Positions 1 to 50,367 of a stretch of DNA of 50,367 nucleotides are shown piece after piece. How positions within the stretch are numbered: position 1 is the first letter of the stretch; every line of letters starts with the position of its first letter. Where the stretch lies: the NCBI GenBank assembly GCA_021777225.1, contig JAJYDQ010000025.1:1-50367 (forward strand), in the 5' to 3' direction. Source of the stretch: Deltaproteobacteria bacterium (GTDB lineage Bacteria; Desulfobacterota; Desulfomonilia; Desulfomonilales; Desulfomonilaceae). The position numbers and the translations under genes were made by a program. The notes below the pieces were generated by a model. The model was given only the letters and a program-made list of their open reading frames with translations, had not been told where the DNA came from and ran no database searches.

Positions 1-66
1 TTTTGACCAAAAAAGTCATCCCAAGACCTCATTCTAAGGTGCGGAATGTGAGTTCAATTGCTGTCA

Positions 67-1611
67 ATGAATCAGTCATCTATGAGTAATTTGCCCCCAC
101 AAAAAATGACTAACGGATTCTCAGATACATTCCAGGATAAACAGGGTGTCGATTTATCTTTATCTACGGCCTATTATGATGAACCTGGCAAATATTTTTG
201 CGAGATGCCTGGGCAAAAGGACTTAAACCAGGTGATACAGATCGACCAAACATCCAACATTGAACCCCCTGACTCTGATAGCCTGTCCGTTACGAGTGAT
301 GGTCTGAGCCTGAAAAAAAGCATCATTTCAAATGGGGCCACAAACACTGGAACCAGCTACGCTTCGCTCGCCATGGTTTCTAATCTGTCTCCCGCTCCTG
401 TTGTAATTACAGCTTCAAGTCAATATGTATCCCCAAACTGCCCCGCATGGCGGGCCTTTGACCAAAACGAAAACCATTCGACAAACCCCGAAGAGTGCTG
501 GATCGCATCAGCGGCAGGGACTGAAACCGCTCCTCAATGGATAAAAATAGACTTTGGTCCGGACTCCTCCGTAATAATCAATAAATATAGCATCCTGTCG
601 CGCAACTCCCTCGACCCAACTTATGTCTCAGCTCCAAGGAATTTTCAATTACTTGGATCCAATGACGACATTGTCTGGAAAACGCTCGATTCAGTTCCGG
701 ATTTGCCGGAGCTACCATCTAATACCTGGAGCAATTATCTCACCTTTGACAACAATGTCGCCTATCGATATTACAAATTTCAAATAATGGGCTCATGGGG
801 AACAGGTCTAACCAGCCTGAGTCAACTGAAACTGGTCCAAGCGTCATATGCTGTCCCGACTTCACTCGAAACCGCCATTCTGTTCGGAACTTCAACATCG
901 AGTTGGATGAATATTAAAAGCATATCCCCGAGTTTCTCTACCCCTGGGTCTAGTAAAATCTTTTATGCGTTATCTTTCAACCAAGGTACCCCTTCTGAGA
1001 ACTGGAAAATCTGGAATGGTTCGGCATGGAAGAATATTGCGCAACTAGACTCAGGAAACTGGCTGTTCCTCGATAATTCCGGAACTTGGATCAACTCTAC
1101 TGTGAACACCAGGCTTGATGCGCTCAAACAGGCCCTTGGGTTCAATACAAACCAAATGGACAGTCAATCTCTGGCCTCAATCAATGAAAACTTTTCCGAG
1201 GTTTTTGTTCCGGGCACGATTTCATTAGCAATCGGGATGATGGCCGATGAAAATCAGGAAGTACCCTCTCTCGGGTATTTCACTGTCACTCATGACGAAA
1301 TCGGACAAGAACTGAATTTGATCAGCCGGCCATATTTCGCTGATGTCCCCATTACCAAGGCCTATGTTTCGTTTCTGGTTAAAGATTTAAGTCCAGGCTC
1401 AATGCCTTATATTGGGGTAGGAGGCGAGGCCCCTGACTGGATCGAATTACGTGGGTATTCGGAATTGGAAAACGTCTCTACTGGAGTAGGAAGTTATTCG
1501 GCCTCGTTGTCTGATCTTGAAGCTCTTACAGGAACGGTTAGAATTCGGGTGACAGCCCCTGCCGGGACAGAAATGCAGATCCATGGCTGGGCGGTGAACT
1601 GGGGAAGCTGA
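67..1611 (+). CDS. Discoidin (F5/8 type C) domain protein, function unknown
   Basis: This protein of about 514 residues has no obvious signal peptide or membrane segment. Residues about 112-260 look like an F5/8 type C (discoidin) carbohydrate- or surface-binding fold: a polar stretch with WRAFD, then QWIKIDFG, then RYYKFQI near the end of the jelly roll. The remainder is rich in Ser, Thr, Asn and Asp and ends in a beta-rich region. It contains phrases such as NWKIWNGSAWKNIA that recall phage tail or surface-adhesion proteins, but I cannot assign a family. An in-frame TTG at 58 is possible; I chose the ATG at 67, and neither has a strong ribosome binding site. An in-frame stop lies at 49, so the gene is complete. 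It converges on the phosphate transporter gene. Confidence 0.7.
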   Translation: MNQSSMSNLPPQKMTNGFSDTFQDKQGVDLSLSTAYYDEPGKYFCEMPGQKDLNQVIQIDQTSNIEPPDSDSLSVTSDGLSLKKSIISNGATNTGTSYASLAMVSNLSPAPVVITASSQYVSPNCPAWRAFDQNENHSTNPEECWIASAAGTETAPQWIKIDFGPDSSVIINKYSILSRNSLDPTYVSAPRNFQLLGSNDDIVWKTLDSVPDLPELPSNTWSNYLTFDNNVAYRYYKFQIMGSWGTGLTSLSQLKLVQASYAVPTSLETAILFGTSTSSWMNIKSISPSFSTPGSSKIFYALSFNQGTPSENWKIWNGSAWKNIAQLDSGNWLFLDNSGTWINSTVNTRLDALKQALGFNTNQMDSQSLASINENFSEVFVPGTISLAIGMMADENQEVPSLGYFTVTHDEIGQELNLISRPYFADVPITKAYVSFLVKDLSPGSMPYIGVGGEAPDWIELRGYSELENVSTGVGSYSASLSDLEALTGTVRIRVTAPAGTEMQIHGWAVNWGS

Positions 1612-1651
1612 AAAGCAAAGGAAGGGGGCCTGTCAAAGGTTCACGAATCGG

Positions 1652-3103
1652 TCAACGAAATACTAGAAACAAAGCGCCTGCAAGTAGCATTGTCACAGGG
1701 AATGTAAACACCCAGGCCATGGCTATCTCCCGGAGGGTTCCATATTTCAGTCCCACTTTGTTGGCGACCATGCTCCCGGTTACCCCTGAGGACAAAACGT
1801 GCGTAGTGCTGACCGGCAATCCCATGACGGCCGCCAAACCTATTGTCAGCATCGCAACCATTTGTGATGATGCTCCCTGGGCATAAGTTAAAGGATTTTT
1901 GCCAATTTTTTCCCCGACCGTTACGACCACTCGCTTCCAGCCAACCATTGTGCCAAAGCCTATAGCGCTGGCTACTAAAAGTATCACCCATATTGGAGCG
2001 TAGTCCGTTATCCTTCGCAGCTCGTACCTCGCTCTGTCGATAATGGATTTTTCACTGTCAGAAAGGTTTAGCGCCCCGGAACGTTTCATTTTTCTTATAT
2101 GGTCTTCCAGAAGGACAATCCTTTTTCGGAGTTGAGAACGTTCCAGTGTGGTCATGGACGCCAAAGCGTCCTGTTTCTTCAGTAATTCAATGACCCCTTC
2201 AATTTCTACAGAAACCGGGTCAAGAGGCCTGGATGAAAAAAGACCGGCGCCATTGTCCACTCTGGTATTTTGAGAACTGAGTTGGCTCACCATTACACTC
2301 TGTTTGCTCTGAATCACACCTTTAACCTGTTCCAGTGTTTGAATGGCCTCTGCCCCTCTATTAGACTTATATTCCGGGTTAAGAGCAAAATGCGCCGGGA
2401 GGGAAGCTATCAGGATGATCATTATGAGCCCGACCCCTTTTTGCCCGTCGTTGGAACCATGAGCAAGGCTAACACCAGATGAGGTCAACACCAGAACGGC
2501 CCGGACCCAGGTTGGAGGTTTCCGACCCTCTGGAGGCTCGTACAGGCGTCTATCGCGAACTGACTTACGAATGAGTAACAAAAGCGCCGCTGCAAGAGCA
2601 AACCCTAACACTGGGGATATGAGCAGAGACAGGAAAACAGCCTCGACATTGCGGAAATGGGCCGCCTGAAACACAGGTTCGCCTTGAACTAAAGCGTTTG
2701 CGAGCCCTACCCCTACTATGGCTCCTATCAGAGTATGCGAACTGGAAGCAGGGATTCCCTTGTACCAAGTCGCAAGATTCCAAAGTATTGCAGAGATAAG
2801 AATGGAGAAAATCATAGCCGCGCTGGCCCTTGATCCAACATTGACCAGGAGATCCGTCGGCAGGAGGTGCACAATTGCGAAGGCTACCCCCATTCCACCA
2901 ATGTATACGCCCAGGAAGTTGAAAATTCCTGACAGGACCACTGCGACTCTAGGCCTCAAGGAATTGGTATAAATTACCGTTGCCACCGCGTTAGCGGCGT
3001 CGTGAAATCCATTTACCGCTTCAAAAGTAATTGCTACAATGAAGGCCCCGAGTAAAGCCATCAATGTAGCTGTCGGTAAATGAAAGATTTCAGAGATCTC
3101 CAT
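1652..3103 (-). CDS. PiT-family inorganic phosphate transporter
   Basis: This is an inner-membrane phosphate permease of the PHO4/PiT family, 483 residues and close to the usual length. The family's two inverted repeats are visible: GFHDAANAVATV near residue 33 and the matching C-terminal signature around GLPVSTTHVLSSGVTGS (about 430-446). About ten hydrophobic segments are present. Between the halves, residues about 238-365 form a hydrophilic, probably partly coiled-coil domain (repeated Gln, Ser, Glu, Leu and Lys, with RKRIVLLEDHIRKMKRSG), in place of the short loop of simpler homologues. No separate DUF47 (PhoU-like) regulator gene lies next to it. The gene is monocistronic. Family assignment is firm; phosphate specificity is inferred. 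Confidence 0.9.
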   Translation of the reverse strand: MEISEIFHLPTATLMALLGAFIVAITFEAVNGFHDAANAVATVIYTNSLRPRVAVVLSGIFNFLGVYIGGMGVAFAIVHLLPTDLLVNVGSRASAAMIFSILISAILWNLATWYKGIPASSSHTLIGAIVGVGLANALVQGEPVFQAAHFRNVEAVFLSLLISPVLGFALAAALLLLIRKSVRDRRLYEPPEGRKPPTWVRAVLVLTSSGVSLAHGSNDGQKGVGLIMIILIASLPAHFALNPEYKSNRGAEAIQTLEQVKGVIQSKQSVMVSQLSSQNTRVDNGAGLFSSRPLDPVSVEIEGVIELLKKQDALASMTTLERSQLRKRIVLLEDHIRKMKRSGALNLSDSEKSIIDRARYELRRITDYAPIWVILLVASAIGFGTMVGWKRVVVTVGEKIGKNPLTYAQGASSQMVAMLTIGLAAVMGLPVSTTHVLSSGVTGSMVANKVGLKYGTLREIAMAWVFTFPVTMLLAGALFLVFR

Positions 3104-3472
3104 TGTTTCGTAGTTCCAGTTTTAATCACTTAAAGATATTCATAAGAGATCAGGACATCAGTTCCTGTCGAGTTCCCATCCCCCTTCAAGTGTGGTCAGG
3201 TCAAACTTAAAAACTTGTCACAATGTCGCTTGCTTTTTATGAACTTCGTCTCGCGCGTCTATAATCAGATTATGCAAGAACTGTCAATCGCGATTCCGAA
3301 TATTATTTAAAAAATCATATTAGCATAAAACCGCCCCGGCAATCTACCAATTGAACGAAAGATATTTCGGCAAAGTTTAACAGTTTGATGCGATTCCTCC
3401 ATATAGGAGATTACGTTCGGCAGGGGATCCCTGAAACAAGACGCCAAGGATATGTTAACGATCGTGTAATGG
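3104..3472. other. Non-coding stretch between the PiT and cydB genes
   Basis: No convincing gene is present here. A 69-codon minus-strand reading frame (3307-3516) overlaps the cydB terminator and has no recognisable motif or ribosome binding site. The part next to 3103 should hold the phosphate transporter promoter. TGTCA-like elements occur near 3213-3222, but not in a pattern I would call a Pho box. Confidence 0.4.
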
Positions 3473-3509
3473 ATAAAACCCCAGATCCTCATTTTTAGAG
3501 GACCTGGGG
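3473..3509 (-). terminator. Intrinsic terminator after cydB
   Basis: On the minus strand, 23 bases past the cydB stop, a long GC-rich stem forms (CCCCAG and CTC paired with GAG and CTGGGG, with small internal mismatches, around an A/T loop). It is followed by TTTTAT. This is the natural end of the perR-cydAB transcript. Confidence 0.8.
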
Positions 3510-3531
3510 CAGACATCTAAATGGTTGGAAA

Positions 3532-4557
3532 TTAGTATGCTTCATCAGAAGCCAGGTCGTCTTTGGTTACTTTGCCTCTGAAAACGTAGTAACTCCAAAT
3601 TTGATACACTATGACTATCGGCACAAAAGTGAGCGCCACTCCAAGCATGATTTTCAGAGTAAGAGGACTCGAAGAGGAATTGTAAATCGTTAGACTATAG
3701 GCAGCATTGAGGCTTGACGGAAAAAGATTCGGATAAAGTCCCACCACGCCGAATAATGTGGCCCCGACAATAGTCAGACTCGACGCGAACCATGCTTTCC
3801 AAAAAGCCATTTGTCCAATAAAAAATCTCGTAGCCAAAAGAGCGAGCACTGTAACCAACGGGATAATCAACAGAATTGGGTTGCTCAGATAGTTCGCATA
3901 AAGGTTGGTAGCAAACCATGTGGCGCCAAGGAACACCACGGCCACAATCAGCAAGATCAGCCATATTCCGGAAGCAGCCTTGGCTGCTCTTTTCTCAAGA
4001 TCTCCTTCAGCCTTGATTGCAAGCCACAACCCTCCATGAACCAAAAACAGAAGCACAAAAAGCACCCCTCCCAGGAGGCCATAAGGGTTTAGCAATGTTA
4101 GTAAATTACCGTGAAATATTCCCTCCTGATCTATGGGTATTCCCTTAAAAATGTTCGCGAAAGCCACACCTAACAACAGGGCAGGGACAAAACTTCCGAC
4201 GAAATGACAAACATCCCACAACTTATGCCAGGCTTCATTATCTTCCTTGCTCCTGAACTCCAGAGCTACCGCTCGAATTATTAAGGCAAAGAGTAACAGC
4301 AGTAACGGAGTATATAGAGCGCTAAACATCACGGCGTAAGTAGTCGGGAACGCTGCGAAAGTTACCCCACCGGCGGTGATTAGCCATACCTCGTTCGCGT
4401 CCCAAAAAGGACCCATTGAATTGTAGATGACCCTCTTTTCGTTATCGTTACGGGCAATGAAAGGGGCCAACGTTCCCAACCCAAGATCATAACCGTCCAG
4501 CATAAAATATACAGCCCAAAGGATGCCCCAAAGCAAAAACCAGATTGTTTCCAACAT
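3532..4557 (-). CDS. cydB: Cytochrome bd quinol oxidase subunit II
   Basis: Subunit II of the membrane bd-type terminal oxidase, which reduces O2 to water with quinol. The protein has 341 residues and about eight transmembrane segments. It starts with the characteristic LWGILWAVYFMLDGYDLGLG, followed by the conserved GPFWDANEVWLITAGG and FRSK motifs. It lies 19 bases downstream of cydA on the same strand, and an intrinsic terminator follows. In an anaerobe this enzyme usually serves oxygen scavenging and tolerance, which fits its PerR-type neighbour. No cydX or cydDC genes are visible in the window. Confidence 0.96.
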   Translation of the reverse strand: MLETIWFLLWGILWAVYFMLDGYDLGLGTLAPFIARNDNEKRVIYNSMGPFWDANEVWLITAGGVTFAAFPTTYAVMFSALYTPLLLLLFALIIRAVALEFRSKEDNEAWHKLWDVCHFVGSFVPALLLGVAFANIFKGIPIDQEGIFHGNLLTLLNPYGLLGGVLFVLLFLVHGGLWLAIKAEGDLEKRAAKAASGIWLILLIVAVVFLGATWFATNLYANYLSNPILLIIPLVTVLALLATRFFIGQMAFWKAWFASSLTIVGATLFGVVGLYPNLFPSSLNAAYSLTIYNSSSSPLTLKIMLGVALTFVPIVIVYQIWSYYVFRGKVTKDDLASDEAY

Positions 4558-4576
4558 CGCGAATCCTCCCCTTTTC

Positions 4577-5896
4577 CTAACGATCTAAAGCAGGTATGGG
4601 AACAGGCCCTTTGCGGGCGTTTTTGATTAAAAGATAGAAACAGGCGATCCCCAGTAACGAATAAATAATTACAAAGGCGGCCAGAGACAGTCCTACCTGA
4701 GTCGCATCTACAGCAGACGCTGCGTCCGATGTCTTCATCATTCCATAAACAATCCAGGGCTGCCTGCCGACCTCTGTCACCGTCCAGCCCAAAGTCAACG
4801 CTATGTATGGTAGAGGGATGCAATAAATAAGCAATTTCAGGAATCCCGGGCTATTTTCCGGATTTTTGCGTTTTAACCACGCAATGACACTTATCAACGC
4901 GAAAAGCATACCCAGACCGACCATAATCCTGAATGACCAGAATGTGATCGCCACTGGAGGTCTTTCTTGCTTGGGCCATTCCTTAAGTCCTCTGTAAACG
5001 CCTTCCGGGTCGCCTAACGCCACCCAGCTAAGCAGTTTGGGGATACCCAAAATTTCAACCTTGTTGCGCTGGTTGGCCTCATCCGGGATTACAAACAGAT
5101 ACATTGGAGCGCCTTGGGTTGTTTTCCATACGGATTCAGCAGCGGCCGCCTTGGTCGGCTGATATTTCATCATTTCCTTTCCGTGAATATCTCCCACGAG
5201 GATTTCCCCCAGGGCAAAAATCACAGTAAATGTCGCCGCCATTCTGAACGACCTTTTGAAAAAGGAGAGTTCCTGCTTTCTGATAAGATGGTAAGCGCTC
5301 ACGCCCATGACAAAAAAGCCGGCCAATATGTAGGCGGCGCTTAAGACATGTAGAAACATCAAAATGGCGTAAGGTTGTGTGACAATAGCCCAGAAATCGG
5401 ATAATTCCGCGCGGCCGTTTCTAATTACATATCCCACTGGATGCTGCATCCACGAATTGGCTGTCAAAATCCAATACGCAGAAATGTTGGAGGCCGCAGC
5501 AACTATCCATATACATGCGGCGTGAGCCTTGGGAGAGAGCCTATTCCAACCGAAGATCCAGACACCGATAAAAGTGGACTCCAGAAAAAACGCCACCGTG
5601 GCTTCTATCGCCAATAGAGATCCGAAGATATCCCCGACATATTTTGAATAACGTGACCAGTTTGTGCCGAATTGAAATTCCAGCGTAATCCCAGTCACCA
5701 CACCTATAGCGAAATTGATCACAAACAACTTCCCCCAGAATTTCGCCATTCTCTTGTATTCTTCTATACCGGTCCTTACATATTGGGTTTCCATAATAGC
5801 TACCAAAAGAGAGAGTCCCAAAGTAAGAGGCACGAACAGAAAATGGAAATAGGTCGCAACTGCAAATTGCAGACGTGAGAGAGTCACAGCATCCAT
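4577..5896 (-). CDS. cydA: Cytochrome bd quinol oxidase subunit I
   Basis: Haem-carrying subunit I of the bd oxidase. Starting at 5896 gives 439 residues and the canonical N-terminus MDAVTLSRLQFAVATYFHF. The start is fixed by AAAGGAGG just upstream; a frame extending 89 codons further would overlap the regulator gene and is not real. Visible ligands and proton-path residues include His18 (high-spin haem ligand), Glu98, Glu106 and His183, plus the GRQPW motif near the C-terminal third. The protein is shorter than E. coli CydA because the periplasmic Q-loop is of the short type. It sits 61 bases downstream of the PerR-like gene on the same strand, so the three genes are probably co-transcribed. 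Confidence 0.96.
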   Translation of the reverse strand: MDAVTLSRLQFAVATYFHFLFVPLTLGLSLLVAIMETQYVRTGIEEYKRMAKFWGKLFVINFAIGVVTGITLEFQFGTNWSRYSKYVGDIFGSLLAIEATVAFFLESTFIGVWIFGWNRLSPKAHAACIWIVAAASNISAYWILTANSWMQHPVGYVIRNGRAELSDFWAIVTQPYAILMFLHVLSAAYILAGFFVMGVSAYHLIRKQELSFFKRSFRMAATFTVIFALGEILVGDIHGKEMMKYQPTKAAAAESVWKTTQGAPMYLFVIPDEANQRNKVEILGIPKLLSWVALGDPEGVYRGLKEWPKQERPPVAITFWSFRIMVGLGMLFALISVIAWLKRKNPENSPGFLKLLIYCIPLPYIALTLGWTVTEVGRQPWIVYGMMKTSDAASAVDATQVGLSLAAFVIIYSLLGIACFYLLIKNARKGPVPIPALDR

Positions 5897-5957
5897 TAGA
5901 TTACCAACCTCCTTTCTCGATTGACAGGTGTATTGACTTGAAAACAGGCAGTTAGCT

Positions 5958-6356
5958 TCAGCCTCGGCCAAAGCAATCAGGGCATATTCCGCTAAATTCA
6001 ATACTATGCGACACAGACTGGTACTTGGAACGCCTCCGGGCAATCTCTTCAATCTCGTTAATAGGTTCCATGTGTACGTCATCCACCCTTCCGCAATGAT
6101 TGCAGCGAATGTGGTAATGATTTTCGACAGTCGCGTCGAACCGTTTTTGGGCGCCCGCAACATCCAGCCTCAGAATCATTCCTTCCGCCGACAGCGTTTC
6201 CAGATTTCGGTATACAGTAGAAAGGCTGATTCTGGGGAGTCTCTTCCTGACCATTTCGTACAACTGATCTGCGGTGGGGTGTGACGTCACTTTTCTAAGT
6301 TCCTCGATAATGATATGACGTTGTTTTGTCATTCTACGATTCAGTTGGGTGTGCAT
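5958..6356 (-). CDS. perR: PerR-type peroxide-responsive Fur-family repressor
   Basis: A 132-residue metalloregulator with an N-terminal winged helix (SLSTVYRNLETL as recognition helix) and a C-terminal dimerisation domain. The putative regulatory metal ligands are His26, Asp74, His80, His82 and Asp93; their spacing is exactly that of Bacillus PerR His37/Asp85/His91/His93/Asp104. The residue at the PerR Asp85 position is Asp, not the Glu of iron-sensing Fur. The structural zinc site is Cys85, Cys88, Cys125 and Cys128, again with PerR spacing. It is the first gene of an operon with cydAB. A promoter and an 18-bp palindrome lie immediately upstream, so autoregulation is likely. PerR rather than Fur is my preferred call. 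Confidence 0.88.
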   Translation of the reverse strand: MHTQLNRRMTKQRHIIIEELRKVTSHPTADQLYEMVRKRLPRISLSTVYRNLETLSAEGMILRLDVAGAQKRFDATVENHYHIRCNHCGRVDDVHMEPINEIEEIARRRSKYQSVSHSIEFSGICPDCFGRG

Positions 6357-6366
6357 GTAAGATAGC

Positions 6367-6384
6367 CTTATCAGTATTGCTAAG
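6367..6384. promoter_or_regulatory. Palindromic operator upstream of perR (probable PerR box)
   Basis: CTTATCAGTATTGCTAAG is an imperfect inverted repeat; 14 of 18 positions match its own reverse complement. It lies 11 bases before the perR start and just downstream of the predicted transcription start. Its A/T-rich arms resemble Fur/PerR boxes, so it probably mediates autoregulation of perR-cydAB. Confidence 0.6.
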
Positions 6385-6395
6385 CGTTTGCAATT

Positions 6396-6424
6396 AGATT
6401 ACGCGATTTCAGGAACGCTGTCAA
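6396..6424 (-). promoter_or_regulatory. Sigma70-type promoter of perR-cydAB
   Basis: On the minus strand, TTGACA (6424-6419) is followed by a 17-base spacer and TAATCT (6401-6396). Transcription would start near 6389, directly before the palindrome at 6367-6384. Confidence 0.6.
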
Positions 6425-6521
6425 GTAATTTACTGGACATTTACTGACCATCCGGAATAGACTTCTTACCTTCCTTTTTTCGTGGTATTGGTTCTCGTAT
6501 TAGACGAAAGGAGACCATGGA

Positions 6522-6926
6522 ATGGCCGCTTTATTGAATTTCCTCAAGTCTGTCGCTGGCATTTCCGAAACAAAGCCATTGGCTCAAGATTTGTGGCGAC
6601 TAGATGGGAACACTGTCACAGTCAAAGTTGACAAGGCGCCCGAATTGCTCAGGCCTGGTGGCGCAGTTTATCTAACTGGCAACGGCTTGAAGGAACCCAT
6701 CCTGGTAGTCTCCGACAACGAAGGTGGTTTCCATAGCTTCTCCAATCGATGTACCCACTTTGGGCGCAAACTGGACCCTGTCCCCGGAAAACCAGCTCTT
6801 CGTTGCTGTAGTGTCAACCATTCGACTTTTGACTACCAGGGCGCCAACCTTAAAGGCCCTGCTAAAAAGCCGATCCACGTTTACAAAACTGAACTGAAGA
6901 ACAGCGAATTGATTATCAATATCTGA
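6522..6926 (+). CDS. Small Rieske-type [2Fe-2S] protein
   Basis: A 134-residue soluble protein with a Rieske-like domain in its second half. CTH near residue 77 begins the first ligand loop, and RCCSVNHSTFDYQG near residue 101 is the second. Rieske centres normally use C-x-H and C-x2-H; here the second box reads C-x3-H or C-x4-H, so one ligand position is shifted. The fold is still suggested by the following Phe-Asp, Gly, GPAKKP and VY elements. Start ATG 6522 follows AAAGGAG; an ATG at 6517 is in another frame and stops quickly. It is divergent from perR and shares its control region, so it may be an electron carrier in the oxygen response, which is an inference. Confidence 0.75.
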   Translation: MAALLNFLKSVAGISETKPLAQDLWRLDGNTVTVKVDKAPELLRPGGAVYLTGNGLKEPILVVSDNEGGFHSFSNRCTHFGRKLDPVPGKPALRCCSVNHSTFDYQGANLKGPAKKPIHVYKTELKNSELIINI

Positions 6927-7034
6927 ATCTTCTGTGACCATAGGAGAACAATCCTTAAGGACCAGGTCCAAAACTCCATGAGGTCTTCGTGGCCTAATTT
7001 TGTTGGGCCACATAATATTCACAAGAGATTTGTA

Positions 7035-9002
7035 ATGCTAACCAATCTTGAGATTCACTCCAAATTCGCATTGGCGTCTTGCCTGATGGTATTGGGGATC
7101 GCTGCGGTCGTGTCTATAAGCTGGGTCATCGGGGAACCTGAAATTGCAGGTTTCGGCGCAAAATACATCCCTATGGCGCCTTTAACGGCTATCCTGTTTT
7201 GCCTACTCAGCCTAACCGTAATTGCACAAATTATAGGCCCTCGAAGGGCTGCTAACAGGGCGCTTTTTTATGTATTTTTGTTGGCGGTTGGAAGTCTCTG
7301 TATCCTCGATCTTGTAGATTTTTGTTTGGAGGACCCGTTCGACTTTGAAGCGCCTTTACTTCCCAACCCGGAACCATTTGGAAAAGTTATGGTTGGCAGG
7401 ATTTCGCCAATCGCGTCAGCATGCTTCCTGCTAGCAACCATAGCATCAGGTTTGTTAACCTACTTTCGAGGAAGCCGTAAAAGCTTTGTCAATGATATCC
7501 TTTCGATACTAGCCTCCATCTTGATCTTTGCGAACATAGTGTTTATCTTGGGTTACATCTATGGGGCCCCTCTTCTTTATGGTGGCACCGTCATTCCCGT
7601 GGGTTTATCAACTTCTATAGCGTTTATCTTTTTGGGCGGAGCAATTATTTTTACTAACGGGCCTGAACATCTTCCGCTCAGTCTTTTTACCGGCGCCACA
7701 ACTAGAGCCATTTTGCTCCGGGCCTTTGTTCCAGTAAGCGTTTTGCTCGTCATTGGATCTAACATTTTTATGGCTTACGCTAAGTCCTATTTGAATATCC
7801 AGGATGCTTTACTATCGGCGATATCTACTTTGGTAGCAATGTTGGTTACCGGGTTCATCATTTTCCAAATCGCCAAGCAAATCGGTAGTTCCCTGGACAA
7901 AGCGGAAAAGGCTTTACGCGAAAGCGAGCAAAGATTTAAGTCGATATTCGAAAATTCTCTGGACGGCATATTTCTCTCTTCCTCCCATGGAGATATTTTG
8001 AAAGCAAACCCGGCTGCGTGCGCAATGCTGAATCGACAGGAAGGCGATATTCTAGCTTCAGGACGCGACTCATTTGTCGATCTCGACGATCCCACGTACT
8101 ATGAATCTGTGGAAACCAGAAAGCTGACCGGAAAATTCAGGGGTGAAGTCAATTTCAGACGTAAGGACGGGTCAACGTTCCCCGCGGACATAGCTTCCGT
8201 CACCTTTGAGGACACCAGCGGCGCAGTCAGAGCCATCACAGTGGTTCGTGACATCAGTGAACGAAAGATGGCCGAGAAAGAAAAGGAAAACCTCACGACA
8301 CAACTGGCTCAATCCCAAAAGATGCAGGCGATGGGGACACTCGTTGCCGGAATAGCCCATGATTTTAACAACATGTTACAAGTGATTGTAGGCTATTGTG
8401 AAATACTGCTGTTGGGAAAAAAGGAAGGGGAGCAGGATTTCGCTGAATTGCAGACAATTTTGAAAACCGCTCAACAGGAAGCGGAACTTGTGAAGCGTCT
8501 AATAACATTTTCAGGTAAGGGCGCTGTCAAGAAAGTTCCTGTTGATTTGAATGACAGGATCAGCGACGTGGCCACCATGTTCTTGCGCAGTTTTCCCAAA
8601 GAGATTGTAATAAGGTTCCAGCTCGCTCAAAATCTGAGCCTGATCGAAGCCGATCCTGACCAAATTGATCAAGTCATCATCAATCTGGCCATCAACGCGC
8701 AGGAAGCTATGCCCGATGGAGGGACGCTGGTATTTGAGACCCTGGATTCACACACAGATGGTGATTATGTAATGTTTTCCTTATCAGACACTGGCCGGGG
8801 AATGGACCAAGAAACTCTGGCGCGAGTCTTCGAACCATTTTTTTCCACCAAGCAGAGGGATTCCAGAAGAGGCACGGGCCTGGGCCTTGCCGTTGTGCAA
8901 GGCATAGTGGAAAAACACGGGGGATCTATTACCTGTGAGAGTGCGGTCGGCAGTGGGACGAAATTCAGAATCCTGTTTCCATCCGTCCAGTCCGATGCTT
9001 AA
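7035..9002 (+). CDS. Membrane PAS-domain sensor histidine kinase
   Basis: A 655-residue sensor kinase. The N-terminal 290 residues contain about eight hydrophobic helices forming an integral membrane sensor. A PAS/PAC domain follows (about 295-415, ending in VVRDISERKMAEKEKEN). Next comes a HisKA-type dimerisation domain with phospho-acceptor His442 in GIAHDFNNML, and then the HATPase domain with N box (INLAINAQEAM), DTGRGMD, FEPFFSTK and GTGLGLAVV. The AHDFNN form is typical of kinases with a separate or hybrid receiver, but no receiver domain is present here and no response regulator gene is adjacent. An upstream ATG at 6978 would add 19 residues; I prefer 7035 because it places the first membrane helix at the N-terminus. 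The signal is unknown. Confidence 0.9.
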   Translation: MLTNLEIHSKFALASCLMVLGIAAVVSISWVIGEPEIAGFGAKYIPMAPLTAILFCLLSLTVIAQIIGPRRAANRALFYVFLLAVGSLCILDLVDFCLEDPFDFEAPLLPNPEPFGKVMVGRISPIASACFLLATIASGLLTYFRGSRKSFVNDILSILASILIFANIVFILGYIYGAPLLYGGTVIPVGLSTSIAFIFLGGAIIFTNGPEHLPLSLFTGATTRAILLRAFVPVSVLLVIGSNIFMAYAKSYLNIQDALLSAISTLVAMLVTGFIIFQIAKQIGSSLDKAEKALRESEQRFKSIFENSLDGIFLSSSHGDILKANPAACAMLNRQEGDILASGRDSFVDLDDPTYYESVETRKLTGKFRGEVNFRRKDGSTFPADIASVTFEDTSGAVRAITVVRDISERKMAEKEKENLTTQLAQSQKMQAMGTLVAGIAHDFNNMLQVIVGYCEILLLGKKEGEQDFAELQTILKTAQQEAELVKRLITFSGKGAVKKVPVDLNDRISDVATMFLRSFPKEIVIRFQLAQNLSLIEADPDQIDQVIINLAINAQEAMPDGGTLVFETLDSHTDGDYVMFSLSDTGRGMDQETLARVFEPFFSTKQRDSRRGTGLGLAVVQGIVEKHGGSITCESAVGSGTKFRILFPSVQSDA

Positions 9003-9016
9003 TCTGTATCAATAGT

Positions 9017-9823
9017 TTAGTGAGCTTCGCAACGTTTCAGGAAATCCAGTATGGCTTCATTACATGCCGCCGCCTGCTCTATCAAAACCTGGTGACCAGC
9101 GTGTGGTATGACCTTGAGTTCAGCGTTGGGGATTCTTTCTGCCAATATTCTGGAATTCCCGGGTGGAATAAGTAAATCCTCAGACCCGGTTACAACAAGC
9201 GTTGGAGCTGTTATTCGCTGTAATCGGTCAAATGTGTCATGCTGAGACACGGCGTGCCACTGCTTAATCAATATTTCGGTTTTTGCGGGGTTTTTCAGGG
9301 ATACTTCAGAATAATACGCAGGGATTTCCGGAGAATTGATCAATGTATGCCTGTCAAACAGTGTAGTGGCCGCCTTTACCTTAGCTTCAGTGGTGTTTTC
9401 CAGAATCATCCCCTTGAACAATTCTGTCACTTCTGGACTTGGCTCGACCTTTTCAGTTCCACCACAATGTGTGCAAACCAGAACCAGACCTTTGATTCTA
9501 TCTGGGTAGTTAATTGCAAATTCCTGTGCGATCATACCCCCCATGGACAGTCCCATTACGTAAGCTTTTTGCAATTCCAACGCATCCATCAAACCCACGG
9601 TGTCAGCGGCCATCGCGGGCACAGTATAATCCCCACCAGGATCATCAGTACGGGCTATGCCCCGATTATCAAATATTATGACCTTGAAATATTGAGCCAG
9701 CGCAGCAGTCTGGGCATACCAGTGATCGGCGTTGCTACCCAGACCTCTTATCATAACCAGAGGCGTCCCCTGTCCATGAACTTCGTAATAAATATTAAGA
9801 CCATCCGATTGCCTATGGGGCAT
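9017..9823 (-). CDS. Alpha/beta-hydrolase fold protein
   Basis: A 268-residue serine hydrolase of the alpha/beta fold. The catalytic triad is visible: nucleophile Ser in GLSMGGM, Asp in GSEDLLIP and His in HAGHQV near the C-terminus. The oxyanion HG-like segment GQGTPLVMIRGLG lies near the N-terminus. Sequence style resembles 3-oxoadipate enol-lactonase, haloperoxidase-like esterases and RutD-type hydrolases; no substrate can be assigned. GAGGAG lies 6 bases before the ATG at 9823 and decides the start over the ATG at 9844. It converges on the histidine kinase gene with a 14-base gap. Confidence 0.88.
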   Translation of the reverse strand: MPHRQSDGLNIYYEVHGQGTPLVMIRGLGSNADHWYAQTAALAQYFKVIIFDNRGIARTDDPGGDYTVPAMAADTVGLMDALELQKAYVMGLSMGGMIAQEFAINYPDRIKGLVLVCTHCGGTEKVEPSPEVTELFKGMILENTTEAKVKAATTLFDRHTLINSPEIPAYYSEVSLKNPAKTEILIKQWHAVSQHDTFDRLQRITAPTLVVTGSEDLLIPPGNSRILAERIPNAELKVIPHAGHQVLIEQAAACNEAILDFLKRCEAH

Positions 9824-10026
9824 ACTGAACTCCTCTTGCGACATTAAAGTCCTAACCGATCAAACTTGTCGCCTTTTTAATTATTTCTTACGCCAAGTTA
9901 AAGATTACAATATTTGAAGACATTTGGTAACATATCGGACGAATTTTATTTAACTGATCTTTGATTTGGATAACCGTTATAATTCCATCATCTGCCAACC
10001 ATAACCAATAGACGGAAATTACTGAA

Positions 10027-10596
10027 ATGCCGGGCCAAAATGTAACCAAAGAACTACCCTTCCATGAATTAGGAAAAACTGGAAGTCCGGCTGACAATTC
10101 TAATGAAACTAACACAAAGGAACTGGACTAGCTTTCAAATCTCTCCCCCGATCAAATTCAGCGACTTGTCGCTGAGTTACACGTCCACCAGATTGAGATT
10201 GAAAACTAGAACATCGCTCTTCGCAGGGCATTGATCAGGACCGATAACGAAGATCCCAACATTAATAACGTCGAACCAGGGGGAAACGCCACTCGAGACC
10301 GTGAGGATCGTTTCCGCAGGATTTTTGATCTTGCTCCGGTCCGAATGGCCTTAACCGCCCCAGACGGCGCATTTATCGAAATTAACAGGGCGCTTGCCCG
10401 CATGTTGGGATATTCCAGAGCTGAACTCACGGCAAGAAACTACAAGGAATTCAATCATCCAGAGGATATGGGCATAACTACAGCACAAATCCTAAAACTG
10501 GTTTCAGGGGAAAAGAGTGTGGCATACTTTGAAAAAAGATACCGCGATCGAAAGGTCGTTGGAAATATAGTGGGGCGCGCCGAAAATTGCCGTTGA
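10027..10596 (+). pseudogene. PAS-domain signalling protein remnant with two in-frame TAG codons
   Basis: One reading frame from ATG 10027 to TGA 10596 encodes a recognisable signalling protein interrupted only by two TAG codons, at 10129-10131 and 10207-10209. Between them lies LSPDQIQRLVAELHVHQIEI, which matches the linker commonly found before PAS domains in deltaproteobacterial kinases. After the second TAG follow ALRRA and a PAS domain (FRRIFDLAPVRMALTAPDGA). The second TAG falls where family members have Gln, so a CAG-to-TAG change explains it. The frame ends inside the PAC segment and no kinase domain follows. A decayed gene is the simplest reading; amber readthrough (pyrrolysine or suppression) is the alternative. 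Confidence 0.7.
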
Positions 10597-10621
10597 CTGC
10601 GCATAATAAACTTAATATACT
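10593..10621 (+). promoter_or_regulatory. Sigma70-type promoter of the tetR-exporter operon
   Basis: TTGACT (10593-10598), a 17-base spacer and TATACT (10616-10621) form a near-consensus promoter beginning at the very end of the PAS remnant. A second TATAAT overlaps at 10621-10626. A short inverted repeat, GGGT and ACCC with a 6-base gap, lies just downstream and could be part of a TetR operator. Confidence 0.6.
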
Positions 10622-10686
10622 ATAATAGTTTCCTGGGTATTAGAACCCCCGCATCGCAGTTCAGACGTATGCCAGCGAGGTCCTTC

Positions 10687-11313
10687 ATGAAAAGGGATGA
10701 AGTTCAGCACGTGGCTCCCGTCGGGAATTCCGGTCGACAAAGAATTGTTGCCGCAGCCCGGCGTCATTTTTTTACTTATGGTTTCCGTGCCATCACTATG
10801 GATGACCTTGCGCGGGAACTCGGGATGAGCAAAAAGACTCTTTATGCGCATTTCCCCAGCAAAGTGGCGCTTGTGGAGGCTGCTCTGTTCGACAAAGTCC
10901 GGAACGTCGAGAGCGATTTGAAACGAATCACTTCCAACTCCTCATCCGATTTTCTCACGACGCTCCATCAACTGCTCGCATGTGTGCATGGGCATCTGGA
11001 AGAAGTCCAACCTCCGTTTGTGCGTGACCTTCGGCGTGAGGCCCCGGACATGTTCAACATTGTGGAGACCAGACGCCGGAAAATGATCCATCAATATTTT
11101 GGCAAGATGGTTGGGGTCGGCCAGGCGGCGGGAATTATCAGAGAAGACGTTCCAATTCAACTGATCGTCGAGATACTGCTTGGCGCCACGCAGGCAATCA
11201 TGAATCCGGAAAAGCTTGCGGAACTGGGCCTTACCCCAAAAGATGGCTTTTCCGGTATCATCACTGTGATTTTCCGTGGTGTGTTCACAGAAACAGGGAG
11301 AACGACACTATGA
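10687..11313 (+). CDS. TetR-family transcriptional regulator
   Basis: A TetR repressor of about 208 residues. The N-terminal helix-turn-helix is clear: RIVAAARRHFFTYGFRAITM, then DDLARELGMSKKTLYAHFPSK as the recognition part. The C-terminal ligand domain includes PPFVRDLRREAPDMFN and is of the AcrR/YbhH style. I chose ATG 10687 because GAGG lies 8 bases upstream; ATG 10669 is also possible. Its stop overlaps the start of the membrane fusion protein gene by four bases (ATGA), so it is the first gene of a translationally coupled exporter operon and most likely its local repressor. Confidence 0.9.
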   Translation: MKRDEVQHVAPVGNSGRQRIVAAARRHFFTYGFRAITMDDLARELGMSKKTLYAHFPSKVALVEAALFDKVRNVESDLKRITSNSSSDFLTTLHQLLACVHGHLEEVQPPFVRDLRREAPDMFNIVETRRRKMIHQYFGKMVGVGQAAGIIREDVPIQLIVEILLGATQAIMNPEKLAELGLTPKDGFSGIITVIFRGVFTETGRTTL

Positions 11314-12293
11314 TCGGTTGCAACGAGACGCCGCAAAGAGTCGTCTTCTGCATTGGCTGCACATTCATGGTATTGGTTGCCCTGACCAGTTGTAGCTCTC
11401 CACCGTCAAATCGCGTCCAGGGCTACGTTGAAGGAGAGTTCGTTTATGTGGCGTCGCCCTTTTCTGGTCAGATGGAATCGCTCTTCGTCCAGCGGGGCCA
11501 GTGGGTAAAGGCCGGTGATCCTCTTTTCAACCTCGACAGTCAACCCCAAAAAGACGCCCGCGACCAGGCCGCGGACGAACTCGCTCAAGCGCGATCAAAT
11601 TCGGAGGATGCGAAAAAGCCGAAACGCCCTACGGAAATCGAATCCATCAAGGCTCAGCTTGAGCAGGCCCAAGCCGCACTGGTGCTGTCACAGAAAGAAT
11701 TCGAACGGCAGGATAATCTAGAAAAGACCGGGGCCTCGGCCCCTCAAGACCTAGACCGTGCCCGATCTACCCGAGATCAGAACCTTAAACGAGTGGCGCA
11801 GCTCGAAGCAGACCTGGAAACAGCGCGGCTTGGCGCCCGCATTGACCAGATTGCCGCTGCAGAGGCGGTTGTCCAGGCCAAGCAAGCCGCGCTGGCCAAG
11901 GCGGAATGGGATCTCTCCCAAAAGCGCCAGAATGCGCCACAGGCAGGTGTGATATTTGACACGCTTTATCGTGAAGGCGAATGGGTCGGAGCGGGCCGGC
12001 CGGCTGTTGTACTGCTACCGCCTCCGAACGTTAAGGTGCGAGCTTTTGTGTCGGAGACCGAAATTGCCAAAATACATTATGGAGACCAGGTCAAAGTCTT
12101 CCTGGATGGCCAGCGCGAGCCGCTGATCGGGAAGGTGAGCTTCATTTCCCCACAAGTGGAATATACTCCACCGGTGATTTACAGCCAGGAGAGTCGTTCC
12201 AAGCTGGTCATCATGATCGAGATCCGCTTCGACTACAAAACAGCGTCGACTTTGCATCCGGGCCAACCCGTAGATGTGCAGTTGGGGTCTTGA
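11310..12293 (+). CDS. HlyD/YbhG-type membrane fusion lipoprotein
   Basis: The periplasmic adaptor of an ABC exporter, 327 residues. An N-terminal hydrophobic segment ends in a lipobox-like LTSC around residue 28, suggesting a lipid anchor. A biotinyl-lipoyl half (VEGEFVYVASPFSGQM, then RGQWVKAGDPLF), a long alpha-helical coiled-coil hairpin (about residues 75-205, rich in Ala, Gln and Glu) and the second lipoyl half with GEWVGAGRPAV follow. A beta-barrel domain closes the protein. This order matches YbhG and similar HlyD_D23 proteins. It is coupled to tetR upstream and to the ATPase gene downstream (3-base gap). Confidence 0.9.
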   Translation: MIGCNETPQRVVFCIGCTFMVLVALTSCSSPPSNRVQGYVEGEFVYVASPFSGQMESLFVQRGQWVKAGDPLFNLDSQPQKDARDQAADELAQARSNSEDAKKPKRPTEIESIKAQLEQAQAALVLSQKEFERQDNLEKTGASAPQDLDRARSTRDQNLKRVAQLEADLETARLGARIDQIAAAEAVVQAKQAALAKAEWDLSQKRQNAPQAGVIFDTLYREGEWVGAGRPAVVLLPPPNVKVRAFVSETEIAKIHYGDQVKVFLDGQREPLIGKVSFISPQVEYTPPVIYSQESRSKLVIMIEIRFDYKTASTLHPGQPVDVQLGS

Positions 12294-12296
12294 CCT

Positions 12297-13223
12297 ATGA
12301 ATGACGAACTTGCAATAGACGTGCATGGAATGACCAAGAGGTTTGGTCAATTGACGGCTGTGAACCACATTGATCTTCAGGTTCGCAAGGGGGAAATCTG
12401 CGGCTTTCTCGGCCCAAACGGCAGCGGCAAAACAACTTTTATCCGGATGCTGTGCGGATTGCTCCGTGCGGACGAGGGCAGCGGCTACTGCCTTGGTCAC
12501 AACGTGATCACCGAAAGCGAGGCCATAAAGCGCCAGGTCGGCTATATGACCCAGAGGTTCAGTTTCTACGAGGACCTGACCATTTACGAAAATCTCGATT
12601 TTGTCGCGCGTATGTATTCTGCAAAGAACAGGCGTGAAATAGTGAGCGCAAGCGTCGAACGACTTGGACTCAAGGAGCGTCAGCGCCAACTTGCAGGGGA
12701 ACTTTCCGGTGGCTGGAAACAGCGCCTTGCCCTGGCCGCATGCCTGATTCACGATCCGAAACTGCTTTTGCTTGATGAGCCCACCGCAGGGGTAGATCCA
12801 CAAGCTCGCCGCGACTTTTGGGAGGAGATTCATAGGCTCGCGGGCCAAGGCCTGACATTCCTGATCGCAACGCACTACATGGATGAGGCTGAGCGCTGCC
12901 ATCGCCTTGCCTTCATCCTCAACAGCAACATGCTCACACAGGGCACGATAGCGCAAGTCACCAGGCAGACCCAACTGACCACGTGGTCTGTAAGTGGCCC
13001 GAATTTGGCCGAGCTTGCCGAGCGACTCCGAAAACTTCCCGAAGTGGAGCAAGCTGCCGCTTTCGGCAGCGCTTTGCACGTGAGCGGAGTCGATGCGGCC
13101 CAACTCGAAAAAGCTATCGACCCCTTTCGCACTGACGAATATAAATGGAGTCAGGCCGAATCCGGGCTTGAGGATATTTTCATTCACCTTATGGCCAAAG
13201 CGAAAGGCGGGTCTTCGTTATGA
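12297..13223 (+). CDS. ABC exporter ATP-binding protein (YbhF-like)
   Basis: A cytoplasmic ATPase of 308 residues with one nucleotide-binding domain. Walker A is GPNGSGKTT, the signature is LSGGWKQRL and Walker B is LLLLDEPTAGVD, followed by the H-loop ATHYMDEAERC. The C-terminal 80 residues are the accessory domain common in DrrA/CcmA-type ATPases. E. coli YbhF has two fused ATPase domains; only one is present here, so it must act as a homodimer. It overlaps the permease gene by four bases. Confidence 0.93.
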   Translation: MNDELAIDVHGMTKRFGQLTAVNHIDLQVRKGEICGFLGPNGSGKTTFIRMLCGLLRADEGSGYCLGHNVITESEAIKRQVGYMTQRFSFYEDLTIYENLDFVARMYSAKNRREIVSASVERLGLKERQRQLAGELSGGWKQRLALAACLIHDPKLLLLDEPTAGVDPQARRDFWEEIHRLAGQGLTFLIATHYMDEAERCHRLAFILNSNMLTQGTIAQVTRQTQLTTWSVSGPNLAELAERLRKLPEVEQAAAFGSALHVSGVDAAQLEKAIDPFRTDEYKWSQAESGLEDIFIHLMAKAKGGSSL

Positions 13224-14362
13224 AAAGGTGGCACAAATTTTCTCTGGCGCGGTTTTGGGCAATGGTGGTCAAGGAGTTTATCCAGATGCGTCGGGATCGC
13301 TTGACTTTTGGGATGATGGTCGGGATCCCGCTGCTTCAGCTCATCCTTTTCGGTTACGCCATCAATTCGGACCCAAAGAAATTACCTTCCGCAGTGCTTC
13401 TGGCCGATGACGGTCCACAAGGGCGCACTTTGTTGTATGCGATTCAGAATAGTGGTTATTTTCGTTTCGTGAGGCAGGTCAAAACGGAAACTGAAGGACG
13501 CGAGGCTCTCGCCCGAGGCGAAGTTCAATTTGTTATAAACATTCCCGAAAATTTCAGTCGAGATCTGCTCCGGGGCGATAGGCCGGCAATCCTCGTGGAA
13601 GCGGACGCAACCGATCCCGGCACTACCAGCAACGCCATCAGTTCTCTGACATCCTTGCTGACTACAGCTCTGCAAAACGATCTGAAAGGACCCCTCGATT
13701 TTCTCTCCGCCACGAGCGGCCCGATCGATTTGCGTGTCCATGCTCTTTATAACCCTGAGGTTAACACCCAATACAACATCGTGCCCGGCCTGCTAGGCGT
13801 TGTGCTCACAATGACGATGGTAATGATCACTGCCCTAGCGATCACGCGTGAACGAGAGAGTGGCACTATGGAAAACCTTCTCTCAATGCCCACACGGCCT
13901 GTGGAAGTTTTGGTTGGCAAGATCATCCCCTATATCCTCGTTGGCTACGTCCAGGTTGCATTGATCCTGGTTGCTGGACATTTTCTTTTCGGGGTGCCAA
14001 TGATCGGGAGCCTGACGCTATTGTTGATCGTCACGTTTCTGTTCATCGTCGCAAACCTGGCGATAGGGGTTACCTTTTCCACTATCGCCGAGAATCAGCG
14101 CCAGGCCATACAGATGGCGTTCTTTTTCTTTTTGCCTAACATTCTGCTGTCAGGATTCGCTTTTTCTTTTCGAGGTATGCCTGACTGGGCGCAGATGATC
14201 GGCGAGATTTTGCCACTCACTCATTTTCTGAGAATCGTACGGGGTATCCTGCTTAAAGGAAACGGCCTGTCAGACGTCGTGGTGGACCTTTGGCAAATAG
14301 CGCTCTTTGCGGTTGTCGCACTGGCGTTTGGAGCTAAACGCTACCGCCAGACGCTGGATTAG
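13220..14362 (+). CDS. ABC-2 type exporter permease (YbhS/YbhR-like)
   Basis: A 380-residue membrane permease of the ABC2_membrane_3 type. One N-terminal helix (residues about 30-50) is followed by a large extracytoplasmic domain (to about 180), then five C-terminal membrane helices containing the conserved ITRERESGTMENLLSMP amphipathic motif. YbhFSR systems encode two permeases; here only one is visible, so it probably dimerises. With the TetR, HlyD and ATPase genes it forms a complete drug or lipid exporter cassette. The substrate is unknown. Confidence 0.92.
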   Translation: MKRWHKFSLARFWAMVVKEFIQMRRDRLTFGMMVGIPLLQLILFGYAINSDPKKLPSAVLLADDGPQGRTLLYAIQNSGYFRFVRQVKTETEGREALARGEVQFVINIPENFSRDLLRGDRPAILVEADATDPGTTSNAISSLTSLLTTALQNDLKGPLDFLSATSGPIDLRVHALYNPEVNTQYNIVPGLLGVVLTMTMVMITALAITRERESGTMENLLSMPTRPVEVLVGKIIPYILVGYVQVALILVAGHFLFGVPMIGSLTLLLIVTFLFIVANLAIGVTFSTIAENQRQAIQMAFFFFLPNILLSGFAFSFRGMPDWAQMIGEILPLTHFLRIVRGILLKGNGLSDVVVDLWQIALFAVVALAFGAKRYRQTLD

Positions 14363-14461
14363 AGCGCATGTCCCTTTCCATTAGACAGAAGTTCGAAAAG
14401 TCGAAGTGCGTAAGAGTTTGATTATTCTCGATCTGGTTGTCGAGACTAAGCTGTTTCGTGG

Positions 14462-14929
14462 CTACAACCTGGGTGAAACGCCCAGTAGCTTGAAAGCCTG
14501 GTTTTGCAGTGGAGTGGGGGTGGCGTAGAGATCAAACATCGCGCCAGTGTTCTTAATATGGACTCGATTCTTGGTCAATGTGCCAAGATCGGCTATGAGA
14601 CTGCGGAAGCTGTGTACAGGCAACCCCTCAGAGGTTTTTCCAGTGCGGATTTTGCGCATAGCGCTCATGGAACGTTTCGCGGGGGAGACCACAGATTCTC
14701 TGAGCGCTTCCGCCGCTGCCCGATCGTGGTCTTCAAAGAGCATCGGAGCAAGGGCTTGTTTCATATGCCACTCCACGTAGTACGCAAGCATGCATAACAG
14801 GACATGACTCTTGACCCTGTTCGAAGTCCAATGGAAAATGGGTCGTACCTTCAGATCGACGCTTTTTAGACTTCTAAAACGAAGTTTTTTGCTTTTTTTA
14901 TGAGCAGTCAAGGTATTTATTGACAACAC
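14462..14929 (-). pseudogene. Transposase C-terminal remnant (IS1634/IS4-like)
   Basis: The translation contains LKVRPIFHWTSNRVKSHVLL followed by CMLAYYVEWHMKQAL, the hallmark C-terminal segment of transposases of the IS1634/IS4 group. The catalytic DDE part is missing: upstream on the minus strand (14930-15190) I find no frame continuing it. No terminal inverted repeats or target duplications could be recognised. It therefore looks like an immobile fragment left downstream of the exporter operon. Confidence 0.75.
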
Positions 14930-15194
14930 ACAAATGCATGACTGAATTTGGCCTATGAGTCGTCTCTGACGAATTTGTCCATTGGCAAGTATTTTCCCAG
15001 ATCCGGCAAATTATTTTCCAGAAGCCCAAACAAATTTACCAAAAACTTTGACAAAATGGGCTTAATTAGGCGCCGGAAACCCCCAAACAAGGCCTTTAAC
15101 GCCTTGATATTTTCGGGCACAGATTTTGCTTATCGTAATTAAGAGCAGTCCACGAGAAATCAGTCCAAATCATGAGACAGAAAGTGATGAACAT

Positions 15195-16070
15195 ATGATC
15201 AGTAACAATAAGGGACAATCCGGAGACAGCTCGACCAAGCCTGATTGCGCCCAAAACTCTGAATACGGCGAGATCATCTTCGAGCAGCAAGGAGCGATTG
15301 CTGTCCTTACCTTGAATCGGCCGGACATACGCAATGCCTTCACCCACCTGCAGATGATCGACGAAATAGTCGATGCGTGTCAGAAAGTTCAGGATTCAGA
15401 GTCAGTCAGCGTGCTTGTGGTCACTGGCGCTGGGCCTTCGTTTTCCGCCGGTGGGAACGTCAAGCGCATGTACAGGAAAGACGGCATGTTCTCGGGAGAC
15501 CCGAATGACGTACGTCAAAACTACCGTAAGGGAATCCAGAGAGTTACACTGGCTTTCCAACGCCTCGACGTGCCGGCAATTGCCGCTGTGAATGGCCCGG
15601 CGATAGGAGCGGGCTGCGATCTTACCTGCATGTGTGACATTCGCATTGCCAGTGATAAAGCACGTTTTGGCGAAACTTTTGTGTCTGTAGGATTGATACC
15701 GGGAGACGGCGGAGCTTTTTTGCTCCCGCGCGTGGTCGGCTTCTCAAAAGCCCTGGAACTAGCCTTTACGTGCCGTGTAATTGACGCTGCCGAGGCGCTT
15801 AGAATTGGGCTGGTTAGTGAAGTGGTACCGTCGGAAAAACTAATGGAGCGTGCAATGGAAGTTGCCCTGGAAATTGCGCAACACCCCGCACGAACCCTGC
15901 GCCTGGCCAAGCGCCTGTTCTATCTTTCGCAAGGCAGAAGTCTGGAAGAAACACTGGAACTGTCCTGCTCATTCCAGGCTTTGTGTCACCACAGCCCCGA
16001 ACATATGGAAGCTTTAGAGGCGTTTTTTACTAGACAACGAAATCGGGACGAACTCAGACGGCAAGATTAA
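15195..16070 (+). CDS. Enoyl-CoA hydratase/isomerase (crotonase) family protein
   Basis: A 291-residue crotonase-fold protein. FSAGGNVKRM gives the first oxyanion-hole region, and GPAIGAGCDLTCMCDIRIAS the second. Compared with rat enoyl-CoA hydratase, the two catalytic glutamates are changed: the residue in GCD is Asp where Glu144 is expected, and the FGETF segment carries Phe where Glu164 is expected. A plain hydratase reaction is therefore unlikely; another crotonase chemistry (isomerase, thioesterase or C-C cleavage) is possible. The first 30 residues are polar and probably disordered. ATG 15195 is preferred over an in-frame TTG at 15126. Confidence 0.85.
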   Translation: MISNNKGQSGDSSTKPDCAQNSEYGEIIFEQQGAIAVLTLNRPDIRNAFTHLQMIDEIVDACQKVQDSESVSVLVVTGAGPSFSAGGNVKRMYRKDGMFSGDPNDVRQNYRKGIQRVTLAFQRLDVPAIAAVNGPAIGAGCDLTCMCDIRIASDKARFGETFVSVGLIPGDGGAFLLPRVVGFSKALELAFTCRVIDAAEALRIGLVSEVVPSEKLMERAMEVALEIAQHPARTLRLAKRLFYLSQGRSLEETLELSCSFQALCHHSPEHMEALEAFFTRQRNRDELRRQD

Positions 16071-16321
16071 AGCCCTATGGTCTTCTTGAGGTTTTCCAGA
16101 GGGCCTGGACCTTTTTCAAATGAAAGAGAGGGTGTAGCGTTTCGTTTTATCAAAAACCTGAACGGGTCTTGTTTATATTGGCCAAGCGGTATTGTCCGCA
16201 TTGTCACGAGAACTTCACTCCCCTGGATCTCCGTTGCTCTCACCAGGAGACTGTGTGGCAATTAACCGCTCACCAATGCGATAGTGATGTGCTACCTGTC
16301 TGGTTCCAGAGTGTCAGTTTT

Positions 16322-17926
16322 TCAGTAGCTGATCACCCGGCGCAAAGCAATTGGCTTATCAAAACCCTTTAAAGTAGTTTCTCTTACTTCGCCAAGCTTC
16401 AGACAGTCGATTTGATTATAGACTGCGGGAGTTACGAGAACCTCACCCTCTCCTGTCAGACTTTCAACCCGAAAAGCGATATTGATCGGGCTTCCGACCG
16501 CTCCATATTTCTTGCGTTTGTCCGATCCAATATTTCCAACCACGACGTCTCCAGTATTAATACCGATCCCCATCCTAAGTTCCGGCAAATTGAAAATATT
16601 ATTCTCTGCGTTAAGATCGTTTAGACATTTCTGCATATCCAGAGCGCAATTAACGGCTGCAATGGCATGATTTTCTATTGATTTAGGGGCTCCGAAGAAA
16701 ACTAGAATCCCATCTCCCGTAAACTCATCTATGGTCCCTCCGTGTTTAATAATGACGTCGGTCATTTTTTCAAAGTATCGATTCAGTATTTCAATCACGG
16801 TATGCGGTTCCAGGGAGTCGGTCAAAGTTGTAAATCCACGCAAATCAGATACCAGAATCGTAATGTTTCTCAACTCTCCGCCAAGTTTCACTCCATCCGG
16901 TGATTGCAGAATCTCTTTTACCACATCGTCGCTCAAATATCTGCCGAACGTTTCTCTGATGTAATTGCGCTCCCTAAGTCCATCGGCCATATTGTTGAAA
17001 CCCTCACCCACAGCGCCAATCTCATCGTTGGATACTACCTTGACGCTAGCGCTCAGATCTCCAGACCCTATCCGGTTCATTGCCGATTCAGTTTGTCGAA
17101 GAGGACTCGATACGCTACGAGCAAGAAACGATGACAGTATGACGGCCAGTGTGACCGATAAAGTTAGCAGAAAACCTATGGCCAGCGGCATCTGATTCAA
17201 GAAGTTGGCAATTGACTGGTTTCCGTTCTGGATTTCCGTTATCTGCTGCAGTGTGATGTGACTGAAAACTATTGGAGGCATGATTCCAATCATGACAGAT
17301 ACGATAAGCAGTCGAGACAGAACGTTTATTTGGGGGGAACGAGGTCTGGTCCTCAATACTTCCGCTGGAAAAACCTTCGTTACTGTTGAGCGAATCCATG
17401 ACTCAGAAATAAAGTAGGCTAGCGTGACAACTATGGGAGCGCCAAGAAAAACCGACCAAGCCGAGATTCTCCCGGCTGACACTTCGTCCCATGGACAGAA
17501 CTGTGGAAAAATACGGGGGGCTATCCTGAAAACAAGCCCCGAGGCTAACCACACCAGAAGATTAATTACCGATGATCTTCTGGAAATGCTAAATATTTTC
17601 CCAACCAACTTGGAGAGCCCATCCCAATCAGTTGACTCCATGTTCGTTCTATGGGTCTTGCGCCCAAACATTTCAAATTCCTTTATAAGCGGCAAAAACC
17701 AACGAAGCTGAACAGGGACACTTATTGAGCAGACCATCACGACTAAAACAACCACAAAGATTGCCCGGTCCCTCAATGTTGCCAAATCTCCTCCTCCGGA
17801 GAGTCCCGGTTGGATCAGTGAGAACCAGATGAAAGTTATGGCGGCGCCCAGAATGTTAATGAGGATGTTAATCGGAGGGATAGTCAGTAATCGGCGCGTC
17901 CCATATGTTATCTCACCAGAGTCCAT
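16322..17926 (-). CDS. Membrane class III nucleotidyl cyclase with HAMP domain
   Basis: A 534-residue membrane cyclase. The N-terminal half has about six hydrophobic helices. A HAMP linker (SSFLARSVSSPLRQTESAMN, then SNDEIGAVGEGFNNMADGLR) leads into a class III cyclase catalytic domain at about residues 325-534. The metal-binding aspartates are in LVSDLRGFTTL and FTGDGILVFFG. The position normally occupied by the adenine-selecting Lys is Glu (DEFTGD), and the partner position in YGAVGSPIN is Gly rather than Asp or Thr, so cAMP versus cGMP cannot be decided. AAAGGAG before ATG 17926 fixes the start; an upstream TTG would add ten residues. No cyclic-nucleotide receptor gene is adjacent. Confidence 0.9.
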   Translation of the reverse strand: MDSGEITYGTRRLLTIPPINILINILGAAITFIWFSLIQPGLSGGGDLATLRDRAIFVVVLVVMVCSISVPVQLRWFLPLIKEFEMFGRKTHRTNMESTDWDGLSKLVGKIFSISRRSSVINLLVWLASGLVFRIAPRIFPQFCPWDEVSAGRISAWSVFLGAPIVVTLAYFISESWIRSTVTKVFPAEVLRTRPRSPQINVLSRLLIVSVMIGIMPPIVFSHITLQQITEIQNGNQSIANFLNQMPLAIGFLLTLSVTLAVILSSFLARSVSSPLRQTESAMNRIGSGDLSASVKVVSNDEIGAVGEGFNNMADGLRERNYIRETFGRYLSDDVVKEILQSPDGVKLGGELRNITILVSDLRGFTTLTDSLEPHTVIEILNRYFEKMTDVIIKHGGTIDEFTGDGILVFFGAPKSIENHAIAAVNCALDMQKCLNDLNAENNIFNLPELRMGIGINTGDVVVGNIGSDKRKKYGAVGSPINIAFRVESLTGEGEVLVTPAVYNQIDCLKLGEVRETTLKGFDKPIALRRVISY

Positions 17927-18202
17927 AGATTTTAAGTTCTCCTTTCGACGGGGCAAGTCATTCCTTACTAGCCCGTATAGTCAGCCACTGACATTAGCCG
18001 CTTCATGACGTTTTCCATCAAATTTCTCTCGAACACAGGTCAAAGCATTATACGGCTGGGGGAAACCTGTCGGTCACAATTTTTTGCGACTGCGACAAAT
18101 TCTTGATACATTTGAACCAAATGGGCAATCTGTTTTATCTTTCAAAAACGGAATTGAAGATGGGCCTGACAATCATGGTTCAGAACCACAGGAGTATTTG
18201 CC

Positions 18203-18787
18203 ATGGCGACACAGCGATGGGAGATTACCAAAATAATCAAAGTTTTCCTCACCTTGTTTTCAATAGTCATGATACTGACTTCAGTGAGGCACACCTGTGC
18301 TCAGCAAGGAAATGAAGCTCTAATAATCGCGTCTACTGAAGGAGATCTCAAAAAGGTAGAGGCTCTTGTCGGCGCAGGGGCAGATGTGAACTACCGGGAC
18401 AGTCGGGGTTTTACGCCTCTTATGAGGGCGGCTACCAGAGGCTATCCGGATGTTGTGAAGTTTCTGCTGACGAAAGGCGCAGACATCGACGCAAAAGACA
18501 ATAAGGGAGCTACGGCTTTGCTCCTGGCCTGCGCTGGAGGAGGCATTGAAGTCGTCAAAATTCTTGTAGATCATAGAGCTGACATCAATGTTCAGGACAA
18601 GAGCGGCGGATCATCCCTGATGGTACCAGCCTGGACGGGCCAATTGGACATTTTGAGATTGCTTCTGGAGAATGGGGCCGAAGTCAACACTAAGGACGAA
18701 CATGGCAAAACAGCGCTCATGTTGGCGACTGAACAAGGACAGGTTAAGGCAATCGAGCTTTTGAAGTCATACGGAGCCAAAGAATGA
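18203..18787 (+). CDS. Exported ankyrin-repeat protein
   Basis: A 194-residue protein. Residues 1-34 form a signal peptide (basic start, hydrophobic core, cleavage probably after a Cys-Ala near residue 33). The remainder is about five ankyrin repeats of 33 residues with repeated GADVNYRDSRGFTPLMRAA, GADIDAKDNKGATAL and GAEVNTKDEHGKTALMLA patterns. Ankyrin arrays mediate protein binding; a periplasmic location is inferred from the signal. CAGGAG lies upstream of the ATG. It stands alone between genes of unrelated function. Partner unknown. Confidence 0.88.
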   Translation: MATQRWEITKIIKVFLTLFSIVMILTSVRHTCAQQGNEALIIASTEGDLKKVEALVGAGADVNYRDSRGFTPLMRAATRGYPDVVKFLLTKGADIDAKDNKGATALLLACAGGGIEVVKILVDHRADINVQDKSGGSSLMVPAWTGQLDILRLLLENGAEVNTKDEHGKTALMLATEQGQVKAIELLKSYGAKE

Positions 18788-18888
18788 GATTGTTGAAAAA
18801 TTTGTGAAGAAGATCAAACGAGGACCTATTTAACTTCTATAGTTAAAATTTGACAAAGTCATTGGCGTTTTTTCTGTGAAGGCCAAAA

Positions 18889-19641
18889 TCAGAATTTTTT
18901 TGTCGCCTCTTTTAGGAGTTCCTGAGCCTGAGCGCTGAACCAACAATCCAGGAAATCTTCGTTTCTAGGTTTGCAGTTTTCCCTATATCTCTCAACAATA
19001 AATTCGACCCGATTGGCTTTGGCCACTGCAAAGGCTTTGAGCGGGAGTTTTGAGAGGTTAGCTACCCTGTCCAGGGCTTCCGTCTCGACTTCCGTTTTGG
19101 GAAATACGTCGTGAATGAGTCCCTTCGCCTTCGCATCCGAGGATTCGACAAATTCTCCAAGATATAGCATGTCCGAAGCGACTTGATCCCCGACGATTTG
19201 ACGCATAACCAAATCCGCCAGGTATGGTATTGGGACACCCAATTTGATCCCGTTAAGACCGATCAATACCCTCCCGGTAGCCGCAAAACGATAATCGCAG
19301 GTAGACAAAAGTATGGCGCCGCCAGCCACGGCGTGGGCTTTGGCCGCCGCTGCTGTAGGTAGAGGCAAGGTGAGGATGTTTAAAACCATCTGATTAAATA
19401 TGTGGAAAAACTCATTCATGCCTAGTCTATCAAGCTTCAACAATGTCGGAATATCAATACCAATGGAAAAGAATTTTTCCCCACCCGCCAGGACCATGCC
19501 CTTGAAATCCCTTTTTATCCCGGTCATGGTTTCGGACAGCTCGTTGACTAAATCAAAACTCAGGGCGTTAGTCACACCACTGGACAGTCGCACAATAGCA
19601 AAATCGTCACGGCTTTCGAGATTTACAAGGGACAAGAACAC
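18889..19641 (-). CDS. Crotonase-fold protein lacking both catalytic glutamates
   Basis: A 250-residue enoyl-CoA hydratase/isomerase-family protein starting with GTG. AGGEKFFSIGIDI is the first oxyanion segment and AVAGGAILLSTCDYRFA the second. The Glu144 position is Ile and the Glu164 position is Gly (LIGLNGIKLGVPI), so neither hydratase nor classic isomerase catalysis is expected. The overall pattern resembles plant and bacterial enoyl-CoA delta-isomerase-like proteins. It lies 54 bases downstream of the gmhA-like gene on the same strand, so the two are probably co-transcribed. The biochemical role is not known. Confidence 0.82.
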   Translation of the reverse strand: MFLSLVNLESRDDFAIVRLSSGVTNALSFDLVNELSETMTGIKRDFKGMVLAGGEKFFSIGIDIPTLLKLDRLGMNEFFHIFNQMVLNILTLPLPTAAAAKAHAVAGGAILLSTCDYRFAATGRVLIGLNGIKLGVPIPYLADLVMRQIVGDQVASDMLYLGEFVESSDAKAKGLIHDVFPKTEVETEALDRVANLSKLPLKAFAVAKANRVEFIVERYRENCKPRNEDFLDCWFSAQAQELLKEATKKF

Positions 19642-19695
19642 TCTCTCTTTTGGGAACTACCTAACGACATTTTTAAAAGGAACCAGAACAGATTT

Positions 19696-20286
19696 TTACA
19701 TTTTCGCCAGATACGTTGAGATCAGGTGATCAAGGGCCATATGGACATCTTCGACCGGCCCATATTCTCCTCTCTCTGACTTAACATGAATCACATGGTG
19801 CGCTTTCTTTTTCATGACTCCACCGTAAAAACCAACTATCGCCACAGAAGTAGCGCCATGTTCATTAGCGTATTCCAGCGCTTTTAAAGCATTTGGCGAA
19901 TTTCCACTCGCCGATATGCCAACTACAATGTCTCCGGGGAGCATAAGATTTCTTAACTGCCCGACAAATATGTTCTCATAACCCAAGTCATTGCCGAGAC
20001 ATGTTACGTAAGCCATGTTCGACGCGATGCTGATGGCCCTGAAAGGCTTTTTGCCATCAGGGGACGCGCACACGCCCATGTCATTGGCAAAATGGGAAGC
20101 GGTAGCGGCGCTCCCTCCATTGCCTAGGAAAAATATTGTAGCCCCACGGTCTCTCGCGTCGATTAAAAGCTCAACAACCTTGTCAATTTCCGCAAAATCC
20201 AAACTATTTAGCAGGTCGGTAAGTCTTTTTACATAATCTTTAGCATAGTCTGCTGCAGACTGGCATTGGCAAACTGGACCTTTCAC
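19696..20286 (-). CDS. gmhA: SIS-domain phosphoheptose isomerase
   Basis: A 196-residue cytosolic sugar isomerase that converts sedoheptulose 7-phosphate to D-glycero-D-manno-heptose 7-phosphate for lipopolysaccharide core. SIS motifs are visible: IFFLGNGGSAATASHFANDM for phosphate binding and GISASGNSPNALKAL for the second site; YGPVEDVHMALDHL is the C-terminal catalytic helix with the usual Glu and His. Start is GTG 20286 with AGGAGG five bases upstream. Other heptose genes (hldE, gmhB) are absent from the window. A phosphosugar-binding relative such as DiaA is less likely because the active-site motif near the C-terminus is kept. Confidence 0.87.
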   Translation of the reverse strand: MKGPVCQCQSAADYAKDYVKRLTDLLNSLDFAEIDKVVELLIDARDRGATIFFLGNGGSAATASHFANDMGVCASPDGKKPFRAISIASNMAYVTCLGNDLGYENIFVGQLRNLMLPGDIVVGISASGNSPNALKALEYANEHGATSVAIVGFYGGVMKKKAHHVIHVKSERGEYGPVEDVHMALDHLISTYLAKM

Positions 20287-20440
20287 AGGGACCTCCTAAT
20301 GAGCCTCCATTGTTTTCTTCCACTTTGTAATGGATTTTCGCATACCTTACAACTGATTCCACAATCAAGAATCCGCTGGAAGCTAATCATGCGATATATT
20401 AATGTTGTGTCCTCGTAGCGTACGGACCGTTCGACCGGGC

Positions 20441-20470
20441 TTGACGAATTGGGTTAAATTCTGTTATTTT
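20441..20470 (+). promoter_or_regulatory. Probable promoter of the SRP RNA gene
   Basis: TTGACG (20441-20446) is followed by an 18-base spacer and TATTTT (20465-20470). It lies upstream of the SRP RNA, with about 50 bases of leader containing a possible TGGCC/GGCCA hairpin. Confidence 0.45.
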
Positions 20471-20524
20471 AAGAAGGTGTGGCCATTTCAGGGACAATTC
20501 CAGAGGGCCATGCGCAATAAACTA

Positions 20525-20633
20525 CCGGCGCTGGTCCCCTGGTGAGGGCGACCTGGAGTTACTGAACCCGTCAGGTCTGGAAGGAAGCAGCGGAAGTAAT
20601 CTCGGGGGTCGGCCCTCTCCAGGTGGTCGGCGC
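20525..20633 (+). ncRNA. ffs: Signal recognition particle RNA, small bacterial (4.5S) type
   Basis: The universally conserved SRP apical domain is present: GTCAGGTCTGGAAGGAAGCA at about 20570-20589, which contains the GGAA tetraloop and the Ffh-binding internal loops. The flanks pair into one long rod; for example GGCGCTGG (20528-20535) pairs with GU wobbles to the 3' end near 20626-20633. A T-rich run follows. SRP RNA binds Ffh and targets membrane proteins. Location directly before dnaX is common in bacteria. Confidence 0.92.
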
Positions 20634-20670
20634 TTTTCATTTTATCTTCATGATGGACCATTGTTGAATC

Positions 20671-22440
20671 ATGTCGGCATACCTCGTATTTGCGCGTAAA
20701 TATCGACCGACTACTTTTTCAGAAGTCGTTGGACAAGAGCATGTAATCACGACTTTGAAAAACTCCGTATTGTCTGGAAGGGTGGCGCATGCTTTTCTAT
20801 TTTGTGGAGTTAGGGGCGTAGGGAAAACCACCGTAGCAAGGATTCTCGCAAAGTCCTTGAACTGTACAGGCAGATCGCATGACAATGCGGACCCCTGCTG
20901 TGACTGCCCATCCTGCAAGGAAATATCGGGAGGATATTCAGTAGACGTTCAGGAAATCGATGGGGCTTCTCATACATCAGTGGATAACATAAGGGAAATT
21001 AACGAAAATATCAAATATCCGCCGGTTTCTTCAAATTACAAAATTATCATCATTGACGAAGTCCACATGATTTCCATGAATGCTTTTAACGCGTTACTCA
21101 AAACCCTTGAAGAACCGCCAGCTCACGCAAAATTCATTTTTGCCACAACCGAATCTCACAAGGTTCCGGCTACAATTAACTCGAGATGTCAGAGGTTCAA
21201 TTTTCGCACTATCCCAGTCAAGGACATTTCCACGGGGATGGCGAACATATTGTCCAAAGAAGGTGTAGAAGCTACACCTGATTCTCTGGATATGATAGCC
21301 AGGGAAGCTCAGGGATCGTTCCGCGACGCATTGAGCTTGCTCGATCAGATTGTAGCTTTTGGAGACGGCAAAATTGAAGCAAGCAGCGTCCAGGGTATTC
21401 TTGGCATCGGCTCACGAGACCGATTTTTTAATCTTGTTGAAGCGATAATAGAGCACGACCCTTCCACCGCTTTACAAACCCTCCACAAGGTCTTCGATGA
21501 AGGTTACGATACTGAACAGTTTACCCTTGATCTGATCCGTTTCTTTAGAAATCTGATATTGATAGCGCATTGTAAAGACTGGTCCTCCGCAATTGAGATG
21601 GTTGATACAGGGACAGCGGAACTGGAATCATTAAAAAACATTGCTAAAAAATCTACCCACGAAGAGTTAAACAATCTTTTTTCCATTCTTCTAAAGAGCG
21701 AGGCTGAAATCAAACGCTCCGGTATTCCAGTGATCGCGCTGGAAATGACAGTGGTCAAGATGTGCCTGGCCCCCAGGCTCGTTGATTTGTCCAGTCTTCT
21801 CAAGAAGATTGACTCCCTCCCGTCTGGCTCCAATACTCTTGCTCCCCCAAGATTAAGCCAAACTGGTCGGATTAAGTTACCAAGCGCTTCGACAGAACCA
21901 TCCCCGAAAAGCCCTCCGATCGTTGAAGAGAAGCCTTCATGCCCATCAACCAGCGGCTCGGGAGTTCCCGGGAAAGCGCAACATGACTTTAAAATCACAG
22001 ATATTACCCCACTGCCAGTCGGGTCCCTTGATGAAGTTTGGGACAACTTCAAGAAAACCATTAAAAAGCGTGGTCTTGATGGCCTCGTGCTTTCGATGTT
22101 GGAGCATGGATCCCTCATTTCTTACGGGCCGAAAGAAGTTGAAATCGGCTTCACTAAGAGCTTTTATAAGGAACAATTTGAAACCTATCTTAGGACAAAG
22201 CCTGAACTGATGACTGTGATAGAGGACCTTTTTGGCCCAGTTCAAACCAGAGTGCTTGTGCTTTCGAAAAGAACTTCCCTTTTGTCCGAAAAACCATACT
22301 CTGAGACACTCGACGGGCAATCAGACATGCACCGGGCGATGCGCAAGGAAGCCATGGAGAATTCAATCGTTCGGGCCATATTAGACGCATTTGAAAACAG
22401 CTCGGTAGAAGAAATTCGCATAATTTCACATAATACCTAA
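20671..22440 (+). CDS. dnaX: DNA polymerase III subunit gamma/tau
   Basis: Clamp-loader ATPase, 589 residues. Walker A is GVRGVGKTT with Lys52; the zinc module is Cys65, Cys76, Cys79 and Cys82; the DExH box is IIIIDEVHM; sensor 1 is FIFATTESHKVPATI. Domain III follows, then a Pro/Ser-rich linker (about 400-440) and a C-terminal tau-type domain of about 130 residues. I see no A-AAA-AAG slippery site, so a programmed frameshift to gamma is not supported. Unlike many genomes, ybaB and recR do not follow; a small Cys-rich gene does. The ATG has only a weak ribosome binding site. Confidence 0.96.
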   Translation: MSAYLVFARKYRPTTFSEVVGQEHVITTLKNSVLSGRVAHAFLFCGVRGVGKTTVARILAKSLNCTGRSHDNADPCCDCPSCKEISGGYSVDVQEIDGASHTSVDNIREINENIKYPPVSSNYKIIIIDEVHMISMNAFNALLKTLEEPPAHAKFIFATTESHKVPATINSRCQRFNFRTIPVKDISTGMANILSKEGVEATPDSLDMIAREAQGSFRDALSLLDQIVAFGDGKIEASSVQGILGIGSRDRFFNLVEAIIEHDPSTALQTLHKVFDEGYDTEQFTLDLIRFFRNLILIAHCKDWSSAIEMVDTGTAELESLKNIAKKSTHEELNNLFSILLKSEAEIKRSGIPVIALEMTVVKMCLAPRLVDLSSLLKKIDSLPSGSNTLAPPRLSQTGRIKLPSASTEPSPKSPPIVEEKPSCPSTSGSGVPGKAQHDFKITDITPLPVGSLDEVWDNFKKTIKKRGLDGLVLSMLEHGSLISYGPKEVEIGFTKSFYKEQFETYLRTKPELMTVIEDLFGPVQTRVLVLSKRTSLLSEKPYSETLDGQSDMHRAMRKEAMENSIVRAILDAFENSSVEEIRIISHNT

Positions 22441-22571
22441 ACCAGGTTTTGTAATTGAGTTTAGCGTTTAACCGGCTTGTTTATTCGTCAAAATCGTGCG
22501 AGGCTAGAGTTGTTGGATATTTCGACGAATTATTGATAAAAGAACATTAATTCAAGACTGAGGAGTCTTTC

Positions 22572-22898
22572 ATGTCAGGATGTAAAAGTTGTACAGGTTG
22601 TCGGACGGAACCCAGTTTCAAAAACCTCAACAAACTGGAAAAGCTGGAGAAAAATTCGCGTTCGAGCAACCCGCGTTATCCTCATGTTGTCCCCGGCTGT
22701 CAGGCAATCTTAACAGATGAGACCAAACAGATAATTGTCGAGGTGCTCTCTGATAATTGTGACGAAAAACATGATCGTTTTACCCTAAAAATTGAGAGGG
22801 TGCTTCGTGACACGAATGGAACCGGTTCGGATACCTTAACGTTTGATGTTGACCAGGCGGCTGGTGATTCCTGTTGGAAATTGCAGGCTTTGATCTGA
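22572..22898 (+). CDS. Small protein with Cys-rich N-terminus, function unknown
   Basis: A 108-residue soluble protein that I do not recognise. The N-terminus holds three cysteines in C-x2-C-x2-C spacing (MSGCKSCTGC), which could bind a metal or an Fe-S cluster. Three more cysteines follow, in VPGCQA, DNCDE and DSCWK. The C-terminal 70 residues look like a small beta-strand domain ending in WKLQALI. GAGGAG 7 bases before the ATG supports translation. It lies 131 bases after dnaX. It could be a metal or redox partner, but this is speculation. Confidence 0.6.
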   Translation: MSGCKSCTGCRTEPSFKNLNKLEKLEKNSRSSNPRYPHVVPGCQAILTDETKQIIVEVLSDNCDEKHDRFTLKIERVLRDTNGTGSDTLTFDVDQAAGDSCWKLQALI

Positions 22899-23063
22899 GA
22901 CTTATTTCAGCTTGTTATGAATTAATCTGAGTCTGGGGACTGCTGGATATTCGTTTCCCATTTTTTATTGTTGAATGGCTAATGTTCCGAGGGATCAGGT
23001 GAACCTTCCGGCCACGAGGCCTTTTTTGATTAGATCAAGTAATATATTGAATCTAAGTTGGGT

Positions 23064-23786
23064 ATGCCGAATATGAAAAATTTCTCGGTTACAGAAATAC
23101 ATGCGTCTGACGGGAAAAATGGCGCCCCATCCCTTGTAGTTGTCCAGGAAAAGGTCTACGACGTTTCCGGTAGTCTGAAGTGGAAAGATGGGTCTCACAT
23201 GAGACGTCATCAGGCAGGACAGGATCTAACTATTGACATAAAATCCGCGCCGCATGGACCCGAGGTGTTGGAAAGAGTAAAATTGGTGGGCTCATTAGAG
23301 GTCGGGCCTAAGGACCATGGACAGGGATTGCGGGCGAAAGTTGAAACGTTCCTCGAAAAACACCCCTTTTTCAGAAGGCATCCACATCCCGCTGTTGTTC
23401 ATTTTCCTCTGGCTTTGTTGATGGTGTCTTCTTTCCTTGAAATCTTGGCTATCTTAACTTTATCGGCAAAGACTGAATGGGCCGCATATCTGGTTCTTAC
23501 AATAGGCTCGGTTAGTTTGCCGGTAGCGATGGCTACCGGATATTTCACATGGTGGCTGAATTATGGGGCCACAGACGGGCCTATCTTGAAGCAAAAAAAA
23601 AGATTGGCGTGGCTAGCCGCAATTTGGTGCGTGTTGGCGTTTGTGATTCGAAGTTTCTTCCTGTCTGATCCTTTAAACATCTCGAACCCAATGGTATTAG
23701 TATATCTGTCACTTGTTGTGTCTCTGTCGGCGATAGTTGCTACCATTGGTTTTTTGGGGGGCAAACTGACTTTCCCTTATGAATAA
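23064..23786 (+). CDS. Cytochrome b5-like haem domain fused to DUF2231 membrane domain
   Basis: About 240 residues. The first 80 residues match the short bacterial cytochrome b5-like haem/steroid-binding domain (EKVYDVSGS, WKDGSH, RHQAGQDLT, APHG), with histidines available for haem. From about residue 105 a four-helix DUF2231-type membrane domain follows, starting with HPAVVHFPLALL. The fusion suggests a membrane electron-transfer protein. The start is uncertain: TTG 23058, ATG 23064 or ATG 23073, none with a strong ribosome binding site. A UbiA prenyltransferase gene follows on the same strand. Confidence 0.75.
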   Translation: MPNMKNFSVTEIHASDGKNGAPSLVVVQEKVYDVSGSLKWKDGSHMRRHQAGQDLTIDIKSAPHGPEVLERVKLVGSLEVGPKDHGQGLRAKVETFLEKHPFFRRHPHPAVVHFPLALLMVSSFLEILAILTLSAKTEWAAYLVLTIGSVSLPVAMATGYFTWWLNYGATDGPILKQKKRLAWLAAIWCVLAFVIRSFFLSDPLNISNPMVLVYLSLVVSLSAIVATIGFLGGKLTFPYE

Positions 23787-23828
23787 TTTCAAACTCTCTA
23801 TTGTTTGCATCAAAAAGATCGGATCAGC

Positions 23829-24785
23829 ATGAGTATTGTCAATCAGACAGGCGGTGGGGAGTTTGTAAAGTACTTTTCCAACCTAAAGCTGTTTTGGGGC
23901 CTTTCCCGAACACCGCATGGGTTGCTGGATGTAGCCACGCCGGCGATGGCGGCGATGCTCCAGCTTGGTCAATTTCCGCCTGTATCTACAATAGCCATTG
24001 GGTTAATTGCCGCATTTTCAGGCTATACGGCGGTATACGCCATGAATGACCTTGTCGACGTGAATACGGACAAAGAACGTCTTGCTTTAAAAAGGAAATC
24101 CGACGTTGTGTTTCATGTTGATGAGGTCCTGGCGGAACACCCTGTAGCTCAAGGTCTTATACCCTTTAAAAAGGGCCTTGCGTGGGTCATTTTCTGGACT
24201 TCACTGGCATTGATCGGCGCAGCGGCGCTGAATCCGCTCTGTGCCGGAATATTTGCAATCTCCGCCTGTTGTGAACTGGTTTATTGTAAGCTTCTCAAGG
24301 TAACCCACTGGAAAATAGTACCATCCGCAATCGTGAAAGCGACAGGTGGTCTCGCCGGAATATATGCTGTCAATCCTGCGCCAAATCCGTCCTTTGTGGT
24401 GTTCGTGTTTTTGTGGCTGGCGTGCTGGGAAATCGGCGGTCAAAACATAGCTAATGATATTGTGGACATGGAGGATGATGACCGGGTTGGCGCCAGGACC
24501 ATGTTAACAGTCTTAGGTCTTCGTAAATCGCTTTTCATCCTTGTAGCGGCGGCGTCCATGGCCACATTCGCGGGAGTAACGATATTTCTGTTTGCAGGCC
24601 CAGGGTTGGGCAGGATTTATCCTGCAGGAGCAATGCTCCTAGGTTATTTTCTGCTTCTCAAACCTGCGCATCTTGTCTGTGAATCACCAGGCCCTCGAAT
24701 GGCGGCGGCTCTATTTAACAGGGCCAGTTACATGCCCTTGAGCTTTCTGGTTCTTATCGTAATGTCTATTTGGATCAAGATTTGA
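23829..24785 (+). CDS. UbiA-family prenyltransferase
   Basis: An integral membrane prenyltransferase of 318 residues with about eight or nine helices. Both Asp-rich motifs that bind prenyl diphosphate and Mg are present: AMNDLVDVNTDKER near residue 75 and NIANDIVDMEDDDRVGARTM near 205. UbiA enzymes attach isoprenoid chains to aromatic rings or other acceptors (quinones, haem O, archaeal-type ether lipids). The acceptor cannot be read from the sequence; no menaquinone or haem genes surround it. ATG 23829 is preferred over TTG 23805. A methyltransferase gene follows about 20 bases downstream. Confidence 0.9.
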   Translation: MSIVNQTGGGEFVKYFSNLKLFWGLSRTPHGLLDVATPAMAAMLQLGQFPPVSTIAIGLIAAFSGYTAVYAMNDLVDVNTDKERLALKRKSDVVFHVDEVLAEHPVAQGLIPFKKGLAWVIFWTSLALIGAAALNPLCAGIFAISACCELVYCKLLKVTHWKIVPSAIVKATGGLAGIYAVNPAPNPSFVVFVFLWLACWEIGGQNIANDIVDMEDDDRVGARTMLTVLGLRKSLFILVAAASMATFAGVTIFLFAGPGLGRIYPAGAMLLGYFLLLKPAHLVCESPGPRMAAALFNRASYMPLSFLVLIVMSIWIKI

Positions 24786-24805
24786 TATCTTCAAAGAATC
24801 AGCAA

Positions 24806-25402
24806 ATGCTTATGAATTGGCCTGAAAGAGTCTGGATTTACAGTCCTGTTCGAGTACTGTTTCAGAAACGGGAGATACGCAAATTTCTTAAACTCGGGAA
24901 GCCGGAAAACTGTGACGCAGCATTGGAACTAGGCTGCGGTCTTGGGCGTGGAGCGCGTCTAATTCATAAGAGCATGGGATTTAAGGATGTTTTCGCTTTT
25001 GATCTGGAGACCACACTTGTCCAACGGTCCTATTCAGGGCTCAATCAAGACTCTAAGAACAATGTTCATTTTCTGGTGTCCGATGCACAGTTTTTACCAT
25101 TTCCCGACTGTTCGTTTGACGCTGTTTTCAATTTTGGGATCATCCATCATGTGCTTGACTGGCGACTGTGTTTGAGCGAGATCAACAGGGTGATGAAGTC
25201 TGGAGCCATTTTCTATTTTGAGGAGATTTATCCACCATTGTATGCTAATTGGCTGCTAAAGAGAATGTTGAGACATCCAACTGAAGATCGTTTCTATGAA
25301 AATGATTTCCTTGGTGAACTTGCAAAGCTGGAATTATGTCTTTTCCAGGGTGTAAGGACCGGATCAAGATTTGGCGTTGTGGGCGCGGCTCAAAAACTGT
25401 AA
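24806..25402 (+). CDS. Class I SAM-dependent methyltransferase
   Basis: A methyltransferase of about 198 residues with the SAM-binding motif I ALELGCGLGRG, acidic residue in FAFDLE (motif II), DAQFLPFPDCSFDAVF (motif III) and FGIIHHV. It resembles UbiE/Methyltransf_11 proteins in size and motif spacing. Given the UbiA neighbour it may methylate the prenylated product. A TTG start at 24770 would overlap ubiA; ATG 24806 or 24812 avoids this. Substrate unknown. Confidence 0.85.
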   Translation: MLMNWPERVWIYSPVRVLFQKREIRKFLKLGKPENCDAALELGCGLGRGARLIHKSMGFKDVFAFDLETTLVQRSYSGLNQDSKNNVHFLVSDAQFLPFPDCSFDAVFNFGIIHHVLDWRLCLSEINRVMKSGAIFYFEEIYPPLYANWLLKRMLRHPTEDRFYENDFLGELAKLELCLFQGVRTGSRFGVVGAAQKL

Positions 25403-25490
25403 TAGTCGCAAGAAATTTGTGGAAATGCTCCTATTGTTGGAATAAAGTCACACTGTCCAATTAATTTCGGGTCAAATAAGGTACGTTATT

Positions 25491-26765
25491 TTGGATTACA
25501 TTTTTATTGCTATCGGGTCAGCCGTACTAATCTACATTATGTTTTTCTGGTCCTCGAGAATGCATGAGATTGCTGATAACGCAAAATGGGTCCCTGTTCT
25601 TGACCCTGAAAACGTGACATTTCTGCCGGAATCTCGCCCTCTCGTGTCGGTTGTAGTCCCTGCCCACAACGAGCAGGATCTGATCAAAATTTGTCTCGAA
25701 TCGATACTTGACCAAGATTACATGAATCTGGAGTTAATTTGTGTTGATGACAGGTCTGCGGATCGGACGCCGGAAATAGTCACAAAAATCTTTAATGGCA
25801 GATCAAATTGCAAATTGGTAACTATAAAGGAGCGGCTTGTTGGATGGACCGGCAAATGCCACGCCCTTCACGAAGGGGTCAAGCACTCTTCGGGCGAATG
25901 GTTAGCCTTTCTGGACGCTGACAGTTCCCTTCAGAAGACAGCCCTACGACAATGCGTGAGTGAGGCCTTGCATAGGAATATAAATCTTGTAACCCTGTCT
26001 CCTCAGTTCATATTGAAAACATTCTGGGAAAAGGCCCTTCTTCCAACTTTCGCCGCAATGGCAGCGATTCTCTTTCCTTTGTCCAAGGTCAATGACCCTC
26101 GAAGTTCAGTTGCGACAGCGAATGGTATGTTCCTTGTCATCAGTCGTATGGCATATGAAAAAATTGGGGGTCACTGCAACGTAAAGGACTTGGCTGTAGA
26201 AGATATAGGAATCGGCAAGAGGGTCAAAGCCGCAGGTTTGGGCATATTGTTCGCCAATGGACAAAATCTATTACGGACCAGAATGTATTCAGGGTTCCAT
26301 CAAATACTCGATGGTTGGACTCGAATTTTATGCGCGGCAATGAATTACAGGCTTTCAACGGTCCTTAAATATCTAACGATGCATGTTCTTGTAAGCCTGC
26401 CCGTATTTGTCCTAGCTACACTCCTGTATAGCCAGCCAGCCATGGACTTGTCCCCAACCTTTTGGTTCTTCTTGCCTTTGGCCTGTCTGATTCAGATGAT
26501 AGTTGCCTCGAATCTTTTCTTTGACCAGCTCGGTTTACCGAGGAAATTTTCAGTCTATGTAGCGCTGGGAAATTTGATGTTGATCTGGATCTTTGCAGTG
26601 ATGGTAAAAAAGATTATCTGTAGGGACGCTTTACAGTGGCGTGGCACAACTTATCAGTATACTCGGTACCAACCCAAATACCTGGACCCTTCAAATCTTG
26701 AGCAGCAACAATCGTATATAAGCCCAAAGTCGGTCAGGTCTGTCAATCAACCGGAACCATTTTAG
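25491..26765 (+). CDS. Membrane glycosyltransferase family 2 (HpnB/CrtQ-like)
   Basis: 424 residues. An N-terminal membrane anchor is followed by a GT-A domain with VVPAHNEQDLI, the CVDDRSADRTPEI nucleotide-binding motif, GWTGKCHAL and the metal-binding FLDADSS. Three or four C-terminal helices (about 290-380) follow. The spacing GWTGKCHAL ... VNDPRSS ... ANGMF is that of hopanoid-associated HpnB and carotenoid-ester CrtQ enzymes, which glycosylate hydrophobic isoprenoid acceptors. TTG 25491 is used as the start because it keeps the membrane anchor. Its 3' end overlaps the convergent acyltransferase gene by 23 bases. Confidence 0.85.
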   Translation: MDYIFIAIGSAVLIYIMFFWSSRMHEIADNAKWVPVLDPENVTFLPESRPLVSVVVPAHNEQDLIKICLESILDQDYMNLELICVDDRSADRTPEIVTKIFNGRSNCKLVTIKERLVGWTGKCHALHEGVKHSSGEWLAFLDADSSLQKTALRQCVSEALHRNINLVTLSPQFILKTFWEKALLPTFAAMAAILFPLSKVNDPRSSVATANGMFLVISRMAYEKIGGHCNVKDLAVEDIGIGKRVKAAGLGILFANGQNLLRTRMYSGFHQILDGWTRILCAAMNYRLSTVLKYLTMHVLVSLPVFVLATLLYSQPAMDLSPTFWFFLPLACLIQMIVASNLFFDQLGLPRKFSVYVALGNLMLIWIFAVMVKKIICRDALQWRGTTYQYTRYQPKYLDPSNLEQQQSYISPKSVRSVNQPEPF

Positions 26766-28137
26766 ATTCTTTTAAGCCTTTTAGAAACAAATCCATAAAT
26801 TGTTCAGTCTCTTCTCTGGTAAAAAGCCCTCCTGAACATGTTAGGACAAAATTGAGCCTGCTCCTGAACAAATACAGGACGAGTAGCATCCCTGTTTTTG
26901 ACAGCATTCTATGAGGCACTCCAAAAATTTCTACCGCCTCTAAATCCCCAATTTTTGTAAACGCTGGCTCGCGGGTTGGTTTTCCATTTTGGATTTTTGG
27001 CCAAACGGCTCCAAGAACGGTAATCGCTATGGAAAACTGGTGCCGATTGGTTAGGTAGCTAATTACTCTTTTTCGAAGATTGAAAGGTAGGAACCTAAAA
27101 GCGTCAGTCATCATTTTTATGTTCTGAGAAAGTTTTAGGTCAGTCTGGTTTCGGAAATGCCTGATTCTGGACAGGGCTATTTTCCTGCTAAAAGATCTGG
27201 AGTTTCGGCGATCCTCAGGAGAAGATTTATAGAAAATCAAAGAACTCGAGTTCATTAAATCCACACCTGAAAAACGGCCTCTCATGTTTACCGACATGGA
27301 CGTTGTGAGAAGTCCAGGAGTAAGACCACGTTTCATATTCCATTTGTCAATGGTTTCGTTGGATGTAGTCACTATTCTGTCAACAAAGGAAACGCCGTGA
27401 TTATTGGAAGTTTCATATAAGAGAGCGGTTTCCTCCTCAGACAGAATTCTCTTGACATGATGCTGGGAACCGTCTCGATCAGACCCTGAACCCACAGGAA
27501 GAACCGCCTTCTTAAAGAGATTTTCCAATGTCTGTCGCACATCCTCAAGATAGTTTCGCAAAGTAAGTTTTTTCGGATTTACGCGCCTCTTTTTGGAACC
27601 GGAAATGGAAAAATATTCACTACCCCAATCGGGTTTCGTCTTGTAGTGTATTTCATGATATTGAGCGAGGGTTTCCTGGCCAACGTCCGTGCCAGTAGCG
27701 GCGTCACCAGCGACGTGGTGCATGAGCCACCCGGCTATGTGACGTTCATGCGAAATTGAAATCAGGTGAAACTCGGCGACCGGCTCGTGAAAAAGGTCCC
27801 ATTCTCTATCAAGCCGATATTTCAGGAGCCCCAAAATTTGATCCAGCATCGGTTCTCCCGGATCGAATTCCGTCATCTTTTGGAAAAAAACCGGTAACGT
27901 TAGGGGTTCTTCTTTGTCCCAGACCAGATAATATCGTCCTCTGGATCCAATTTCCTTTATACGCCTCGTCAATTGAGGGAACTTTCTCGCCGCCAACCTT
28001 GCGGCTTCCAACATTGCCTCAATATTGATTGGTCCGTTAAGTTCTATGAGGCAAATCAGGATGTTTTTCGCATCACCGGTGGTTGAGAGCGCCAACATTT
28101 CCGACGTAGGGTCCAATTTGTCAGAGATTTCTATCAC
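26743..28137 (-). CDS. Condensation/WES-DGAT-like acyltransferase (HHxxxD)
   Basis: A 464-residue protein with the BAHD/condensation-superfamily active motif MHHVAGD (HHxxxD) at about residue 140, followed by a second-half segment with SVNMRGR and MNSSSL. This architecture is shared by PapA-type acyltransferases, wax-ester synthases/DGAT and alcohol acyltransferases, which transfer acyl groups from CoA or carrier proteins to hydroxyls. No carrier or adenylation domain is attached. It faces the glycosyltransferase gene. Together with the UbiA and methyltransferase genes it suggests modification of a lipid or terpenoid, with sugar and acyl groups; that is inference. Confidence 0.75.
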   Translation of the reverse strand: MIEISDKLDPTSEMLALSTTGDAKNILICLIELNGPINIEAMLEAARLAARKFPQLTRRIKEIGSRGRYYLVWDKEEPLTLPVFFQKMTEFDPGEPMLDQILGLLKYRLDREWDLFHEPVAEFHLISISHERHIAGWLMHHVAGDAATGTDVGQETLAQYHEIHYKTKPDWGSEYFSISGSKKRRVNPKKLTLRNYLEDVRQTLENLFKKAVLPVGSGSDRDGSQHHVKRILSEEETALLYETSNNHGVSFVDRIVTTSNETIDKWNMKRGLTPGLLTTSMSVNMRGRFSGVDLMNSSSLIFYKSSPEDRRNSRSFSRKIALSRIRHFRNQTDLKLSQNIKMMTDAFRFLPFNLRKRVISYLTNRHQFSIAITVLGAVWPKIQNGKPTREPAFTKIGDLEAVEIFGVPHRMLSKTGMLLVLYLFRSRLNFVLTCSGGLFTREETEQFMDLFLKGLKESKMVPVD

Positions 28138-28203
28138 TCCTTACCCTCCTTGACCAAACGAGTGTCAAAGATGGTGGCTGGTTCATAAATCCAGAGCGAC
28201 AAT

Positions 28204-28641
28204 TTACTCACCCATCTGAAAGGCTTTATCGATTACTCTCAGTGAAATAGCCGGCAACTTGAAATCTCCAAGATGATCCTTTTGAGCCCAACACGCGTTG
28301 GAAGCGTCACTACCAGCGACTAATGCGCCACTAATTACCGAGCATTTGTAGTCAGCTATTACATAATGAAACTGGACTCTGTCGTTCTTGTCTCGAATCA
28401 CACGTTCAACTACATCAACCAATGGACCTATCCTAACAATAAGGCCAGTTTCTTCCAAAGCCTCTCTGATAACAGCCTGGGTCAATGTTTCGCCGACCCG
28501 GGCCAAACCACCGGGGATGCTCCATTCTCCCTGAGAAGGAGGTTTAGACCTGCGAACCAGAACAATCTTGGAACCCTGGATTATTAGCGCGCCTACGCCG
28601 ACAAGCGGGCGCGCAGGGTATTCTCGAGATCCAATATCCAT
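28204..28641 (-). CDS. Nudix hydrolase
   Basis: A 145-residue pyrophosphohydrolase with a perfect Nudix box, GGLARVGETLTQAVIREALE followed by ETG. The N-terminal RPLVGVGALII resembles ADP-ribose or nucleotide Nudix enzymes of the NudC/ADPRase size. Substrate is not predictable from sequence. It follows RNase E/G by 24 bases and is probably the last gene of that operon. Confidence 0.9.
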   Translation of the reverse strand: MDIGSREYPARPLVGVGALIIQGSKIVLVRRSKPPSQGEWSIPGGLARVGETLTQAVIREALEETGLIVRIGPLVDVVERVIRDKNDRVQFHYVIADYKCSVISGALVAGSDASNACWAQKDHLGDFKLPAISLRVIDKAFQMGE

Positions 28642-28665
28642 TTAACTATCGTTTTCCGGGTATCT

Positions 28666-30657
28666 TCATGAGAAAGGGAGATAATCTTGGAGAGTGGCCT
28701 TCTTCCTTGGTCTGCTCTTTTTCAATAATGGGCGTTCCTTTTCCTCTTGCGGTAGTGGGGCCGTTTCCGAATCACCGGAGGGAGAGATCATTTTTTTGTC
28801 TACTAAAGCGTCTGCGACATTGTTCGCTACATCGGTGGGATACTCCTCAACCAATGCCTGATCCGCAGTATCTACAGAAAGGAATATACTATCCGGTTTC
28901 AGATTCGGTACATCCCCATCCCCACTCCGGTTTGAATCTGCTTCGGACGCCTCGTTTCCCAGCAATGGCTCTTCGGCGCGTACCGGGAATTCCTGGACAT
29001 CGTCGGATGGCTTGGTCTTTTTTCTGGGCCTTCGTCTGCGACGGGGAGTTTTGACTTCCTTTTCCGGTTCCGGGACTGCCTGTAATTCCTGGACGAGCGA
29101 GCCCTCCTTGACGGACTCAACCATGTCGTGAACAGGTTCAATCGATTCAATAAGCGGGGTTGATGCGATCTGCTGGGATTCGTCCTCCTTGAAATATTCA
29201 ATCGTAATACCGCTGTCAGGAAGGTTATTCTTTCCTAGAATAACTATTCTGGACCCGTATTGAGATTCAAGTGTGTGAAGTTCGGCCCTCATGAAGTTTA
29301 ATATGTAGTCGGCCACCTGTGATGGAATTGTCGCTCTGACTTCACGAACGTCTCCTTTGGCAAGGATCGCTTTAATTTTTCTAAATACATATAAAGAGCT
29401 GGTCTCCGGGGCACGAAGGCGCCCGCTACCCTCGCACAGTGGGCAGTCGTGATATTCACCCTCTCCCAATGAGGACCTCAGGCGTTGGCGGGAAAGTTCC
29501 AGCAATCCTAAAGAAGACATTCTCAAAACTTTTGTTTTGGCCCGGTCGCGCCTCATGGCTGATTTTAAGACCTTTTCGACCTCCTGAACGTGTTTTTTGT
29601 TCATCATGTCGATGAAATCAATCACTATGATCCCACCGAGGTCCCGCAACCTGAGTTGTCGAGCAACTTCAGGCGCAGCTTCCATGTTGACCACGAATGC
29701 GGTGTCTTCAACCTCTTTTTCTCTAGTAGCTTTACCGGAATTGACATCTATGGTTACCATTGCCTCTGTCGGCTCGATAATTATATATCCACCCGACTTT
29801 AATTTAATTTTGCGACAATAAACCCTTTCAATCTGTTCTTCCAGCTGGTATTTGTTAAAGAGCGGTCGCTTTTCTTGATATGGCTTTACAAGTTTCTCAA
29901 ACTTGGGCATTACCTGCCTAAAGAAGTCGCGTGTCTTATTGAAAACCTCTTTGTCGTCAACAAGTATTTCGGTTATATCGGCTGAGAAATGTTCTCTTAT
30001 CGCACGCACGACAAGGTCGTGTTCCTTGTGCAGGAGACATGGGGCTGGTTCTGAAGCCATGTTTTTTTCTATGGTTTTCCAGAGTCGCAATAAATAGTTA
30101 AGGTCTCTCGACAATTCGGTTTTAGTTCGACCAAGCCCCGCTGTCCTTACAATAAATCCCATATTATCAGGTGGGCAAAGTTGTTTTATTATTTCCTTGA
30201 GTTGTTTTCTTTCAGCCTCCTCTTCAATTTTTCTTGAAACTCCACATAACTCCGCTCCAGGCATCAACACGAGGTATCGACCAGCCATTGATATGTTGGT
30301 TGTCAGAGCGGCCCCTTTGTTGCCCCTCTCCTCTTTCACAACCTGCACAACTACATGGTCGTCCTTCTTGAAAATCTCCTGAATTCTCGGGCGCCGTCTG
30401 GAGTCATGAAACGATTCCGGAAAATATGAAGGATGAATGTCGTTGACCGACAAAAAACCGTTTTTTGAACTGCCATAGTTGACAAATACCGCCTGGAGGG
30501 AAGGTTCAATCCGCGTGATTACCCCCTTATAAATGTTCCCTACGGTAGCCTCTTTAGGGCCAGTCTTGATGTCCAGTTCATCAAGCTCTCCGTCAACTAC
30601 TACCGCCACCCGACATTCTTCAGGATGGCTTGAATTGATAAGCATTTTCTTGGTCAT
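28666..30657 (-). CDS. rng: Ribonuclease E/G family endoribonuclease
   Basis: A 663-residue RNase E/G enzyme that cuts single-stranded A/U-rich RNA and matures rRNA and mRNA. The S1 domain is at residues about 38-120. Catalytic metal ligands Asp304 (IDVNSGK) and Asp347 (VIDFID) fall at almost the E. coli RNase E numbers (303 and 346), and the zinc-link cysteines are Cys405 and Cys408 (CPLCEGSGR). After residue about 510 comes a low-complexity acidic tail with a basic RRRRRPRKKTK patch, an extension that RNase G lacks. So it is between RNase G and RNase E in form. It follows engB by 48 bases. Confidence 0.93.
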   Translation of the reverse strand: MTKKMLINSSHPEECRVAVVVDGELDELDIKTGPKEATVGNIYKGVITRIEPSLQAVFVNYGSSKNGFLSVNDIHPSYFPESFHDSRRRPRIQEIFKKDDHVVVQVVKEERGNKGAALTTNISMAGRYLVLMPGAELCGVSRKIEEEAERKQLKEIIKQLCPPDNMGFIVRTAGLGRTKTELSRDLNYLLRLWKTIEKNMASEPAPCLLHKEHDLVVRAIREHFSADITEILVDDKEVFNKTRDFFRQVMPKFEKLVKPYQEKRPLFNKYQLEEQIERVYCRKIKLKSGGYIIIEPTEAMVTIDVNSGKATREKEVEDTAFVVNMEAAPEVARQLRLRDLGGIIVIDFIDMMNKKHVQEVEKVLKSAMRRDRAKTKVLRMSSLGLLELSRQRLRSSLGEGEYHDCPLCEGSGRLRAPETSSLYVFRKIKAILAKGDVREVRATIPSQVADYILNFMRAELHTLESQYGSRIVILGKNNLPDSGITIEYFKEDESQQIASTPLIESIEPVHDMVESVKEGSLVQELQAVPEPEKEVKTPRRRRRPRKKTKPSDDVQEFPVRAEEPLLGNEASEADSNRSGDGDVPNLKPDSIFLSVDTADQALVEEYPTDVANNVADALVDKKMISPSGDSETAPLPQEEKERPLLKKSRPRKKATLQDYLPFS

Positions 30658-30705
30658 GATTTTTTCTTTATGAATTCTTTCTCTATCATCGTGCGGTTTG
30701 GCCCG

Positions 30706-31338
30706 CTATACGTCTGAATTAATTGTAAACTTCCCTTTGTTGTGAGGTTTGGAGCGCCATTTATCCGAGAGTTCAATAATATGACTCCATATCTCTTTGC
30801 GACCTAACCCCGTAACTGAAGAAAAAAACTCAACCGGCGTTTCCGGACCCCATCTTTCAGAGGTGGCTTTCATTAGGGTCATTCGCTCCGAATGACCAAT
30901 CTTGTCGGCCTTGGAGAGTGCAACAACAAAAGGAAATCCCCGGAATTGAAGAAATTTGATAAGATTTTCATCCAGTTCGGTTGGTTCTCGTCTTGAATCA
31001 ACTATTACAACAACACCCGCTAATTGCTTTCGTTCGGTCAAATATGTATTGACCATCGGTGCCCATGATCGCCTGACATCCATGGGTACAGAAGCATAAC
31101 CGTAACCTGGTAAATCTACAAAGATAAAACTGTTGTTTATGAAAAAGAAATTTATTTTCCTTGTAAGTCCCGGCGTCTTGGAAGTGCGTACCAGGTTCTT
31201 CCTTGAAAGCAATGAATTGATCATTGATGACTTACCCACGTTCGACCTGCCGGCGAAAGCAATTTCCGGGACGTGAGTAGGTGGATAATCTTTCCTGGCT
31301 TCGGCGCCACGTATAAACTCAGCGCTAAATATCTTCAT
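30706..31338 (-). CDS. engB: Ribosome biogenesis GTPase EngB/YsxC/YihA
   Basis: A 210-residue GTPase needed for assembly of the large ribosomal subunit. Motifs are GRSNVGKSS (G1), TPGLTRKINFF (G2), DLPGYGYA (G3), SKADKI (G4) and a G5-like FFSSVTGLG. The length is typical. The gene starts 130 bases downstream of the selenocysteine tRNA on the same strand and is followed by RNase E/G and Nudix genes, giving an RNA-processing operon. Confidence 0.95.
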   Translation of the reverse strand: MKIFSAEFIRGAEARKDYPPTHVPEIAFAGRSNVGKSSMINSLLSRKNLVRTSKTPGLTRKINFFFINNSFIFVDLPGYGYASVPMDVRRSWAPMVNTYLTERKQLAGVVVIVDSRREPTELDENLIKFLQFRGFPFVVALSKADKIGHSERMTLMKATSERWGPETPVEFFSSVTGLGRKEIWSHIIELSDKWRSKPHNKGKFTINSDV

Positions 31339-31468
31339 GAAGCGCCCTCGGTAAAGAGAACAGGATTGGCTCCCACCGTTTCGTTCGGAGTCATTCTAAG
31401 TTTGTGGGGGATTTCGGAGTCTGGGGACAAGCGCACAAATCTTTAGAAAGAACCTGTCAAAATCGAAT

Positions 31469-31566
31469 TGGCGGAGGCGCATGGGAATCGAACCCACCCA
31501 GAACGTTATTAGCGCCCTGCTTACGGTTTTGAAGACCGCGGAGCCCACCAGAACTCTACCGCCTCC
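31469..31566 (-). tRNA. selC: tRNA-Sec (anticodon TCA)
   Basis: The anticodon stem-loop reads GGTCTTCAAAACC with anticodon TCA, which decodes UGA. The molecule has the long 98-base form, an extended acceptor stem (GGAGGCG paired with CGCCTCC), a long variable arm, a TGGGTTCGATTCCCA T-arm and an encoded GCCA 3' end. These are the hallmarks of bacterial selC. The organism should therefore make selenoproteins, although selA, selB and selD are not in this window. Confidence 0.95.
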
Positions 31567-31597
31567 CGAGTTTCGGACAATTTCCGATGCTTTTTCT

Positions 31598-31603
31598 ATT
31601 ATA
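31598..31603 (-). promoter_or_regulatory. Probable -10 box of selC
   Basis: On the minus strand the perfect -10 hexamer TATAAT lies 31 bases before the tRNA 5' end. The best -35 match (TTGCTA) has a long 19-base spacer, so this is only a partial promoter call. Confidence 0.45.
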
Positions 31604-31780
31604 TTACACATTTGTGTTATTCTAGCAACCGCTCTTTTTTAGTGATTCGGCGAACACCCTTTCAGGCTGTATTGGTTCAGCGAATTTATCTTAAAGAATC
31701 TCTGGGATTAGTCCTAAAAACGAAGTATTCATTGGACTGGAATAGTTTTAATTTGTCTGATTTTCAACTAGGGGAGAATC

Positions 31781-33055
31781 ATGGATCCACAAGGCGTCAC
31801 GAGCCATTACTACAATAAGGTGGTTGGCTGGCTGAAAATTGTTGCAACAGACCTGGGAATAAGCGAGATCTCATTTACAAAAGCGCCCCTGGAACGCTTG
31901 GAATCTCCGTCTCATCCTTTTCTGGAAAGTCTTTTCATTGAATTGAACAACTATTTTGGAGGGAAAAGTCACGTCTTTACCACTCCCATACATTTCACCT
32001 CAGGGACTTCATTTCAACAAAAGGTGTGGAAGGAACTGCTCAAAATACCTGCCGGCAATACCAAATCTTATGGACAAATCGCCGCCGCTATAGGAAACCC
32101 AAAAGCAGCCCGCGCTGTTGGAAATGCTAACGGCAAGAACCCCATCCCTATAGTCGTCCCCTGTCATCGGGTCGTTAATTCCGATGGATCCCTTGGCGGG
32201 TACAGTTCCGGCACAAATATTAAGAGGGCTCTTTTGGATCTCGAAAAAATCTTTTGGGGAGGTCTACCTCTGGAAACGGAAGCAAAACTTGTGATCGTTT
32301 CCAATAGCCCGGCATCAATAATCCTAAATTTGAAATCCCTGAACTCCATCGCTGAGTTTCCTCTTGGCCCCTGCAACGAGCAATATTTCCAGGATCTTTA
32401 TTTTGATTTGCCTGACCGATCGCTTTACCAAAGAAAGTGGGCGCTACGCCTGAGAAAAAATGGGAAAATGGATAGGGTCGCTATGAAAGGGCCCTCGATA
32501 GAGGTGAGTGATGGATCGATAAAAAGACCTGAAATAGAAATGCAATCTAACCATGAGGCGATGAAAAGCATTGTGGCGCATATGAAAGATCTAGGTATCA
32601 ATATCGTTTCCACTTTGTCGAAACAAAGTGGAAATGCTGAGGATTCACTTAAGTTCTTGGGACTTGAAGTAATTCAGGAACGGGACACACGAAGGATAGT
32701 CAGGAACATATTTGATCCAGAGACATCCGAACCGATCGCTGAAATGGACATTGACCAGGTTTCATTTATCGCGGGCGATAAACAGCTTGAGCATTATGAG
32801 ATTGAGATTGAATCGTGGGCAAAGCCGGATTGCCCTGTGATTGAAAACTCTTTGGAATTCCTGAAAGCCGAATTGAAGGATTCCGTAATAACATGGAAAC
32901 TTGACAAATTGAGCACAGTAAAGCTCATTTGCGATCTCTTTCAGGAGGGACGCGCTCCCAGGGACTTCTCTGGAAAACTGTTGACGGTCCCTATTTATGA
33001 AATGGTCACAGAGCAGTCTGTGCGGAGAGACCGATGTGCGGGCGCTTCATTTTAA
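31781..33055 (+). CDS. Methylated-DNA methyltransferase fused to a CYTH-type domain
   Basis: A 424-residue fusion. Residues 1-158 are a complete Ogt/MGMT domain that repairs O6-methylguanine: TSFQQKVWKELLKIP, then active-site Cys128 in VPCHRV and GYSSGTNIKRALL. From residue 164 the sequence begins ETEAK (ExExK at 165-169), the signature of CYTH/triphosphate-tunnel domains, followed by LYFDLPDRSL, WALRLRKNG and RPEIE. A CYTH fused to an alkyltransferase is unusual; the second domain may bind or hydrolyse nucleotide or triphosphate ligands. The 3' end overlaps the HMCES gene by 22 bases, so the two are co-transcribed and belong to a DNA-repair unit. Confidence 0.83.
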   Translation: MDPQGVTSHYYNKVVGWLKIVATDLGISEISFTKAPLERLESPSHPFLESLFIELNNYFGGKSHVFTTPIHFTSGTSFQQKVWKELLKIPAGNTKSYGQIAAAIGNPKAARAVGNANGKNPIPIVVPCHRVVNSDGSLGGYSSGTNIKRALLDLEKIFWGGLPLETEAKLVIVSNSPASIILNLKSLNSIAEFPLGPCNEQYFQDLYFDLPDRSLYQRKWALRLRKNGKMDRVAMKGPSIEVSDGSIKRPEIEMQSNHEAMKSIVAHMKDLGINIVSTLSKQSGNAEDSLKFLGLEVIQERDTRRIVRNIFDPETSEPIAEMDIDQVSFIAGDKQLEHYEIEIESWAKPDCPVIENSLEFLKAELKDSVITWKLDKLSTVKLICDLFQEGRAPRDFSGKLLTVPIYEMVTEQSVRRDRCAGASF

Positions 33056-33765
33056 TTAGTTCTCAAAAGGAGTTGACCGAAGAGTATGGATTGATTGAAA
33101 CACCGGAGGTTCGCCCTCATTATAACATAGCGCCTTCGCAGGAAATAGCGGCTATCAGGTATACCCCTGGAGCCCCTAACAACCGTGAACTGATATTTCT
33201 CCGATGGGGATTGATCCCTTTTTGGTCCAAGGACCCTTCCAAGTCATCAGGGCTTATAAACGCCCGTTCGGAAACCATAGATTCAAAATCCGCTTTTAAA
33301 TCATGTTTAAAGAAGCGAAGGGTCCTGATACCCTCGAATGGCTTTTATGAATGGAGCAAAAGCGCCACTGGGTTTAAACAGGCTTACCTGATACATTTCA
33401 GGAATCATCGTTTCTTGTCGTTCGCTGGGATTTATGACGAACACAAATCACCGGCCGGGGATATCGTAAGGACCTGCGCGATTATTACCACGGAAAGCAA
33501 CAAAGAACTCAAAACAATCCATGACAGAATGCCCGTCATAATTAGAAAAAATGACTACACTCTGTGGCTCGAAGCCGAAAATATCAACCGTAAGGAATTC
33601 AGAGGCATGTTAAGACCTTATAACATACCGGGTCTGGAAATTTTGCAGGTAGGAGCTAAAGTGAACAAACCGGGATATGACAAGCCAGACTGTATGGAAC
33701 CCCCAGGGGATATTTGCGCAAAATCTGAGAACTCGTGCCAGACGCCATTATTCCCGCCCAGATAA
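33034..33765 (+). CDS. HMCES/YedK-type abasic-site processing protein
   Basis: A 243-residue SOS-response-associated peptidase family protein that forms a thiazolidine crosslink with abasic sites in single-stranded DNA. Catalytic residues are all present: Cys2 (after removal of Met, MCGRF), Asn76 (INARSET), Glu106 (FYEW) and His163 (IHDRMPVI). These agree closely with E. coli YedK Cys2/Asn75/Glu105/His160. The C-terminal 30 residues are polar and variable. Overlap with the Ogt-CYTH gene points to a common repair role. Confidence 0.94.
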   Translation: MCGRFILISSQKELTEEYGLIETPEVRPHYNIAPSQEIAAIRYTPGAPNNRELIFLRWGLIPFWSKDPSKSSGLINARSETIDSKSAFKSCLKKRRVLIPSNGFYEWSKSATGFKQAYLIHFRNHRFLSFAGIYDEHKSPAGDIVRTCAIITTESNKELKTIHDRMPVIIRKNDYTLWLEAENINRKEFRGMLRPYNIPGLEILQVGAKVNKPGYDKPDCMEPPGDICAKSENSCQTPLFPPR

Positions 33766-33804
33766 TTATTTCAAAGGCCTGTTTAATCGTTGAGAAGAGG
33801 GATC

Positions 33805-34572
33805 TCACGCTATTTCATGATGAATGTTGAAGATCCTTACCCTGAACTCATCGATGACAAACTGAAGATGTTCATGCATTGAGGCCTGGGCCCTTTCAGG
33901 GTCCCGGTCACGAATGGCCTCATAAACCTTGCGATGGTGTTCAAGGATCTTCATTTGGTCTGAACGACTCACAAACATCTGTTCTCTATGGAACTTTATT
34001 GATTCACGGATCAAATCAAAGAAACTACCTAGCAGGTGGGTGAGGATCGTGTTATGGGTGGCTCCAGCAATTTCCTTGTGGAATTTCGCGTCAAGTTCGT
34101 AGTGGATTGAGCCGGTTTCAAAATCCTTCTCCATTGCTTCTATCAGGGAAAGAATCTGTTGGAGTTCATCCTCTGTCCGGTTGCAAGCTGCGCGTTTTGC
34201 GCTCCACACTTCCAGTAGGGCCCGGACATCAGTGAGTTCCAAAATTTTCTCTTTATCGGCGTCCAATAGAACTGCAATAGGTGTCCGAATTTCTTGGGCA
34301 GCAATATTGCGAACAATTGTGCCGCCGCCTTGAACTGTTTCTATCATTCCCTGCAATTCCAGCAACTTGACAGCTTCCCTTATTGAGGGTCTGCTGACTC
34401 CCATCAGTTCCGCCAAATCGGGTTGGGACGGCAGTTTTTCTCCGACTTTAAATCTACCCTCGCTGATTGCCTTTATTAGCTGTTCGCCGACTTTTTCAGA
34501 CAAGCGTTCAGACCGTATTTTTCTGAAGACAGGCTCTGGTGGATTCAGTTTTTTGGAGCTATTTTCAGGCAT
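33805..34572 (-). CDS. FadR-type GntR regulator of lactate genes (LldR-like)
   Basis: A 255-residue FadR-subfamily regulator. The winged helix-turn-helix (RLSEKVGEQLIKAISEGRFK, PSQPDLAELMGVSRPSIREA) is followed by an all-helical FCD domain with Asp and His ligands in YELDAKFHKEIAGATHN and ILEHHRKVYEAIRDRD. It is transcribed away from the lactate genes and shares their control region, so it is the probable lactate-responsive repressor. Start ATG 34572 is preferred over TTG 34608; neither has a strong ribosome binding site. LldR is the best match by context, not proven. Confidence 0.87.
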   Translation of the reverse strand: MPENSSKKLNPPEPVFRKIRSERLSEKVGEQLIKAISEGRFKVGEKLPSQPDLAELMGVSRPSIREAVKLLELQGMIETVQGGGTIVRNIAAQEIRTPIAVLLDADKEKILELTDVRALLEVWSAKRAACNRTEDELQQILSLIEAMEKDFETGSIHYELDAKFHKEIAGATHNTILTHLLGSFFDLIRESIKFHREQMFVSRSDQMKILEHHRKVYEAIRDRDPERAQASMHEHLQFVIDEFRVRIFNIHHEIA

Positions 34573-34637
34573 GATGGAAACACTACTACAAGCCAAGAGG
34601 ACAGTCAACAGGTTATAAGCTTGTCTAATTAATTTCT

Positions 34638-34655
34638 TGACAAGTTGTCAGACAA
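34638..34655. promoter_or_regulatory. Promoter -35 and GntR operator of the lactate operon
   Basis: A consensus TTGACA lies at 34638-34643, and a perfect inverted repeat TTGTCAGACAA at 34645-34655, in the position expected for the promoter core. The -10 is weak (TTGTTT at 34661). The palindrome is of the FadR-type TTGTC-n-GACAA form. It makes the TTG at 34645 an operator base rather than a start codon. Confidence 0.65.
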
Positions 34656-34701
34656 TGTTATTGTTTGTCTATATATCCTTCCCAATAGGAAATCGCGCCT
34701 A

Positions 34702-36087
34702 ATGAACAAAACTTTCACTTCCAGGCTCGAAGAATTACTCGGATCCAGGAAAGTCCTTTCATCAGAATCCGAACTCCTCTGCTATTCCTATGACGCTACG
34801 CCCCTTACTTCCTTCAAACCTGACGCCATCGTGCGCGCTTACAACGAAGAAGACATACAAAAAGTTCTCGAATTCGCCACGCAGGAAAATATCCCCGTAA
34901 CCACCCGTGGCAGTGGAACTGGTCTCAGCGGTGGTTCTGTTCCTGTCAAAGGCGGAATTGTGCTCGTTACTACCGCTATGAACAAAATTGTTGAAATTGA
35001 TTCTGAAGACCTTTCTGTAACTGTCGAGCCGGGGGTAATAACCGCCAATTTGCACTCTGCTGTCGAGGCCCTGGATCTTTTTTATCCTCCTGACCCAGGA
35101 AGCATGAAGATTTCCACTATTGGGGGCAATGTCGCGGAAAACGCCGGAGGTTTACGTGGTCTAAAATATGGAATTACCGGCGATTACGTCATGAGTATTG
35201 ACACTTTTTTGGTCGACGGTTCCAAAGTGAGGTACGGCACTAAGTGCGTAAAGGACGTTGCGGGATATAATATGACAAAGTTCCTTGTGGGAACCGAAGG
35301 AACGATAGGCGTCTTCTCGAAAATCGTCCTGAAACTCGTCCCAAAACCAAAAACCAAAAAGACTTTCCTGGCTCTATACGATGACGTTATCGACGCTGCC
35401 CGAACTGTTTCAACCATAATATCTCGGAAAGTGATCCCTTCTACTCTAGAACTTATGGATCAGTCCACAGTAAATTGCGTTGAGGACTATTCCCAGATTG
35501 GTTTACCCAGAGACGTAGCTGCTTTGTTACTGATAGAAACTGACGGGCACCCTGCGGTTGTCGCCGAAGAAGCCAATGTAATTGAAGAAGCTTGCAAAGC
35601 CAACAATGTCCGGACCTTGAAAATGGCCAGGAGCAAACAGGAATCCGACGAACTTTTCACCGCCAGACGTATGGCTCTTTCGGCGCTAGCCAGGTCAAAA
35701 CCCACCACGATACTTGAAGACATTACTGTTCCTCGTCCCGCGATTCCGGAAATGATGGCGCTCATACGTGAAGTAGCGGGGAAATTCAAGATTTTAATAG
35801 GCACATTCGGGCACGCAGGTGATGGCAATCTTCACCCAACCTGCTTGACCGATGAACGAGACCTGGACGAGATCCATAGGGTCCATGAGGCTTACGAGAT
35901 CATATTTGACAAAGCTATTAGCCTGGGCGGGACTATTTCCGGCGAACATGGCACAGGCATAGCAAAATCAAAATACCTACCGAGAATGGTCGGGCCAAAA
36001 GCTATCGAACTGATGCGCAGAATTAAGGCATGTTTTGATCCTACGGGTCGGTTGAATCCTGGCAAAATTTTCCCCATAGAAAGGTAA
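34702..36087 (+). CDS. glcD: FAD-linked D-lactate/glycolate oxidase subunit
   Basis: A 461-residue flavoprotein that oxidises D-lactate or glycolate to the keto acid. The PCMH-type FAD-binding domain has VTTRGSGTGLSGGSVPVKGG, PPDPGSMKISTIGGNVAENA and GVFSKIVLKL; the C-terminal substrate domain has FGHAGDGNLHPT and the end motif SGEHGTGIAKSKYLP. Length is normal for GlcD/Dld2. It begins the lactate operon and is followed nine bases later by its Fe-S partner. The choice of D-lactate over glycolate is inferred from the lactate permease and LutABC genes. Confidence 0.93.
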   Translation: MNKTFTSRLEELLGSRKVLSSESELLCYSYDATPLTSFKPDAIVRAYNEEDIQKVLEFATQENIPVTTRGSGTGLSGGSVPVKGGIVLVTTAMNKIVEIDSEDLSVTVEPGVITANLHSAVEALDLFYPPDPGSMKISTIGGNVAENAGGLRGLKYGITGDYVMSIDTFLVDGSKVRYGTKCVKDVAGYNMTKFLVGTEGTIGVFSKIVLKLVPKPKTKKTFLALYDDVIDAARTVSTIISRKVIPSTLELMDQSTVNCVEDYSQIGLPRDVAALLLIETDGHPAVVAEEANVIEEACKANNVRTLKMARSKQESDELFTARRMALSALARSKPTTILEDITVPRPAIPEMMALIREVAGKFKILIGTFGHAGDGNLHPTCLTDERDLDEIHRVHEAYEIIFDKAISLGGTISGEHGTGIAKSKYLPRMVGPKAIELMRRIKACFDPTGRLNPGKIFPIER

Positions 36088-36095
36088 ACCGACCA

Positions 36096-37418
36096 ATGCG
36101 GAAACATCTCAATCCGGATGATATTGCTTTGGCCCTATCAACTTTGGATGTTCACGATTACGGAGATGTGTTACAGTGTATGCGGTGCGGACTATGTCTT
36201 CCTACATGCCCAACCTACCGAACTGACGGAGTGGAAACACAGTCCCCTCGTGGACGGGTGGCCCTTATAAAGGCGGTTATAGATGGGAAGATGAAAGCTT
36301 CAGAGGAGTTTGTAGACCATATATATCACTGTCTCGACTGCCGAAATTGCCAGACTGTGTGCCCAGCGGGAGTTAGAGCCGGCGAATTGGTGCTGGAAGC
36401 TCGCTATCGCATTGAAGAAAATCGAACCCAACCTTTAATCAAGAAATTCCTTTTGAATTACGCTATCCTGGATCAGAAAAGACTGGCTAAACTGTTGGCC
36501 CCCCTCAAAATTTATCAAATTTCAGGGCTTCAGGCATTAGTCAGAAAATATGACATTCTAAAGCTGATTTCTGATGATCTCCAATTCATGGAGGCCCTTT
36601 CCCCCAAGTTGCCTGCACATCCTCTATCTGAACAAATTCCCGAAGAAATCCCTGCGTTAGGAGTTGAACGCGGTCGGGTCGGTTTTTTTCTCGGCTGTGC
36701 GATGAATCTTATCTTTGCCGACACTAGTAGGGCTACAATCGATAATTTGAACAGAGCGGGCTTCAGAGTAATTGTTCCGAAAGAAATTCAGTGTTGCGGA
36801 ACACCGAATATTGCGGAAGGTGAACGAAAGATCTACAGGGAAATGGCGGAGAATACCATCAGGATCTTCGCAGACAGGCGGGTCGATTATGTTGTCACTG
36901 ACTGTGCGGCCTGCGGATCGGAACTAAAGACCTATCGTGAAATATTTCGAAAGAACCCTACATTTTCAGGTAAGGCTGAAGAATTTTCGAACAAAGTCAG
37001 AGATGTTTCCGAATTTTTAGACTCAGTTTGGACACCTGATATTAAGCTCGGCCCGGCGCCGGAAATTGCGTGTTTCCATGACCCGTGTCATTTGAGACAC
37101 GGCCAGAAATTGACCTCCCCCCAAAGAAATCTTCTGAACAGAATTCCACAACTGGATTACCGGGAACTGCCGGATGAAGGCCAGTGCTGCGGGTCCGCCG
37201 GAATCTACAATATTACCCACAGAAATCGTTCAATGAAAATTTTGCAATCCAAGATTGAAGCCATAGAGAAAACGAAGGCCCAAACTGTGATAAGTTCTAA
37301 TCCTGGCTGTTTGATGCAACTGTCCTACGGCGCCGCACATTGGAACAAGGCCTGGAATATAGTTCATATATCCGAAGTTCTTAACCGTTCCCTGCGCGCA
37401 GGGGAGAAAACTGGTTAA
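36096..37418 (+). CDS. glcF: GlcF-type Fe-S subunit with two CCG domains
   Basis: A 440-residue electron-transfer partner of GlcD. Two [4Fe-4S] motifs are at CMRCGLCLPTCPTYR (about 29-43) and CLDCRNCQTVCPAG (about 78-92). Two CCG (heterodisulfide-reductase-like) cysteine domains follow: GCAMNLIF with IQCCGTP and CFHDPCHLRHG with GQCCGSAG. It passes electrons from the flavin towards the quinone pool or another carrier. Together with glcD it forms a D-lactate dehydrogenase complex. Confidence 0.94.
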   Translation: MRKHLNPDDIALALSTLDVHDYGDVLQCMRCGLCLPTCPTYRTDGVETQSPRGRVALIKAVIDGKMKASEEFVDHIYHCLDCRNCQTVCPAGVRAGELVLEARYRIEENRTQPLIKKFLLNYAILDQKRLAKLLAPLKIYQISGLQALVRKYDILKLISDDLQFMEALSPKLPAHPLSEQIPEEIPALGVERGRVGFFLGCAMNLIFADTSRATIDNLNRAGFRVIVPKEIQCCGTPNIAEGERKIYREMAENTIRIFADRRVDYVVTDCAACGSELKTYREIFRKNPTFSGKAEEFSNKVRDVSEFLDSVWTPDIKLGPAPEIACFHDPCHLRHGQKLTSPQRNLLNRIPQLDYRELPDEGQCCGSAGIYNITHRNRSMKILQSKIEAIEKTKAQTVISSNPGCLMQLSYGAAHWNKAWNIVHISEVLNRSLRAGEKTG

Positions 37419-37596
37419 ACAACGGATGGTATGCTGTTGGATTGTAAAAGGATCTGACGGTAGAGAATGGTCTAGAGACATTTTAAGTAATTGAATTGGT
37501 TGACTGGAAATTTTTGACATTAGTGGGGGGCAATGGGGGAAAGGGGTTGCCCTTAAGTTCCAATCTAATTCAAAAGATCAAGAGGAGGCTTGGATT

Positions 37597-39237
37597 ATGC
37601 CCTGGCACCAGATTTATGATCCGTTTAACAATGTGACGCTTTCCACTCTTTTCGCAGCATTGCCCATTGTAGTGCTTTTGGGAACTTTGGGCTTCTTACG
37701 AATGAAAGCTCATTGGGCCGCAATCCTGGGCCTGGTTACAGCATTGGTAGTAGCCATCGTGTTTTTCAAGATGCCTGCAGGCTTGGCGCTGGCTTCAGCA
37801 GGTTATGGGGCTGCTTTCGGCCTTCTTCCAATAGGCTGGATAGTCCTGAATGTTATATTCCTGTACCAGCTAACCAAAGACAAAGGTGAGTTTCAGGTAT
37901 TACAAGAGTCATTGACTGGCGTAACAAACGACACCCGTCTTCAGTTGGTCCTGATTGCGTTTGCGTTTGGCGCTTTTTTCGAAGGAGCTGCAGGATTTGG
38001 AACTCCGGTCGCTGTCACAGCAGCGATTCTAATTGGCCTTGGGTTTAGCCCACTCCAGGCTTCCGGATTGTCGCTCATCGCCAACACTGCCCCGGTGGCT
38101 TTTGGCGCCTTAGGTATTCCGGTTATAACACTTGCCGCAGTTTCTGGCCTTGATGTACACGATTTGAGTTCAATGGTCGGGCGACAGTTGCCATTCTTCT
38201 CAGTATTGATACCATTTTGGTTGGTTTGGGCTTTTGCCGGATTCCGAGGCATGGTCCAGGTATGGCCGGCCCTGCTGGTTGCCGGAGTCTTCTTCGCAAT
38301 CCCACAGTTCCTGGTTTCCAACTTTCATGGCCCCTGGCTCGTTGATATTGTAGCGTCTCTCTGCTCTATGGCCGCAGTAACAATATTCTTGCTTAGATGG
38401 CACCCTAAACATATATGGGGACATGACGGGCATGACGAAAACGCCGACTGTCGCGCGTGTCACGGATATTCCACCAATCAGGTGGTCAGAGCTTGGACTC
38501 CTTGGATAATACTTAGTGTGTTGGTATTTATCTGGGGACTGCCTCAGATAAAATCTTTTCTTGATGGCCTGTTGATATTCAAGTATCCCATTTCAAGCCT
38601 GAACAACATGGTTATGCGCGTGCCACCGGTAGTGACGGCGGCCAAGGCTGAGCCCGCTGTATACATGTTCAACATTCTGTCCGCTACAGGTTCAGGTATT
38701 TTCATTGCGGCGGTAATATCCGCAATACTGATGGGGTATTCGATAGCCGAGACCTTCAGAGTCTATTTTCGAACAATTGCGAGAGTGAGATTCTCCCTTT
38801 TGACTATAGCCGCTATGTTAGCGCTAGGGTTCACCACCAGATACTCCGGATTGGACGCGACTTTGGGACTTGCTTTCGCAAAAACGGGTCACCTGTATCC
38901 TTTCTTTGGAACTCTCCTCGGTTGGTTGGGGGTGGCGTTGACAGGTTCGGACACCGCGTCCAACGTTCTATTCGGGAGTTTGCAGAGAATTTCCGCCGAA
39001 CAGCTCGGTATCAGCTCAAATCTAATGGCATCGGCCAATAGCTCCGGTGGTGTTATGGGTAAGATGATTGACGCTCAAAGTATCGTTGTCGCAAGTACTG
39101 CGACCCAATGGTATGGTCATGAAGGTGACATCTTGCGATATGTTTTCTTTCATAGTTTGGCGTTAGCTTCGCTCGTTGGAATTCTGGTTTTTCTGCAAGC
39201 ATATGTGTTCCCGTTTACCCAAATGGTGGTCAAGTGA
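37597..39237 (+). CDS. lctP: L-lactate permease
   Basis: A 546-residue proton-linked lactate transporter of the LctP/GlcA family with about 13 membrane helices. Conserved FFEGAAGFGTPVAVTAA and LTGSDTASNVLFGSLQ motifs are visible. GAGGAGG lies just before the ATG. It sits between the glcDF and lutABC genes, which assigns it to lactate uptake. A His- and Cys-containing cytoplasmic loop (about 268-290, HDGHDENADCRACHG) is not a usual part of the family and could bind metal. Confidence 0.94.
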   Translation: MPWHQIYDPFNNVTLSTLFAALPIVVLLGTLGFLRMKAHWAAILGLVTALVVAIVFFKMPAGLALASAGYGAAFGLLPIGWIVLNVIFLYQLTKDKGEFQVLQESLTGVTNDTRLQLVLIAFAFGAFFEGAAGFGTPVAVTAAILIGLGFSPLQASGLSLIANTAPVAFGALGIPVITLAAVSGLDVHDLSSMVGRQLPFFSVLIPFWLVWAFAGFRGMVQVWPALLVAGVFFAIPQFLVSNFHGPWLVDIVASLCSMAAVTIFLLRWHPKHIWGHDGHDENADCRACHGYSTNQVVRAWTPWIILSVLVFIWGLPQIKSFLDGLLIFKYPISSLNNMVMRVPPVVTAAKAEPAVYMFNILSATGSGIFIAAVISAILMGYSIAETFRVYFRTIARVRFSLLTIAAMLALGFTTRYSGLDATLGLAFAKTGHLYPFFGTLLGWLGVALTGSDTASNVLFGSLQRISAEQLGISSNLMASANSSGGVMGKMIDAQSIVVASTATQWYGHEGDILRYVFFHSLALASLVGILVFLQAYVFPFTQMVVK

Positions 39238-39322
39238 TAAAAACACCAATAATCATCTCTCTGAGTGTTGGTTTATAGAGAGTCGACACAGTTGGGCCGG
39301 TTCCAAAAACTGAGGTAAAAAA

Positions 39323-40048
39323 ATGAGAGTTCAGCTCTTTGCTACTTGTCTTGTTGACACATTCTTTCCTGAAACGGGAGAAGCGGTTGTTAAACTTCTC
39401 AGACATTACGGGGTCGATGTCAGTTACCCTAAAGAGCAAACATGCTGCGGAAAACCCCCTAATAGCGCGGGCTATAGAAAAGAAGCCAGGAAAGCGGCGG
39501 AGCACTTCATTTCAGTTTTTGATGGAACCGACCCGATTGTTATCCCGTCGGGATCATGCGCTTCAATGGTAAAAAACCATTACCCGGATCTCTTTAAGGA
39601 TGCCCCAAAGATGTTTAGGAAAGCTGAAGCGGTAGCTCGGAGAACCTTTGAATTCTCCCAGTTTCTGGTTCATGTTCTAAAAGCTCACGAGTCAGGGTTT
39701 CCAAACGGATGTGGGAAAATAACCTATCACGCTTCATGTCAATTAACACGGGAACTCGGTGTCAGAACTGAACCGATCGACCTGCTGAACTCCATAAAGG
39801 GAGCGCAGTTCGTCCCCATGAAGAATGCGGATCGTTGTTGTGGTTTTGGCGGCGTTTTCATGGGAAAAATGCCGGAAATCTCAATGGCTCTGGCCGATGA
39901 CAAAGTTGACTCCGTTCTGGAAACGAAAGTGGACACAGTTACCGGCTGTGATCATGGGTGTCTGATGAACATCATTGATGCGACAAAACGCAGAGGCGGA
40001 GGTTTCGAAGTTAAACATCTTGCGGTAGTTTTGGCGGAGGCGCTATGA
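39323..40048 (+). CDS. lutA: L-lactate oxidation Fe-S protein LutA (CCG)
   Basis: A 241-residue LutA/YkgE protein, part of the LutABC complex that oxidises L-lactate to pyruvate. Two CCG cysteine motifs are present: EQTCCGKPP and DRCCGFGG, with the upstream partners ATCLVDTFFP and YHASCQLTRE. The ATG is preceded by GAGGT. It overlaps lutB by four bases. LutA and LutB carry the Fe-S clusters of the complex. Confidence 0.94.
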   Translation: MRVQLFATCLVDTFFPETGEAVVKLLRHYGVDVSYPKEQTCCGKPPNSAGYRKEARKAAEHFISVFDGTDPIVIPSGSCASMVKNHYPDLFKDAPKMFRKAEAVARRTFEFSQFLVHVLKAHESGFPNGCGKITYHASCQLTRELGVRTEPIDLLNSIKGAQFVPMKNADRCCGFGGVFMGKMPEISMALADDKVDSVLETKVDTVTGCDHGCLMNIIDATKRRGGGFEVKHLAVVLAEAL

Positions 40049-41409
40049 AGACAGGCGCTGGACAATCAATAAACTTTAGGGATAATGCTCGCCGAGCGAT
40101 TGAGAACCCCACGTTGAGGCGCGCCATGCGCAACGCTACTGAGTCGTTCAGACAGAAGCGGAGCGATGCAATTGTAGGGATGCCGTTTCAACAGTGGCGA
40201 GAACAGGCGTCTGAGTTGAGAAGGACCGTAATCGGTGACATCAACGGCTATGTAGATGAATTCGCGGTGAATGCTACGAAGCGAGGCGCCATAGTTCACA
40301 GGGTTAAAACAGCGGGAGACGCCAGGGATTTAATCGGCGCCATCCTCAAAGATAACGGCGCAAAGAATATCGTAAAATCAAAATCCATGGTGACGGAGGA
40401 GATTCACCTAAACAAACACCTAGAGAGTCTGGGTCTTCGAGTAATAGAGACGGACCTCGGGGAATATATTATCCAGATTGCCGGGGAAACGCCGTCGCAC
40501 ATTATAGTCCCAGCTATTCACAAGAGTCGCGAGCAAATTGGCCGACTATTCTGCGAAAAACTAAGCTGCGATTTTAGTGACGATCCCACTGTCCTCACCA
40601 ATACCGCCAGAGGAATTTTGAGACAGGAATTCCTTACAGCCGACGCCGCAATTTCCGGGGCGAATTGTTACATTGCCGATACCGGTAGTGTCGTCCTTTT
40701 TACCAATGAGGGAAATGGTCGAATGGTCACGACCTTACCGCCTTTGCATATAGTCGTGACGTCTATTGAAAAGGCTCTTCCATCGATCGAAAACCTTCCA
40801 CTGTTGATGCGGCTGTTGCCACGTTCCGCCACTGGTCAGACCCTCACCAGTTACTTGTCCATTATAACTGGCGCCAGGATGCCTGGCGCGGCAACAGGAG
40901 CAAAACAGCTCCACATAGTTTTGCTCGACAATGGAAGGTCTGAAATAGCCAGGGGGCCATATAGAGAGATCCTGAAATGTATCAAATGCGGGGCATGCAT
41001 GAACGTTTGTCCGGTATATGGCATGATTGGAGGCCACGCGTATGACTCCACTTATCCAGGTCCGATGGGTGTAATCCTGAGTACCCTCCTCAATGGAATT
41101 GAGAACGCGCACCCATTGCTCGATGCGACAACTCTCTGTGGCGCGTGCGCAGAAGCTTGCCCGGTTAAAGTCCCATTGTTGAAACTTCTTTACGAATTAC
41201 GCGAAATGAGAGTCGAAAAGGGTTACAATAAAACTGTGGAAAGTCTTGGTATGGCCGGTTTTGGCGTGGCCGCCAAGAATGCGCGTATCTTTCAGGCTGG
41301 CCAGACCTCAGCGAGGGCCTTGTGGTCCCTAGCTGGATTTTTATCACCTTTGACGGTGAACCGTCTTCCCAAACCTACTGATAGAACATTTAGACGGAGG
41401 TTCTCGTGA
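40045..41409 (+). CDS. lutB: L-lactate oxidation protein LutB
   Basis: A 454-residue LutB/YkgF protein. The N-terminal LutC-like (LUD) domain is followed by a ferredoxin-type pair, CIKCGACMNVCPVYG and CGACAEACPVKVP, in the C-terminal third. It is translationally coupled to lutA and lutC (four-base overlaps on both sides). Role: electron transfer and catalysis with LutA and LutC during L-lactate oxidation. Confidence 0.95.
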   Translation: MKTGAGQSINFRDNARRAIENPTLRRAMRNATESFRQKRSDAIVGMPFQQWREQASELRRTVIGDINGYVDEFAVNATKRGAIVHRVKTAGDARDLIGAILKDNGAKNIVKSKSMVTEEIHLNKHLESLGLRVIETDLGEYIIQIAGETPSHIIVPAIHKSREQIGRLFCEKLSCDFSDDPTVLTNTARGILRQEFLTADAAISGANCYIADTGSVVLFTNEGNGRMVTTLPPLHIVVTSIEKALPSIENLPLLMRLLPRSATGQTLTSYLSIITGARMPGAATGAKQLHIVLLDNGRSEIARGPYREILKCIKCGACMNVCPVYGMIGGHAYDSTYPGPMGVILSTLLNGIENAHPLLDATTLCGACAEACPVKVPLLKLLYELREMRVEKGYNKTVESLGMAGFGVAAKNARIFQAGQTSARALWSLAGFLSPLTVNRLPKPTDRTFRRRFS

Positions 41410-41903
41410 AAAACGAAGAAGCGGTAATCATTTTCATGGAAAATTCAGCCAAAGTAGCTGCCAGGCCGATACGCATTAACGGGATTACTCATATGAATGA
41501 AGTGTTAGGCGAGATCCTAGCCAATGAGCCGGCTATATATTGTCCTGGAATTTCGGAGCTTGAGAAATCCATTACTATCGACACAAAGCGTCGCGTCAAC
41601 GCTTATAGGGATGCGACCGTCGCAGTTGAAGAAAGCGTCGCAGGCATAGCCGAAACGGGCAGTGTAGTAGTTACAAGCGCAAATGGCAGAGCAGTTCAGG
41701 CAAGCTTGCTACCGGCCCATCACATAGCAATCTTATCTGCTGATAACATTTTCATGTCTCTTGACGACTTTTTCGCCGATCTAGGAAAAACTCCCCCCAC
41801 CAACCTAACTCTTATAACAGGGCCCAGCCGAACGGCAGACATTGAATTGACATTAACAATAGGTGTGCATGGGCCAGAGAAGGTTTCAATACTCGTTGTA
41901 TAG
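41406..41903 (+). CDS. lutC: L-lactate oxidation protein LutC
   Basis: A 165-residue LUD-domain protein starting with GTG 41406, inside the end of lutB. It keeps the conserved AETGSVVVTSANG, LPAHHIAILSA and GPSRTADIE motifs. It is somewhat shorter than the common 200-240 residue LutC, because the N-terminal helical part is reduced. It is the last gene of the lut operon. Confidence 0.9.
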   Translation: MKNEEAVIIFMENSAKVAARPIRINGITHMNEVLGEILANEPAIYCPGISELEKSITIDTKRRVNAYRDATVAVEESVAGIAETGSVVVTSANGRAVQASLLPAHHIAILSADNIFMSLDDFFADLGKTPPTNLTLITGPSRTADIELTLTIGVHGPEKVSILVV

Positions 41904-42071
41904 CAGCGTCAATTTTTTTGTTTGCTTTTTTTTAGTATTTCTAATAAACTTTAAATAAAGATACTCAATGAATTTATTGGGGACTTTGTGTCGTGCCAGA
42001 TTTTCGAAACCTGGGCATCGTGCGATGATAACTTCCTTTTACCCAAATTCTGAAAAGTGAGGCAGTTCACT

Positions 42072-42833
42072 ATGCGGGGGGTATCGATTGTCGTGCCGGC
42101 TTACAATAGTTCCATGACTTTGAGCATCCTGACCGAACGGATCTTTGAGACTATGGATGCCATGCACTGCGATCTTGAACTGGTCCTAGTCAATGATGGA
42201 AGCAATGACAAGACATGGGAGGTCATACGGGAGCTTGCCTCAACAAATGACAGAATCATTGGTCTCGACCTCTCAAGAAATTTTGGTCAACAAAACGCTT
42301 TGCTATGCGGGATACGTTTCGCAAGGTTCGACACATGCGTCACATTGGATGATGACCTCCAGCACCCACCGGAGGAACTGCCCAAACTCCTCAAAAAACT
42401 TGATGAAGGGTATGATGTAGTTTACGGCGTGCCTATTGTTTCACAACATGGACTGGTTCGAATTTTATGTTCAGTTTTCCTTAAATGGGTTGGCATGGTC
42501 TTTTTCAGGATCCGCAGGGCTACAATTCTCTCGGCGTTCAGGGCCTTTAGAAAAGACGCAATTGGTGGATTCCAGGACTTGCAAGGCCCATTGGTGTCGG
42601 TCGATGCGATACTCAATTGGAATACCAACAACTTTGCTCACATTAAAGTGCGACATGAGAGACGTATTTGTGGAAAATCCAATTACAACGTAATGAAATT
42701 ACTTGCTCTTTCAACAACAATGTGGTTTGGATACAACTTTGGGAGGTCCCCCAACAGGTCGGAAGGGCCTCCTTACATTATCCGTGAAATAGCTATAAAG
42801 AAATTAACATATATCGGACTAGGGGGGAACTGA
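42072..42833 (+). CDS. Family 2 glycosyltransferase, ArnC/GtrB-like, no C-terminal membrane helices
   Basis: A 253-residue GT2 enzyme with VVPAYNSS, VLVNDGSNDKTWEV, DLSRNFGQQNALLCGI and the DDDLQHPPEELPKLL motifs typical of dolichyl/undecaprenyl-phosphate sugar transferases. Its family usually ends in two membrane helices; here the protein stops soon after LLALSTTMWFGYNF, so it is shortened or has decayed at the end. GTGAGG lies before ATG 42072. It is followed directly by the acetyltransferase gene, suggesting transfer of an acylated amino sugar. Confidence 0.8.
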   Translation: MRGVSIVVPAYNSSMTLSILTERIFETMDAMHCDLELVLVNDGSNDKTWEVIRELASTNDRIIGLDLSRNFGQQNALLCGIRFARFDTCVTLDDDLQHPPEELPKLLKKLDEGYDVVYGVPIVSQHGLVRILCSVFLKWVGMVFFRIRRATILSAFRAFRKDAIGGFQDLQGPLVSVDAILNWNTNNFAHIKVRHERRICGKSNYNVMKLLALSTTMWFGYNFGRSPNRSEGPPYIIREIAIKKLTYIGLGGN

Positions 42834-43718
42834 ATGAAACCCGACCCAGCTAGCGGTAAACAAGGCATAACAGCCTTTTTTTCTCCAACAGAATCCAATC
42901 GTTTAAACAAGAGAGTTGTACGGTTTACGATCACCAGTTCAGGCATCGGCCCACTTCGGAAACTGATAGAGTCACATTATCCTGATCTCGCCATAGTACG
43001 GTTCCCGTCTCACAAGGTTGATCTCGTTAACGAACTCTACAGGTCTTTTCCGGAAGTAGTTTTCGGAGATTGTCTTGTTGAATACATGATTGATCTCGAA
43101 CAAGTTTCTGCTCCTAAAAATCAGGACGATTTTGATCTCGGCGTACTCGAGGCCGAAGAAATGCACTTTGAGGCCTTGGACCATATCGTCATGTACTCTT
43201 TTTCCAATTACAAGAATCATTACAGTCGCAATCCGCGCCTCAAAGGATTTGACTTGATCCCCGCCTACCAGGAATGGGTCAGAGCTAGCGTCACTTCCTT
43301 GGACAAAACATGTCTCCTTTTTTTTTACGACGACATTCTGTGCGGTTTCTTCTCCGCCGAGAAAGCTGGAACCGTTTACAGAGGGCTACTTTCGGGTGTC
43401 ATTCCCGCATATAGACGAAGTGGCGTTTTTAGAGGAATAATACGGTCTGTAAAATCCATCTTTCACCAGAATGGGGCTACTAAAATTGTGACTAACGTGT
43501 TGCTGGAAAATAGACCAGTCCACAAGGTCCTGCTAGGTGAAGGGTTCGTTATCAGCAATTCGTTCCTGACTATGCATTTAAATTTAAGAACATCTCACAC
43601 ATTGCCTCCGTCTCGGCGATGGGGGAAAACGTTCAGGTCAATAACATCAACACCGAGACGTCCGCGTCTGCGTTCACGTCATGCAGACTTACCAGTCGGC
43701 AATACAAAGACCGACTGA
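42834..43718 (+). CDS. GNAT acetyltransferase of the WecD/FdtC type
   Basis: A 294-residue protein whose C-terminal part is a GNAT domain (FYDDILCGFFSAEK, GVIPAYRRSGVFRGI, VLLENRPVHKVLLGEGF). This arrangement, an N-terminal region of unknown fold then GNAT, is seen in sugar-N-acetyltransferases that act on nucleotide-activated amino sugars. The last 45 residues are basic and simple and may be tail rather than fold. It lies one base after the GT2 gene and 17 bases before the aminotransferase gene. Confidence 0.75.
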   Translation: MKPDPASGKQGITAFFSPTESNRLNKRVVRFTITSSGIGPLRKLIESHYPDLAIVRFPSHKVDLVNELYRSFPEVVFGDCLVEYMIDLEQVSAPKNQDDFDLGVLEAEEMHFEALDHIVMYSFSNYKNHYSRNPRLKGFDLIPAYQEWVRASVTSLDKTCLLFFYDDILCGFFSAEKAGTVYRGLLSGVIPAYRRSGVFRGIIRSVKSIFHQNGATKIVTNVLLENRPVHKVLLGEGFVISNSFLTMHLNLRTSHTLPPSRRWGKTFRSITSTPRRPRLRSRHADLPVGNTKTD

Positions 43719-43735
43719 GAAACATTGGGGGGCAA

Positions 43736-44908
43736 ATGATTGATGGCGCAGGGTTTAGGGTCCCTTTCAACAAACCCTTCATAGCGGGAAATGAGCTTAG
43801 TTACATCAAACAGGCAGTTATTAGTAACGGCCACATTTCAGGGGGCGGAGAGTTTACACAAAAATGCCAGTCCTGGCTGGTAAATAATTTGCGCTCCGGG
43901 GCTGCGTTCCTGACAAACTCATGCACAGCGGCATTGGAAATGTCTGCTATCCTGTGTGATCTGCATTCCGGAGATGAAGTTATAATGCCGTCATTTACCT
44001 TCGTATCCACGGCAAACGCTTTCGCTCTCAGGGGGGCCACGCCGGTTTTTGTAGACATACGCCCAGATTCTCTAAACATTAATGAAACCTTAATTGTGCC
44101 CGCCATCACTCCCAAGACCAAGGCCATAGTCCCGGTCCATTATGGAGGAGTTGCATGCGCAATGGATGAAATACTTCTTATTGCCAAGAACTTCGGGTTG
44201 ATCGTGATTGAAGACGCCGCTCAGGCGTTGCTTTCAAATTATAAGGGGAAGTTCCTGGGCTCCATTGGTCACATTGGCTGCCTAAGTTTCCACGAGACCA
44301 AAAATGTGATCAGCGGAGAAGGCGGAGCCCTTCTGGTAAATAGGGACCTCGGGCCAGAACTTTTGGACCGGGCGGAAATTGTCTGGGAAAAGGGGACAAA
44401 CAGGAAGGCCTTTTTTCAAGGTCATGCTGACAAATATACATGGGTTCAGCTTGGATCTTCCTTTCTGCCCAGTGAAATCGCTGCGGCGTTTTTATTGGCC
44501 CAATTTGAATATGCTCATGAAATTCTTGGCAAACGCAGACGTTTATTCTCCTTATACAGACAATCGCTGAAACCGTTGGAGGATTCCGGTTTTATCAAAT
44601 TACCTCAAGCTCCGGATCCTGACTCAGATTCGGATTCAAACGGCCATCTTTTCTACATTTTGACTTCTAACGCCAACGAACGAGGCAAGTTGATTGATTT
44701 CCTGGCGCGACAAGGCGTCATGGCGGTTTTCCATTATGTGCCCTTACATTCATCACCAGCGGGGAAGAAATACGGACGCACATCTGATGATCTAACGGTA
44801 ACTGATGACATAAGCTCTCGACTGTTGCGACTACCATTATACTTTGAAATGGAACCGGACGACGTGGCAATTGTGTCAGAAGCGGTTCATAAATTTTATT
44901 TCAGGTAA
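43736..44908 (+). CDS. DegT/DnrJ/EryC1-type sugar aminotransferase (WecE-like)
   Basis: A 390-residue PLP enzyme that aminates nucleotide 4-keto-6-deoxy sugars. It starts FNKPFIAGNE, has GALEMSAI-like SCTAALEMSAI, MPSFTFVSTANA, EDAAQAL and the PLP-lysine segment SFHETKNV. This most resembles dTDP-4-amino-4,6-dideoxygalactose transaminase (WecE/RffA). ATG 43736 follows a GGGGGG ribosome binding site; the longer ATG at 43619 would overlap the acetyltransferase gene by 100 bases. A short Asp-Ser run (DPDSDSDSN) sits in a surface loop. Confidence 0.9.
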   Translation: MIDGAGFRVPFNKPFIAGNELSYIKQAVISNGHISGGGEFTQKCQSWLVNNLRSGAAFLTNSCTAALEMSAILCDLHSGDEVIMPSFTFVSTANAFALRGATPVFVDIRPDSLNINETLIVPAITPKTKAIVPVHYGGVACAMDEILLIAKNFGLIVIEDAAQALLSNYKGKFLGSIGHIGCLSFHETKNVISGEGGALLVNRDLGPELLDRAEIVWEKGTNRKAFFQGHADKYTWVQLGSSFLPSEIAAAFLLAQFEYAHEILGKRRRLFSLYRQSLKPLEDSGFIKLPQAPDPDSDSDSNGHLFYILTSNANERGKLIDFLARQGVMAVFHYVPLHSSPAGKKYGRTSDDLTVTDDISSRLLRLPLYFEMEPDDVAIVSEAVHKFYFR

Positions 44909-45003
44909 AGGGCGTGGATTGTTGACGTGTTTCTCGATAGGATTTAAGCTCGAGAAGTTTTCATAGCGGCTAAAAATTTTGCAAAAAATAATAGACAAGC
45001 CAT

Positions 45004-45015
45004 TTGTCCTGACAA
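45004..45015. promoter_or_regulatory. Operator-like inverted repeat upstream of the LarA gene
   Basis: TTGTCCTGACAA is an inverted repeat of TTGTC and GACAA, the same arms as in the lactate operator at 34645-34655 but with two central bases instead of one. It lies 47 bases before the larA start. It may be a second site for the lactate regulator; the spacing difference makes this uncertain. Confidence 0.4.
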
Positions 45016-45061
45016 TAATTGTGGTCGCTCACAAGCTCCGCAATCCGGTTCGTGAGGCGCC

Positions 45062-46393
45062 ATGACGCAATCAGTTCACATACCCTGGGGTAAAGGATCC
45101 ATGAAAATTGGTCTCCCAACAAATTGGAGGGTCTTGGGAGAGCTAAAACCGAGGGGCCTGCCGGGGACAGTGGCTGTACCACCAGTGGAAGCCTGCGTTC
45201 TCGGCCTTATGGAGCCGATAGGAACTGAGAGACTTGCATCTAGGGACCTTTCCGGAAAAAGGACGCTGGTTCTTGTCGACGACCACTCCAGACCAACTCC
45301 AGTCGCGAGTTTCCTGCCCGCTGTCCTCAGCGAATTGTCAGCAGCGGGAGTGACCAAAGAGTTTGTGGAATTCCTTATAGCTACTGGCGTTCATCGGGAG
45401 AGTAGGCCGGATGAAGTTGCTAGTAAGCTGGGCAGTGAGGTAATGGCGAGCTACAAATGGACCTGTCACAACAGCTATGAATCTTCAAGTATTTCAAATG
45501 TTGGGACTACTTCAAGAGGAACGAAAGTATTTCTTAACAGGAAATTGTTGGACGCAGACCTTATTGTGTGTGTTGGAGCGGTAGAACCCCATCTGTTGCT
45601 GGGCTTTGGCGGCGGCTTGAAGATGATCATTCCTGGTTGCGCCGGCGCTGAGACAATCGGGCGAAATCACCTTCAAGGAGTGGATCCCGAGCATTTTAAC
45701 TACGTCGGAACACATGGCGAAGATTCGCCTATGCGACTTGACCTTGAGGAAGGAGCGCTTCTCTTGCGCAAGGAAATATTCATAGTGAACGCTGCTATGA
45801 ATGAACGAGCGAGGCCTATAAAGTTTTTCTGCGGAGACCCAATCATGGCGCAAAGACAAGGAGAGCGTTTTATTGAGGATAGCGTTAGACTAGAAGTCCC
45901 TGAACAAGCTGACGTGGTGATAACCAATTCCTTTCCGATGGACGCTGACCTGCGTCAGTCTGTTAAATGTATCGGAAATACACTGTATGCGGCTAAACCG
46001 GGTGGAATAATGATGGGGTTAGCTCGATCATGGAATGGTTTGGGAGAAATGCCTCTGGCGAAGAAGACGCTCCCCTACCCTGTGATGCGAACACTTCTAA
46101 AGGTAATTGGGAAAAAAAGAGTGCTTCCGTTGGTGAAAAAGGTAAAAGGCGGCGAGCCTGTTGAAGAAGTCTTCATAGGACACTTTGCTCTTCAGATGCT
46201 TAGAAGGAACCACATTTCAATTTTCAGTGACAGCCATCTGCTCCCCGCCGAAATTGGAGCCAGGATGGGTATTGCCCGTAGTTTTACTGACATTCCATCG
46301 ATAGTCAAATGGGCGAAATCTAAAGCTCCCAGTTCAGCGTCTGTTTGGGTATTTCCCTATGGTGGAGCGTGCTATGCCACTTTTGAACCTTAA
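45062..46393 (+). CDS. larA: LarA-family nickel-pincer racemase (lactate racemase-like)
   Basis: A 443-residue LarA-family protein. The residues known in Lactobacillus LarA are present: DDHSRPTP (73-80), His111 in TGVHR, His177 in VEPH, Lys187 in GGGLKM (pincer attachment) and His203 in GRNH, with the same 16-residue Lys-His spacing. Such enzymes use the nickel-pincer nucleotide cofactor and interconvert D- and L-lactate or related 2-hydroxyacids. Genes for cofactor synthesis (larB, larC, larE) are not in the window. Proximity to D- and L-lactate oxidation genes and an operator-like repeat favour lactate as substrate; other LarA homologues act on other hydroxyacids. Confidence 0.88.
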   Translation: MTQSVHIPWGKGSMKIGLPTNWRVLGELKPRGLPGTVAVPPVEACVLGLMEPIGTERLASRDLSGKRTLVLVDDHSRPTPVASFLPAVLSELSAAGVTKEFVEFLIATGVHRESRPDEVASKLGSEVMASYKWTCHNSYESSSISNVGTTSRGTKVFLNRKLLDADLIVCVGAVEPHLLLGFGGGLKMIIPGCAGAETIGRNHLQGVDPEHFNYVGTHGEDSPMRLDLEEGALLLRKEIFIVNAAMNERARPIKFFCGDPIMAQRQGERFIEDSVRLEVPEQADVVITNSFPMDADLRQSVKCIGNTLYAAKPGGIMMGLARSWNGLGEMPLAKKTLPYPVMRTLLKVIGKKRVLPLVKKVKGGEPVEEVFIGHFALQMLRRNHISIFSDSHLLPAEIGARMGIARSFTDIPSIVKWAKSKAPSSASVWVFPYGGACYATFEP

Positions 46394-46440
46394 ACCATAG
46401 TCAAAGTAGCTTTTAGTCAATGCATTGCTTCTGACTACGA

Positions 46441-46477
46441 AAAAAAGAGCCTGCCGAAGCAGACTCTCTTTTTTTAT
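46441..46477. terminator. Bidirectional intrinsic terminator
   Basis: A stem AGAGcCTGC / GCAGaCTCT with a CGAA loop is flanked by A-rich and T-rich runs, so it can stop transcription both of larA (plus) and of the RRM gene (minus). Confidence 0.85.
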
Positions 46478-46508
46478 CTTTCATTGATATAGATCAACAA
46501 AACCGACG

Positions 46509-46823
46509 CTACCAGCGTGAACCGCCACCGCCGCCTCTGTTGTCCCTACGGCCACCGCCACCGCCGCCGCCACTAGTTTTGGGGCGCGCTTCGTTCAATT
46601 TCAGAGCGCGGCCTGCGAAATCCTTGGAATCAAGTTCCTTTATCGCTTTCAGGCCTTCTTCACGGTTCTGCATTTCAACAAATCCGAATCCCCTGGATCT
46701 ACCCGTAAACTGGTCAGAGATAATCTTGACGGTATCCACCGCCCCGTACTCTTCAAATAGTCCTTTTAGTTCGCTTTCATTGGCATCAAAGGACAGGTTA
46801 CCTACATAAATGTTAATACTCAT
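46509..46823 (-). CDS. Small RRM-type RNA-binding protein with Gly-rich tail
   Basis: A 104-residue protein: one RNA recognition motif (residues 3-80) with RNP2 IYVGNL and RNP1 RGFGFVEM, then a glycine/arginine-rich tail ending in SRW. This form matches the bacterial and cyanobacterial Rbp proteins that bind RNA, often in the cold. A long upstream non-coding region may hold its regulation. It is followed by a bidirectional terminator. Confidence 0.93.
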   Translation of the reverse strand: MSINIYVGNLSFDANESELKGLFEEYGAVDTVKIISDQFTGRSRGFGFVEMQNREEGLKAIKELDSKDFAGRALKLNEARPKTSGGGGGGGRRDNRGGGGGSRW

Positions 46824-47182
46824 TCTCTAGCTCCTTTTGGAAAATCGCCTGACACATTTTAGTGAGAGTGCGTTTGGGTTGATGGATAGCGGGTTTTAGT
46901 GATCGGGGATAAATCGACTAGATATTTAAAGAGGTTATCCACCGCACGGGCCGCACGCATTACATTCTTAATTCTCGCATAACACCCGTGGGCCCTGAAA
47001 ATCAGGTCGACTGGAGCAATACAAGTTAAGCTTCTGTTTAAATATATAGTACCAATAATACATAGTCAATTAAAATTCAGCTCGCAATTTTTTATTTCAC
47101 CTTCTTTTGGCCCCAAAAACTACAACAATTGGGTTGCCACAACTAGAATCCATGAATTAAACTACAAGTAAATGGGGGTAAT
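46824..47182. other. Non-coding stretch between the RRM gene and a membrane protein gene
   Basis: No gene is seen here. The region is divergent, so it must contain the promoters of the RRM gene and of the gene at 47183. It is A/T-rich near 47030-47110. A possible GC hairpin region (CGGGCC and GGCCC elements) lies near 46947-46997 and could be part of a long leader for the RRM gene. Confidence 0.4.
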
Positions 47183-47857
47183 TTGAATTTGAAAAAAGCC
47201 GTTGTCATAATTATCTGGGGAATCGCGTTCGGATTTGTAGAAGCCTCGGTAGTCGAATACCTGAGAGCAATCTATTACCCAGTATCTGCTGGAGGGTTCC
47301 ACTTTCCTGTTAAAACTCTTGCCGAGTTACAGAGTATGGGTCCAGAACACCTCCATCGATTGCAAATAGAGATTGTTAGAGAATTTTTCACTCTGGTCAT
47401 GCTTGCCACTATCGCTATCGCCGTAGCCCGGAACCGACGTCAAGCATGGGCGTATTTCATGATTGCGTTCGGTGTTTGGGACATTTTTTATTACGTTTGG
47501 CTCAAAATATTCCTGGATTGGCCAGCCGGCCTAATGACATGGGACCTTCTTTTCCTTCTTCCCGTTCCTTGGGTCTCTCCCGTTGCGGCCCCAGTAATCA
47601 TATCCCTAGCTCTCACCATTTCAGGCCTGATTGTGCTTGGTTTCGAGGACAAAGACCAGCCTCTCCTGATGACGTGGAGAGACTGGACCTTGATAGCCTT
47701 TGGTGGATTTATAGTGATAGTGTCTTTTTGCTGGGACTACAAAAACATCATGGCAGGAGGATTTCCAAATCCTTTCCAGTGGAAACTTTTTTTCATCGGG
47801 CTGGCGCTGTCAAGCGTAACCTTCGTATTCGCCGTCAGCAAACGCCTTAAACAATAA
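47183..47857 (+). CDS. Six-helix membrane protein, function unknown
   Basis: A 224-residue hydrophobic protein with about six membrane helices and short loops. I do not recognise the family with confidence. Conserved-looking features are FGFVEASVVEYLRAIYYP near the N-terminus (acidic residues within a helix) and FGVWDIFYYVWLKIFLDWP in the middle. It starts with TTG 47183 after GGGGGT. It converges on the radical SAM gene (11-base gap) and does not obviously belong to that system. Confidence 0.7.
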   Translation: MNLKKAVVIIIWGIAFGFVEASVVEYLRAIYYPVSAGGFHFPVKTLAELQSMGPEHLHRLQIEIVREFFTLVMLATIAIAVARNRRQAWAYFMIAFGVWDIFYYVWLKIFLDWPAGLMTWDLLFLLPVPWVSPVAAPVIISLALTISGLIVLGFEDKDQPLLMTWRDWTLIAFGGFIVIVSFCWDYKNIMAGGFPNPFQWKLFFIGLALSSVTFVFAVSKRLKQ

Positions 47858-47868
47858 CATGACACTTC

Positions 47869-49284
47869 TTACAATGAAGTAATCTCTACCGAAGTTGAAA
47901 CATTCTCGTCCCAACCGTCCCACAGGTAATCGTTTTCTTTTCCATCGGCAATAAGCCTCAGGGCATATCGGACCTGCTCTTCGTACAATTCACAGAACGC
48001 CCCGGGATGATTCATCGCCCCATTTATCTCGTATGCCTCCGCTGGACATGGGGATCCGCAGAAATGGCGCACAGCGCAGGACGAGCAAGGTTCAATATTT
48101 TCCACTTTCCTGCCTGTAACCAGTTTGAACGCCTCTGTCTCAAGGATTTCCGCAATGTCGCCACTAAACAGGTTGCCGCCATTAAATTCAGGCACGCCCA
48201 CAAACTCGCTGCACGGGAACAGATCACCCTTGGCGCCCACTGCGAAGAAACACCTACCCCCTCCACATGGAGAAATATCGCACATGAGACGGCGCGCTGA
48301 CGGCGCAACGACACTGACCAGAACATTGGCAAAGTTGGCGATCACAAGTTTTCGACCCGTCTGTTTATACAGCTCATGGGTCCGGTCAAGCGCCGCCCTG
48401 TAATAAGGCCACATGTCGTTATCCATAGGCTTGATCTCACGGGCGCCTTCTCTGGTGCATCTGACAGGATTCAACATACCGATAGGAACTTCCATTTCAT
48501 GCATAAAGTCTACGATTTGAGTAAGACTCGACATGTTTTGCTGAGTGACCGTGCAGATCAGATTGTAATTCGGATAACCCTTGAGTTTTTCTAATACGGA
48601 CGTGACCTTGCCGAAAAACCCTTCGCCATTCCAGTTTTTTCGAGTCGAATTGGCGATTGCGGCTTCGTGCCCATCAAGCGACAAGCCTATCCCAATACCC
48701 TCGGAAGTCAGAAAAGAGATAGATTCTTCGTCAAGGAGCGTTCCGTTTGTTTGGACGCCGAACAGGAAATCATTCCTGAATTTCTTAATACCCGCAAACA
48801 CAGCTTCACGAGCCAGCATAGGCTCTGAGCCGTGAAAAATGATCTGAGGCAATCTATCCTCGGGAAGGGTTTTGTTAAAAAATTCCTTGAGAATGGACAG
48901 AGCTGAAATCAATTGCTCTTCCGACATTTGGACGCCGCCCTGTCTCATTGTCTCGGGGATGTAGCAGTAAGAGCAATTTAAATTGCATCGTTCCGTAGGG
49001 TTAAAATAAACTGCTGAAGGTTTAAGACCAAATCTCAGGTTGTCTATCTCTTTAACAAAATCGTCCCGTTTCTTGTGAAATTCCTGCATAAGACCACTGG
49101 AATCGGCAAGAGCGTCACCTATTTTGTCCTTTTTCAAAAGAGACCAAAACGCAGTGTCCGGATCAATGAGCGCGACATAATCCTTGTGCCCGATGTCTAC
49201 GAACTGCATCGTAGGACCTGCGCCCGTGTTTGAATAACAGCCACGTGAAAAACCGAATTTCTTTGTTTGTTGGTTAAGTTCCAT
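47869..49284 (-). CDS. cbpB: Radical SAM/SPASM peptide-modifying enzyme (CbpB-like)
   Basis: A 471-residue radical SAM enzyme. The SAM-cluster motif is Cys100-x3-Cys104-x2-Cys107 (CNLNCSYC). A classic SPASM domain with auxiliary Fe-S clusters follows: Cys335, Cys340, Cys345-x12-Cys358, then Cys400-x2-Cys403-x5-Cys409-x3-Cys413 and Cys431. Such proteins build crosslinks or other modifications into ribosomal peptides. It follows a 29-codon peptide gene under a cobalamin riboswitch, which fits the CbpB (cobopeptide) maturase family as I remember it. No B12-binding domain is present in the enzyme itself. ATG 49284 has AGGAG eight bases upstream; a frame from 49368 would add 28 residues that run through an RNA hairpin. 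Confidence 0.88.
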   Translation of the reverse strand: MELNQQTKKFGFSRGCYSNTGAGPTMQFVDIGHKDYVALIDPDTAFWSLLKKDKIGDALADSSGLMQEFHKKRDDFVKEIDNLRFGLKPSAVYFNPTERCNLNCSYCYIPETMRQGGVQMSEEQLISALSILKEFFNKTLPEDRLPQIIFHGSEPMLAREAVFAGIKKFRNDFLFGVQTNGTLLDEESISFLTSEGIGIGLSLDGHEAAIANSTRKNWNGEGFFGKVTSVLEKLKGYPNYNLICTVTQQNMSSLTQIVDFMHEMEVPIGMLNPVRCTREGAREIKPMDNDMWPYYRAALDRTHELYKQTGRKLVIANFANVLVSVVAPSARRLMCDISPCGGGRCFFAVGAKGDLFPCSEFVGVPEFNGGNLFSGDIAEILETEAFKLVTGRKVENIEPCSSCAVRHFCGSPCPAEAYEINGAMNHPGAFCELYEEQVRYALRLIADGKENDYLWDGWDENVSTSVEITSL

Positions 49285-49332
49285 CACTATATCTCCTGGT
49301 GCATATCTGGGTGTGGTCAAGTCTGGATGAGC

Positions 49333-49358
49333 GGGGCGCGTCCCGCAAGGAGCGCCCC
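49333..49358 (-). promoter_or_regulatory. Hairpin between the peptide gene and the radical SAM gene
   Basis: GGGGCGC (49333-49339) and GCGCCCC (49352-49358) form a perfect seven-pair stem in the transcript. No U-run follows, so it is not a terminator. It may protect the upstream peptide mRNA or set the ratio of peptide to enzyme. Confidence 0.7.
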
Positions 49359-49375
49359 ACTGGTTCATTGTCGCA

Positions 49376-49465
49376 TCATTTAGGTTTCGCGACGATCATG
49401 ATGTAATGAGACAGTCCTGTCCCGTCAGCCGAGCAGTTCTTGCGATAGGCGATAACGTCCTTCAT
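49376..49465 (-). CDS. cbpA: Short RiPP precursor peptide (CbpA-like)
   Basis: A 29-residue peptide starting MKDVIAYRKNC and ending AKPK, with a single Cys at position 11, two Gly at 15 and 17, His20 and Tyr21. AAAGGAGG (49477-49484) precedes the ATG at 11-base spacing and is one of the strongest ribosome binding sites in the window. The gene lies between a cobalamin riboswitch plus terminator and a radical SAM/SPASM gene, so it is the probable substrate of that enzyme. The absence of a leader with a cleavage motif or signal peptide is notable: the whole peptide is scarcely longer than a typical core. It resembles the CbpA family as I recall it; the mature product is not known. Confidence 0.85.
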   Translation of the reverse strand: MKDVIAYRKNCSADGTGLSHYIMIVAKPK

Positions 49466-49529
49466 TTCAAAGATCACCTCCTTTCAATGGTTATGCTGGC
49501 CGTCTTTGCGGCCAAGAGCTATAGACCAA

Positions 49530-49563
49530 ATAAAAAAGCCCTGACGCCTTTAAGGCGCAGGGC
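49530..49563 (-). terminator. Riboswitch-linked intrinsic terminator
   Basis: GCCCTG and CGCCTT pair with AAGGCG and CAGGGC, one base bulged, and a U-run follows. It lies 22 bases after the riboswitch and before the peptide gene, so it is the expression platform that ends transcription when cobalamin binds. Confidence 0.9.
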
Positions 49564-49585
49564 TGCTTTTTCCATCAGTTTACCC

Positions 49586-49737
49586 TAGCTCAGCAACTCG
49601 TCTTCTGGCTCCCGGGTCATCCTCCTCCCATCCTTCCCACCAGGTTTAAACCTGACAGTGGATATACGGGACTCGTAACCGGTTACAGCGGCGGGACCGC
49701 CACGGGTTTTCACCGTGTTCCGTTAGCTTCTGAGCTA
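49586..49737 (-). promoter_or_regulatory. Cobalamin (B12) riboswitch
   Basis: Read on the minus strand, the conserved cobalamin elements appear in order: ACGGAACACGGTGAAAACCC, a GGCGGTCCCGCCGCTGTAA core (B12-box area), GTTACGAGTCCCG, ACTG, GGGAAGGATGGGAGGAGGAT and GGGAGCCAGAAGAC. The first and last eight bases, TAGCTCAG and CTGAGCTA, form a perfect P1 stem that defines the ends. An intrinsic terminator follows 22 bases later. It should repress the downstream peptide/radical SAM operon when B12 is plentiful. Confidence 0.93.
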
Positions 49738-49859
49738 TATACAAACATATCTAGCAACAAAATACGATGAAGTGTCAAGCAAAATTTGCTCCCCTAAACT
49801 GGAGGATTCGGCCTATTGCGCTTGAAAAAGATCTTGAGCCAATATATTATCGCCACAAT

Positions 49860-50219
49860 ATGGAAATCGACGTTTCCTCATATATTTTGCGATTCCAACT
49901 GAGGAAAAGCGCGCGTGAATCCGCCTTAAAGCGCCATTACGCCAAAGCGCTCGAAGTTGCCGCAAAAGCGGCGGAATTATTGCGGACAGGTTTTGACGCT
50001 AAAAGGGTTGTCGCATTTGGATCGGTCACACACGAAAACCTGTTCCACTTCGGTTCTGATGTGGATCTGGCCGTGTGGGAGTTGGGCCCCGGGGCGTACT
50101 TCCTGGCTGTCGGCCAATTGCAGTCGATTGACCCGTCAATTTCAATTGACCTTGTAATGTTCCAAGACGCCCCCGAATCATTGCAGCGTCTTATACTCCA
50201 GGAGGGAATTGACCTGTGA
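49860..50219 (+). CDS. MNT-type minimal nucleotidyltransferase (antitoxin)
   Basis: A protein of about 119 residues (from ATG 49860) with a minimal nucleotidyltransferase core: VVAFGSVTHENLFHFGSDVD, where GS and DVDLAVW carry the catalytic Asp pair, and SIDLVMF the third Asp. Such proteins pair with HEPN RNases as toxin-antitoxin modules. The next gene overlaps by four bases (GTGA) and looks like the HEPN partner. A longer frame from 49767 is possible but reads into the riboswitch promoter side and is less likely. Confidence 0.82.
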   Translation: MEIDVSSYILRFQLRKSARESALKRHYAKALEVAAKAAELLRTGFDAKRVVAFGSVTHENLFHFGSDVDLAVWELGPGAYFLAVGQLQSIDPSISIDLVMFQDAPESLQRLILQEGIDL

Positions 50220-50367
50220 CAGATGACTTCCTGCCACTTACCGGTCGTATTCAACAGTCCCTCGAGGACCTGGACGCAATCGTTTACCGTGCTGATACGC
50301 TCATAGACAAGTACCAGACCAGTCTTGATGACGGATACCTGGATGGGGTTGCGCTCAACCTGCACAC
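50216..50367 (+). CDS. HEPN/HepT-like toxin, N-terminal part (cut by window end)
   Basis: From GTG 50216, in the end of the MNT gene, the frame is open to the end of the window (50 codons). The predicted residues include RADTLIDKYQTSLDDGYLDG and end VALNLH, similar to the first half of HepT-like HEPN RNases. GGAGG lies before the start. The catalytic R-x4-6-H motif would be beyond the window. Confidence 0.65.
   Translation, partial: MTDDFLPLTGRIQQSLEDLDAIVYRADTLIDKYQTSLDDGYLDGVALNLH

Follow-up and report, generated by a model that had tools for sequence, protein, structure and literature searches.

The minus strand of the analysed 50,367-nt stretch of DNA (the window) carries, in 5'→3' direction, a cobalamin (B12) riboswitch, an intrinsic terminator, a ribosome-binding site and the genes cbpA and cbpB, coding for a short precursor peptide and a radical SAM/SPASM peptide maturase. 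The linkage of cbpAB to B12 is well supported by the conservation of the riboswitch, by synteny and by co-occurrence with B12 genes. The interpretation favoured here, narrowly probable in our estimation, is that of a B12-repressed operon yielding a modified, cofactor-like CbpA product which serves corrinoid synthesis or salvage during late assembly. Microbial communities are shaped by B12 assembly and scavenging, a pathway generally taken as known; should the interpretation hold true, a missing component would be found in this peptide-derived factor, which has the regulation of a B12 gene and is encoded in B12 operons of bacteria and archaea.

The riboswitch aptamer (49578..49762, minus strand) matches the whole RF00174 model of Rfam (model positions 1-189; 83.2 bits versus a gathering score of 31.5; E 4.1e-19) and scores 121 bits with our own covariance model (R1), which was built from 19 riboswitches of cbpAB loci and used alongside Rfam. 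Both arms of the P1 stem are present (TAGCTCAG, 49737-49730; CTGAGCTA, 49593-49586). The expression platform, an intrinsic terminator at about 49528..49567 (minus strand), consists of the GC-rich hairpin AGCCCTGCGCCTTAAAGGCGTCAGGGCT followed by the T-run TTTTTTATTT (fold -21.3 kcal/mol), and the 101 nt around it yield a folding z of -2.9. The ribosome-binding site of cbpA, AAAGGAGG (49477..49484, minus strand), was assigned from the sequence. This aptamer-terminator-gene order is the layout of a ligand-off switch, and together with the established behaviour of the riboswitch class it suggests repression of cbpAB by B12. A further GC-rich hairpin between cbpA and cbpB (49319..49363, minus strand; centroid fold -25.4 kcal/mol, z only -1.2) may raise the level of the peptide over that of the enzyme. 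The pair is flanked by the gene of a membrane protein (ORF 47183-47857, plus strand) and by that of an MntA-like nucleotidyltransferase (49767-50219, plus strand), and no transporter or protease gene adjoins it in the window. The nucleotidyltransferase may be the antitoxin of a type VII pair; the ORF that follows it, starting at 50216, extends beyond the window.

The gene cbpA (49376..49465, minus strand; ATG at 49465, stop at 49376) encodes the 29-aa precursor peptide MKDVIAYRKNCSADGTGLSHYIMIVAKPK with the core R-K-N-C-SADGT-G-L-S-H-Y, which reaches 46.9 bits with the NCBIfam model TIGR04164 (cut-off 35). The 471-aa product of cbpB (47869..49284, minus strand) matches TIGR04163 with 712.4 bits over positions 2-428 of 428 (cut-off 375). 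With both cut-offs exceeded in the HMM search, the window harbours an ordinary member of the CbpA/CbpB family, as had been suggested in the original prediction; the full riboswitch with its P1 stem, the terminator, the 29-codon peptide gene, the complete SPASM cysteine set of the enzyme and the lack of a transporter or protease gene close by were likewise recovered as predicted. RefSeq annotation already uses the CbpA/CbpB names, e.g., for the Methylovirgula plasmid pHY1.

CbpB possesses the radical SAM cysteines C100/C104/C107 (CX3CX2C) and a SPASM set of the seven-cysteine pattern (C340-x12-G-x4-C358, C400-x2-C403-x5-C409-x3-C413, C431), all of which are invariant among 22 aligned CbpB proteins from the GTDB phylum group of the window (the window's own included, to which the other 21 are 52-75 % identical). 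The best solved fold match of its AlphaFold model (mean pLDDT 83) is the SCIFF maturase CteB (5WGG/5WHY; Z about 32, residues 24-449), which is also the nearest solved structure by sequence and shares the radical SAM and SPASM fold, although identity amounts to only about 22 %. Residues 24-85 align with the N-termini of CteB and TigE and have no Pfam RRE/PqqD match; an N-terminal RRE-like region covering about these residues is likely but not certain. Since the fold of CbpB resembles that of thioether-forming CteB, a radical crosslink on CbpA is likely, and a thioether of the cysteine is the best guess. The next-best NCBIfam profile is that of PapB, a ranthipeptide maturase (NF047865) which likewise combines radical SAM and SPASM domains; CbpB stays far below its cut-off (144.8 versus 340 bits), and CbpA does not conserve the spaced Cys/Asp pairs seen in PapA. 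Assignment as a PapB-type ranthipeptide is thus supported neither by the enzyme's score nor by the peptide, in which regularly spaced cysteines with Asp/Glu acceptors are not conserved. CbpA contains a single conserved cysteine, and the Asp following it varies across loci, so that a family-wide Cys-x-x-Asp thioether as in PapA was rejected.

For the family survey, 102 non-redundant CbpB loci (98 % identity) were gathered starting from CbpB only; they comprise 94 bacterial loci (Desulfobacterota, Pseudomonadota, Verrucomicrobiota, Planctomycetota, Omnitrophota, Nitrospirota, Elusimicrobiota, Actinomycetes, Chloroflexi and others, as judged from record titles or identical records) and 8 archaeal ones. 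A short ORF with the pattern R-x-x-C-(5-7 residues)-G-L-[SAT]-H-[YF] was found just upstream of cbpB in 90 out of 93 loci examined. Two of the three exceptions end at a contig border, so cbpA precedes cbpB in 90 out of 91 untruncated loci. The third exception, a CbpB of Thermodesulfobacteriaceae (L078:10001-11326), has no CbpA, riboswitch or B12 gene within 21 kb and is either an orphan enzyme or paired with a very different peptide. The family core R-x-x-C-(5-7 residues)-G-L-S-H-Y is near-invariant, and near-identical across bacteria of many phyla and archaea. As the search pattern itself required R, C, G, H and Y/F, the invariance of these positions is partly by construction; informative are the near-universal placement of the ORF, the leucine, which is invariant even though I and M were allowed, and the frequencies of S (83/90 peptides) and Y (87/90). 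The archaeal peptides read MAYRLKCPRTANGGLSHYMF and score 22-23 bits with TIGR04164, i.e. below the cut-off of 35, so that the CbpA model apparently leaves them unnamed and they extend the family. No conserved protease able to release the core was detected at cbpAB loci.

A cobalamin riboswitch is located directly upstream of cbpAB in 78 of the 94 bacterial loci. Twelve of the remaining 16 lie inside B12 gene clusters (L012/L134, L013/L135, L038, L040, L042, L043, L045, L046, L050, L080, L084 and L091), indicating that pairs standing alone carry a switch of their own, whereas those within a B12 operon often lack one. One of the other four is truncated (L089), and the untruncated L052, L064 and L078 have neither a riboswitch nor a nearby B12 gene. 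The same RNA model was run on 384 kb from 29 loci taken as those of other radical SAM enzymes, among them one divergent archaeal cbpAB locus (L096), and yielded no cobalamin riboswitch, so the pairing of riboswitch and cbpAB is not due to chance. None was found at archaeal cbpAB either. At seven archaeal loci, a gene for a protein with RHH and AIR-synthase-like domains is oriented divergently from cbpA (e.g., L126:10553-11491, plus strand; L128:4780-5790, L132:3849-4775 and L096:9459-9761, minus strand) and possibly codes for a regulator in place of the riboswitch. Locus L044 harbours a divergent pair of cobalamin riboswitches separated by 130 nt (3296-3418, minus strand; 3548-3681, plus strand), one facing cobC-cobU-cobT-cobS and the other cbpAB. 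On plasmid pHY1 of Methylovirgula sp. HY1 (L158:11950-13529), 1.8 kb separate cbpAB and pqqA-pqqD-pqqE; the 24 kb read contain no cobalamin riboswitch, and no B12 gene is nearby.

Core B12 genes were present within 10 kb of CbpB at 19 out of 58 loci from named genomes versus 1 out of 21 control loci (Fisher p about 0.017). Most cbpAB loci are stand-alone transcription units, and most of these, the window's included, have no B12 gene nearby. In salvage operons of Omnitrophota, Nitrospirota and one Syntrophaceae genome, cbpAB is found among varying subsets of cobT, cobS, cbiB, cobD, AsnB-like, Dph6-like, btuF, btuC, cobA and btuB. The order cbiA-cbiC-cbpAB occurs in Verrucomicrobia and in two genomes of the window's phylum, with cbiM next in three of four cases; cbiM neighbours cbpAB in L042, L134, L135 and L132. 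Five of the eight archaeal loci display cbpA-cbpB-cobT with cobT following after 28-55 nt, and one has cbpAB together with cbiMQ-cbiT-cbiL. In two proteobacteria, bluB lies 21-27 nt downstream of cbpB. Because of this variety of neighbours (cobT, bluB, cbiC, cbiM, AsnB-like), no single B12 step is singled out; the lower-ligand stage is ranked first by a slight preference, CobT and BluB being lower-ligand genes. An extra copy of a ThiC-like gene, representing a Bza-type lower-ligand synthase, was dismissed as a constant companion, since carriers and non-carriers alike mostly possess one copy, and the ThiC-family gene in the B12 cluster of L135 scores as ThiC and falls below the BzaB cut-off. 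The salvage operons of L038, L040, L046 and L091 contain genes for a protein with an AsnB-like ATP-dependent amidotransferase domain and for a Dph6-like ATP pyrophosphatase beside cbpAB, and those of L038 and L046 an additional small radical SAM protein. At the actinomycete loci L055 (7354-8625, plus strand), L058 and L060, a gene for an anaerobic sulfatase maturase is located about 0.8 kb downstream of cbpB, its identity having been established for L055.

Co-occurrence with B12 genes was determined for 36 CbpB-positive and 44 chosen CbpB-negative genomes of Desulfobacterota (same families or class). CobS was present in 35/36 carriers versus 23/44 negatives (p about 3e-6) and CbiD in 35/36 versus 15/44 (p about 1e-9), with ancestry ignored in both cases; the genome of the window contains both. 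In the Dechloromonas family (9 positive versus 82 negative genomes), and again with ancestry ignored, the respective counts were 9/9 versus 58/82 for CobS (p 0.11), 6/9 versus 21/82 for CbiC (p 0.02) and 8/9 versus 32/82 for BluB (p 0.009). At least six carriers with pairs in salvage clusters (the genomes of L038, L040, L046, L050, L091 and L096) are devoid of CbiD. These six and the above counts show that late corrinoid assembly is nearly always kept by carriers, be they makers or scavengers, and the 15 CbpB-negative genomes with CbiD show that cbpAB is accessory rather than essential to B12 synthesis. The CbiD-free carriers weaken a role restricted to cobalt insertion or corrin-ring synthesis. 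Likewise, the joint presence of BluB and CbpB in the Dechloromonas family weakens the idea of the peptide as a BluB substitute and disfavours the peptide itself as source of the lower ligand. The original prediction had considered corrinoid or cobalt acquisition or use: riboswitch conservation, synteny and co-occurrence lend this option strong support, whereas cobalt acquisition alone is unlikely given the carriers without CbiD.

Under scarce cobalamin, the leader would remain unterminated and CbpA and CbpB would be produced. CbpB would then modify CbpA within the C-(5-7 residues)-G-L-S-H-Y core via a SAM-derived radical, most likely by linking the single conserved cysteine through a thioether. 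The resulting product is envisaged as a small, conserved, cofactor-like molecule acting inside the cell in corrinoid synthesis and salvage. Its point of action would probably be late assembly, i.e. a step common to makers and scavengers, with lower-ligand activation or attachment (CobT/BluB) as leading candidate. An intracellular contribution to corrinoid supply appears most plausible because the modified peptide would be repressed by B12, is strongly conserved, apparently not exported and linked to corrinoid genes.

The main rival, to which we assign a small yet appreciable probability, regards the modified peptide as a corrinoid- or cobalt-binding molecule (a 'corrinophore') that is secreted or periplasmic and helps to capture scarce corrinoid in the manner of methanobactin for copper. 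It would agree with the presumed repression by B12, with the single operon of cbpAB, btuF, btuC and a BtuB-like TonB receptor in some lineages, with the cbiM neighbours at four loci and with possible metal binding by the invariant Cys, His and Tyr. However, no conserved exporter, signal peptide or protease accompanies the pair, import genes are absent from many loci, the archaeal pairs occur with cobT rather than import genes, and the carriers without CbiD argue against a service to cobalt insertion only.

Riboswitch targets are known to include B12-repressed isozymes, and most cbpAB loci are stand-alone units; both would suit a product that replaces or bypasses a B12-dependent reaction at low B12, as MetE does for MetH. 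This role, also contemplated in the original prediction, is unlikely and found no support, because cbpAB is located inside cob/cbi/btu clusters in many lineages, not beside B12-independent isozymes, and because carriers nearly always make B12 or perform its late-stage assembly. It is quite unlikely, too, that the peptide acts within the cell as a regulator or sensor of corrinoid status instead of helping an enzyme: the short peptide, its invariant core, feedback control and the divergent RHH/AIRS-domain regulator adjoining archaeal cbpAB would fit, but bacterial loci already have the riboswitch, and no regulator partner is kept across lineages. A bacteriocin or competition factor entering via B12 receptors and made at low B12 is very improbable, since the core is near-invariant over many phyla and archaea, unlike peptides shaped by an arms race, and the pair lacks a transporter or immunity gene, even though radical SAM/SPASM enzymes are described as makers of sactipeptide and related bacteriocins (PMC5682303).

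The preferred reading of an intracellular, cofactor-like product has precedents in mycofactocin and PQQ. The cofactor nature of mycofactocin was argued from a conserved peptide and the absence of a transporter or immunity gene (PMC3023750), and cbpAB resembles both systems in its short peptide, invariant over distant phyla and archaea, its one radical SAM enzyme and the lack of such genes. Differences reside in the control by B12, the linkage to corrinoid genes and the internal position of the conserved core of CbpA, which does not comprise the last residues; moreover, a dependent enzyme set was not identified for cbpAB, only B12 genes having been profiled. CbpA as precursor of a further peptide-derived cofactor beside PQQ and mycofactocin, B12-repressed and devoted to cobamide assembly in bacteria and archaea (perhaps to lower-ligand activation or attachment near CobT/BluB), is put forward tentatively, as a possible rather than a probable extension. 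Compared to the known B12 riboswitch regulon (cob, cbi, btu, bluB), cbpAB belongs to the same riboswitch class and, in many lineages, to the same clusters, but codes for a predicted modified peptide instead of a pathway enzyme or a transporter of a known step. The database authors' name 'cobopep' suggests that they were aware of a cobalamin link. A literature search, outside of which most subscription papers remained, retrieved no work naming TIGR04163 or TIGR04164, none joining 'cobalamin riboswitch', 'RiPP' and 'precursor peptide', and none on the archaeal cbpAB-cobT loci, the quantified pattern of riboswitch or B12 cluster, the bluB adjacency or the co-occurrence with B12 synthesis, which are possibly new. 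The CbpA/CbpB family was named in silico with no function described, and the conserved core, the CobT, BluB and CbiC neighbours and the list of carriers render the question directly testable.

Elsewhere in the window, a selenocysteine tRNA was detected (31473-31566, minus strand; RF01852, 68 bits); the organism probably produces selenoproteins. A bacterial small SRP RNA (20535-20629, plus strand; RF00169, 48.5 bits) is located 42 nt upstream of a DnaX-like ORF (20671-22440, plus strand). Downstream of apparent lactate oxidation and permease genes (about 34645-41903), a homologue of the LarA-like nickel-pincer hydroxyacid racemases is encoded (45062-46393, plus strand), which scores below every NCBIfam subfamily cut-off.
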